Shown here: piece by piece, positions 1 through 40,249 of the stretch
How positions within the stretch are numbered: position 1 is the stretch's first letter
How the letters are laid out: every line of letters starts with the position of its first letter
Source: Muribaculaceae bacterium
GTDB lineage: Bacteria; Bacteroidota; Bacteroidia; Bacteroidales; Muribaculaceae
Direction of reading: 5' to 3'
Length of the DNA stretch: 40,249 nt
NCBI GenBank assembly: GCA_029061255.1
Contig: JAIDSL010000005.1
Location: 1-40,249 of the forward strand
Position numbers and translations under genes: made by a program
Notes under the pieces: generated by a model
What the model was told of the DNA's origin: nothing
Database searches by the model: none
What the model saw: the letters and a program-made list of their open reading frames with translations, nothing else

Positions 1-325
1 GCTTAATAAAAAGAATTGATTCTTTCATATTATTTTGAAATTTTTTATATTCGTAAATAAGTCGAAACAACTTCAATATGCCGAAGAGATGTAAGGAAAT
101 GGTATTAAATGTTAAAAAAGCAAGATAAAAGGATAATTTAAATCTTATTTACAAACCATCATCGAAAAAGAACGTTATAGCGGTATAAATTTAAGAGATT
201 AGTCCTCTTTTATTCATGCCGAAGCCATCGTAGCAATAAGATTCCGATATCTGATGCATGTCTATTGGAGCGTGTAATATATATTTTTTGTTTCATTTTG
301 TTTCATTATCAAAATCTTATTTACT
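1..325. other. AT-rich region upstream of gadB
   Basis: No gene is seen in this stretch. A small inverted repeat, AAGAAT-TG-ATTCTT at 11-24, could be the end of an upstream transcription unit. The 12-bp string AAATCTTATTTA occurs near 139 and again near 312, just before the gadB start. T-rich sequence at about 281-305 may hold the gadB promoter, but no exact TTTG / TAnnTTTG pair was found, so no promoter is called. Confidence 0.4.
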
Positions 326-1753
326 ATGAATGATGCAAATTATCGCTTCGGCGACGCTAAAAGCGAGGCTTTTGGCACAGACGCAATGTTGAAACAGGCT
401 CCGGTAGAGCGTATCCCTGACGGCCCGACCATTCCTGAAGTTGCTTACGAGATGGTTAAGGACGAAACTTTCGCCCAGACTCAACCGAGACTTAACCTTG
501 CCACATTTGTCACCACCTATATGGATGACTATGCCACCAAACTGATGAACGAGGCAATCAACATCAACTACATTGACGAGACCGAATATCCTCGTGTAGC
601 AGTGATGTGCCAGAAGTGTATCAACATCGTGGCTAACCTGTGGAATACTCCTGAGACCAATAAGTGGAAAGCAGGTGCCCTTGCAATTGGTAGTTCAGAG
701 GCATGTATGCTTGGTGCTCTTGCAGCTCTCAAGAGATGGAAAGACCGCCGTAAGAAAGCGGGCAAGCCCTATGACAAGCCTAACCTTGTAATGTCTACAG
801 GTTATCAAGTGGTATGGGAGAAATTCTGTAACTTCTGGGATGTCGAGATGCGACTTGTCCCACTGACAACAGAACATCCTACCCTCGACGTTGATGCGGC
901 TATCAAGCTTTGTGATGAGAACACCATCTGTGTAGTTCCTATCCAGGGTGTCACATGGACCGGTCTTAATGATGATGTTGAAGCCCTTGATGCAGCCCTT
1001 GACAAATTCAATGCAGAGACAGGCAATGAGGTATGTATCCATATTGACGCAGCTTCCGGTGGTTTTATCCTTCCTTTCCTTTTCCCCGACAAGAAGTGGG
1101 ATTTCCGCCTGAAATGGGTATTGAGTATCAGCACATCAGGCCACAAGTTTGGTCTCGTATATCCGGGTCTTGGCTGGGTAGTTTGGAAAGACAAGAAATA
1201 TCTGCCTGATGACATGGCATTCACCGTAGACTATCTTGGTGCTGAAGTGACACAGGTAGGCCTTAACTATTCTCGTCCTGCTGCACAGATTCTTGGTCAG
1301 TACTATCAGTTCATCCGCTTGGGATTCGAGGGATACAAGAACATACAGTTCAATTCTTTGATGGTGGCCCGCTACCTTAAGGAGCAGGTGAGCGCAATGG
1401 AGCCGTTTATCCCTTATGCTGATGAGGAACTTCCTAACCCGATCTTCGTATGGCGTATGAAGCCTGAATTCCAGGCAAGTGCAAAATGGACTCTCTACGA
1501 TCTGCAGGATAAACTTGCACAGAAAGGCTGGATGGTACCTGCATATGCTATGCCTAAGAATATCGAGGATATGGTAGTGATGCGCGTGCTCTGTAAGCAA
1601 GGGTTCAGCCGCGATATGGCTGATCAGCTTCTCTCAGACATACAGTTTGCAGTGAATGAGCTTAATCAGCTTGAATATCCTACCACTACGCGAATTGCGA
1701 TGGAGAAGAACATTCCTTTGAAGAACTCAATGTTCAATCACACCGGTAAATAG
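326..1753 (+). CDS. gadB: Glutamate decarboxylase
   Basis: This PLP-dependent enzyme converts L-glutamate to GABA and CO2, consuming a cytoplasmic proton; it is the core of glutamate-dependent acid resistance. The 475-aa length fits the GadA/GadB family. The PLP lysine lies in STSGHKFGL (K274), and HIDAASGGF carries the conserved PLP-contacting Asp (D241). The protein ends in NHTGK, so a His (H472) sits near the C-terminus. In E. coli GadB a C-terminal His (H465) closes the active site at neutral pH, so similar pH gating is possible (inference). glsA and gadC follow on the same strand, giving a full glutamate/GABA cycle. The start follows an AT-rich leader without a clear Shine-Dalgarno sequence, as is usual in Bacteroidetes. 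Confidence 0.97.
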   Translation: MNDANYRFGDAKSEAFGTDAMLKQAPVERIPDGPTIPEVAYEMVKDETFAQTQPRLNLATFVTTYMDDYATKLMNEAININYIDETEYPRVAVMCQKCINIVANLWNTPETNKWKAGALAIGSSEACMLGALAALKRWKDRRKKAGKPYDKPNLVMSTGYQVVWEKFCNFWDVEMRLVPLTTEHPTLDVDAAIKLCDENTICVVPIQGVTWTGLNDDVEALDAALDKFNAETGNEVCIHIDAASGGFILPFLFPDKKWDFRLKWVLSISTSGHKFGLVYPGLGWVVWKDKKYLPDDMAFTVDYLGAEVTQVGLNYSRPAAQILGQYYQFIRLGFEGYKNIQFNSLMVARYLKEQVSAMEPFIPYADEELPNPIFVWRMKPEFQASAKWTLYDLQDKLAQKGWMVPAYAMPKNIEDMVVMRVLCKQGFSRDMADQLLSDIQFAVNELNQLEYPTTTRIAMEKNIPLKNSMFNHTGK

Positions 1754-1771
1754 TTTAAAAAAGTTTATTAT

Positions 1772-1824
1772 GTTTAAGGGTTTAGGTGTTATTATGGTCA
1801 ACCTGGACATCTAAACCCTTAAAC
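1772..1824. repeat. Long inverted repeat between gadB and glsA
   Basis: Two 18-nt arms (1772-1789 and 1807-1824) are complementary at 17 of 18 positions, with a 17-nt loop. No clear T-run follows, so this is more likely an intercistronic stem-loop affecting mRNA stability or partial termination than a simple terminator. Confidence 0.75.
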
Positions 1825-1867
1825 TTTATAAACATCTTAAACTTAATGACCCTAAGACTGAAATACT

Positions 1868-2833
1868 ATGGAAAAGACAATTACTAAATCGCAGATAAAG
1901 CAGGCTGCTCAGGAGGCATACGAGGCATCAAAGGATATAAAAGGTGGACTCAACGCTCATTATATTCCTTATCTTGCCAATATCAATCCGGATCTCTTCG
2001 GAGTGAGCGTAACTCTCACTGATGGCACTTGCTATAATTTTGGCGATACAGATTATAAATTTGGCATTGAATCGGTCTCGAAAGTTCCTACAGCCATACT
2101 TGCGATGATACAGCATACTCCGGCTGGAGTATTGAAGCAGATTGGTGCAGATGCAACCGGCCTTCCTTTCAACTCCATCTATGCAATTCTTCTGGAAAAC
2201 GACCATCCGTCGACTCCTCTCGTAAATGCAGGTGCCATCTCAGCATGTTCGATGGTGGCTCCACAAGGGGATTCCGAAGATAAATGGAAAGCAATTACAG
2301 AAAACATCACGGCTCTTTGCGGGTCGGCTCCGGAACTTATCGATGAGCTTTATGAGAGCGAGACCGCTACCAACTTCAATAACCGTGCTATTTCTTGGCT
2401 GCTGAAAAACTACAATCGTATTTATGACGATGTAGATATGAGCCTTGATCTATATACCCGTCAATGTTCACTTGGTATTACCTCTTCTCAATTGGCAATA
2501 ATGGGAGCCACAATTGCTAATGGCGGATTGAATCCGGTGACAAAGAAACAAGTGTTTGATCCTGAAATATCTCCAAAGATTACCACGATGATTGCCAGTG
2601 TTGGCTTCTATCAGCACACGGGCGATTGGCTCTACACCTCCGGGATTCCGGCAAAGACCGGTGTTGGTGGTGGAGTGATGGGTGTAATGCCCGGCTTGTT
2701 TGGTATCTCATCGTTTGCTCCTCCACTTGATGATGCAGGCAACTCCGTAAAGGCCCAGGCTGCAATCAAATATTTCATGCAGAAGTTAGGGCTCGGCATT
2801 TTCACCGGCGATAAAGTCAGCATAGTCGATTAA
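1868..2833 (+). CDS. glsA: Glutaminase
   Basis: This enzyme hydrolyses L-glutamine to glutamate and ammonia. It belongs to the serine-dependent beta-lactamase-like glutaminase family (GlsA/YbaS/YneH); the 321-aa length is typical. The S-x-x-K catalytic pair is visible at S69-V-S-K72 within ESVSKVP. LVNAGAI and the Gly-rich stretch GVGGGVMGVMPG match other conserved active-site segments of the family. No signal peptide is present, so it acts in the cytoplasm. Its position between gadB and gadC implies that it supplies glutamate for decarboxylation while its ammonia buffers protons, as in known gad-glutaminase acid-resistance sets. Confidence 0.96.
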   Translation: MEKTITKSQIKQAAQEAYEASKDIKGGLNAHYIPYLANINPDLFGVSVTLTDGTCYNFGDTDYKFGIESVSKVPTAILAMIQHTPAGVLKQIGADATGLPFNSIYAILLENDHPSTPLVNAGAISACSMVAPQGDSEDKWKAITENITALCGSAPELIDELYESETATNFNNRAISWLLKNYNRIYDDVDMSLDLYTRQCSLGITSSQLAIMGATIANGGLNPVTKKQVFDPEISPKITTMIASVGFYQHTGDWLYTSGIPAKTGVGGGVMGVMPGLFGISSFAPPLDDAGNSVKAQAAIKYFMQKLGLGIFTGDKVSIVD

Positions 2834-2837
2834 ATTA

Positions 2838-2875
2838 TCAAGATTAATCAAGGATTATATCCTGACAAATCTTGA
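2838..2875. repeat. Nested inverted repeat between glsA and gadC
   Basis: The outer 8-bp stem TCAAGATT (2838-2845) / AATCTTGA (2868-2875) is perfect. Inside it is a 5-bp hairpin, AGGAT-TAT-ATCCT (2851-2863). There is no T-run. It fits an intercistronic mRNA structure. Confidence 0.65.
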
Positions 2876-2918
2876 GATTATTAAAATGGATTTCACTAAT
2901 TATTAAAACCTCATTATT

Positions 2919-4514
2919 ATGGCTACTTCATCCGCACAGACAACGTCGCCCGTCAAGAAGGCGGCTAAGATGGGGGTCTTTACCCTGATCATAATGAACA
3001 TCGTCGCGGTGGTATCGCTTCGTGGACTTCCGGCGGAAGCCGAGTATGGCGTAAGCTCCGCATTCTACTATATATTCGCAGCAATCGTCTTCCTTATTCC
3101 TGTGTCGCTCGTGGCAGCCGAGCTTGCTGCCATGTTTCCTTATCAACAAGGAGGTATGTTCCGCTGGGTAGGCGAGGCATACGGAGATAAGGTCGGATTC
3201 CTTGGGATCTGGCTACAGTGGATCGAGAGTACGATATGGTTCCCGACGGTGTTGACTTTTGGTGCTGTTTCGCTTGCCTTCATAGGCATGGATCATATAT
3301 ATGATGCTCACCTTGCAGCCAACAAGTATTATACTATTGCAGTGGTGTTGGCAATCTACTGGATAGCGACATTCATCTCGCTTAAAGGCATGGGATGGGT
3401 AGGAAAGGTATCGAAGATAGGTGGTATCGTCGGTACGATCATCCCGGTTGTCATCCTCGTAGTTTGTGCAATCGTATATCTTGCCACTGGTGGCAAATCA
3501 CAGATGGATTGGCACGGAAGCTTCATCCCTGATTTCTCCAACTTCAACAATATCATTCTTGCAGTCTCTATCTTCCTCTTCTATGCAGGTATGGAGATGT
3601 CTGGTATCCACGTAAGGGAAATCAAGAACCCTACCGTCAATTATCCCAAGGCAGTGATTATAGGTGCGCTTGCTACTGTCGCTATCTTTATTCTTGGCAC
3701 ATATTCTCTTGGAGTGATCATCCCGGCTAAGGATATCAACCTCGTTCAGAGTCTTCTCGTAGGCTTCGACAACTATTTCGGTGCTCTTCATATGAAATGG
3801 TTTGCTCCTATCATTGCAATTGCACTTGCATTTGGTGTTCTCGCAGGTGTATTAACTTGGGTGGCAGGTCCGTCTAAAGGTGTGTTTGCCGTGGGGCAGG
3901 CTGGATATCTTCCTAAGTTCTTCCAGAAGACCAACAAGAATGGAGTGCAGAAGAATATCCTCTACGTGCAGGGTATAGCTGTAACGATCCTTTCATTCAT
4001 CATGGTCCTCATGCCATCCGTACAGAGCTTCTATCAGATTTTGTCGCAACTCACCTGTATCCTTTATCTTATAGCTTACTTGCTGATGTTCGCTTCTTCC
4101 ATCAAGCTCCGCTACTCGATGAAGAATGCTCCTCGTCCTTATCGTCTTGGTAAGAAAGGTAATGGAGTGATGTGGCTCATCGCCGGTGTTGGTTTCCTTG
4201 GATCTGCCATTGCATTTATTTTCAGCTTCTTCCCGCCGGCCCAAATTCAGATGGGATCAAATGCAGTATGGTTCTCTGTTTTGATCGCTGGTACGATTGT
4301 ATTTGTGGTCCTGCCGTTTATCATCCTCCATTTCAAGAAACCATCATGGGATGCCATGGGAACATCATTTGTTCCGTTCCACTGGGATGATTCTGCACAG
4401 GCAGCTCAGGAAAGACTACAGGCAGCACAGGAATTCGCATCAGAGAATGCAGACAACCCTGACGCAGCAAAGTTCGTAGACTACGCTAAATCCGACCAAC
4501 CTGCTTCAAAGTAA
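2919..4514 (+). CDS. gadC: Glutamate:GABA antiporter
   Basis: This is an inner-membrane APC-superfamily exchanger, 531 aa, with about 12 hydrophobic segments from residue 18 to about 465. It is predicted to import glutamate and export the GABA made by GadB. Support comes from overall resemblance to GadC (N-terminal VVSLRGLPAEAEYG, PYQQGGMFRWVGEAYG, internal YAGMEMSGIHVREIKNP) and from the gadB-glsA-gadC order. A polar C-terminal tail of about 60 residues follows the last membrane segment; in E. coli GadC the C-terminal tail acts as a pH-dependent plug, and whether this tail does so is inference. Confidence 0.95.
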   Translation: MATSSAQTTSPVKKAAKMGVFTLIIMNIVAVVSLRGLPAEAEYGVSSAFYYIFAAIVFLIPVSLVAAELAAMFPYQQGGMFRWVGEAYGDKVGFLGIWLQWIESTIWFPTVLTFGAVSLAFIGMDHIYDAHLAANKYYTIAVVLAIYWIATFISLKGMGWVGKVSKIGGIVGTIIPVVILVVCAIVYLATGGKSQMDWHGSFIPDFSNFNNIILAVSIFLFYAGMEMSGIHVREIKNPTVNYPKAVIIGALATVAIFILGTYSLGVIIPAKDINLVQSLLVGFDNYFGALHMKWFAPIIAIALAFGVLAGVLTWVAGPSKGVFAVGQAGYLPKFFQKTNKNGVQKNILYVQGIAVTILSFIMVLMPSVQSFYQILSQLTCILYLIAYLLMFASSIKLRYSMKNAPRPYRLGKKGNGVMWLIAGVGFLGSAIAFIFSFFPPAQIQMGSNAVWFSVLIAGTIVFVVLPFIILHFKKPSWDAMGTSFVPFHWDDSAQAAQERLQAAQEFASENADNPDAAKFVDYAKSDQPASK

Positions 4515-4543
4515 GTTTTATGGTAAAAAGAGACATTAAAGTG

Positions 4544-4567
4544 CTTAAGGTCCTTAAAGACCTTAAG
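4544..4567. repeat. Inverted repeat between gadC and the MFS gene
   Basis: CTTAAGGTC (4544-4552) and GACCTTAAG (4559-4567) form a perfect 9-bp stem with a 6-nt loop. It lies in a 126-bp gap and lacks a strong T-run. It resembles the stem-loops at the other junctions of this cluster. Confidence 0.65.
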
Positions 4568-4640
4568 GACTTTAATGCATTCCGAACTCATTAGACGTCT
4601 TAATCGTCAGATCTTATAAACCCCTTAAATCGCATTCGCC

Positions 4641-5894
4641 ATGATCAAGACCGGAAAAGCCCCCATGACACTGATGACCTACTGCGCCATCATGTCGATC
4701 TCGCTGATAGTCAATCTCCCAGGTTTGGCTGTGACTCCCATGCTGGGTACGCTCGGAAAAATTTTCCCGCATACCACCCAGATGGAAAACCAACTTCTGA
4801 CCGCTCTCCCCAATCTGCTCATCATCCCCTTCGTGCTGATGTCGGGCAAACTGTCGCTGACTAAACACAAGATGTCAATCATCATCGGCGGTCTTGTGCT
4901 CTTCACTGCATGCGCGGTTGCCTATATGTTCGCTAACACTATGGCGTGGCTGATTATTATCAGCTGTCTGCTCGGGTGCGCCGCAGGTCTGCTCATCCCC
5001 TTCTCAACCGGATTGATCGCCGACACCTTCAGCGGTAACTACAGGATGCAGCAGATGGGTATCCAGAGTGGTATTGCCAACTCTGCCCTTGTGGTGGCCA
5101 CATTCGTAGTAGGATGGCTCAGCCACGGCAACTGGCATCTTCCTTTCGCCGTCTACCTCGTCTGCCTGATACCGCTTGTGCTTGTATTCTGGCTGCGTAA
5201 GGTGGTAAATACGCCTTCCGTTGCCTCTGCCTCTTCTTCTTCCTCCACAGCTGCTGCCTCTGCCACACCCTCGAAGGCCATCTCCGGAGAGAAAACCGTA
5301 GGTGGTTTTTATGTAGGCAAGCTTTGGGCATTGATTGGGGTATATTTCTTCATCACATTCGCATCCATCTCGATCTCTTACTACTGCCCATTCTTGATCG
5401 AGAAGAAGGACTGGAGTGCATCCCTTTCGGGCACTATCACCGCTATCTATTTCCTTTTTATTCTCCTTCCGGGATATTTCCTTCCATTCTTCATGAAGGT
5501 GCTTAAGGGAAATACATTCTTCTGGGCAGCTGTAATGATGCTTGTCGGACAAGGACTATTCGTATTTTGTGCAGATTCAGTTACCATGTGTGTCGGTGCA
5601 GCTTTCGTAGGTCTTGGCTACGGAATTTCTCAGCCTATAATCTATGATAAAGCGGCTCAATGTGTCAACAATGAAAAGAAAGCTACAATGGCCCTTTCGT
5701 TTGTATTGACTGCAAACTACTTGGCAATCGTGGTTTCTCCGTTCTTGATTGGTCTGCTCCGCGATATCTTCCACGTAGCTGCCGGCGGCACATTTGCATT
5801 CCTAATCAGTTTCATACTCTTGATCGCTTACGCAATAATCACCTTCGTGATGCGCAAGAAATTCGCATTCTCTGTTACTAAACAAGATGCCTGA
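4641..5894 (+). CDS. MFS transporter
   Basis: This is a 417-aa major facilitator superfamily inner-membrane transporter with two blocks of about six hydrophobic segments. They are joined by a Ser/Ala-rich cytoplasmic linker (about residues 194-215, a run of small residues) typical of the central MFS loop. The short charged stretch LSLTKHKM lies where the loop 2-3 motif is expected. The substrate cannot be read from sequence. It follows gadC on the same strand, so a role in the acid-stress cluster, such as moving an amino acid, amine or drug, is an inference from position only. Confidence 0.88.
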   Translation: MIKTGKAPMTLMTYCAIMSISLIVNLPGLAVTPMLGTLGKIFPHTTQMENQLLTALPNLLIIPFVLMSGKLSLTKHKMSIIIGGLVLFTACAVAYMFANTMAWLIIISCLLGCAAGLLIPFSTGLIADTFSGNYRMQQMGIQSGIANSALVVATFVVGWLSHGNWHLPFAVYLVCLIPLVLVFWLRKVVNTPSVASASSSSSTAAASATPSKAISGEKTVGGFYVGKLWALIGVYFFITFASISISYYCPFLIEKKDWSASLSGTITAIYFLFILLPGYFLPFFMKVLKGNTFFWAAVMMLVGQGLFVFCADSVTMCVGAAFVGLGYGISQPIIYDKAAQCVNNEKKATMALSFVLTANYLAIVVSPFLIGLLRDIFHVAAGGTFAFLISFILLIAYAIITFVMRKKFAFSVTKQDA

Positions 5895-5902
5895 ATATGG
5901 AA

Positions 5903-5922
5903 GGGAGGCTTTCCTGCCTCCC
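5903..5922. repeat. GC-rich hairpin after the MFS gene
   Basis: GGGAGGC (5903-5909) and GCCTCCC (5916-5922) form a 7-bp stem with a 6-nt loop, 9 bp after the MFS stop codon. A smaller GCGG-CTTTT-CCGC hairpin follows at 5928-5940. It may be a weak terminator, but no good T-run follows. Confidence 0.6.
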
Positions 5923-6004
5923 CTCAAGCGGCTTTTCCGCAACCTCACTTATAAACCAAAAACTTTCAGCGTTCTCACACGAAAGTTAAATAAAAAACAT
6001 AACT

Positions 6005-7285
6005 ATGAAAACACATCATATTTTAGCAGCAACATTGCTACTGACAATAGTATCATCCTTTCAATCCCAAGCCCAGCGCGACAACCGACATATGGAGTCT
6101 GGGGTCACAACCCTAATACATAATGACAAAGCCAATCCAGACGATGTAGAGAAGACCATGAAGGCCAATGCCCCGAAAGCTCCTAACGATAATGGCCTTC
6201 CACGTTTTGCAATTGTAGGCAAAAACAATGACTTCTATCTTGGTATCGGTGGACAATTCTTAGGTGAAGGTGTCTTCACCTGGGGCGACAATATGCCGTC
6301 GGCAACATTGTTCACGCCATCTGCCCTTACTCCGGCGAAACCGGGGAATGGAGGCAACACCCAATTCGCCTGGCAGACATCATCCTTATATATGAACTTT
6401 GTGGCAATGCCTGGCTCCGACAATCAGATCGGTATCTTCTTCAAGGGAACCTTCATGGGAGATCATGATACATTCAAATTGAAGCACTTGTATGCAAAAT
6501 ATCGTGGGTTGACTATCGGTCACACTACAAGTTTGTTTACTGATGGTGCAGCTGAACCAATGACTATCGACTATGAAGGACCTAACGGATATCCTTTCTT
6601 AGGACTCTTCACAGCTTACTGGGAACAGAACTTCACGAAGCATTTTTCTGGAGCAATCGGTATTGATGCCCCCACAGCGTCAATGACTACCGACAACACT
6701 ACCGAAAAGATCAATCAGCGCATTCCAGCCATCCCTCTCTACCTGCAATATGCTTGGAACAACGGCGCAGCACACATCCGCCTTTCCGGACTTATCCGTC
6801 CGCTCCAATACAGGAACCTTGCCGAAGGCGCAAATAAGACCGAAGTCGGAGGCGGCATACAGCTCTCAGGAATGACAAATGTTGTCGGCAACCTCAGCGC
6901 CAATTTCAACGCCGCATACGGACGCGGCATAGGCACCTATCTGCAGGATGACAATGGACTCGGCATGGATGCAGTCGCAACAAGCGAACCCGGACACATG
7001 GAGACCGTGAAGACATTCGGAGTCACCGGTGGACTGAGCTACAGATTCTCACCGAAAGTATCAAGCAACGTCACCTACAGCCACCTCGTCAACAGCCTTC
7101 CGGAGGATGCAGTTGTGTCTGACAGTCAGTACCGCTATGGAGATTATGTAGCTGCTAATGTGATCTACAACATCAATAAGTTTGTATCAGCAGGCATTGA
7201 ATATGACTATGGACATCGTAAGGATTTTAATGGCGCCGGGCTTCATGCCAATCGTCTGCAATGCCAGTTGGCAGTGACTTTCTAA
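6005..7285 (+). CDS. Outer-membrane porin-like beta-barrel protein
   Basis: The 426-aa protein has a signal peptide (about residues 1-23, ending SFQSQA). After a polar N-terminal segment it shows alternating hydrophobic/aromatic strands, such as FYLGIGGQF, TSSLYMNFVAM and IGIFFKGTF. It ends in LQCQLAVTF, the C-terminal Phe signature of outer-membrane barrels. It resembles DcaP-like porins (family assignment moderately sure). It follows the gad cluster and MFS gene on the same strand and may provide an outer-membrane path for their substrates (inference). The intense hairpin downstream closes the unit. Confidence 0.82.
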   Translation: MKTHHILAATLLLTIVSSFQSQAQRDNRHMESGVTTLIHNDKANPDDVEKTMKANAPKAPNDNGLPRFAIVGKNNDFYLGIGGQFLGEGVFTWGDNMPSATLFTPSALTPAKPGNGGNTQFAWQTSSLYMNFVAMPGSDNQIGIFFKGTFMGDHDTFKLKHLYAKYRGLTIGHTTSLFTDGAAEPMTIDYEGPNGYPFLGLFTAYWEQNFTKHFSGAIGIDAPTASMTTDNTTEKINQRIPAIPLYLQYAWNNGAAHIRLSGLIRPLQYRNLAEGANKTEVGGGIQLSGMTNVVGNLSANFNAAYGRGIGTYLQDDNGLGMDAVATSEPGHMETVKTFGVTGGLSYRFSPKVSSNVTYSHLVNSLPEDAVVSDSQYRYGDYVAANVIYNINKFVSAGIEYDYGHRKDFNGAGLHANRLQCQLAVTF

Positions 7286-7325
7286 AGGCATTCCAGTACT
7301 CTCTGACATAATAATACGCAGAGGT

Positions 7326-7384
7326 CATTACAAGACAAGACTCAGGACAGACATAATGTCAATCCTGAGTCTTGTCTTGTAATG
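7326..7384. terminator. Perfect 22-bp inverted repeat at convergent gene ends
   Basis: Arms 7326-7347 and 7363-7384 are perfectly complementary over 22 bp. The 15-nt loop contains a smaller palindrome, GACAT-A-ATGTC (7350-7360). It lies between the 3' ends of the porin gene (+) and the secreted-protein operon (-), where a bidirectional terminator is expected. No T-run is present on either side. Confidence 0.75.
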
Positions 7385-7394
7385 GGTATCTGTG

Positions 7395-9059
7395 TCAGCG
7401 TATAATCTTCATTTCAGTTAAGGCTGGAGCACTCACTGGAGAAGTCTTGATCGCCGGAGCTTTCAATGCAGGATGAGTTTGGATTGCATTAGGCGAAAGA
7501 TTGTAAAGCACACCCTCATATTCGCCTGTGATGGTATGACCTTTGCCATCTTCCAGATCAAACACCAATCTGCGCATACCGTCTGAGACAGTGGAAACAG
7601 TCACTGTGCCTCCAAGAATAGGAGATATGATAGATTGTACTCCATCTTCATCTGCTGAATCAAGATCACCATACCAAGAATAGAGAATACTACCACCATA
7701 GTCAATTATACCTTCAATTCCGGTAAAAGGCTCAAGGGCATTGTTGATTGTGTAGACACCATCGGGAAGCACTTCAGATTCTGAAGAAAGCTCAAGCATA
7801 ATGAAATCACCATGTTCCATTTTCGGCTCTGTAACCATCACCTCAAACTGGAAGAGACCTTCCTTGATATAATCACCCAGGCTATAGCTCATAGCAACAG
7901 TGCCTGGAACAAAATCAAGCTTCACATCTTCCGTAAGGGTACTTGAGTAGTCAGGCACCTGGTTTTGGTTTGAGAAGTCGACGATATTGATCTTGCCATT
8001 ATAGGTAGCCTTTACTTTCTTACCATTGTCTGTTGCAAATTCAAAAACGATATTGCTGCCATTCTCGGAGACAGTCATGGTTCCATCTGCAATGTAGCCA
8101 CGGAATGAACGACCACTTTTCTCCAGCTTGTTAAGATATGATCCTGCCGGATAAAGCGTACCCCAGAAGTCGATTGTATGGCCTTTCGTATAGGTGTAAG
8201 GAATATTGGTATAATTAGCGACCACCTCGCGCGGTTCGGCCGAATAGACTCCATCAGCCACGCTTAAGGAGCCATCAGTATTTCGCACAAGCTTTGGCAT
8301 GAAGGTATCCATGTTAAGCCAGTAGCCGTCCATCTGATTCCCGTCCGCGTCAAAATTCCCGGTATAGAACTGAAGCGTTATATCCGATACGAAAGGATAA
8401 TACCAGTTGTCGTAGAGGCGTCCCTGGGCTCCTGTGAAAGAGAATTCCTGGTCTTCTGTAAACTGCTCTGTCTGCATCATGCCGGGAGTGAACTCAAGAG
8501 GCCCTTCATAAGCCAGGGCCACATCGCCGCCTCCTATCAGTGACAGTTCCGCCTTGATCACATAATTATCACCGTTTTTGCGGACATCGACCGAACCGTT
8601 GATGATAGCATACATATTCGTTCCGTCCTCGCCCTCAGCAAGTCGAAGATTAAGTCCGGACTTCTGGATGTCGAATTCTCCCGAGGCGATGCCTGCTCCC
8701 GCACGATAGTATCCTTCAGGAAGCTGAACGTCAAGATAATCGTCGCTTGGAGCAGCCACAAGCTCAAGTGAAAGCTCTGCATCACCTATCTGTGGGGGAA
8801 GATTCCACTGGTCTGGCTCTGAACTTGCCAGAGTGAAGGCATATATACCAAGTTCCCCTTTCGATGTATAAGTTCCGCCGACAAAGTATTCGAGAGGAGC
8901 GTAGTTGGGAGCATTCTCAAACCGGATGTTGCTTACACTTGAAGTTTCAAATTCAGTCGTTTCTCCGTCGGTAGTGGTCACCACTACCTTATAGCTTTGC
9001 GCCATGCCCGGCAAAATCATAGCACCGGCTGCTATAGCCGCCATTATTCTATTTTTCAT
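7395..9059 (-). CDS. Secreted protein of unknown function
   Basis: This 554-aa protein has a signal peptide ending at AGAMILPGMAQS (about residue 21). Right after it comes the motif YKVVVTTTDGETTEFETSS...IRFE, also found in altered form at the start of the next two genes upstream. The body is rich in beta-strand-like sequence with repeated patterns ending in Asp-Gly and Tyr-Asn-Gly (for example ATYNGKINIVDF, GEYEGVLYNLSP), suggesting several related beta-sandwich or barrel-like repeats. It is the last gene of a three-gene minus-strand operon. I do not recognise the family; a surface or periplasmic role is inferred from the signal peptide. Confidence 0.82.
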   Translation of the reverse strand: MKNRIMAAIAAGAMILPGMAQSYKVVVTTTDGETTEFETSSVSNIRFENAPNYAPLEYFVGGTYTSKGELGIYAFTLASSEPDQWNLPPQIGDAELSLELVAAPSDDYLDVQLPEGYYRAGAGIASGEFDIQKSGLNLRLAEGEDGTNMYAIINGSVDVRKNGDNYVIKAELSLIGGGDVALAYEGPLEFTPGMMQTEQFTEDQEFSFTGAQGRLYDNWYYPFVSDITLQFYTGNFDADGNQMDGYWLNMDTFMPKLVRNTDGSLSVADGVYSAEPREVVANYTNIPYTYTKGHTIDFWGTLYPAGSYLNKLEKSGRSFRGYIADGTMTVSENGSNIVFEFATDNGKKVKATYNGKINIVDFSNQNQVPDYSSTLTEDVKLDFVPGTVAMSYSLGDYIKEGLFQFEVMVTEPKMEHGDFIMLELSSESEVLPDGVYTINNALEPFTGIEGIIDYGGSILYSWYGDLDSADEDGVQSIISPILGGTVTVSTVSDGMRRLVFDLEDGKGHTITGEYEGVLYNLSPNAIQTHPALKAPAIKTSPVSAPALTEMKIIR

Positions 9060-9071
9060 TTATTGAAGGAA

Positions 9072-9554
9072 TTAACGGATGAATTTAAAAGAGTAGTTAG
9101 GCATGGAGGCCACAAAGACTCCCTTGCCAAGATTTCCTATGCTTATGGAGGCAGTTCCGTCCTGAGCTGCAGTGGCAGACACGAGTGTCTTTCCGGCGGC
9201 ATCGTAAACCATCAACTTGGCACCTGCTTCCAGTCCTGAAACGGAAAGGATGTCATTCACCAGAGAAACCTTGATGTGGTTGTCTCCTTCAATGCTTGCC
9301 ACGCCAGTGTCGACGGTCTTTATTGTCATGTTTACTACGTTATCCATGGCAAAGCGCGTGCCTTCGATGCTACGGTCGTCTGTGATGATCATTACATCGC
9401 CTTCAAAGGTGGCGACGGGAAGATACTCGAAGTCATATTCCACCGTATTGCCATCGGCAGTGTTGACAAGCAGCGAATAAGACGTCTCAGCCTTAATGGA
9501 AACAAAGGGCGCTAAGGCAAGGGCTGTCAGGGCTGCGAATATATGTTTTTTCAT
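9072..9554 (-). CDS. Small secreted protein with T9SS-like C-terminal domain
   Basis: The 160-aa protein has a signal peptide (residues 1 to about 22). It is followed by the shared motif YSLLVNTADGNTVEYDFEYL...ATFEG. The last 65 residues (SGLEAGAKLMVYDAAGKTLV ... FKFIR) have the layout of a Por/type IX secretion sorting domain: strand-turn-strand with VYDAAGK and a basic terminus. It lies 12 bp before the 554-aa gene and 32 bp after the 287-aa gene in the direction of transcription, so the three are almost surely co-transcribed. Its function is unknown; export to the cell surface is inferred. Confidence 0.8.
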   Translation of the reverse strand: MKKHIFAALTALALAPFVSIKAETSYSLLVNTADGNTVEYDFEYLPVATFEGDVMIITDDRSIEGTRFAMDNVVNMTIKTVDTGVASIEGDNHIKVSLVNDILSVSGLEAGAKLMVYDAAGKTLVSATAAQDGTASISIGNLGKGVFVASMPNYSFKFIR

Positions 9555-9586
9555 TTTGATGTCTTTGAATAATGGTTATTTTATTT

Positions 9587-10450
9587 TTACTCAGCAGTGC
9601 GAGCGGGAAGCTGGCCGCTGAAAGACGCTGTCATTGGGAGTCCATTCTCCAGAACGCCGTTGATCTTGATGACAGTATTGTCTCCTTCTTCTATCATAAG
9701 GGTGCCTTCCTTGAATTTTGAAGTGTCGTTGTATGGAGAATACAGGTTTACATAGCTTCCGGCACAACCGTTGTCAGTAGACTCAGAGAATGTGTAGGTG
9801 CCGGCCTTCGGTTCATTGCCTTCCGAGAACAGGTCGATTCGCATCTCGATCTTCCAGTTTTCATCGTTAAACCTGTAATAGAATCCATTAGGTGCCGGAT
9901 CGTTGACCTCAACATATGCGACTCCGGTGAGATCAAAGTTGGCTGTAGGCCCAAACTTCGGAAGCTTTCCGGTGAAGGAGCCCTTGACGTTCACGTCCTC
10001 TCCAACCACGAAATCAGCCGTGAAGGTATATACTTCGCCGTCGAGCTTGACATCAAGAGAGCCACTCTTCACGTCTTTCTTCTCCCCGCCGATTACGGCA
10101 GATGAATATCCGGCATCGATGGTATGCGAGTCAGATCCGCCTACTACATAGTTTCCCTGGGTTAGCCACATCGTTGAGGGCTGGTAGAGGTCGAGGTCAA
10201 GTTTGTCGCCGTTTTCAGCCAGAAGCATCAACTCGATGTTGGTGAGGCTGTAAGGATTCACATCAACTGAAGTAATTTCAAGATTGACTGCGTCACCTTG
10301 CGACTGGATCTTTTCGAAGGTTATTTCCTTCACATAATCCGCATTAAATTTGTGGGTCACACCATCTTTATCTGTTATGATAATGTTCTGGGCTGTAGCT
10401 CCCAGAATGGTGCTTCCACATAAAAGCAAAGCTGCTGTAAAGTGTTTCAT
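9587..10450 (-). CDS. Secreted protein of unknown function
   Basis: The 287-aa protein has a signal peptide ending near ILGATAQ (residue 21) and then the shared motif NIIITDKDGVTHKFNADYVKEITFEKI in shortened pieces (TDKDGVTHKF, EITFEK). The remainder alternates beta-strand-like segments with Gly/Asp turns (GSFTGKLPKFG, TASFSGQLPA), similar in style to the 554-aa protein. It is the first gene of the minus-strand operon, with a well-formed promoter about 85 bp upstream. The family is not recognised. Confidence 0.8.
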   Translation of the reverse strand: MKHFTAALLLCGSTILGATAQNIIITDKDGVTHKFNADYVKEITFEKIQSQGDAVNLEITSVDVNPYSLTNIELMLLAENGDKLDLDLYQPSTMWLTQGNYVVGGSDSHTIDAGYSSAVIGGEKKDVKSGSLDVKLDGEVYTFTADFVVGEDVNVKGSFTGKLPKFGPTANFDLTGVAYVEVNDPAPNGFYYRFNDENWKIEMRIDLFSEGNEPKAGTYTFSESTDNGCAGSYVNLYSPYNDTSKFKEGTLMIEEGDNTVIKINGVLENGLPMTASFSGQLPARTAE

Positions 10451-10491
10451 GTAAATTGAATTATATTGATTACAAATGAATTTACAATGTA

Positions 10492-10510
10492 TTCAACAAA
10501 TAGGTTGAAT
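10492..10510. repeat. Hairpin in the 5' leader of the secreted-protein operon
   Basis: ATTCAAC (10492-10498) and GTTGAAT (10504-10510) form a perfect 7-bp stem with a 5-nt loop. It lies between the promoter and the start codon at 10450, so it would be in the mRNA leader or act as an operator. Confidence 0.5.
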
Positions 10511-10527
10511 GCCGTTGGAAATTTGAA

Positions 10528-10561
10528 CAAAATTAGTTAAATTTGTTGAATTTTTAGCAAA
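10528..10561 (-). promoter_or_regulatory. Bacteroidetes-type promoter of the secreted-protein operon
   Basis: Read on the minus strand: TTTG (10561-10558), 22 bp, then TAATTTTG (10535-10528), matching the -33 / -7 (TAnnTTTG) consensus. The start of transcription would be near 10521, giving a leader of about 70 nt. Confidence 0.65.
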
Positions 10562-10612
10562 TTGATTTGTTAAAAAGTATTAATTATGCTTATTGATGAG
10601 TGATTCTGTGTT

Positions 10613-11596
10613 CTATTGTTTAGATCGCCAGGTCTTGATTCTAAGCTTAAAATTTTTTCGAAGCGGTTCGCTATAGAGCCATGGCTCGGCACCATGGTAA
10701 TCGCCGGTGTTGAGTATGTCAAGAATATTTGGGAGTGAACTCCCGTCATATCCTTCTACCACAAGCACCTTCGCACGGGGATCAAGAGTGACGGTAATGG
10801 TGTCGTCAAGCAGAGCCGGGGTCGCATCCGTCTTCCAATTGACCGGATTTATGCACATGGCATTTGGGGCAGCCACTACAGGTTTTGTGTATTTTACGTC
10901 TGACACTGAATTGTAGCAGATCACGGTGCCTGTATCAATAGAATCAGAAGCGGCTGTGATATAAGGATGAGAAGCAATGTCATCGGGCGTTACTTTATAG
11001 CCCATTACGTATGCCGCTACCATCCGGCTGCGGGTATTCTCGTCCAAGGTCTTGAGCAATTCCACAACTGATTTCCCACCCTGGCTGAATCCGGCAAGGA
11101 TAAACGGACGCCCTGCGTTATGCTTGTCTAAATATAGGTCAAATGCAGCTTTTACATCTTGGAAGGCGACGTCATGGTAGCGACGCGAAATAGTGTCTTC
11201 GTTAAGGGTTGCCCATGAGTCAAGGGTGATGTGTCGATAAAAGGGGGAGTAGAAGTCATTGCCGTCTGCCATATATTCGGCGACTCCTTCTATTTCTATG
11301 CTCATGTCGGCGCGATGGTCTGCACGCGAGGGATCAGCATAATGGCGTATGGCACCATCTGCCGATGTCCAGTCAAATTCCCAAGTCGATGGTATATAAA
11401 ACACATCTGCTCCTGACCCATTAGAGTCATTCTTTATGATATGCCACATCAAAGGGTCTGTATAATCCGGAGCAAGGGGAACGTAGACGGTTTCTTTCAC
11501 GGCATCCGGTTCAGTGTTGCCGGTGCATGCACATGTCAGTAGGGATATCACTATGCAGATGATTGTGGCTGCTATTATGCTTATTTTTTCGTTCAT
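10613..11596 (-). CDS. DUF3089 family lipoprotein (alpha/beta-hydrolase fold)
   Basis: The 327-aa protein has a hydrophobic N-terminus ending in LLTCACTG, consistent with a lipoprotein signal (Cys22 or Cys24). FILAGFSQGGKSVVELL holds the nucleophile-elbow serine (G-F-S-Q-G), and the start DVFYIPSTWEFDW plus internal YYSPF/FYSPFYRH-like segments match the DUF3089 family of predicted esterases. A C-terminal NILDILNTGDYHGAEPWLY places an Asp and a His where the triad would finish. It is transcribed alone on the minus strand, divergently from the Omp28 remnant, from its own promoter. The substrate is unknown. Confidence 0.85.
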   Translation of the reverse strand: MNEKISIIAATIICIVISLLTCACTGNTEPDAVKETVYVPLAPDYTDPLMWHIIKNDSNGSGADVFYIPSTWEFDWTSADGAIRHYADPSRADHRADMSIEIEGVAEYMADGNDFYSPFYRHITLDSWATLNEDTISRRYHDVAFQDVKAAFDLYLDKHNAGRPFILAGFSQGGKSVVELLKTLDENTRSRMVAAYVMGYKVTPDDIASHPYITAASDSIDTGTVICYNSVSDVKYTKPVVAAPNAMCINPVNWKTDATPALLDDTITVTLDPRAKVLVVEGYDGSSLPNILDILNTGDYHGAEPWLYSEPLRKNFKLRIKTWRSKQ

Positions 11597-11613
11597 TAGG
11601 AATATTTATTGGC

Positions 11614-11644
11614 AAATTTACGAAATATTTCCAATTTATGCAAG
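11614..11644 (-). promoter_or_regulatory. Promoter of the DUF3089 gene
   Basis: On the minus strand, CTTG (11644-11641) and TAAATTTG (11621-11614) are 19 bp apart. The -7 box is perfect (TAnnTTTG) and the -33 box matches 3 of 4. The start codon is only 18 bp downstream, so the mRNA leader would be very short. Confidence 0.6.
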
Positions 11645-11734
11645 TCTGGTTGATTTTAATTTTTGACGCATATGTTTTAAAAATCGTATCATTTGGCAAA
11701 TTAATTGAAAATTGTTTGCTAACCAACATCCACA

Positions 11735-12307
11735 TTGTCTATCAATGACTCGAATAGTGATATTCGTGTGGGATATGCAGTGCTTGAGGACAATGTCGGT
11801 CCATATGTTCAGCAAAACTATTATTCCGGAGGTTCGCATGGAGAGATGGGCGGATTCGAGGATGAGCCAAAGGTAGTTGGCCTGATCTTCAATGATGTGG
11901 TAAGATCCTATTATGGTTGCGAAGGTCTTCCCGGCTCGATCCCGGCAGAGATAAAGAAGGGTGAGGAATACGTGTACGAATGCCGCATACCTCTTACGAA
12001 TGTCACCAATAAAGATGAAGTGTCGGTTGTAGCAATGCTGATCGATGCCACTACCGGAGAGATCATAAATGGCGCCAAGAAGAAAAATCCGGTGTCAGCC
12101 GTAGGTATCATTGAGACTAGCAATGGAGGGAAAATCGATGTCGAGGGAAGAACAATCACACTTCGGGAAGCAGATATGGACGCAGAGCTTTTCTCCGTAG
12201 ACGGAAAGAAAGTCGCTACCCTTAAACCAAATGTAGCATTATCAGTAGAATCAGGAATTTATGTCGCAAAAATCGGCTCCAAGTCAATTAAGCTGATGGT
12301 AAAATAG
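11735..12307 (+). pseudogene. 5'-truncated Omp28-like outer membrane protein
   Basis: The frame encodes the C-terminal part of an Omp28-related Bacteroidetes outer-membrane protein: GYAVLEDNVGPYVQQNYYSG, GGFED, FNDVVR and VVAMLIDATTGEIINGAKK are characteristic. It then carries a short T9SS-like tail ending VESGIYVAKIGSKSIKLMVK. Full family members have a signal peptide and a long N-terminal region, absent here. The frame opens with a TTG, and a stop codon lies just upstream at 11720-11722, with no ATG or signal peptide. It is best read as a remnant left by a deletion. A real terminator still follows it. Confidence 0.75.
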
Positions 12308-12337
12308 AACGATAGACCCGAAAAATCTTACTGTATT

Positions 12338-12379
12338 GTCCTGTTGCCGCTTGACCGGCAGCAGGACAGTTTCTTTTTA
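12338..12379 (+). terminator. Rho-independent terminator after the Omp28 remnant
   Basis: A 12-bp stem (12338-12349 with 12356-12367; 11 Watson-Crick pairs plus one G-U) with a 6-nt loop is followed by a T-rich run, TTTCTTTTTAT. Confidence 0.8.
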
Positions 12380-12569
12380 TAGAAACCATAAAGACTCCCA
12401 TACCATCAATACCGACGGACGCACAGAGAACAGGGCACCGAAGATAAACGAGAAGTTTAAGGATAGAATAGAAATGAACAACCTGAGATAGATTGACGTT
12501 TTGTTTATGACGGCGACCATGAGGCCCGCTATACACATCTTAACCTATAAAAACATACTATACCATCCT

Positions 12570-14222
12570 ATGGAAAACTCAGGAAAAATGTTCTGTTATC
12601 AGTGTCAGGAGACCGCAAAGGGAACAGGCTGTACGCTTCGTGGCGTATGCGGCAAACTACCGGAAACATCAGCCCGTATGGACCTACTTCTCTATGCCAC
12701 CCGCGGCGTAGCTATCCTCAATAATCTTCTCAGGAAGGCTGGAAGGCCACAACGTGACGCAGACCATCAGGTGATAGACGCACTCTTCACCACAATCACC
12801 AACGCCAATTTTGACAATAGCTCGCTCGACGGCTTTATCCGCCGTGCATTCCAAATGAAGCGGGAACTGACTGCTAAATGCAAGGATGCCGGGATCGCTA
12901 TTCCGGATGCTCCGGAAGTCACTCTCGAGGCGGAACCGGAGGATTATGAGAAACTTGAGCCGGTGACTGGCGTACTAGCGGAGACCGACGCCGACAAGAG
13001 GGGTCTGAAGCAGCTCGCCATCTACGGCGCCAAAGGCGCGGCAGCATATGCACGCCATGCCGCCAACCTCAAATATGAGGACGACGAGGTGTACGAGTAC
13101 ATCGAAAGAGTACTCGCGGAGGTAAGCCGCGACGATATTTCCGTCGACGAGCTTATAAAGCTTGTTCTCTATATGGGTGAGGGTGGAGTAAAGGCTATGG
13201 CACTCCTGGACTCCGCGAACACAGGTACTTACGGCAATCCTGAGATAACCAAAGTCAATATAGGAGTACGTAACAATCCCGGCATCCTGATTTCCGGCCA
13301 TGACCTCCATGACCTCGAGGAACTGTTGGAGCAGACCGCAGAAACAGGAGTGGACGTATATACACATTCGGAGATGCTTCCGGGCCAATATTATCCATTC
13401 TTCAAGAAATACCCTCATTTCGCAGGAAATTACGGCAACGCATGGTGGAAGCAGGTAGATGAGTTCGAGACATTCAACGGATGCTTCGTATTCACATCCA
13501 ACTGTATCGTTCCTCCGCGCAAGACTGCTACGTATACAGACCGTATCTATACGCTCGGAGTGGTTGACATGCCCAGGACACACCATATAGAGGCGGATCC
13601 GGAGGGTAGGCACGACTTCTCCGAAGTTATAGCCAAGGCCAAGGCATGTCCGCCACCTACTGAAATCGAGAAAGGAGAGATCGTAGGCGGGTTCGCGCAC
13701 CATCAGGTATTAGAGCTTGCCCCGAAGATCATCGACCTTATCCAGAGGGGGAAGATCCGCAAGTTTGTGGTAATGGCCGGTTGCGACGGACGTTTCCCAT
13801 CTCGCAGTTACTATACTGAATTCGCGGAAGCTCTTCCGAAAGACTGTGTGATACTGACGGCAGGATGCGCGAAGTACCGCTACAACAAGCTTCCGCTTGG
13901 CGACATAGAGGGAGTTCCCCGAGTACTTGACGCAGGCCAATGCAATGACTCATATTCGCTCGTGCGCATAGCCATGGCACTTAAGGATGCGTTCAAGGTG
14001 GAGAGCATCAACGACCTGCCGCTCGTGTTCAACATAGCATGGTATGAGCAGAAGGCAGTCATCGTATTGTTGGCACTCCTCTACCTCGGCGTGCAGAACA
14101 TCCATACTGGTCCTACCCTACCGGCGTTCTTCACTCCGGATATACTGAAGGTGCTTCAGGAGAAGTTCAATATCGGGACCATCTCTACGGTGGAGAATGA
14201 TATCGCGACATTGATCGGTTAA
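12570..14222 (+). CDS. hcp: Hybrid cluster protein (hydroxylamine reductase)
   Basis: Hcp handles reactive nitrogen species: it reduces hydroxylamine in vitro and NO in vivo in several bacteria. The chosen ATG (12570) starts [12 protein letters not shown] and gives 550 aa, the usual length. The frame is open from an earlier ATG at 12501, but that would add 23 unrelated residues. The N-terminal cysteines C9, C12, C21 and C27 have CX2CX8CX5C spacing, the class I pattern of anaerobes that binds a 4Fe-4S cluster. Hybrid-cluster ligand motifs are all present: [44 protein letters not shown] and AWYEQKAV. No Hcr reductase gene is adjacent. Two small membrane-protein genes and an AraC regulator follow. 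Confidence 0.97.
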
Positions 14223-14237
14223 TTAGAGACTAAAAGA

Positions 14238-14278
14238 CATGGCCTGTGTCATCACAATTTGTGATGACACAGGCCATG
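14238..14278 (+). terminator. Perfect 20-bp inverted repeat after hcp
   Basis: Arms 14238-14257 and 14259-14278 are perfectly complementary over 20 bp around one central base, 16 bp after the hcp stop codon. The sequence GTTTAATTGATTT follows. It is probably the hcp terminator or an mRNA 3'-end stabiliser; it is only 17 bp before the next start. Confidence 0.75.
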
Positions 14279-14294
14279 GTTTAATTGATTTAAT

Positions 14295-14753
14295 ATGAGT
14301 ATAGGAGAGACAGATAAAGACAATCTGACCAAAAGAGCCTTGGAACAGAATGCCTTCATACATAAGTATATCATTGCTATCGACCATGCGCTACTGTGGG
14401 TGGCGGCGTTGAGTTTCGCAGCGTTCTTTCACCTGTCGGAAGCCTTCAGCAAGCCTGAAGCATTGCTTTTCTCGACGTTGGTAGCATACTGCGCATATCT
14501 TTGCGAGAGCGGACTGGAGACACTTAAGGTGGCTGCCTCGGGATCGCTATATGAGTACGACTTCAGGAAAGCTGGGCTATGGAAATGGATAGCCTTGAAC
14601 ATCGCCGTTAACGTAACGCTGTCGCTGCTGTTCCTATCTGACCCATCATGGGTGTATCTTGTGCTCATAATACTGACAGCAGGATGGCAGAAATACATGG
14701 ACGGGCGCATTCCACCACGGCTTCAGGCAACGCAGAAGAAAATCAACATCTAA
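14295..14753 (+). CDS. Small integral membrane protein of unknown function
   Basis: The 152-aa protein has about four hydrophobic segments: residues ~26-48, ~54-72, ~97-116 and ~119-134, with a charged N-terminus and a basic C-terminus (RIPPRLQATQKK). It has no recognised catalytic motif. It follows hcp and is followed by another tiny membrane-protein gene and an AraC gene, all on the same strand. I do not recognise the family. Confidence 0.75.
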   Translation: MSIGETDKDNLTKRALEQNAFIHKYIIAIDHALLWVAALSFAAFFHLSEAFSKPEALLFSTLVAYCAYLCESGLETLKVAASGSLYEYDFRKAGLWKWIALNIAVNVTLSLLFLSDPSWVYLVLIILTAGWQKYMDGRIPPRLQATQKKINI

Positions 14754-14770
14754 TTCAACTTTCGAAAGCC

Positions 14771-14914
14771 ATGCATATCTCATCTACACTTATGCTGATC
14801 ATAGCATCAGTAGCCGCAACGCTCTTTGCAGGCGTATTCGCAGCGGCTGCGGTCATCACCCGCAGGAACAGGCGGACCATACAGAGAATAAGTAACAGGC
14901 AACCTAAAGCATGA
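14771..14914 (+). CDS. 47-aa single-pass membrane protein
   Basis: The ATG at 14771 begins MHISSTLMLIIASVAATLFA, one long hydrophobic helix (residues ~5-28), then a strongly basic tail, TRRNRRTIQRISNRQPKA. This N-out/C-in small-protein layout is plausible. The reading frame extends further upstream over the end of the 152-aa gene, but the ATG at 14771, 17 bp after that stop, gives the sensible product. Its stop overlaps the araC start (ATGA at 14911), implying translational coupling. Function unknown. Confidence 0.6.
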   Translation: MHISSTLMLIIASVAATLFAGVFAAAAVITRRNRRTIQRISNRQPKA

Positions 14915-15738
14915 CAACTACGATTACGCAGAATACGGATGATGTATTCGCCACATGCCAGTTAGAGTCTGAGGGTGAGTCTTCATATCTCATAAGAGAG
15001 AATGCACTGGTATATGTGGCCCGAGGCAGTCTCGACGTGCTTATCGACGGGGTGACCATCACGAGCGTAGGCGAAAACGAATGTGTGTTCGTTCGCAAAG
15101 ACCACCGTATGACACTTATGCATCATCCGGCGGAAAACATCGGTTACCATCTGTCGGTATTCCTGTTCTTTCCTCGTCAACTGCTTTTTGAATACTATAA
15201 GACCCTGCATGAGGCCGATCTGCCGGAAAAAGTGGAACGTAGCAAGCAGAGTTTCCTCAAAATTCCGAAATCATCGCTGCTTGTAAGTCTGTTTGAGTCA
15301 TTCAAGCCATATTGGGCAACAAGCGAGAATCCGGAAAAACACTGGTTAAGGATAAAGGTATTGGAAGCCATCCGGCTACTACTTAGGCAGGATAAGAGCG
15401 TATATGCCTCTCTCTTTGACTTTACAAGTCGCTGGCGCCTCGATATACTCGACTTCATGGAAAAGAACTACAAATATGATCTGAGTATAGAAGACATAGC
15501 CAATTACACCGGACGCAGTCTGGCGACTTTCAAACGGGATTTCAGCAAACTCTCCGATCTCTCACCCCGGAACTGGCTGACGGAGCGGCGGCTGAAATCG
15601 GCGCGACATCTGCTTTCGACTACGGATTGGCCTATTTACAAGATTATGAAGGAATCGGGATTCAAGAATTTCTCTCATTTCTCGAGATGCTACCGCGAGC
15701 ATTTCGGAGAGACCCCTTCGGAGACACGAAAGTCTTGA
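14911..15738 (+). CDS. AraC family transcriptional regulator
   Basis: The 275-aa protein has an N-terminal sensing domain with a cupin-like pattern (ALVYVARGSLDVLIDGV, VGENECVFVRKDHRM) and a C-terminal AraC-type double helix-turn-helix (residues ~180-272). The latter shows DLSIEDIANYTGRSLATFKR and the second-helix signature GFKNFSHFSRCYREHFGETP. The N-terminal layout is like the ExsA-type AraC_N group. It overlaps the upstream 47-aa gene by 4 bp and sits 119 bp before padC. Direct repeats in that gap make padC and the esterase/glycosidase genes likely targets; hcp is an alternative target (inference). Confidence 0.92.
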   Translation: MTTTITQNTDDVFATCQLESEGESSYLIRENALVYVARGSLDVLIDGVTITSVGENECVFVRKDHRMTLMHHPAENIGYHLSVFLFFPRQLLFEYYKTLHEADLPEKVERSKQSFLKIPKSSLLVSLFESFKPYWATSENPEKHWLRIKVLEAIRLLLRQDKSVYASLFDFTSRWRLDILDFMEKNYKYDLSIEDIANYTGRSLATFKRDFSKLSDLSPRNWLTERRLKSARHLLSTTDWPIYKIMKESGFKNFSHFSRCYREHFGETPSETRKS

Positions 15739-15749
15739 GCCTTAAGATT

Positions 15750-15780
15750 TGAGCCGTGTAGAATAATAATATGAGCCGTG
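15750..15780 (+). promoter_or_regulatory. Direct repeats upstream of padC, possible AraC operator
   Basis: TGAGCCGTG occurs at 15750-15758 and again at 15772-15780, a 22-bp step (about two helix turns). This is the usual layout of AraC-family half-sites. A partial TGAGCC is at 15736-15741 over the araC stop codon. No good -33/-7 promoter is visible in the gap, consistent with activator-dependent transcription (inference). Confidence 0.5.
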
Positions 15781-15857
15781 AAGTACAATCCTTATGAATG
15801 TCAAAGACGTTTTATTTATAGAAAAACAAAACAAAAGACATTAAAAATTAAGATATT

Positions 15858-16352
15858 ATGGAAAACTTCATTGGATCACACTTCATCTACACCTACGCCA
15901 ACGGCTGGAACTACGAACTTTATGTGAAGAACGAAGACACGGTAGACTACCGTATCCATAGTGGAATGGTAGGAGGCCGCTGGGTACGCGACCAGAAGGC
16001 CGACATCGTAAAACTTACCGATGGCGTCTATAAAATCTCCTGGACAGAACCGACAGGAACCGACGTGAGCCTCAACTTCATGCCTAAAGAGAACAAGCTT
16101 CACGGGGTGATATTCTTCCCGAAATGGGTAAAGGAGCATCCGGAAATCACCGTCCGCTATCAGAACGACTTCATTCCCTTGATGGAGGAGAGCCGCGAGA
16201 AATACGAGACTTATCCAAAGTATGTGGTTCCTGAATTCGGAGATATATTTTATGCAAAGAATGAGGGGAAGAACAACGAGAAAGTCATCTCAGAGGCTCC
16301 TTATGAAGGGATGATCGAAGACATAGTAAGCGGAAAACTCAGTTTTGAGTAA
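15858..16352 (+). CDS. padC: Phenolic acid decarboxylase
   Basis: This cytoplasmic enzyme decarboxylates p-coumaric, ferulic and caffeic acids to 4-vinylphenols without cofactor. The 164-aa length is typical. The start [20 protein letters not shown] is diagnostic, and the catalytic residues known from the Bacillus enzyme fall at the same numbers: Y11, Y13, R41 (GGRWV) and E64 (SWTEPTG). Downstream conserved blocks [18 protein letters not shown] and PEFGDIFYA are present. The family is usually controlled by PadR in Firmicutes; here an AraC regulator lies upstream instead. The adjacent secreted esterase could release the hydroxycinnamates. Confidence 0.96.
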
Positions 16353-16381
16353 AAATTAAGATAGATAACAGAAAATCAGTC

Positions 16382-16411
16382 AAGGCATCGTTAATCGCGG
16401 TGCCTTTTCTT
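16382..16411 (+). terminator. Terminator after padC
   Basis: AAGGCATCG (16382-16390) pairs with CGGTGCCTT (16398-16406) through 9 bp with one G-U pair, followed by TTCT. It is 29 bp after the padC stop, so padC and the esterase gene are at least partly separate units. Confidence 0.7.
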
Positions 16412-16450
16412 GTGATATTAGAGAAGGAATGCTTGAATCCGGGGGCTAAT

Positions 16451-16482
16451 GTTGCAAAATTCATCGAAAAGATATAACTTTG
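16451..16482 (+). promoter_or_regulatory. Promoter of the esterase-glycosidase operon
   Basis: The perfect -7 box TAACTTTG (16475-16482) is preceded 20 bp upstream by a weak -33 box (GTTG, 16451-16454). Transcription would start near 16489, giving a leader of about 135 nt before the esterase ATG. Confidence 0.6.
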
Positions 16483-16512
16483 CATTGTAGGAGTTACCGA
16501 TTGACAATTTGA

Positions 16513-16554
16513 GGCGGTTAGGACTTGCTTTAGCTTGGGCGAAGCCAAACCGCC
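16513..16554 (+). promoter_or_regulatory. Hairpin in the esterase mRNA leader
   Basis: GGCGGTT (16513-16519) pairs perfectly with AACCGCC (16548-16554). Inside are GCTT (16527-16530) and AAGC (16542-16545), which can form a second stem. This folds the middle of the long leader; any regulatory role is unproven. Confidence 0.4.
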
Positions 16555-16624
16555 TACCCATAGACTCATCACTCGGGAGCACATTCCAACCCTATGCACA
16601 CAACCTATACATAAACATAATATC

Positions 16625-18229
16625 ATGAAGAAACTGATTTTAGCAGTCTTGGCGGGGCTTATAGGCTCAGGGCTACAACAGGCGGATACAATCAAGACAA
16701 AAAAGATAGACGACGGCGGAACCGGGATGTTCAAGGCTGTTGCGGTGAAGGATTCGGAGATGCCGGATTTCGTAATCTATAGGCCTCAGGACCTTATGCT
16801 TGCCCACGCACGTCAAGGGGAATTGCCGGTGCTTATGTGGGGTAACGGCGCATGTCTTGACTCCAGCATCGACTATGAGCGTTTCCTGACGGAGATAGCA
16901 TCCCACGGCTACATCGTAATGGCTATCGGAGAGATGCAGGAAACACGTGACGACAGGAAGACGGGACATTCGGAGTCATCGGAGCTAAAGAGAGGTCTGG
17001 ACTGGCTAATAAAACAAAATTCTACTAAAGGGAGTGACTTCTATAACAACATAGACACGCTGAAGATTGCGGCGGCGGGACATTCCTGCGGCGGAGCGCA
17101 GGTGCTGGCCAACGCCGCTGACCCGAGACTGAAAACATGCCTGATCATGAACGCCGGCATGGGCGATATGGAAATGGCGGGCGCATCAAGGGAGTCTCTG
17201 CCCAAGGTGCACACTCCGATCCTCTACGTCACAGGTGGTTCTGACGATGTGGCGTATCATAATGCACGGAAGGATTTTGATAGGCTTGCCCATGTACCGG
17301 TAGCACTTGCCGACCACCCTGCATCGGGACACGGGGGAACGTATGGCCAGCAGAACGGGGGCGATTATGCGCGTCTTGTCGTTGACTGGCTTGACTGGCA
17401 GCTGAAAGGTAAAAACGACAATGCAGAGACATTCCTCGGAGGAGAGGCCAAGGGATATTACGGATGGACCGTGCAGGCAAAGAACTTCGTTGACTTCCAG
17501 AGCGTGAAACCGCTCTGGATCATGAATGGCGACCGGCAGATATACGGCGAACTGTTCACTCCGCAGGGAGAGAGCAAGGGAGTGGCGATAGTGTCGCACG
17601 GATTTAACGGCACTCATCATTTCGGGCGCAACTATTTCGACCTCATGCAGAAATTGGGGTATAAGTGCTATGTATTCGACTTTCCTTGCGGATCGGTCAA
17701 CAGCAGGAGCGACAACAACACAATGAACATGTCGATTCTTGACGAGCAGAGCGACCTACGGGCAATCGTAAACCATTTCAAACAGCAGGATCCGAATCAA
17801 GAGATAGTGCTTATCGGCGAGAGCCAGGGTGGACTTATCTCGGCACTGACAGCGGCACAGATGAAGGATGACATAAGCAAGCTGATATTAGTGTTCCCGG
17901 CACTCTGCATTCCTGACAACTGGAGGCAGCGGTATCCTAACCTTTCGGATATTCCGGAAGTTACCGACCTATGGGGTGTGAAGCTCGGTAAACATTTCTT
18001 CGAGGAAATACATGACATGAAGCCGATGGAAATAATCGGCAATTACCGCGGCCCTGTACTGATAGTGCAGGGAGATCAGGACAGGATCGTCTCGATGGAG
18101 GACTCGAAGAAGGCTCAGAAACTGTATGACGGAGCGCGACTGCATGTAATTCCGGGAGCGGGACATGGATTCAATCCCAAAGAGATGCAGGAACTTAAGG
18201 AGCAGATCTCACTCTTCTTCGAGAAATGA
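16625..18229 (+). CDS. Secreted double alpha/beta-hydrolase, predicted hydroxycinnamoyl/feruloyl esterase
   Basis: The 534-aa product starts at the ATG that gives a signal peptide (MKKLILAVLAGLIGSGLQQA); 30 earlier in-frame codons lack such a signal. It holds two hydrolase domains in one chain. Domain 1 (about 35-275) has the triad candidates S154 in GHSCGG, D207 in GGSDD and H236 in SGHGGTYG. Domain 2 (about 295-534) has S400 in GESQGG, D486 in GDQDRIV and H514 in GAGHGF, with the HGFNGTHH oxyanion-type loop. Domain 2 resembles intestinal feruloyl (cinnamoyl) esterases. With padC upstream, release of ferulate or coumarate from plant material is a reasonable inference. Its stop overlaps the next gene. 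Confidence 0.85.
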   Translation: MKKLILAVLAGLIGSGLQQADTIKTKKIDDGGTGMFKAVAVKDSEMPDFVIYRPQDLMLAHARQGELPVLMWGNGACLDSSIDYERFLTEIASHGYIVMAIGEMQETRDDRKTGHSESSELKRGLDWLIKQNSTKGSDFYNNIDTLKIAAAGHSCGGAQVLANAADPRLKTCLIMNAGMGDMEMAGASRESLPKVHTPILYVTGGSDDVAYHNARKDFDRLAHVPVALADHPASGHGGTYGQQNGGDYARLVVDWLDWQLKGKNDNAETFLGGEAKGYYGWTVQAKNFVDFQSVKPLWIMNGDRQIYGELFTPQGESKGVAIVSHGFNGTHHFGRNYFDLMQKLGYKCYVFDFPCGSVNSRSDNNTMNMSILDEQSDLRAIVNHFKQQDPNQEIVLIGESQGGLISALTAAQMKDDISKLILVFPALCIPDNWRQRYPNLSDIPEVTDLWGVKLGKHFFEEIHDMKPMEIIGNYRGPVLIVQGDQDRIVSMEDSKKAQKLYDGARLHVIPGAGHGFNPKEMQELKEQISLFFEK

Positions 18230-19995
18230 TAAATATATTTAATATGAAGACAAGGGCTTTATTTCTAATAGCAGCGATAACGCTTATCAACTATACGATA
18301 TATGCAACAGGACCGAAGACATCGGTTGATCCGGTGCCGGATGTGCGTAAGGCTCTTCCTATCGGTTCGGTGCCTATGGGAGACCTTGAGGGTTTCACGG
18401 AATATCAGCTTGACTTGGGGATGGAGGAGGGTCCGTTTAAGGCGAACTGGGAATCGATAGAGGCTAATTATCCCGGGTCGCCGGAATGGCTTCGCGACGC
18501 AAAGTTTGGGATATGGGTGCATTTCGGTCCGCAGTCTGCCGGACAGAGCGGCGACTGGTATGCACGCAACCTTTATAAGGAAGACCACAAGGCATATGCC
18601 AACCATCTGAAGAATTTCGGGCATCCGTCAAAAATCGGATATAAGGAAGTGCTACGTGACTGGAATCCTGAGGGCCTTAATCCTGAGTATCTTACAGACC
18701 TCTATCATAAGGCTGGAGCTCGTTTCCTCATGATACAGGGTGTCCATCACGACAACTATGACCTGTGGGACTCCAAGTATCAACCGTGGAATTCCGTCAA
18801 CATAGGGCCTCACAGGGACTTGCTGAGGGAATGGGCAGATGCTTGCCGCAAGCATGACATGCGCTATGGAGTGACATTCCACCATGAATACACCTGGTGG
18901 TGGTGGCAGACAGCATTCGGAGCTGATTCAGAAGGAGAGTTAGCCGGAGTGCCGTATGATGGCAATCTCACCTTGGAAGACGGCAAAGGCCAGTGGTGGG
19001 AAGGCTATGACCCACGTCTTCTTTACGGCGTAGACCTAAGGGAGTATGAATCCGTTGATGAAAACGCTCACACAGCCTGGGCTCCTCCAAAGGCTGGAAT
19101 ATTCACCAATCATCTTGACTATGCGAAATGGTATGCGAAGCAGTGGGCACAGCGTATCATGGATGTGACTGAGAACTATGATCCGGACTTCATATATACG
19201 GACGGGACAGTTCAGGGTCCCTTTACCGGCGACGGTACCGGTTCTGGCTTTAAGTCGAATGCTATGCCGCATGTAATGGCAGACTACTATAACAAGATGC
19301 TGAAGAACCGCGGTAAGGTGGATGGTTTCAGCATCATAAAGTTCCGGCGACCGACCAACGGGGCTGTCAATACAGCGGAATTCGACTTCCCGGACACGAT
19401 CAATACATCGCAGCCATGGATACGGGAAGCTCCGGTCGGCGACTGGTTTTACGCTCCCGGTTTCACATACGATTCCGGCATGATGATAAAGTTCATCATA
19501 GAGTCTATTGCGAGAGACGGAAATGCTGCCCTGAATATCTGTCTTCTGCCCGATGGAAGCATCGATCCGGACTGTGTGAGGATGCTCGAGGAAGTAGGGG
19601 AGTGGATGGCCCGGAACGGCGAGGCAGTCTATGGCAGCCGTGCGTGGCATACGCTTGGCGAAGGGGTGGAGAAGGACGGCAAGCTCCGTAAGCTGCCCGG
19701 CGGAGGTCTTGGGAAAAGGCATGCTGAGTTTCAGTTCTCTCCGGAAGATTTCCGGTTTACACAGGGTAAGAACGGTAGCCTCTATGCCTTCTGCATGACA
19801 GTGCCTGAAGGGGGAACAAACCTGATGATCAAGTCTCTCGCCAATGGAGCAAAAGATGCTCCTGAAGTAAGGAATGTCACTCTCCTCGGCCATGAAAGCC
19901 CATTGAAATGGACCCGGACCGACAGCGGGCTATCGGTGACTCTGCCGAAGGATCTTTCCGGCTTCAGGTCAGCATTAGTATTTAGGATCGATTAA
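18226..19995 (+). CDS. GH29 family alpha-L-fucosidase-like glycosidase
   Basis: This is a secreted glycoside hydrolase, up to 589 aa. GH29 features include AKFGIWVHFGPQSAG, ARFLMIQGVHHDNYDLWDSK, MRYGVTFHHEYTWWWW and YDPDFIYTDG, in which the Asp (D326 counted from 18226) fits the catalytic nucleophile position. Two starts are possible: ATG 18226, overlapping the esterase stop, or ATG 18244, which begins MKTRALFLIAAITLINYTIY and gives a cleaner signal peptide; I favour 18244 for translation. Overlap with the esterase gene indicates one mRNA. The fucosidase activity is predicted by family; the exact linkage is unknown. Confidence 0.9.
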   Translation: MINIFNMKTRALFLIAAITLINYTIYATGPKTSVDPVPDVRKALPIGSVPMGDLEGFTEYQLDLGMEEGPFKANWESIEANYPGSPEWLRDAKFGIWVHFGPQSAGQSGDWYARNLYKEDHKAYANHLKNFGHPSKIGYKEVLRDWNPEGLNPEYLTDLYHKAGARFLMIQGVHHDNYDLWDSKYQPWNSVNIGPHRDLLREWADACRKHDMRYGVTFHHEYTWWWWQTAFGADSEGELAGVPYDGNLTLEDGKGQWWEGYDPRLLYGVDLREYESVDENAHTAWAPPKAGIFTNHLDYAKWYAKQWAQRIMDVTENYDPDFIYTDGTVQGPFTGDGTGSGFKSNAMPHVMADYYNKMLKNRGKVDGFSIIKFRRPTNGAVNTAEFDFPDTINTSQPWIREAPVGDWFYAPGFTYDSGMMIKFIIESIARDGNAALNICLLPDGSIDPDCVRMLEEVGEWMARNGEAVYGSRAWHTLGEGVEKDGKLRKLPGGGLGKRHAEFQFSPEDFRFTQGKNGSLYAFCMTVPEGGTNLMIKSLANGAKDAPEVRNVTLLGHESPLKWTRTDSGLSVTLPKDLSGFRSALVFRID

Positions 19996-20020
19996 TGAAA
20001 GTAAAAGAATACCAATTGAA

Positions 20021-22351
20021 ATGAAGAAATTTGTGATGGCTTTGTGTGCTACGGCGGCTCTCTGCGGCTGCAACAGTAAAGTGGGTGATGTGGATGCGCG
20101 TGTAGACGCTCTCTACGACAAGATGAGTCAGGAGGAACGGATCATGCAGCTCCGAAGCTGCATGATGGATGTGCTTTTCGATGAAAACGGCAATCTCGAT
20201 ACAGCCAAGTGCGATTCCCTTATCCCTAACGGCATGGGGCATTTCTGCCAGTTTGCGAGCCAGATACCTTTGGAGCCAAATGTGCTTCGCGACAAGGTGG
20301 CTGCCCTTCAGGATTGGCTTATCCACAATACCCCTAACGGTATTCCGGCACTTTTTCATGAAGAGGTGCTTTCCGGAGTCAATACCCTTGGGTCTACCAT
20401 TTATCCCCAGCAGATTGGGCAGGCTTGTTCCTTCAACCCGGAACTCGCAGAGTTGAAAACCCTCCAGACTGGAAATGCATTGCGCCAGATCGGAGGTGTG
20501 CTCTCTCTTTCCCCTATGGTCGATGTTTGCCGAGATCCATCCTTTAACCGTCTTGAGGAATCATATGGAGAAGATGATTATCTCTCGGCTGTTATGGGCG
20601 TTGCATTCGTCAATGGTCTGCAGCAGGGCGACCTTAAGAAGGGCGTCGGTGCATGCTCGAAGCATTACCTCGGATATGGAGGTGGTGGAGATGCCGAAGA
20701 GAAGGAAATGATGGAAGAAATCCTTCTTCCACATGAAGCTATGATCCGCACCGCCGGCAGCAAGGCGGTGATGCCGGGTTATCATGCCGTAAAAGGCACG
20801 AATTGTGCTGCTAACGACTGGATTCTTCGCGATATCCTTCGTGATTATGTTGGTTTCGACGGAATGGTAGTGAGCGATTACACCGCTATTGATCAACTTC
20901 CCGGCAAGGATAATACCGAGAGAGCTGCAATGGCAATCAACGGCGGAACTGATGTGGATTTCTGCAACGGCATCTGCTACGCTAATCTTCAGGAGGCGAT
21001 CGATAATGGTCTCGTAAGTCAGGAGACATTCGAGCAGGCTGTAAAGAATGTGCTGAAATACAAGATGGAAGCCGGCCTTTTTGACAAGGATGCTTACTTC
21101 TATAGCAAAGAGGATATAAAACTTGACACTCCTGAGGAGCGTCAGACAGCTTATGACATTGCTTCTCAGTCTGTGGTGCTTCTTGAAAATAATGGAGTCC
21201 TCCCTCTGAAGGATAATGAGAAGGTATTTGTCACTGGCCCTAACGCCAATTCAATGTGGGCAATGTGTGGCGACTACACGTTCCCGAGTATGAACTATTT
21301 CTGGAAGATGAGGATGGACGAGGTGGATAATCCTCATATTGTAAAGCTGTTGGAGGGTCTTAAGTCCCGTAAACCTGAGAATGTCGAGATTTCCTATTCC
21401 CGTGGTTGCGACTGGACAGATACGATCGAGACGAAATTCAACAAATTTGGTGATGAACGTGCGTGGGAGTATCAGACTCTTCACCGCAAGGTTGAATCTG
21501 GCGAAAAGGCAGACTGGAATGAAGCGATTAAGATGGCGAAGGAGGCTGACGTGATAGTTGCCGCAATGGGCGAGAACGTGATGCTCTGCGGTGAAAACCG
21601 CGACCGTCAGGGTCTGAGCCTTCCGGGACGTCAGGAAGAATATGTGAAGGCATTGATAGCTACGGGTAAACCTGTAGTGCTCGTGCTTTTCGGAGGTCGT
21701 GCGCAAGTGATTTCCGGCATAGCCGACAAGTGCGCTGCGATCATCCAGGCTTGGTATCCGGGTGAAGAGGGCGGCAATGCGTTGGCCGACATCCTCTATG
21801 GAAAGGTGTCTCCATCAGGAAAACTCTCGGTAAGCTATCCTAACGCTGAAGTGTATGGCCCACTTTGCTATCTTTATTCTGCCGAGAAGGATCCGCGCGT
21901 AGCGTGGGAATTCGGATATGGAAAGAGCTACACGACTTTTGAATACGCCAACCTTGTAGTCGACAAAGATGCTTCCACTGCATCAGATGGCATTACGGTA
22001 ACTTTCGATGTCAAGAATACAGGCAAAGTGAAGGGTGACGAGATCGCACAGGTATATCTTTCTCCGGGAGAGGACAATCAGAATATCCGTCCCATAAAGC
22101 TTCAGGGATTCGCGAGAGTATCATTGGAGCCGGGAGAGACCAAGAAGGTGGAGGTGACACTCTATCCTGACCAATTCGGCTACTATACCAATTACGGTCA
22201 ACGCCAATGGAACATAGATCCCGGCAAATATACTGTCAAGATAGGAGCCTCCTCACAAGATATCCGCCTCCAAGACAATATCTCCCTGAAGGGAAATAAA
22301 GTTACGAAGCCCATCCGCGACCAATACTTCTCCGAAACTAAAATACAGTAA
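20021..22351 (+). CDS. GH3 family beta-glycosidase, lipoprotein
   Basis: The 776-aa glycoside hydrolase family 3 enzyme carries a lipoprotein signal (ALCGC, Cys17), so it is likely membrane-anchored in the periplasm or at the surface. The barrel domain contains ESYGEDDYL, KHYLGYGGG and GFDGMVVSDYTAID, with nucleophile D286. A second alpha/beta domain (GVLPLKDNEKVFVTGPNAN, LPGRQEEYVKAL) and a C-terminal fibronectin-III-like domain (about 650-760) follow. It is the last gene of the esterase-GH29-GH3 operon and is closed by a strong terminator. Beta-glucosidase or beta-xylosidase specificity cannot be settled from sequence. Confidence 0.94.
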   Translation: MKKFVMALCATAALCGCNSKVGDVDARVDALYDKMSQEERIMQLRSCMMDVLFDENGNLDTAKCDSLIPNGMGHFCQFASQIPLEPNVLRDKVAALQDWLIHNTPNGIPALFHEEVLSGVNTLGSTIYPQQIGQACSFNPELAELKTLQTGNALRQIGGVLSLSPMVDVCRDPSFNRLEESYGEDDYLSAVMGVAFVNGLQQGDLKKGVGACSKHYLGYGGGGDAEEKEMMEEILLPHEAMIRTAGSKAVMPGYHAVKGTNCAANDWILRDILRDYVGFDGMVVSDYTAIDQLPGKDNTERAAMAINGGTDVDFCNGICYANLQEAIDNGLVSQETFEQAVKNVLKYKMEAGLFDKDAYFYSKEDIKLDTPEERQTAYDIASQSVVLLENNGVLPLKDNEKVFVTGPNANSMWAMCGDYTFPSMNYFWKMRMDEVDNPHIVKLLEGLKSRKPENVEISYSRGCDWTDTIETKFNKFGDERAWEYQTLHRKVESGEKADWNEAIKMAKEADVIVAAMGENVMLCGENRDRQGLSLPGRQEEYVKALIATGKPVVLVLFGGRAQVISGIADKCAAIIQAWYPGEEGGNALADILYGKVSPSGKLSVSYPNAEVYGPLCYLYSAEKDPRVAWEFGYGKSYTTFEYANLVVDKDASTASDGITVTFDVKNTGKVKGDEIAQVYLSPGEDNQNIRPIKLQGFARVSLEPGETKKVEVTLYPDQFGYYTNYGQRQWNIDPGKYTVKIGASSQDIRLQDNISLKGNKVTKPIRDQYFSETKIQ

Positions 22352-22362
22352 TCATCTTGTAG

Positions 22363-22391
22363 GGACGCACGGCTCGTGCGTCCTTTTTTTT
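22363..22391 (+). terminator. Strong rho-independent terminator after the GH3 gene
   Basis: GGACGCACG (22363-22371) and CGTGCGTCC (22375-22383) form a perfect 9-bp GC-rich stem with a 3-nt loop, followed by eight T (22384-22391). Confidence 0.95.
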
Positions 22392-22410
22392 GAAACATTT
22401 CTTGATTATG

Positions 22411-22442
22411 TCGAAGTTTTTTCCGAACTTTGCAAAAAGATA
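22411..22442 (+). promoter_or_regulatory. Promoter of the first MNT/HEPN pair
   Basis: CTTG (22411-22414), 20 bp, GAACTTTG (22435-22442): 3 of 4 and 7 of 8 matches to TTTG / TAnnTTTG. The context CCGAACTTTGCAAAAA is identical to the promoter of the 109-aa gene at 27922-27937. Confidence 0.5.
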
Positions 22443-22473
22443 CTTCAAAATAAGACATTTAAACAAGACCTCA

Positions 22474-22767
22474 ATGTGCAGCTCCAAAGAATGCATCAGG
22501 ATTATCACCGAAAATAAAGACCTCATCGAAAAGAGATATGGAGTTAAATCCATCACTCTCTTTGGATCAGTGGCACGCGGAGATAATCGTCAAGGAAGTG
22601 ATATTGACCTGTTGGTTGATATGCCTCCTCGTTTTGTCTTGCTTTATGAGTTGAAGACTTTTCTTGAAGACATCCTTAAATCCTCCGTCGACATCATACG
22701 AAAGCATTCCCACATGTCTCAGGCTTTCCTAAACCAAATTTCCCACGATGCTATCCAAATACTTTGA
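22474..22767 (+). CDS. mntA: MNT-type nucleotidyltransferase antitoxin (MntA-like)
   Basis: The 97-aa minimal nucleotidyltransferase has the GSx10DxD motif: G31-S32 in LFGSVARGDNRQGSDIDLLV, then D43 and D45. The ATG at 22474 is chosen because the promoter lies inside the longer open frame that begins at 22390. Proteins of this type AMPylate their HEPN partner and neutralise it (known for MntA/HepT). It overlaps the next gene by 20 bp, the usual arrangement of this toxin-antitoxin pair. Confidence 0.88.
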   Translation: MCSSKECIRIITENKDLIEKRYGVKSITLFGSVARGDNRQGSDIDLLVDMPPRFVLLYELKTFLEDILKSSVDIIRKHSHMSQAFLNQISHDAIQIL

Positions 22768-23146
22768 AACAGACAAGGACAGGGCACTTATCACGCTTAA
22801 ATCTATAGCTAAGACCATAGATGAACTTATCGTATGGAACAAGAATATCCATTCGGTTGAGGATTACTACTCCACACAGACAGGCATGCAACTGCTCGCC
22901 GCCAACTGCACACTTATCACAGCCATTGGTGAGGGTATCAATAGAATTAACCGAATTCTTCCGGAATACCTTTCGACAGCTTTCCCCGATATCCCATGGC
23001 GAGCAATTATCGGAATGAGAAATCATATTGCCCATGGATATTTTGAATTGGATGCCGATTTGGTATTTGATGCAGTCAAGGAGGAGATTCCCATACTGAG
23101 ACAAACCATCGAAAAAGCAATCAGCGATATCAAAGCAAACAAATAA
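22748..23146 (+). CDS. hepT: HEPN-domain RNase toxin (HepT-like, DUF86)
   Basis: The 132-aa DUF86/HepT protein has the catalytic and target motif RNHIAHGY: R91, H96 and Y98 give the Rx4HxY pattern of active HepT RNases, in which the Tyr is AMPylated by the antitoxin. PWRAIIGMRNHIAHGYF is the hallmark segment. It overlaps mntA by 20 bp on the same strand. The motif is intact, so the toxin looks functional. Confidence 0.9.
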   Translation: MLSKYFETDKDRALITLKSIAKTIDELIVWNKNIHSVEDYYSTQTGMQLLAANCTLITAIGEGINRINRILPEYLSTAFPDIPWRAIIGMRNHIAHGYFELDADLVFDAVKEEIPILRQTIEKAISDIKANK

Positions 23147-23156
23147 TACTTGCTTA

Positions 23157-23335
23157 ATAGGGTGTTCAGTTCTTTATTCCGATTTTGTGACTGACTTCAC
23201 AGCTCGGAGAGCTGTCATTATGCCTAAACCTCAGGCTTTAGCCTGAGGAATCCACTACAAAAGCTCAGTAGCCTCGGGGAGGCGCTTTATGGTAGATTTG
23301 CGATTTAGCACATAAAACTCAACACCCTATGTGCT
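23157..23335. mobile_element. MITE-like structured repeat element with terminal inverted repeats
   Basis: This covers most of the 418-bp gene-free stretch after hepT. The ends ATAGGGTGTTCAGTT (23157-23171) and AACTCAACACCCTAT (23316-23330) are inverted repeats matching 14 of 15. Inside are three perfect hairpins: ACAGCTC-GGA-GAGCTGT (23199-23215), CCTCAGGC-TTTA-GCCTGAGG (23229-23248) and GCCTC-GGG-GAGGC (23271-23283). A further stem, AGCACATA/TATGTGCT (23307-23314, 23328-23335), spans the right end. No gene is encoded. It resembles REP/MITE elements; whether it is mobile is not shown. Confidence 0.6.
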
Positions 23336-23472
23336 TAAAGACTATTCCGAAAGACAATCATTGACTGAATGGATAGGAGCTTGAAATTCACATTGAGTCA
23401 TACCAGACTCCTCATATAAAAACATATCTAACGAAATCATTGTTGTTCTTATACAGAAACATATAAAATAAA

Positions 23473-23503
23473 TTTGATATTTCATAAAAATTGATTAATT
23501 TTG
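23473..23503 (+). promoter_or_regulatory. Promoter of the hairpin RNA upstream of the Abi gene
   Basis: TTTG (23473-23476), 19 bp, TAATTTTG (23496-23503): full match to the Bacteroidetes -33/-7 consensus. Transcription would start near 23510, directly at the base of the hairpin. Confidence 0.75.
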
Positions 23504-23509
23504 CATCAA

Positions 23510-23560
23510 CATACTTACCCCGCTTCCCTTAAGAACAGCGCGCTCAGGGTAAGTTTTTAT
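23510..23560 (+). ncRNA. Compact hairpin RNA upstream of the Abi protein
   Basis: ACTTACCC (23513-23520) and GGGTAAGT (23547-23554) form a perfect 8-bp stem. The 26-nt interior holds a possible inner stem CGCT/AGCG (23521-23524, 23537-23540) around CTTAAG. A T-rich tract (TTTTTATTTTT) follows the stem, so the unit looks like promoter, roughly 45-nt structured RNA and intrinsic terminator, ending just before the Abi ATG at 23565. I infer a small RNA paired with the Abi protein; it could instead be a leader attenuator for that gene. Confidence 0.6.
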
Positions 23561-23564
23561 TTTT

Positions 23565-24455
23565 ATGGACTTACCTCAATACGATAAACCTCAGATCTCC
23601 ATTCCTGAGCAGATTAATTTACTAAAATTAGATGGACTTTCGTTTAAAGATGAAAGTAAAGCTAAGCATATTCTTGAAAACATCAGTCTTTTCAGGATGA
23701 AAAGTTATTTAATGCCGCTGAGAGAGATTGGACAACGTAAATTTAAGAAGCATGCTTGTTTCGAAGATGCATATGAGCTTTATAAGTTTGATTCTGAACT
23801 GCGTAAAATTATTTGTTCTGAGTTAGAGAAAATTGAGGTGTCGATTCGTACTCAACTATCTCTAATAATGGGAGATTATTCCGGAATATATTGGTTTGAA
23901 GAATCTGGGAATTTTAGAAATCCAAGTCGACATAGTGGACTTCTTTCAAGTCTAAAATCAGAACTTTGTCGGAGTGATGATGAGGCAATAATCGGGTTCC
24001 AAAGAAAATATTCTAACTTGTTCCCTCCAACATGGATAACATTTGAGATAAGTTCATTCGGTACATTATCTATGATGTATCGGTATCTAAGACCAGGACA
24101 AGCAAGAAGAAAAGTTGCACGTTTTTATGGACTCTCTGATACTGTCATGGAATCCTGGCTCCATGCAATAGTTTATGTACGTAACATTTGTGCGCATCAT
24201 AGCCGACTATGGAATCGCAAACTTAGCATTAATGCTCTTATTCCCCGTAGGCCACAACTGACATTCATTACAATTCCCAAAGATACAAAACGAGTTTATT
24301 ATGTTTTATCCATTATATTATATTTTCTCCAAACGATAAATCCTAAAAATACATTTGCTTTACGCTTCAAACAACTTCTTTCAAAATATCCCAATGTAGA
24401 CACAAGAGCTTTGGGATTTCCTGTGGATTGGGAGAAAGAAAAACTATGGAACTAA
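23565..24455 (+). CDS. Abi_2 family abortive-infection protein (AbiD/AbiF-like, HEPN)
   Basis: The 296-aa Abi_2 protein has the N-terminal block ISIPEQINLLKLDGL and helix FDSELRKIICSELEKIEVSI. It also has WITFEISSFGTLSMMYRYL and the HEPN-type RNase motif RNICAHHSRLWNR (R206, H211: Rx4H). Members of this family act as phage-abortive RNase toxins. Some AbiF-like relatives have been reported with upstream structured RNAs and linked to the ancestry of Cas13 (my recollection of the literature). Here a promoter and a compact hairpin RNA precede the gene by a few bases. There is no protein antitoxin neighbour and no clear Shine-Dalgarno sequence. The 3' end nearly meets the oppositely oriented 45-aa gene. 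Confidence 0.9.
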   Translation: MDLPQYDKPQISIPEQINLLKLDGLSFKDESKAKHILENISLFRMKSYLMPLREIGQRKFKKHACFEDAYELYKFDSELRKIICSELEKIEVSIRTQLSLIMGDYSGIYWFEESGNFRNPSRHSGLLSSLKSELCRSDDEAIIGFQRKYSNLFPPTWITFEISSFGTLSMMYRYLRPGQARRKVARFYGLSDTVMESWLHAIVYVRNICAHHSRLWNRKLSINALIPRRPQLTFITIPKDTKRVYYVLSIILYFLQTINPKNTFALRFKQLLSKYPNVDTRALGFPVDWEKEKLWN

Positions 24456-24462
24456 GATTGAA

Positions 24463-24600
24463 TTATGACTCCTTTCGAGCATCAAGCAGTATTTGTGCGT
24501 TATATTCCTCCCATGCTTGTTCTTCAGCCTTTCTTCGGCTTTCTGTTCCGGGCGCGCCAAAAAATTGATTCAGTTCCTCACTAACACTATATGTCTGCAT
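24463..24600 (-). CDS. 45-aa small protein downstream of the M13 peptidase
   Basis: The frame starts ATG at 24600 and reads MQTYSVSEELNQFFGAPGTE, then a charged helix SRRKAEEQAWEEYNAQIL, ending KES. It lies 71 bp after the M13 peptidase stop on the same strand. A second copy at 29376-29525 differs mostly at third codon positions over the first ~32 codons, which suggests protein-level selection before that copy decayed. The family is not recognised. Confidence 0.55.
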   Translation of the reverse strand: MQTYSVSEELNQFFGAPGTESRRKAEEQAWEEYNAQILLDARKES

Positions 24601-24770
24601 TTTCTTTGGAGTATCCTTTCTCTTAAATATTTAGTTATCACTATCGTAGTCCATAGATAAACACTGTTAAATCACCAAATTATGACTCGCTCCTCCTCTG
24701 GAAGAAACATGTCATCTCCTTCTTTTACATCGAAAGCTTCATAGAACGGCTCAATATTTTTCAAGGAAAC
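24498..24770. repeat. Segmental duplication, copy 1
   Basis: This stretch covers most of the 45-aa gene, the spacer and the last ~33 codons of the M13 peptidase. It is repeated at 29422-29693 in the same orientation with clearly high but imperfect identity. Confidence 0.85.
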
Positions 24771-26729
24771 ATTTACACGGTTTTTACCAAGTGAATGAAC
24801 ATCACTGGCAGTAAGTGCACAAATCTGTTCTTCGCGGATATTATTTGCCCATACATTTGCAAAGTTAAGATAGAATGTCTGTAATGGAGTAAAACCATCG
24901 ACTATGGCTTCCTCAGATTCAACATGAATGCCCTTTTTCTTTTGGGAATCAAGGAATGCAGTCATAGCAATTCTCAGACCACCCTGATCAGCTATGTTTT
25001 CTCCTAAAGTATATTCGCCGTTTGCCATCAAGCCAGGAAGCACCTCAACAGTAGAAAACTGCTTTACAAGTCTTTGCGTAAGAGCATTGAATTTATCCCT
25101 ATCTTCACTACACCACCAGTTGAACATGTTTCCATCAGCATCGAACTGACTTCCCTGATCGTCAAATCCATGTGTAAGTTCATGACCAATCACCACGCCT
25201 ATGCCTCCATAGTTCTCGGCATCGCTCGCCTCAGGATCGAAATACGGAGCCTGAAGCATACCAGCAGGAAACACAATTTCATTCTTGAATGGATTATAGT
25301 AAGCATTCACTGTCTGTGGAGTCATACCCCATTCCGTCGGATCTACCGTTTTTCCCCATTTATCGAGAGTTTGATACCTTTGCCACATAAAGGCGTTGTG
25401 GATATTCTCCCAATAGGATAATGACGGATCTATTTCAAGATTGGAGTAGTCTCTCCACTTATCAGGATATCCAATCTTAACAGAAACAGCACCCAGTTTC
25501 TTCATCGCCTGAACCTTTGTGTCATCACTCATCCAAGGGACATTAATAATATGCTTGCCCAGTGCTGTTCTAAGATTCTCCACGAGCTCTACCATATAAT
25601 CCTTAGAACTCTGAGGGAAATATCTCTCTACATACAATTCTCCAATAGCCTCCCCCATAACGCCTTCGGTGTCAGACAATGCCCGTTTCCATAGTGTTCT
25701 TTGCTCTTTTACACCATACATCACTTTACCGAATTCAAACGACGCATTACTGAAATCGTCGCTCAGGTAGGGAGCTGCCACGTTGACATAAAGCCACAAA
25801 TAATAATCCTTCTTTTCACGTTCTGAAAGGGTAGCCATGAGATTGTCAGCCTGCTTTATACTATTAGGTTCCGTAACTATTACCTGCTGAGGAGGTTCAA
25901 TACCCATTGTCTCAACAAAGAAACGATCCCATGGTATATTCGGATAAACTTCTTTTAATTGACTATTTGAATAGGGATTAAACATCGCGACCAGATTCCT
26001 GCTTTCTTCTCTAGTCCAGGTAGAATCAGCAAGGAACGTCTCGACCTTCATGACATTTCCAACAATCCTCTTAGCGTCTTTTCTGCTATAGCCAGCATTA
26101 ATCATTTGACGTTCAATAAGCTTCCTGTAAGCCTCACGTACAGATTTATTACGGTCATCGTTTTCAAGATAGTAATCCCTATCACCGAGGGTCAAACCTC
26201 CAGCCCTTACATACATAGCATATCTCTTGCTATCGGTGACATCTTCATTAATCAGGGTCGTAAACAATGGAGATGAAAAGTTCTTATGCATCCATAAGAA
26301 AAGCTCAATCATATCTTCCGAGGCAGTGTTCTCTATCTTATCTAAATCCATTCTTATAGGTAAGTTGCCAAGCTGATTCCTACGAACAGAATCCATAGTA
26401 CATCCATAAAGGGAGGCTATTTTATACGCATTTGTACCTTTTTCAGTATTGGCATTTGAAAGCTCGGTCAATATCCGGAGAACCCTGTTACTACTCGAGT
26501 CACTGAGCAGATCGTATTGGGCATAGCTTGCATGTTCGGCAGAAAGAGGATGATCCTCCATCCATCCTTTGTTGACATATTGGTAAAAATCCTTTGAAGC
26601 GGAGGTACTATCATCAATACCCTTAGGATCAAAACTCTTCAAATGGCTGGCAGATGCCAACAACGTGAATGAAGCGGCTAAAACCGTAAGCATCTGATTA
26701 AAGAGATTTTCTCTTATATTGATTTTCAT
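24672..26729 (-). CDS. M13 family zinc metallopeptidase (neprilysin/PepO-like)
   Basis: The 685-aa exported peptidase has a signal peptide (about residues 1-27, ending LLASASH). The zinc site is VVIGHELTHGFDDQG (H516, E517, H520) with the third ligand E577 in GENIADQGG. Further M13 signatures are NAYYNPFKNEIVFPAGMLQ and the C-terminal SLKNIEPFYEAF...RVIIW. M13 enzymes cut oligopeptides in the periplasm or at the surface. It is preceded on the same strand by a ~310-nt structured RNA and followed by a 45-aa gene. A fragment of a second copy of its 3' end remains at 29595-29693. Confidence 0.96.
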   Translation of the reverse strand: MKINIRENLFNQMLTVLAASFTLLASASHLKSFDPKGIDDSTSASKDFYQYVNKGWMEDHPLSAEHASYAQYDLLSDSSSNRVLRILTELSNANTEKGTNAYKIASLYGCTMDSVRRNQLGNLPIRMDLDKIENTASEDMIELFLWMHKNFSSPLFTTLINEDVTDSKRYAMYVRAGGLTLGDRDYYLENDDRNKSVREAYRKLIERQMINAGYSRKDAKRIVGNVMKVETFLADSTWTREESRNLVAMFNPYSNSQLKEVYPNIPWDRFFVETMGIEPPQQVIVTEPNSIKQADNLMATLSEREKKDYYLWLYVNVAAPYLSDDFSNASFEFGKVMYGVKEQRTLWKRALSDTEGVMGEAIGELYVERYFPQSSKDYMVELVENLRTALGKHIINVPWMSDDTKVQAMKKLGAVSVKIGYPDKWRDYSNLEIDPSLSYWENIHNAFMWQRYQTLDKWGKTVDPTEWGMTPQTVNAYYNPFKNEIVFPAGMLQAPYFDPEASDAENYGGIGVVIGHELTHGFDDQGSQFDADGNMFNWWCSEDRDKFNALTQRLVKQFSTVEVLPGLMANGEYTLGENIADQGGLRIAMTAFLDSQKKKGIHVESEEAIVDGFTPLQTFYLNFANVWANNIREEQICALTASDVHSLGKNRVNVSLKNIEPFYEAFDVKEGDDMFLPEEERVIIW

Positions 26730-26771
26730 GGTAGAAATAAGGTATTATTAAATACTTCTATATATTACGGA

Positions 26772-26797
26772 ATCCAAACCGACTCACATGTTTGGAT
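26772..26797. repeat. Inverted repeat in the M13 peptidase leader
   Basis: ATCCAAAC (26772-26779) and GTTTGGAT (26790-26797) form a perfect 8-bp stem with a 10-nt loop, between the terminator of the upstream ncRNA and the peptidase start. Confidence 0.5.
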
Positions 26798-26802
26798 AAA
26801 AA

Positions 26803-27113
26803 TAAAAAAGAGCGTGAGAGTCTGTATCTATTACTCGTCCCACGTATCGAGGCTGTGGCATGCCCATCTGAGTAGAACGAGCAACGCGGAGCCTCACGCT
26901 GTATGATATATGACGCTAAGAGAATGTATCACTACATACTCCTGCATAGGTATATCATACCCCGAAAGGCGCCTATCGTTGCCTCATTCTCGACTCAGAA
27001 TTTGAAACTGCCACATTTCGATCCGTCAAGAACAAGCGCTTGATAAACGCTCTTGTAATATGTCTGCATCCCCATCGCGTCTACCCCATATCGGGACTCC
27101 GCGGTCGATATGC
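26803..27113 (-). ncRNA. Unidentified structured RNA of about 310 nt
   Basis: A perfect promoter at 27119-27150 would start a minus-strand transcript near 27112. It ends in a large hairpin closed by GCGTGAG/CTCACGC (26893-26899 with 26812-26818) plus TCTTTTTT, an intrinsic terminator. Internal stems include GTATGATATA/TATATCATAC, a CATATCG...CGATATG hairpin near the 5' end and an ACAAG(A)GCG...CGCTTGT hairpin. There is no long coding frame. It does not show tmRNA, RNase P or SRP hallmarks. It is either a stand-alone sRNA or a long leader/attenuator of the M13 peptidase gene 74 bp downstream. Confidence 0.7.
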
Positions 27114-27118
27114 ACTGG

Positions 27119-27150
27119 CAAAGTTAATGATAAATTTTCATAATTGCAAA
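27119..27150 (-). promoter_or_regulatory. Promoter of the 310-nt ncRNA
   Basis: On the minus strand, TTTG (27150-27147), 20 bp, TAACTTTG (27126-27119): a perfect -33/-7 match. It separates the structured region from the repeat-rich region beyond. Confidence 0.8.
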
Positions 27151-27182
27151 AAAATTTGATTGTAATTATCATATAAATATTT

Positions 27183-27275
27183 ACCTCACGCAAAGGCGCA
27201 AAGGGCTCGCTGAGGCTCGCTACGCATAGCAGGTTTTCTAAAGCTTTTGGAAAGTCTTTTACTTGGCTGATTCAA
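27183..27275. repeat. Dispersed GC-rich repeat, inverted partial copy
   Basis: It begins CACGCAAAGGCGCAAAGG, the reverse complement of the CTTTGCGCCTTTGCGTG core seen in the copies at 27336, 29694 and 39340. It continues with GGCTCGCTGAGGCTCGCTACGC. No gene is present. Confidence 0.55.
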
Positions 27276-27335
27276 GTTTTGTATATTCTAATTCATTGTA
27301 GCTCAATGTCTAAAATTTTAAAGTTGCGTAGCTTT

Positions 27336-27477
27336 CTCTGCGTGCTCCGGCCGATGCAAAGCAGGCCGTAAGCATTGCGATCTTGCCAAAACCGAGTCGC
27401 AAAGCTTCCCGAAACATTAAAACTCCGCCCCTTTGCGCCTTTGCGTGATAATAAAAAGAGCTTGCAAAAGTTGAGTT
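27336..27477 (+). repeat. Dispersed ~140-bp repeat, copy A
   Basis: It runs from CTCTGCGTGCTCCGG through GCTTCCCGAAACATTAAAAC and the core CTTTGCGCCTTTGCGTG to GCTTGCAAAAGTTGAG. Copies B (29694-29830) and C (39340-39480) share the same order of blocks. It is non-coding. Confidence 0.75.
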
Positions 27478-27643
27478 GACTGATTATCTGGCGCGTCTTT
27501 ATCATTCATGCCCAATGTTAAAAATTCTGTGAAAATCTGATTGTTCCTGCGCTAAGAATTAGGTCTGAGCATAAGCTATCAAAATTCCCACCGTAAGGAA
27601 CGATGTGTAAGTCATGCACAGAACTCTCTTTCAGAGAACTCAG

Positions 27644-27850
27644 AACTGTCAGATCGGCGCAGAAAAAATTATTCTTGAGTCAACTGGAAGCAGGGATAAG
27701 ACAGCATCAAGTAGAGATGTAGGGAAGCAACAGGTAATCTGCAATGCGGAGCGCAGCGAGCGAGCCTCTGCGCCCTTTGCTCCCTTAATAGAAAACCCTA
27801 TGACATTGCGAGCCCTCCGCTCCTTTGCGCGATTATTTTCTATCATATTT
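27644..27850. repeat. Repeat-derived gene-free stretch
   Basis: It starts with a reverse-oriented copy (27644-27663) of the TCTGCGCCnATCTGnCAGTT motif also found at 28360 and 30524. It then holds GC-rich blocks (GGAGCGCAGCGAGCGAGCC, CCTTTGCTCCC, CTCCTTTGCGCG) related to the dispersed repeat. An open frame here has no gene-like features. Confidence 0.45.
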
Positions 27851-27899
27851 TGGGGCCCTTACACCTACGTCGTTGAGTCTAAATCCAGAACTTGAATTA

Positions 27900-27931
27900 T
27901 TTGTTAATCTCAAATATTATTCCGAACTTTG
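27900..27931 (+). promoter_or_regulatory. Promoter of the 109-aa gene
   Basis: TTTG (27900-27903), 20 bp, GAACTTTG (27924-27931). The -33 box is perfect and the -7 box matches 7 of 8. Confidence 0.6.
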
Positions 27932-27981
27932 CAAAAACTTAAAGAACCGGCACTAATAACCATCTAAAAATAAGAAATCTT

Positions 27982-28311
27982 ATGGAACTTACTGAAGCTG
28001 ATAAGCGATTAGCGAAAGACATCATCAGGCGAGGTGTTTTACGTCGTCATGCACAATGGCAACAAGAATTGCGTGAATTACTCGATAAGCCATTTGATGA
28101 AAATAAAAATGAATTTGACCGTAGTCTGCAAATTACAAACGAAGCACGTAAATTCTACAAAGAGGCTATGGAAATGGAGGATTATTACAGGAATAGTATG
28201 TTACTGACGGGTTTGGCTAATCTATATTACCGCCATTTCATTACAGATGACGACCTTGCAGAGCTTTCCGAAGAAATCAAGCAATCAATCCACTCGCTTC
28301 TTGACCACTGA
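27982..28311 (+). CDS. 109-aa hypothetical cytoplasmic protein
   Basis: This highly charged, mostly helical protein begins MELTEADKRLAKDIIRRG and contains WQQELRELLDKPFDEN and a central MEDYYRNSMLLTGLANLYYR. There is no signal peptide, membrane segment or known catalytic motif. A well-formed promoter lies 50 bp upstream. It sits between toxin-antitoxin pairs, so it may be part of the same island, but nothing else supports a function. I do not recognise the family. Confidence 0.65.
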   Translation: MELTEADKRLAKDIIRRGVLRRHAQWQQELRELLDKPFDENKNEFDRSLQITNEARKFYKEAMEMEDYYRNSMLLTGLANLYYRHFITDDDLAELSEEIKQSIHSLLDH

Positions 28312-28667
28312 ATATTTCATTATGTTTTAAATGTTTATATCAAAGAGCCTAATAACTATTCTGCGCCAATCTGCCAGTTCCAAGTATTATCGGAGCAAGA
28401 ATACTCTCTACGCGGTAGCAAAGTGCGTTGAGGCTCGCTCGCTGCGCTCCGCATGCGCCCCACCAAGTCTAATAGAAACTGATTAAGTTAGGCACGGAAC
28501 AAGCTTAATTGGAAGCCAGCCGGAGAAAAGCTACTCCAAAATCCGGCTTGTCAATTTCCTGAATGTTGTATTATTGCTTGAATTATTGAGCAAAATTAAT
28601 AAAAACTATCTTTATATGCAATAAATTCCAATGCAATAGAGCGAATGAAAAATAACGCACTCTTATT
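28312..28667. other. Gene-free stretch with repeat fragments and a hairpin
   Basis: It holds one copy of a short dispersed repeat (28360-28403), GC-rich repeat debris (GAGGCTCGCTCGCTGCGCTC near 28430-28450) and a perfect 7-bp hairpin AGCCGGA/TCCGGCT (28518-28524, 28542-28548). No coding region is supported. Confidence 0.5.
28360..28403 (+). repeat. Short dispersed repeat, copy 1
   Basis: The ~44-bp string starting TCTGCGCCAATCTGCCAGTT and ending GGAGCAAGAATA recurs at 30524-30568 with only a small internal difference. Both lie shortly after the stop of a small gene. A partial reverse copy is at 27644-27663. Confidence 0.75.
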
Positions 28668-28723
28668 GTAGGGAGAAAAACGAAAAAAGTAGGGAGAAAA
28701 ATTGAGATAGTAGGGAGAAAAAA
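28668..28723. repeat. Three direct repeats with exact 21-bp period
   Basis: GTAGGGAGAAAAA occurs at 28668, 28689 and 28710, each step exactly 21 bp, with non-conserved 8-bp spacers. The array ends 13 bp before the 3' end of the second hepT gene. It looks like an iteron or tandem protein-binding site. It is too short and its spacers too small to be a CRISPR array. Confidence 0.8.
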
Positions 28724-28735
28724 CGAGGGATTTTT

Positions 28736-29080
28736 TCAAACATCCTTTAGATATGAACTGATTTGAGAAAGAAGAGTAGGAAGGTCGTTCTTATAAACAT
28801 TATATATTTCAGAGGCTGAGACTTGATAGTATCCATGAACTAATATATGTCTCATCGCTACAATCTGTCGCCATGGTGTATCCGGATGCTTCTCTTTGAA
28901 CTCCAGAGTAAGTTTATAGGCAGCTTCACCAACTATTTCAATGTTTTTTACTACCGCAAAGAAGAGCATTGAATTGGAAACGAGATCAGATACAGTCTTC
29001 CCTTCCATATATTGGTTGACATTGTTGATGGAATCTACTATGTGACGAAGTCTGGAAGGATCTCTAAGCGCCTCTCTCAT
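28736..29080 (-). CDS. hepT: HEPN-domain toxin (HepT-like, DUF86), second pair
   Basis: The 114-aa DUF86 protein has PWRQIVAMRHILVHGYYQ, giving R77, H82 and Y84 in the active Rx4HxY pattern. It overlaps the upstream mntA-like gene by 17 bp. It differs from the first HepT in its body (IVDSINNVNQYMEGK, NIEIVGEAAYKLT), so the two pairs are not a recent duplication. It looks functional. Confidence 0.9.
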   Translation of the reverse strand: MREALRDPSRLRHIVDSINNVNQYMEGKTVSDLVSNSMLFFAVVKNIEIVGEAAYKLTLEFKEKHPDTPWRQIVAMRHILVHGYYQVSASEIYNVYKNDLPTLLSQISSYLKDV

Positions 29081-29360
29081 AAATCAGGATTTTATCATTA
29101 TTTACAGTTTCTCTTACCTCAGGATAAAGTGATGATTCATTGACAAGATCTACAGGGCGTTGAAGCAGATCCTCCAGATCGCAAAGCATCCCGGCATGGC
29201 GTAAGAGACTTACATTCGCCTTGTCATCGAAGGATACAAGGATATCAACATCGCTGTCATCTCTTTGCTCACCTCTGGCAAACGAACCAAACAGCCACGC
29301 TTTGACTACGGGCTGACCTGATAAGTAGCGTTTGATTTTGTCAATATCTATTATTCCCAT
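29064..29360 (-). CDS. mntA: MNT-type nucleotidyltransferase antitoxin, second pair
   Basis: The 98-aa protein has WLFGSFARGEQRDDSDVDIL: G25-S26 and D37/D39 satisfy GSx10DxD. It is predicted to AMPylate and silence the HepT encoded just downstream, which it overlaps by 17 bp. A perfect promoter lies 27-58 bp upstream. Confidence 0.9.
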   Translation of the reverse strand: MGIIDIDKIKRYLSGQPVVKAWLFGSFARGEQRDDSDVDILVSFDDKANVSLLRHAGMLCDLEDLLQRPVDLVNESSLYPEVRETVNNDKILIYERGA

Positions 29361-29375
29361 ATTCGATCCATTTTT

Positions 29376-29525
29376 CTATTCAAACGCAAATATAGCCAAT
29401 TTTGTTGATATACGCAAATATCCGTTATTCTCCTCCCACGCTTGCTTTTCAGCCGTTCTTCGGCTTTCTGTTCCGGGCGCGCCAAAAAACAGATTCAGTT
29501 CTTCACTCACACTATATGTCTGTAT
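29376..29525 (-). pseudogene. Decayed second copy of the 45-aa small-protein gene
   Basis: The first ~32 codons align with the 45-aa gene at 24463-24600 (QTYSVSEELN, FFGAPGTESRR), but the start codon is ATA instead of ATG. The end is replaced by unrelated sequence that now carries the mntA promoter. Confidence 0.65.
29387..29418 (-). promoter_or_regulatory. Promoter of the second MNT/HEPN pair
   Basis: On the minus strand, TTTG (29418-29415), 20 bp, TATATTTG (29394-29387): a full consensus match. It lies inside the decayed tail of the small-protein copy (29376-29525). Confidence 0.75.
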
Positions 29526-29693
29526 TTTGAAAGCTATTCTTTCTCTTAGATATTAAGTTATCACCATCTCAGTCTATATATAAGTATTATTAACTCACCA
29601 AATTATGACTCGTTCCTGCTCTGGAAGAAACATTGCATCTCCTTCTTTTATATCGAAAGCTTCATAGAACGGCTCAATATTTTTCAAAGAAAC
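29422..29693. repeat. Segmental duplication, copy 2
   Basis: This matches 24498-24770 in the same orientation. Homology stops abruptly at 29693, where dispersed repeat B begins. Confidence 0.85.
29595..29693 (-). pseudogene. 3' fragment of an M13 peptidase gene
   Basis: The fragment encodes VSLKNIEPFYEAF, then KEGDAMFLPEQERVIIW and stop, matching the last ~32 residues of the intact peptidase with a few substitutions and no frameshift. The rest of the gene is missing; repeat B abuts the break. Confidence 0.8.
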
Positions 29694-29830
29694 CTGCATG
29701 CTCCGGCCGATGCGTAGCGGGCCGCAATCATTGCGAGCTTTCCAAAACCGTGTAGCGAAGCTTCTCAAAGCATGAAACTCTGTACCTTTGCGCCTTTGCG
29801 TGAGTTATTTAGTGCTTACGAAAGCTGAGT
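29694..29830 (+). repeat. Dispersed ~140-bp repeat, copy B
   Basis: Block order is the same as in copies A and C: GCTCCGGCCGATGC, CCAAAACCG, CGAAGCTTCTC, CTTTGCGCCTTTGCGTG, CTTACGAAAGCTGAG. It adjoins the truncated peptidase fragment exactly, so it marks a rearrangement junction. Confidence 0.75.
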
Positions 29831-29884
29831 AACTTGATGTGCCAATTTGGCGTATCAAGTTAGGAAGTATTCTAAAATTATTAT

Positions 29885-29892
29885 TAACTTTG
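29885..29892 (+). promoter_or_regulatory. -7 promoter box of the ORF6N gene
   Basis: TAACTTTG matches TAnnTTTG. No TTTG is found at the right distance upstream. It lies within the longer open frame, supporting the ATG at 29935 as the true start. Confidence 0.5.
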
Positions 29893-29934
29893 CATTTGGA
29901 AATAAACAAACATTCATATCTAATACCGAGAACG

Positions 29935-30504
29935 ATGAATGATATAGAGATAATACGCTCAAAGATATATGAGATAAGGGGGCAAAAGGTGATGCTTGAC
30001 TATGATCTCGCCGAAATGTATGGAGTAGAGACGGCTCAATTAAAGAGGGCAGTCAGAAGAAATATTCAGAGATTTGAAGGAGATGACTTTATGTTTGAGC
30101 TGACTAAGGATGAACTTTCAAGATGCCAAATTGGCATCTTGAACGGAGGGAGAGGAAGTAACTTTAAATATCAGCCTTTTGCATTCACGGAATTAGGAGT
30201 GGCAATGCTTTCAAGTGTATTGCGAAGTGATGCCGCCATAGAAATCAATAGAGGAATAATGAGAGCCTTTGTATCGATTCGGCAAATGATAGCAGCTAAT
30301 CCTATCGCTGTGCGGTTGTCAACACTTGAAAAGAATTTTGAGGAGCTTAAACAGGATCTTGAGGAAATATTTTCTGATTATAATGACATCAACGAAGATA
30401 CCAGAGCCCAATTGGATGCAATCAATATCGCGCTTGCTGATCTCCAAACGACACATAAGAAAAATAATCAACGCAAAAGAATAGGATTCAATACGGAAGA
30501 CTGA
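29935..30504 (+). CDS. ORF6N-domain (KilA-N related) protein
   Basis: The 189-aa protein has an N-terminal ORF6N domain (residues ~5-90): IRSKIYEIRGQKVMLDYDLAEMYGV in two parts, then RAVRRNIQRFEGDDFMFEL and PFAFTELGVAMLSSVLRS. These are typical of phage antirepressor-like DNA-binding proteins common on Bacteroidetes chromosomes. A coiled-coil-like helix (LEKNFEELKQDLEEIFSDY) follows. The ATG at 29935 is preferred because the -7 box at 29885 lies upstream of it. Regulatory DNA binding is inferred. A 27-nt perfect palindrome lies inside the gene. Confidence 0.85.
   Translation: MNDIEIIRSKIYEIRGQKVMLDYDLAEMYGVETAQLKRAVRRNIQRFEGDDFMFELTKDELSRCQIGILNGGRGSNFKYQPFAFTELGVAMLSSVLRSDAAIEINRGIMRAFVSIRQMIAANPIAVRLSTLEKNFEELKQDLEEIFSDYNDINEDTRAQLDAINIALADLQTTHKKNNQRKRIGFNTED
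30117..30143. repeat. Perfect 27-nt palindrome inside the ORF6N gene
   Basis: TTCAAGATGCCAA (30117-30129), a central A, then TTGGCATCTTGAA (30131-30143): 13-bp perfect arms. It encodes LSRCQIGILN. It could be an internal operator for the encoded protein or an mRNA hairpin. Confidence 0.85.
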
Positions 30505-30523
30505 TTGATATGTGTAATTTAAA

Positions 30524-30568
30524 TCTGCGCCAATCTGCCAGTTCCAAGTATTTGTCGGAGCAAGAATA
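30524..30568 (+). repeat. Short dispersed repeat, copy 2
   Basis: This is nearly identical to 28360-28403 (TCTGCGCCAATCTGCCAGTT ... GGAGCAAGAATA). It lies 20 bp after the ORF6N stop. Confidence 0.75.
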
Positions 30569-30710
30569 GTTCTGCGCCTAACTTCTATTCGTGTCCAAAG
30601 GATGCCACAAAGTGGGATTGGATACACTTTACACCGAACTATAACTTTAAGCATCCCTTGAAGCAAATCAGTATCGGCAAGAAATAAGCTAAAATCTACC
30701 CGAAACTGCT

Positions 30711-30796
30711 AAAATATTGCCGTTATCGGCAATATTTTATGGTATTTCCGAAATTTTCGGAAATTATTTCGATTTATTTCCGAAATTTTCGGAAAT
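30711..30796. promoter_or_regulatory. Three stacked palindromes upstream of the ATPase gene
   Basis: The first has perfect 12-bp arms AAAATATTGCCG / CGGCAATATTTT (30711-30722, 30727-30738) with a TTAT loop. The second and third are identical 21-bp palindromes, ATTTCCGAAA-T-TTTCGGAAAT, at 30744-30764 and 30776-30796, 32 bp apart. They occupy the place of the -33 box in front of the -7 box at 30803, so they are likely operators. Confidence 0.75.
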
Positions 30797-30802
30797 TATT
30801 TG

Positions 30803-30810
30803 TAACTTTG
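30803..30810 (+). promoter_or_regulatory. -7 promoter box of the ATPase gene
   Basis: TAACTTTG fully matches TAnnTTTG. The nearest ATG (30816) is only 5 bp downstream, so the transcript would be leaderless or would use a later ATG (30849). Confidence 0.6.
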
Positions 30811-30815
30811 TCCGT

Positions 30816-32129
30816 ATGAAACGGAAAGATGTGCTTCAAGGAATAATAATGACTATGCAGAGGGAGCTGCCTTTCTCTGTGATAGAGCGTGATCTTCAAT
30901 TGTCTATAGACTCGGAACAGATTGTTACTGTTTCAGGAGTAAGGCGGTGCGGTAAATCATCAATGATGAAAATAGTCGCCAATACATTGCTTGGAAATGG
31001 AATCGACAGGAAAAGAATCTTATGGATAAACTTTGACGATGAACGTCTTTACGGCATGCCTGCTGATGAACTTGATGAAGTGATTCAGGCATATAGGGAG
31101 ATGTTTCCTGATATACCAATCTCAGAACTTTATATTTTCTTTGACGAGATACAGGCAATCGATGGCTGGGAACTTTTTGTGCTTCGTCTTTACAAATCTT
31201 ATTGCAAAAACATCTATATATCTGGAAGTAATGCCAAGATGCTCTCATCGCAGATTGCGACTGCATTAAGAGGATGGCCATTGGAATATCAGGCATTTCC
31301 CTTGGCATTTGATGAATATTTGAGATTTAAAGGAGTGGATGCCTCACAATTCACGGAAGAGGGGAGGGCAAAACTTATTACATATTGTAGGGAATACCTT
31401 CATGCAAGCGCATTTCCGGAAGTAGTTTTGATGGAGGAGAAGTCTCTGCAAATCAGGAAAGTCCAAGGGTATTTCAACACCATGCTTTTCCGTGACCTCA
31501 TCGAGCACTACTCGCTGTCAAGCCCGGAGACTGTACGCTATTTTTTGAAACGACTGATGGCTAATCTCTCAAAACCCACTTCAATAAACGCCATATTCAA
31601 CGACCTGAAATCACAAGGCAAAAGACTGGATAAAAACAAACTGTACGAACTGGCTGATATCGCATGCGACACCTTCATGTTTTTCAAAGTCAACAGATGG
31701 TCGGAATCGTTAATAAAGGAAAATGCAAGATCACCCAAATATTATTTTATAGACAACGGTATGCGAAACGCGGTGATCATGCCTCAGAGTGACGATGACG
31801 GCAAACTGCTTGAAAACGCTGTATTCCTGCATCTCCGACGTCATCTTGACCCGATGAAGAAGATAACTTATTTTAACGAGGATGTGGAATGTGATTTCGT
31901 TGTCCAGCAGGATGAACATATCGAGAAACTGATACAGGTATGTTGGACTCTGGCAGAAAGCAAAACCATGCAGCGCGAAATACGCGGTTTGAAAATAGCT
32001 TCAGATGTTACCGGGTGCAAAGACTGCAGCATAATAACTTTCGATGAAGCAGATGATATAGTGAGCGATGGAATAGAGATCAAGGTTTTGCCTGTCTGGA
32101 AATGGCTGCTTTCCTCGCCTTTTGAATAA
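30816..32129 (+). CDS. AAA ATPase with DUF4143-type C-terminus
   Basis: The 437-aa protein (from ATG 30816; 30849 is also possible) belongs to the AAA_14/DUF4143 group common in Bacteroidetes. Walker A is GVRRCGKS (residues 41-48), and Walker B is in LYIFFDEIQAIDGWE. A sensor-like IYISGSNAKMLSS follows. The C-terminal part has YYFIDNGMRN, LLENAVFLHLRR and ECDFVVQ, the nuclease-like fold typical of DUF4143. The biological role of this group is unknown; association with mobile DNA is suspected. It is preceded by three palindromes and followed 12 bp later by the Fic gene. Confidence 0.92.
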   Translation: MKRKDVLQGIIMTMQRELPFSVIERDLQLSIDSEQIVTVSGVRRCGKSSMMKIVANTLLGNGIDRKRILWINFDDERLYGMPADELDEVIQAYREMFPDIPISELYIFFDEIQAIDGWELFVLRLYKSYCKNIYISGSNAKMLSSQIATALRGWPLEYQAFPLAFDEYLRFKGVDASQFTEEGRAKLITYCREYLHASAFPEVVLMEEKSLQIRKVQGYFNTMLFRDLIEHYSLSSPETVRYFLKRLMANLSKPTSINAIFNDLKSQGKRLDKNKLYELADIACDTFMFFKVNRWSESLIKENARSPKYYFIDNGMRNAVIMPQSDDDGKLLENAVFLHLRRHLDPMKKITYFNEDVECDFVVQQDEHIEKLIQVCWTLAESKTMQREIRGLKIASDVTGCKDCSIITFDEADDIVSDGIEIKVLPVWKWLLSSPFE

Positions 32130-32141
32130 TTCCCCCTTCCG

Positions 32142-33020
32142 ATGAGCGACAAAATTTCAATCAGATTCTACAATAATCGTCCTGTTCGTGCTGTATGGGA
32201 CGATGAAAACAGTAAATGGTGGTTCTCGGTATTGGATATCATAGCGATATTCAATGCCCAGGATGACTATGCCAAGACCCGTAACTACTGGAAATACCTC
32301 AAAACTAAACTTAAAAAGGAAGCTCCTCAGTTGGTTAGTGCCACTAACCAACTGAAATTGACAGCATCTGATGGTAAAAGATATAAATCAGACGCACTTG
32401 ATGCGCAAGGCGTTACGGAACTTGCAAAGCACATGCCCAACAACAAGGCCATGGGATTTCTTGACTGGTTTACATATAGCGAGACCACTATTGATGGCCG
32501 TAGCCGTAAGAAAGCATACGACCTTTTTGAATCAGGACTCCTCAAAAAACTTGAGCCCGGTAGCATCAAGTGTCTTCAACAAATACATGCCTACATATTT
32601 GGAGGTCTTTATGACTTTGCCGGACAGATACGAACAAAAAACATATCTAAAGGTGGGTTCACATTTGCCAATTGCATGCATTTCCCTGCTACATTGCAGA
32701 TGATAGAAAGAATGCCGGAGACCTCATTTGATGAGATAATGGATAAGTATGTGGAGATGAATGTAGCGCATCCCTTCATGGAAGGGAATGGTCGAAGCAC
32801 TCGTATTTGGTTGGATCTAATGCTTAAGCGATCGCTCAGAAAATGTGTCGACTGGAGTCAGATTGACAAAAACGAGTATCTGAATGCCATGCGGGAGAGT
32901 GTAGTAGACCCAATTCACATCAAGACTTTAGTAGAGGCAGCCTTGACAACTCATATCGATGACCGAGAAATGTTCATGAAAGGCATAGATTATTCCTACT
33001 ACTACGAACAAAACGATTAA
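32142..33020 (+). CDS. Bro-N / Fic domain protein
   Basis: The 292-aa protein has an N-terminal Bro-N-like segment (residues 1 to about 105: VRAVWDDENSKWWFSVLDI, RNYWKYLKTKL, ALDAQGVTELAKHM) and a C-terminal Fic domain. The complete catalytic motif HPFMEGNGR is at residues 210-218, so it is likely an active AMP-transferase. FDFAGQ-like YDFAGQIRTKNISKGG is the usual upstream Fic element. Fic proteins modify target proteins and often form toxin-antitoxin systems. No separate antitoxin gene is visible. It lies 12 bp after the ATPase stop, probably on the same mRNA. Confidence 0.92.
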   Translation: MSDKISIRFYNNRPVRAVWDDENSKWWFSVLDIIAIFNAQDDYAKTRNYWKYLKTKLKKEAPQLVSATNQLKLTASDGKRYKSDALDAQGVTELAKHMPNNKAMGFLDWFTYSETTIDGRSRKKAYDLFESGLLKKLEPGSIKCLQQIHAYIFGGLYDFAGQIRTKNISKGGFTFANCMHFPATLQMIERMPETSFDEIMDKYVEMNVAHPFMEGNGRSTRIWLDLMLKRSLRKCVDWSQIDKNEYLNAMRESVVDPIHIKTLVEAALTTHIDDREMFMKGIDYSYYYEQND

Positions 33021-33039
33021 AGGAATATAAATCCTTTTT
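33019..33039. terminator. Terminator at convergent Fic / permease ends
   Basis: AAAGGA (33019-33024) and TCCTTT (33032-33037) pair over 6 bp with a 7-nt loop, followed by TT on the + strand. It overlaps the end of the permease gene. Confidence 0.5.
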
Positions 33040-34145
33040 CAACTCCGTTTACTGTAAGTAATAGCTGCCAAAGCCGAAAAGAAAACTGCGAAAGCAGCTA
33101 TGGCTGTGTATTGTGGCCAGAGGTCGATGATGCCGGCTCCCTTCAGATAGACTGAGCGCATGATCTCAATAAAATAGCGCGGTGGGATGGCGTATGTGAT
33201 ACATTGAGCCCATTCCGGCATCGAACGGATAGGCGTGAATAGACCTCCCATCAATTGGAAGATCATTATGAAAGCAAACATCACAAAGATGCTCTGAAGC
33301 ATCGTCGCTGACTTGTTGGCAATAGCGACTCCAAGTCCTGACATTGTAAGACTGAAGAGAATGGCGACGAGATAAATAGCTCCTAAACTCCCGGTAGGCG
33401 TCAGACCATATACCAACCATCCAATTATCATACCGACAGTCACGACGATGAGTCCGACTATCCAGAAAGGTATCAACTTCGACAACACAAACGCAAAACG
33501 ACTGACAGGAGTCACATTCATAGCCTCAATCGTACCGGATTCCTTCTCGCTGACAAGATTTAAAGCGGGAAGAAATCCGCATATTATGATCAGCAACACC
33601 ACTATAAGGGCGGGAATCATATAGTTGCGGAAATTAAGCGTCGGATTGTAGAGATTGATTACGCTTGTCTCCGGCATCGTCACGGAAATACTATTCTCCG
33701 AACGCCACTGACTGAGGGTCGCCATTGCGGACTGCGAGACGTATTGCGCACCAAGCATACCTTTGGTGGCATTCACCCCATTCGCTTCAATGTCCAACTC
33801 CGCATTTCCGCCCGAGAGATTGCGTGAATAATAAGGAGGTATAGTCAGAATCACATCCGCCTCTCCATTCTCCACGGAAGCCATTGCCTCCCCATGAGTT
33901 CCTACCACGCTCTGAACCGTCAGGTATTCCGATGCGTCGATGTCGGCTATCATCCGGCGTGAAAGCTGACTGTGGTCGTTGTCTACGACTGTCACTCCTA
34001 CATTCTTCACGTCAAGATTAGCCACCAAAGGAAGCACGAGCATCACCATGATTGGCATGGCTATGATAATCTTAGGAATCAGCGGATTGCGTCTCATTAA
34101 CTTTATCTCCTTGATCAAAAGGGCTTTCAATATCCTAATTTTCAT
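33039..34145 (-). CDS. ABC-2 type exporter permease (YhhJ/YbhR-like), second
   Basis: The 368-aa permease starts at ATG 34145 (MKIRILKALLIKEIKLMRRN); ten further in-frame codons upstream fall within a tandem repeat. One N-terminal membrane segment (IIIAMPIMVMLVLPLV) is followed by a large external domain. Five or six more segments follow, with the ABC-2 signature EKESGTIEAMNVTPVSRFAFVLSKLIPF. It pairs with the upstream permease. It is the last gene of the exporter operon. Confidence 0.92.
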   Translation of the reverse strand: MKIRILKALLIKEIKLMRRNPLIPKIIIAMPIMVMLVLPLVANLDVKNVGVTVVDNDHSQLSRRMIADIDASEYLTVQSVVGTHGEAMASVENGEADVILTIPPYYSRNLSGGNAELDIEANGVNATKGMLGAQYVSQSAMATLSQWRSENSISVTMPETSVINLYNPTLNFRNYMIPALIVVLLIIICGFLPALNLVSEKESGTIEAMNVTPVSRFAFVLSKLIPFWIVGLIVVTVGMIIGWLVYGLTPTGSLGAIYLVAILFSLTMSGLGVAIANKSATMLQSIFVMFAFIMIFQLMGGLFTPIRSMPEWAQCITYAIPPRYFIEIMRSVYLKGAGIIDLWPQYTAIAAFAVFFSALAAITYSKRS

Positions 34146-34160
34146 ATTATTCAGCCATAC

Positions 34161-34208
34161 TAAACGATTAAACAATCAAACAATTAAACAATTAAACAAT
34201 TAAACAGA
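34161..34208. repeat. 8-bp tandem repeat between the two permease genes
   Basis: There are six units of TAAACAAT, three exact and three with one or two changes, filling the gap between the permease stop (34210) and the next start (34145). Such arrays can change length by slippage. Confidence 0.85.
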
Positions 34209-34209
34209 A

Positions 34210-35262
34210 TCACCTGGTGGAGGATTTGAATTTTGCAATAGATGCCGCAAGTAATACTGCGGTCATGGCAAGGAGAATCAGAACATCCTTGATGATGTAG
34301 CTGAATGCGAGTTGCTGTACCATAAGCTTGCGCATCGCCTCGATATACCATCGCGCCGGGATGATGTTGGATATCCATTGAAGCACAACCGGCATATTGT
34401 CGACAGGGAATATCATGCCGGATAGCATTATAACTGGGAGCATGAACATCACAGCCGACACTATCAATGCCGTAAGTTGGGTGTCGACAATTGTAGATAC
34501 CATCAGTCCGATGGAAAGCGACAGTATTATATAGAGCAGTGACACCACAATCACACTTACCACACTTGCGGAAACCGGAAGACCAAGAACCGTATATGCC
34601 ATCAGTAGCATCACTGTAAGGATAACGCATGAAAGCAGGAAATACGGCACAAGTTTGCCAAGGATAATAGTCCGGGGCTTTACTGGAGATACAAGCAAAA
34701 GGCTCATGGTCCCTGTCTCCTTCTCTCGCACTATAGAAACTGATGTCATTATCGCGCATATCAATATGAAGATCATTCCGAGAATACCCGGTACGAAATT
34801 ATATGCGCTCTTCAGCTGCGGATTATAGAGCGTATTGGTAAGCACCGTACTCTTCGCCGATGTGCCGTTTGCCACACCCCTGATATATGCTGTGGCAGTC
34901 TGTGCAGTGTTCGTGTTTGATGCATCCACTATAATCTGAGATTTAAGCACCCCCTCTTCGTTCCTGAGGAAAAGGGCTGCATCCGTCTTGCCGGAACGCA
35001 GTAGCGCATCTACATCTTCAGGTGCGGTGAGTCCTTGGAACGTGAAATATTCGTTTACACGCAGACGCTGAAGGATGTCGCGTGTTTCATCGGTATGACG
35101 GTCTACCACTGCCACAACCCTGACATCGTTGACCTCTGTGGATATCGCAAAACCGAAAAGCAGCAAAAGCACTATCGGCATAAGCAATGTTATCACCATC
35201 GTACGCGTATCGCGGACAATGTGTAATGCCTCTTTTCTTATAAGTGAATGGAATATTGACAT
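34210..35262 (-). CDS. ABC-2 type exporter permease, first
   Basis: The 350-aa permease has an N-terminal membrane segment (VITLLMPIVLLLLFGFAIS), an external domain and about five further segments. The EKETGTMSLLLVSPVKPRTIILGKLVPYF signature is present in two parts (EKETGTMSLL, SPVKPRTIILGKLVPYF). It resembles YbhS/YhhJ permeases and, with the other permease and two ATP-binding proteins, forms the membrane part of a drug-type exporter. It is 13 bp before a tandem-repeat spacer. Confidence 0.92.
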   Translation of the reverse strand: MSIFHSLIRKEALHIVRDTRTMVITLLMPIVLLLLFGFAISTEVNDVRVVAVVDRHTDETRDILQRLRVNEYFTFQGLTAPEDVDALLRSGKTDAALFLRNEEGVLKSQIIVDASNTNTAQTATAYIRGVANGTSAKSTVLTNTLYNPQLKSAYNFVPGILGMIFILICAIMTSVSIVREKETGTMSLLLVSPVKPRTIILGKLVPYFLLSCVILTVMLLMAYTVLGLPVSASVVSVIVVSLLYIILSLSIGLMVSTIVDTQLTALIVSAVMFMLPVIMLSGMIFPVDNMPVVLQWISNIIPARWYIEAMRKLMVQQLAFSYIIKDVLILLAMTAVLLAASIAKFKSSTR

Positions 35263-35274
35263 CTATAAGTTTAG

Positions 35275-35328
35275 GAAGTTTAAAGAGTTTAAGAAGTTTA
35301 AAGAGTTAAGGAAGTTTAAAGAGTTTAA
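35275..35328. repeat. 18-bp tandem repeat between ATPase and permease genes
   Basis: Three consecutive copies of GAAGTTTAAAGAGTTTAA (35275, 35293, 35311) show one or two changes in the middle unit, with degenerate flanking units. It lies between the ABC ATPase stop and the permease start. Confidence 0.85.
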
Positions 35329-35351
35329 TAGGTTTAAGATTATATTGGGAC

Positions 35352-36101
35352 TCAGTCGGTTCGTTGGGCAGTTTGGGCTACGATGCGGAACACTTCGTCG
35401 ATCGTAGCCGCATGATATTTTTCCTTTAGGGCAGAAGGAGAGTCAAGGGCACTTATCCGGCCGTCGACCATAATTGAAATGCGGTTGCAGTATTCTGCTT
35501 CGTCAAGATAATGTGTTGTCACAAAGACTGTCATGCCCTCGGAAGATGCCTTGTAGATGAGTTCCCAAAACTTACGGCGGGTCACAGGATCGACACCACC
35601 GGTTGGCTCGTCAAGAAATACGACTTCCGGCTTGTGGATAGTGGCTACTGCAAATGCAAGCTTCTGTCTCCAGCCCACTGGAATATCCTTCACAAAGGCA
35701 CGCCGCATATCCTCCATGCCGAGTTCAGCGAACAACCGTCCGGATGCCTCCCTTATTTCCTTGGAGCTCATACCATAGATTGTGGAGAATAGACTTATAT
35801 TTTCCTCTACAGTCAGCCCTGAATAAAGAGAAAACTTCTGGCTCATATAGCCGATTCTATGCTTGATTGCTTCAGCCTGGGTTATGATGTCGCATCCGGC
35901 AACGTGGCCGTTGCCTGCAGTTGGAACGCTGAGGCCGCAGAGCATACGCATGGCAGTCGTCTTCCCCGCTCCGTTGGCACCTAAGAATCCGAATATCTCT
36001 CCCTTGGCTACATCAAACGATATATGGTCAACGGCTATAAACGATCCGAAGCATTTGGTAAGATTCCTTACCGATATGGCCTTGTCTTTATAGTAATGCA
36101 T
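35352..36101 (-). CDS. ABC transporter ATP-binding protein, second
   Basis: The 249-aa nucleotide-binding domain has Walker A GANGAGKTT (residues 41-49) and Walker B VVFLDEPTGGVDP, with the switch His in VFVTTHYLDEAE. The usual LSGGQ signature is replaced by PVGWRQKLAFA, a form seen in YbhF-like exporters. It partners with the second ATP-binding protein and the two permeases. Its start codon is the first unit of a 7-bp tandem repeat. Confidence 0.93.
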   Translation of the reverse strand: MHYYKDKAISVRNLTKCFGSFIAVDHISFDVAKGEIFGFLGANGAGKTTAMRMLCGLSVPTAGNGHVAGCDIITQAEAIKHRIGYMSQKFSLYSGLTVEENISLFSTIYGMSSKEIREASGRLFAELGMEDMRRAFVKDIPVGWRQKLAFAVATIHKPEVVFLDEPTGGVDPVTRRKFWELIYKASSEGMTVFVTTHYLDEAEYCNRISIMVDGRISALDSPSALKEKYHAATIDEVFRIVAQTAQRTD

Positions 36102-36126
36102 AATTCATAATGCATAATGCATAATT
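36099..36126. repeat. 7-bp tandem repeat at an ABC gene start codon
   Basis: Four units, CATAATT-CATAATG-CATAATG-CATAATT, lie on the + strand. On the minus strand each unit carries an ATG; the last is the ATPase start. The in-frame ATG three units upstream runs into a TGA, so only the 36101 start works. Confidence 0.8.
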
Positions 36127-36192
36127 ATCAGTCTCTGAAATTCTGACGAAAATGCATTAGGATAATATGTTTATAATTTTAATAGCTGCTTG

Positions 36193-37098
36193 TCATCGTG
36201 TCAACTTTATGAATAAATCTTCTATATCACCTTTAGCCGGGTAAACCTCCACATCATGAAGCCCTTCAAGACGGAGCTTGTCTCTGACTGAAGATGGATT
36301 GAAGCCATTCTTTCCCACTACATGAAGAGTCGCTCCGAATGTATAGCAATCATCAACCTCCGGCAACTGCCTGAGTTTCGTGAGCAGCTCAAACATGCGT
36401 GTAGCTGATGCGTTGTAAAGGTTTTCGTCGAGTCCTGCCACAAGCCCTTCGGGAGTATTGATTTTGAGTATCTTTCCCTTGTCGATAAGAGCTATACGTT
36501 CGCAGCGCGTTGCCTCATCCATATAAGATGTGGAGACGAGTATTGTGATTCCTTTCTCTCTCAATGTAGATAGCATATCCCAAAATTCACTTCTTGAAAC
36601 GGCGTCCACTCCGGTGGTGGGCTCATCGAGAAGCAATATTTCCGGTCTGTGGATCAGTGCACAACTGAGAGCAAGCTTCTGCTTCATTCCACCAGAAAGT
36701 GCTCCTGCCTTTCTGTTCGGAAAACGTTCAAGTTGGGCAAACACAGGAGCGATGATATCGTAGTTATCCTTTATAGAGACTCCGAATAGGGACGCGAAGA
36801 AATGAAGGTTTTCCGACACCGTAAGATCCTGATAAAGCGAGAATCTTTCCGGCATGTAGCCTATAAGCTTGCGCAACTTGACATAGTCTTTCACTGTGTC
36901 AAGACCACAGACGGAAGCCGAGCCTGCATCCGGAGAGGTAAGCGTGGCGAGTATCTTATACAGTGAGCTCTTCCCGGATCCATCAGGCCCGATAAGACCA
37001 AACATTTCTCCTCTCTCCACATTGAAACTGACATCATCGAGAGCCGTCAGATTTCCATAGCGTTTAGTGACGCCTGAGATATCAATGGCGGTATTCAT
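36193..37098 (-). CDS. ABC transporter ATP-binding protein, first
   Basis: The 301-aa protein has Walker A GPDGSGKSS (residues 37-45), signature LSGGMKQKLALS and Walker B ILLLDEPTTGVD. The final ~70 residues (ATRMFELLTKLRQLPEVDDC and on) are an extra C-terminal domain as in YbhF/CcmA-type exporter ATPases. Its start overlaps the HlyD gene stop (ATGA). A 91-bp gap with a 7-bp tandem repeat separates it from the next gene. It powers the exporter. Confidence 0.94.
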   Translation of the reverse strand: MNTAIDISGVTKRYGNLTALDDVSFNVERGEMFGLIGPDGSGKSSLYKILATLTSPDAGSASVCGLDTVKDYVKLRKLIGYMPERFSLYQDLTVSENLHFFASLFGVSIKDNYDIIAPVFAQLERFPNRKAGALSGGMKQKLALSCALIHRPEILLLDEPTTGVDAVSRSEFWDMLSTLREKGITILVSTSYMDEATRCERIALIDKGKILKINTPEGLVAGLDENLYNASATRMFELLTKLRQLPEVDDCYTFGATLHVVGKNGFNPSSVRDKLRLEGLHDVEVYPAKGDIEDLFIKLTR

Positions 37099-37985
37099 AA
37101 CCTCACTTCTCCGTATTGACCCAGTTTCAGCCGTCCGTCGTTCTTCACAGAAATCTTCACGGCATACACAAGGTTTGCGCGGCTATCTTGCGTCTGTATT
37201 GACTTCGGTGTGAACTCACTCTCCTGAGCAATCCACGTAATCGTACCTGGATATTCAAACTGTTCGTCACCTCCAAAATCAGCAATCACTGTCACTTTCT
37301 GTCCTATCTTAATATCAGTGAGTTGTGAGGCTGTGAAATACGACCGCAGATAGATGTCGTTGAGATTAGCCAACTTGCAAAGCGGGCGTCCCGGAGTGGC
37401 AAACTCTCCGGGTTCGGCATATTTTATCAATACGGTCCCGGAAATAGGGGAGTAGACGATGCTTTTTGCTATCTGCTCCTCTATCTGCTCTGCTTGATAT
37501 TGGATGGCTACAGCATTGTCTGAGATTGAACTGCGGTTTTTCCCGAGTGTCGATAGCAGGGCCGTGAGTTGGCTTTTTAGGACCGTCAATTGTGATTGTG
37601 CATCGTCATATTGCTTCTGTGTGGTGGCGCCATCGGCAAGCAGTCGGGCAAAACGTTCACACTCATGCTGTTGATGTGCTATTTGAGATCTTAGTGCGGC
37701 TACTTGTGCGGCGATATCCGGGGAATTGCTTTCCGCTGATTGCCTTTGGCTCTCGATCTGTTTTTGCTGTAGCACCAAGAGAGTGGTGTCAATTACAGCA
37801 ATGTTCTCTCCTTTCGTGACGCTGTCACCTTCCTGAATTGCCATCGACAAGATTTTTCCGGATGTTTCAGCCGAAATGGTGACAGTGGTAGCTTCAAAAA
37901 TGCCCGTTGCGTCATATTCAAGTGTCTTCTTGCAAGATGCGAAAAGCAATGCAAATATGGCGATGGAAAGTGTGTATGGTTTCAT
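37095..37985 (-). CDS. HlyD-family membrane fusion lipoprotein
   Basis: The 296-aa periplasmic adaptor has a lipoprotein signal (FASC, Cys18). The biotinyl-lipoyl-like halves TVTISAETSGKILSMAIQEG and YSPISGTVLIKYAEPGE flank a coiled-coil hairpin (residues ~70-160, Gln/Ser rich). A barrel segment IGQKVTVIADFGG follows. It resembles YbhG and links the inner-membrane ABC pump to the TolC-like channel. It overlaps both neighbours by 4 bp, so translation is coupled. Confidence 0.94.
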   Translation of the reverse strand: MKPYTLSIAIFALLFASCKKTLEYDATGIFEATTVTISAETSGKILSMAIQEGDSVTKGENIAVIDTTLLVLQQKQIESQRQSAESNSPDIAAQVAALRSQIAHQQHECERFARLLADGATTQKQYDDAQSQLTVLKSQLTALLSTLGKNRSSISDNAVAIQYQAEQIEEQIAKSIVYSPISGTVLIKYAEPGEFATPGRPLCKLANLNDIYLRSYFTASQLTDIKIGQKVTVIADFGGDEQFEYPGTITWIAQESEFTPKSIQTQDSRANLVYAVKISVKNDGRLKLGQYGEVRL

Positions 37986-39262
37986 TGGTTTAGAGTGTAT
38001 TTAAGATTGTAAATTTCTTTTATAAACTGAATTTCGTGAAGCCGGGCGTTGAGTTGAGCTATGTTTTCATCTGATATTTTGGTGAGAAGGGCAGTCGCGT
38101 CGATTATTCCGTTGGCAAGTTGCGATTCGGCTGCCCGTCTTACGTTTCCACGAAGCTGAATTATGCGGGCATCATCCTTCATCGCATCCCTCAGCCCTTG
38201 AATAGCTTCTTTCTGCGATGCTGATTGAATCTCATTGTTGAATAAAAACAGCTCCTTATCAGCCTCGATTTCCTGCGCCTTAACAACAGTTTGGCTATGG
38301 GTATTTTTCTTTGAGTAGAACGAATCTATATTCCATGATGCCTTTATCCCGGCAAGGATATTGAAAGATAGGTTATGATTCATCATGCTCTTGAAGTAAT
38401 CAAAGCCGGGATAGCCATAATAAGCTTGCGCAAAAAATCCTATTTTGGGCATAAGTGAAGTGTCTGTCAATCGTTGCATTGTCTCATTAGCTTTAAGTCG
38501 CTGCTCAAAAAGTCTCAATTCCGGTCTGTTGTTTTCATTCGTAGTCGGTATTTCAGCTGATGGCCTTTCCAGCTTCATCCCATTGATTGTCTCTCCAATG
38601 AAGAGCTCCAGCACATCCCGATATCCTTCTGCAGCACTTTTTGCTTGAGCTACATTCTGTTTCAAAGCCAAAGCTTGTGCCTCAACCATATCTGCGTCGC
38701 ATTGCATAGCGACTCCATTTCTGACTTTCGACTGAATTTGCTCGAGATTCTTTTGAAGAAGATTGTATGTGATCTCGCTTTGCTCTATCTGTTCTTCGAT
38801 AAGGAGAATGGCAAAGAATACAGATTCAACCCTTTGTCTCAGTGCGTACATCTCTACATCCAGCGCAGATTTGTTGACAGCTTCCTGGGCGCGAGTCATC
38901 TCACGGCGAGATTTTGAGGAGCCTCCATCCCAAATGTTTTGGGATACATCGACTCCTATCTTATACTGTACTTTGCCAAGTCCTTTCATCGACTGCCCCA
39001 TCTGGTCAAGCATGCCGGTAAGCGTCTTAGGAAAAGATGGCACAACGTTCTGTCCTGTGACCTGTCCATATACCCCAATCCGTGGCAGCCATGAGTTATT
39101 GATCTCGGCGAGGTCAATATCCATAGATGTCTGAAGCAACCCATATTTGCTGATCAGCGGATAATTAGCCTCTGCCTTCGTCAAGCATTCCTCAATAGTG
39201 ACTTGAGCTTTTAAGCTTAATGCCCAAACCGCTCCAAGTATAATCAAAATAATCTTCTTCAT
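37982..39262 (-). CDS. TolC-family outer membrane efflux protein
   Basis: The 426-aa protein has a signal peptide (MKKIILIILGAVWALSLKAQ) and two TolC-type repeats with long helices (LLQKNLEQIQSKVRNGVAMQ, RAAESQLANGIIDATALLTK). The family's usual start, VTIEECLTKAEANYPLI, is present. It provides the outer-membrane channel of the exporter. Its stop overlaps the HlyD start, and a dispersed repeat lies between it and tetR upstream. Confidence 0.94.
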   Translation of the reverse strand: MKKIILIILGAVWALSLKAQVTIEECLTKAEANYPLISKYGLLQTSMDIDLAEINNSWLPRIGVYGQVTGQNVVPSFPKTLTGMLDQMGQSMKGLGKVQYKIGVDVSQNIWDGGSSKSRREMTRAQEAVNKSALDVEMYALRQRVESVFFAILLIEEQIEQSEITYNLLQKNLEQIQSKVRNGVAMQCDADMVEAQALALKQNVAQAKSAAEGYRDVLELFIGETINGMKLERPSAEIPTTNENNRPELRLFEQRLKANETMQRLTDTSLMPKIGFFAQAYYGYPGFDYFKSMMNHNLSFNILAGIKASWNIDSFYSKKNTHSQTVVKAQEIEADKELFLFNNEIQSASQKEAIQGLRDAMKDDARIIQLRGNVRRAAESQLANGIIDATALLTKISDENIAQLNARLHEIQFIKEIYNLKYTLNQ

Positions 39263-39339
39263 AAATAACTAAATAATTTAAGTTTCGCTTTTTCTTGCAG
39301 ATAGATTCGCAATTCCTTAGCGCAGGAACTGCGCTTGTG

Positions 39340-39480
39340 CTCTGCGAGCTCCGGCGAGGCATAGCAGCCCGTGATCTTAGCGTGCTCGCCACAACCGCGA
39401 CGCGAAGCTTCCCTATGTACTGAAACTCTGCGTCTCTGCGTACTTTGCGTGAGAATTTTAGAGCTTGCGAAAGTTGAGTA
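39340..39480 (+). repeat. Dispersed ~140-bp repeat, copy C
   Basis: Block order is as in copies A and B (GCTCCGG, CACAACCGCG, CGAAGCTTCCC, ACTTTGCGTGAG, GAGCTTGCGAAAGTTGAG). It fills the tetR-tolC gap and runs ~23 bp into the 3' end of tetR, supplying its last codons and stop. Confidence 0.75.
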
Positions 39481-40111
39481 AATTTAGTTTTCGTATGATG
39501 GTATCATAGTTTTCCTTCTTTCTCATGGCAAGGAAAGCCTCAGAATCTGCAGTGAGGTCACCTAAAGCAGCTTTCACAACAGGAGCGGCAATAAATGAGA
39601 AGATATTGAGCGAGGCAATATCGAGCATGAGCATTCTTGCGTCTACCATCCTGCACGTGCCTTTTGCAGCCTCGTCATTGATCTTCTGCTGCATTGCCCG
39701 CAGAATAATGGGCGCGTATCTATCAATCTGTTCAAGAAAAATGTTAGACCGCTCCTGATCGCTATATATCTCTTCTATGAGAAATCGAGGAAGTTCCGGA
39801 TTTGCGGCTATGAAGTCGAGATGACGCTCCACAATATTAAGGATTATTTCTTCCAAAGATGCATTTGAATAATCAAAGGAGCTGAAAAGAGCTTCCTTCA
39901 GCAATTTTATCTTCTCACCGAGCACTCGGTCGAAAAGTTTTGCCTTAGTGCGGAAATAATAGTGCAGCATGGCATGGGTGACGCCTGCAGATTCAGCAAT
40001 TGAGGTAGTCCTCGCTCCGGCAAATCCTTTCGAGAGGAATTCCTTCTCAGCTGCCATAAGTATCGCCTGCTCAGTATCTTGGGATGTCTTGTCAGTGGTT
40101 GAATTATTCAT
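39458..40111 (-). CDS. TetR family transcriptional regulator
   Basis: The 217-aa repressor has an N-terminal helix-turn-helix (residues ~14-60: AEKEFLSKGFAGARTTSIAE, SAGVTHAMLHYYFRTKAKLF) and a variable ligand-binding C-terminal half. It is the first gene of the exporter operon and probably represses it, with the drug or bile-type substrate as inducer (inference). Two identical palindromic sites overlap and precede its start codon, indicating autoregulation. The last residues (LLNFRKL) are encoded by dispersed repeat C, so the natural C-terminus may have been altered by that insertion. Confidence 0.93.
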   Translation of the reverse strand: MNNSTTDKTSQDTEQAILMAAEKEFLSKGFAGARTTSIAESAGVTHAMLHYYFRTKAKLFDRVLGEKIKLLKEALFSSFDYSNASLEEIILNIVERHLDFIAANPELPRFLIEEIYSDQERSNIFLEQIDRYAPIILRAMQQKINDEAAKGTCRMVDARMLMLDIASLNIFSFIAAPVVKAALGDLTADSEAFLAMRKKENYDTIIRKLNLLNFRKL

Positions 40112-40153
40112 AACAATATTGTTTATCTTTCTTGATTAACAATATTGTTTATC
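40111..40153. promoter_or_regulatory. Tandem palindromic operators at the tetR start
   Basis: The 17-bp string TAACAATATTGTTTATC occurs at 40111-40127 and 40137-40153. Each contains the perfect 12-bp palindrome AACAATATTGTT, centres 26 bp apart. The first touches the start codon. They are probable binding sites of the TetR protein. Confidence 0.75.
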
Positions 40154-40249
40154 AAATTGTTTAAAAAACGACCCACTAACCGTGTGTCCAAGTCGGATAA
40201 AAATATTTACTGCAATGAGAAATTACCGGAGACATGGAGGAGCGAAAGA

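What the first reader, a model, noticed from the sequence alone, without database searches (positions are those of the whole stretch)
23473..24455. Promoter-driven hairpin RNA coupled to an Abi_2/AbiF-like HEPN protein
Seen: a full-consensus promoter (TTTG-N19-TAATTTTG), then a perfect 8-bp stem (ACTTACCC/GGGTAAGT) enclosing 26 nt, then a T-rich tract, then the ATG of an Abi_2 protein with an intact Rx4H HEPN motif, all within 95 bp. No protein antitoxin is nearby. Established knowledge: Abi_2 proteins are phage-abortive, HEPN motifs are often RNases, and AbiF-like relatives have been linked to adjacent ncRNAs and to Cas13 origins (from memory). Inference: the RNA is an antitoxin or guide-like partner of this protein.
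Basis: partly seen in the sequence, partly recalled or inferred. Interest (0 to 1): 0.78.

Follow-up and report, generated by a model that had tools for sequence, protein, structure and literature searches.

The report
AbiF toxin with hairpin antitoxin RNA
A bacterium carries a tiny hairpin RNA in front of an RNA-cutting defence protein that the RNA probably keeps switched off, and similar hairpins without the protein occur in viruses of bacteria, perhaps as stolen off-switches.

Summary
In detail: a promoter, a ~46-nt hairpin, a T tract and an intact HEPN gene lie at 23473-24455. The protein is AbiF-like and matches PDB chain 8VZ6 (PbAbiF) over residues 6-295 (E 3e-64). The hairpin is a conserved RNA: in 35 RNAs of the same subtype, mostly from Bacteroidota, all 385 pair cells are kept and 8 of 11 pairs show two-sided change. 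It has the plan of Rfam abiF RNA (RF03085) but escapes that model, as do 20 related loci: an unlisted subtype. Best reading: a type III-like toxin-antitoxin module with a trans-acting RNA antitoxin; a guide role has no support. The surprising part is the RNA without toxin: 10 of 30 subtype copies and 37 of 90 informative other copies in one bacterial family, and viral contigs and phage isolates whose stems keep pairing while Abi_2 is absent from 15 of 15 whole records searched. This suggests phage-borne antitoxin mimics. Expression, binding and toxicity were not tested, and the key PbAbiF paper could not be read.

The parts
23473..23503 (+). promoter: TTTG (23473-23476), 19-bp spacer, TAATTTTG (23496-23503)
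   Evidence: sequence; the TTTG and TAnnTTTG boxes are kept in orthologues while DNA further upstream is not (its L029 row was cut wrongly and is disregarded)
23509..23564 (+). abiF-type hairpin RNA with T tract; the 5' end is inferred from the promoter, not mapped
   Evidence: covariation over 35 RNAs, single R1 hit in the window at 23507-23559 (E 0.065), fold
23513..23520 (+). outer stem, 5' arm ACTTACCC, pairs with 23547-23554
   Evidence: 8 of 8 pairs kept in 35 of 35 RNAs; 7 of 8 with two-sided changes
23521..23540 (+). inner helix CGC (23521-23523) with GCG (23538-23540) and its 14-nt loop
   Evidence: 3 of 3 pairs kept in 35 of 35; one pair with two-sided change
23547..23554 (+). outer stem, 3' arm GGGTAAGT
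23555..23564 (+). T tract TTTTATTTTT: likely intrinsic terminator with the outer stem, ending at the start codon
   Evidence: sequence; termination itself is inferred
23565..24455 (+). AbiF-like Abi_2 HEPN protein, 296 aa; R206/H211 motif at 24180-24200
   Evidence: PF07751, PADLOC AbiD, PDB 8vz6_A E 3.1e-64, motif invariant in 31 aligned Abi_2 proteins

Best explanation
A type III-like toxin-antitoxin module. One promoter drives a ~46-50 nt abiF-type hairpin RNA whose outer stem and T tract stop most transcripts (inferred). Leaky read-through gives the mRNA of AbiF, a HEPN RNase that forms a dimer (by homology to 8VZ6). The short RNA binds AbiF in trans and masks its RNase site (inferred from PbAbiF and from C. 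difficile AbiF/RCd22). When phage attack or stress stops or removes the labile RNA, AbiF cuts RNA and arrests the cell (inferred). Shown here: the gene, the promoter, the covarying hairpin, its linkage to the gene, an RNA that changes far less than the gene, one relative with the RNA on the opposite strand, and many copies without toxin; all fit a trans-acting RNA better than a mere leader.
For: Protein. RNA: 79 of 92 AbiF-group loci have such a hairpin within 300 nt upstream and 4 more by R1 or pattern (L080, L092, L111; L072 as L151). Covariation. RNA 47/48 identical where coding DNA is 612/888 (L058). Opposite-strand RNA in L239. All 22 clade genes with upstream DNA have the RNA. Toxin-less copies with pairing kept. 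Experimental precedent: PMC12373285 (abstract, Results parts 1-3 of 4, Discussion part 1 of 2).
Against: No transcript, binding or toxicity data here. RF03085 does not match the window RNA, and the model from other homologues finds it only at E 0.065 and does not ring in a whole-genome scan. The RNA has one motif, whereas RCd22 has two and classical ToxI-type antitoxins are repeats (recalled). Two AbiF-group loci show no RNA (L119, L126; both near contig ends), and a subgroup (L032, L040, L043, L105, L106, L120) has none upstream but a different element downstream.
Confidence: 0.85

Rival explanations
1. The hairpin is only a cis-acting attenuator or leader of the abiF mRNA and has no trans partner.
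For: It lies in the 5' leader, looks like a terminator and ends at the start codon; the C. difficile RNA also attenuates in cis (PMC12373285).
Against: The inner core is kept as sequence, which a terminator does not need; the RNA is on the opposite strand in L239; many copies have no gene; the C. difficile RNA works in trans.
Confidence: 0.08
2. The RNA guides AbiF to targets, as crRNA guides Cas13.
For: AbiD/F HEPN domains group with Cas13 HEPN domains (PMC12165695, passages).
Against: No variable spacer and no array; between core and stem only 2-7 loop nucleotides vary.
Confidence: 0.02
3. Rival for the toxin-less bacterial copies: they are relics, left because the gene is the larger and more harmful target and the short RNA decays later.
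For: 16 of 39 fetched unpaired copies still have gene remnants; several gene-less copies lack the -7 box or score at most 37 bits; the L174/L192 pair is no better conserved in the RNA than in the flank.
Against: In the orthologous pair G147/G167 the block of -7 box, RNA and T tract has one mismatch in about 75 nt while adjacent intergenic DNA diverged and flanks as a whole are 91% identical.
Confidence: 0.5
4. Rival for the viral copies: they are ordinary terminators or chance matches of the core pattern.
For: 55 of 164 loci given to one search have no full stem; Caulobacter phage RW matches but has no proper stem; many stems are followed by T runs.
Against: 91 of 130 unique viral flanks pair over 6 or more positions against 10.6% when flanks are swapped between loci; 13 window-type RNAs chosen on the core and three inner pairs keep 97.9% of 143 cells with two-sided changes in 5 pairs; several lie beside tRNA genes.
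Confidence: 0.2

Closest known systems
PbAbiF with its ncRNA AbiFr (PDB 8VZ6; Zilberzwige-Tal et al., known here only through PMC12737573 passages and PMC12373285)
   Same: Full-length homologous HEPN protein with the catalytic R and H aligned; ncRNA partner
   Different: The RNA sequence of PbAbiFr was not available for comparison; the paper is not held
Rfam RF03085 abiF RNA
   Same: Outer stem, 3-bp inner helix xGC/GCx, GCYUCYC core, 6-nt 3' strand, position before an AbiF gene
   Different: Different stem and loop letters, longer loop, usually no unpaired nucleotide between the stems; no match to the window at E<=10 or in 20 related loci at gathering
C. difficile AbiF/RCd22 (PMC12373285, read in part)
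   Same: RNA upstream of the gene from one promoter, terminator, Abi_2 toxin with the same HEPN motif
   Different: RCd22 is about 100-132 nt with two motifs and a separate terminator; here one motif serves as RNA and terminator within 92 bp
ToxIN type III systems and phage pseudo-ToxI escape (recalled; papers seen only in the listing)
   Same: RNA antitoxin against an RNase toxin; phages can escape with toxI-like RNA
   Different: Unrelated toxin fold and repeat-array RNA; the viral hairpins here are natural and spread over several phage groups

Membership tests
Abi_2 / AbiF proteins (PF07751) | profile match above the curated cut-off | tested here: met
   166.3 bits against 25.6
Abi_2 / AbiF proteins (PF07751) | HEPN Rx4H motif | tested here: met
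   R206...H211, invariant in 31 aligned proteins; aligned with R210/H215 of 8vz6_A
Abi_2 / AbiF proteins (PF07751) | RNase activity and toxicity | not testable with these tools
   needs the bench
Rfam RF03085 (abiF RNA) | score at or above the gathering cut-off | tested here: not met
   no match in the window, none at E<=10 in 401 or 66 bases around it
Rfam RF03085 (abiF RNA) | two-helix architecture upstream of an AbiF gene, with covariation | tested here: met
   only hit of the homologue model in the window (E 0.065, marginal)
type III toxin-antitoxin | RNA gene upstream of an RNase toxin gene with a terminator between them | tested here: met
   layout by sequence; termination not tested
type III toxin-antitoxin | RNA binds the toxin protein and neutralises it | not testable with these tools
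   inferred from PMC12373285
type III toxin-antitoxin | tandem repeats in the RNA (classical ToxI type; recalled) | tested here: not met
   one motif only
Cas13 / RNA-guided nuclease | variable guide segment in the RNA; two HEPN domains in one protein | tested here: not met
   no variable segment beyond a few loop nucleotides; one Abi_2 domain in 296 aa

The most novel reading that the evidence does not exclude
abiF-type hairpins are free-living antitoxin RNAs. Phages of hosts from three phyla carry them without any AbiF gene, often beside tRNA genes or between structural genes, as RNA mimics that switch off host AbiF; bacteria keep orphan copies that may likewise protect them from incoming AbiF modules. 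The window subtype, unlisted in Rfam, takes part: 16 of the 17 viral contigs found with it have no Abi_2 gene in the DNA held.
Probability: 0.6. Interest if true: 0.85.

Novelty: new variant of a known kind. Interest (0 to 1): 0.68.

Why it matters
It adds a widespread RNA subtype, missed by Rfam, to the AbiF-ncRNA systems from which Cas13 is thought to descend. If the toxin-less viral copies act as antitoxin mimics, they are a natural, protein-free phage counter-defence that laboratory phages can test at once. They would also point to AbiF as a real pressure on phages, which has been hard to show (PMC12373285 calls the anti-phage activity of its AbiF challenging to demonstrate in C. difficile).

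Tried and rejected
Rfam at relaxed thresholds on the window: only unrelated chance matches or none. Viral scan with the single protein: nothing. R1 over the own genome: nothing at E<=1, since the subtype scores low with a model built from the other RNAs. Guide hypothesis: rejected for lack of a spacer. Plain terminator: rejected by core conservation and gene-less copies. Loss asymmetry alone (RNA without toxin common, clade toxin without RNA not seen) as proof of selection: rejected, because the gene is the larger mutational target and the pattern search finds only intact RNAs. L174/L192 as proof of selection: rejected.

Errors and selections to know: one row (L029) was cut at wrong coordinates. 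One search picked a wrong segment for L121, which was dropped. A3 (38 rows) leaves out 6 RNAs of the window clade and 4 of a third variant (L124, L088, L090, L089) that are in A1. One search set the core offset wrongly for AGC-type cores; one search recounts. The panel held stop-to-stop frames that include RNA-derived residues, so its match in L294 is spurious and L392 counts as having a gene. A10 (27 rows) was chosen for at least 6 outer pairs and a 6-nt spacer, so its pairing is biased upward; one search is the unselected control. A11 (13 of 16 toxin-less window-type viral RNAs; L296 and L303 dropped as near-duplicates, L304 cut by the contig end) was chosen on the core and three inner pairs only. 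L388, one of the contigs searched, has no proper stem.

Full report
WHAT IS THERE. The perfect stem alone is weak evidence: the window holds 93 such stems against 16-25 in 5 Markov samples, and the promoter pattern occurs once against 0.23 expected. The RNA folds better than shuffles (z -3.0), and the supposed loop holds an inner CGC/GCG helix.

THE PROTEIN IS ABIF-LIKE. It matches PF07751, PADLOC AbiD and one PDB sequence, 8vz6_A, over residues 6-295 with E 3.1e-64. The review PMC12737573 (passages) names 8VZ6 as the PbAbiF-ncRNA complex. R206, N207 and H211 are invariant in the 31 Abi_2 proteins aligned. R206 and H211 line up with R210 and H215 of 8vz6_A, whose double mutant is reported inactive (PMC12373285, Discussion part 1 of 2). 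The own genome (3.66 Mb, 86.6% complete) has 7 Abi_2 places: two near-identical copies of this gene and five of a more distant AbiD-like group.

THE HAIRPIN IS A CONSERVED RNA. Homologues were sought in 111 genomes of the genus (33 with a match at E<=1e-20) and 397 of the family (76 at E<=1e-35). Of 92 AbiF-group loci, 79 have a hairpin of this plan within 300 nt upstream. Four more have it by model or pattern, six have a different element downstream instead, one has no upstream DNA (L071), and two show none (L119, L126, near contig ends). None of the 14 AbiD-like loci has the core; one gives a loose match without it. In 38 distinct RNAs without the window's clade (and without four of a third variant), 97.1% of 380 pair cells are kept against 81.1% in shuffles and 27-46% in slid controls, with 61 two-sided changes against 19.8. 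RNAalifold, given all 48 RNAs, predicts the same ten pairs. A model of the 38 finds one place in the window, 23507-23559, but only at 14.5 bits, E 0.065. Of 20 loci given to Rfam (7 from the own genome), 8 carry RF03085. The window RNA does not, at gathering or at E<=10.

AN UNLISTED SUBTYPE. They form a graded series by protein identity: Muribaculaceae MAGs 73-74%, Xylanibacter rarus 70%, a Parabacteroides MAG 54%, a Tannerella MAG 49%, Cellulophaga 47%, Dyadobacter 47%, Mucilaginibacter 43%, Tenacibaculum 40%, and a Kapaibacterium and a Fibrimonadaceae MAG outside Bacteroidota. Thirty-five distinct RNAs of the subtype align nearly without gaps. All 385 cells pair and 8 of 11 pairs show two-sided change (37 cells against 10.2 in shuffles; 17-57% paired in slid controls). 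Examples are GCTTACCC/GGGTAAGC, GCCTCTCC/GGAGGGGC, ACCCGCCC/GGGCGGGT and an inner CGC/GCG turned CCC/GGG. None of 20 loci given to Rfam (17 of the subtype, 3 intermediate) matches RF03085. So the RNA is abiF-type by plan and position, but not a member of RF03085 as modelled. Against the 74%-identical orthologue L058 the RNA is 47/48 identical, the coding DNA 612/888, DNA further upstream 29/52. In L239 the unit lies on the opposite strand, divergent from the gene, which argues for a discrete transcript.

HOW IT MOST LIKELY WORKS. The parts match the C. difficile AbiF/RCd22 module. There a short RNA with its own terminator precedes the gene, lowers its expression in cis, neutralises the toxin in trans and binds it (PMC12373285: abstract, Results parts 1-3 of 4, Discussion part 1 of 2). 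Here one motif would do all of this within 92 bp, its outer stem doubling as terminator. Shown: gene, promoter, structure, linkage. Inferred: termination with leaky read-through, binding, neutralisation, release on infection. A guide role has no support, since the RNA has no spacer.

RNA WITHOUT TOXIN, IN BACTERIA. The own genome holds the 112-bp promoter-RNA unit a third time, alone, about 600 bp upstream of the second copy's RNA. A core pattern found 30 copies in 28 of 397 family genomes and its reverse none. By tblastn, 20 precede a full-length gene, 4 a broken one and 6 none (with the stop in L151). Conversely, 23 genes of the clade are listed, 22 have upstream DNA, and all 22 have the RNA. 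The R1 model found 95 RNAs of other types in 69 of 397 genomes: 48 beside a near-full-length match, 5 beside a partial one, 42 with none within 250 bp. Of the 42, 39 were fetched and checked with 88 AbiF proteins: 16 have remnants only, 21 no recognisable gene downstream, 2 lie at contig ends. The 3 not fetched also lie at contig ends. So 37 of 90 informative copies lack an intact gene. Five of the 21 score at most 37 bits and may be decayed or false. One orthologous orphan pair (G147/G167) has a single mismatch in about 75 nt of -7 box, RNA and T tract, while adjacent intergenic DNA diverged; another (L174/L192) is no better conserved than its flank. Selection on bacterial orphans is suggested, not shown.

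RNA WITHOUT TOXIN, IN PHAGES. Of the 17, one has AbiF downstream. Of 164 RF-type loci given to (156 contigs and 8 isolate stretches), 109 have the full hairpin and 55 do not. Of the 109, 5 have an Abi_2 gene (4 classed adjacent, 1 whose match starts before the core) and 104 none in the DNA held; the 8 isolates were counted as none there and checked. The stem is not a selection artefact: among 130 unique viral flanks 91 pair over 6 or more positions, against 10.6% when flanks are swapped between loci. Thirteen toxin-less window-type viral RNAs keep 97.9% of 143 cells, with two-sided changes in 5 pairs. Twenty-seven RF-type ones, preselected on the stem, keep all 270, with changes in 6 pairs.

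NAMED PHAGES. Proper hairpins occur in Aeromonas phages PZL-Ah8 and PT2 (T7-like by the record's taxonomy), between connector and capsid-assembly genes, with ACCCGCC/GGCGGGT against ACCCGAC/GTCGGGT; Salicola phage CGphi29; Mycobacterium phage Thibault (33 Mycobacterium phage records match, those listed only at E 2-6, and this one alone was inspected); Rhizobium phage Pasto; and cyanophages S-CREM1, S-SZBM1 and S-SRM01. In S-CREM1 and S-SZBM1 the RNA lies between tRNA genes; 9 of the 29 contigs have a tRNA gene within 400 nt. PF07751 has a match in 0 of 15 whole records (8 isolates, 7 contigs, some of them fragments), while the same family rings 7 times in the own genome. Of 10 contigs sampled with one protein each, 3 match typical phage proteins (terminase, endolysin, virion protein), 1 thymidylate synthase, 2 viral families of unknown function, 4 nothing. 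So the viral label of many contigs rests on IMG/VR; the isolates do not have this problem. A cyanobacterial plasmid AbiF (PCC 7002 pAQ3) has an abiF-like hairpin upstream by eye, so cyanobacteria do carry such modules.

PRINT. The AbiF-ncRNA pair, its antitoxin role and the Cas13 link are published (papers above; PMC12165695 passages). PMC9964418 (passages) lists the S-CREM1 abiF sRNA and three phage genomes in Rfam; the passages seen do not propose an antitoxin mimic. Searches listed no paper on toxin-less abiF RNAs as counter-defence. The library lacks most subscription papers, and the PbAbiF paper could not be read, so priority is not established.

VERDICT. The locus is a new member, with an unlisted RNA subtype, of a recently described kind. 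The toxin-less bacterial and viral copies are what would surprise a specialist, and they can be tested at once.

Noticed in passing
L003-L007 and L049-L057 (AbiD-like Abi_2 genes, own genome and genus): 13 of 14 such loci have just downstream of the gene a promoter-like box and an element AGTG...CACTnTAA followed by a hairpin; RNAalifold on 13 gives 9 pairs, 3 with two-sided changes. No Rfam match at gathering for L003-L007, and only unrelated weak ones at E<=1 in 9 loci. Perhaps a second Abi_2-linked RNA.
   Followed up: partly
L032, L040, L043, L105, L106, L120 (downstream of AbiF-group genes): A third element, AAGCCYYYCAGGCG...AGCATACT...GGGCGTTCTT, lies downstream instead of upstream; 5 distinct sequences, with stem ends that change together; no Rfam match for L032 and L043 at E<=0.5.
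   Followed up: partly
window 22390-23146: A nucleotidyltransferase (PDC-S09/MNT-like) and a HepT-like gene form a pair directly upstream, probably a separate toxin-antitoxin module.
   Followed up: no
window 23387-23458 and L002 2731-2802 (minus strand): A 72-bp stretch, probably the start of an antisense XRE-type gene by eye, is shared by the two own-genome loci in a different order, so the region was rearranged.
   Followed up: partly
G000:C209:24040-24151: Solo copy of the promoter-RNA unit, 99% identical, without a gene behind it.
   Followed up: yes
L174, L192, L194, L195: A CCCCC/GGGGG stem variant of the RNA was seen only in gene-less copies (4 loci).
   Followed up: partly
L078/L104, L087, L100, L102, L044, L082: Two RNAs in tandem, with or without a second AbiF gene behind the first.
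   Followed up: no
L311, L313: Viral contigs with 23 tRNA genes each carry two abiF hairpins in a row, like the two motifs of RCd22.
   Followed up: no
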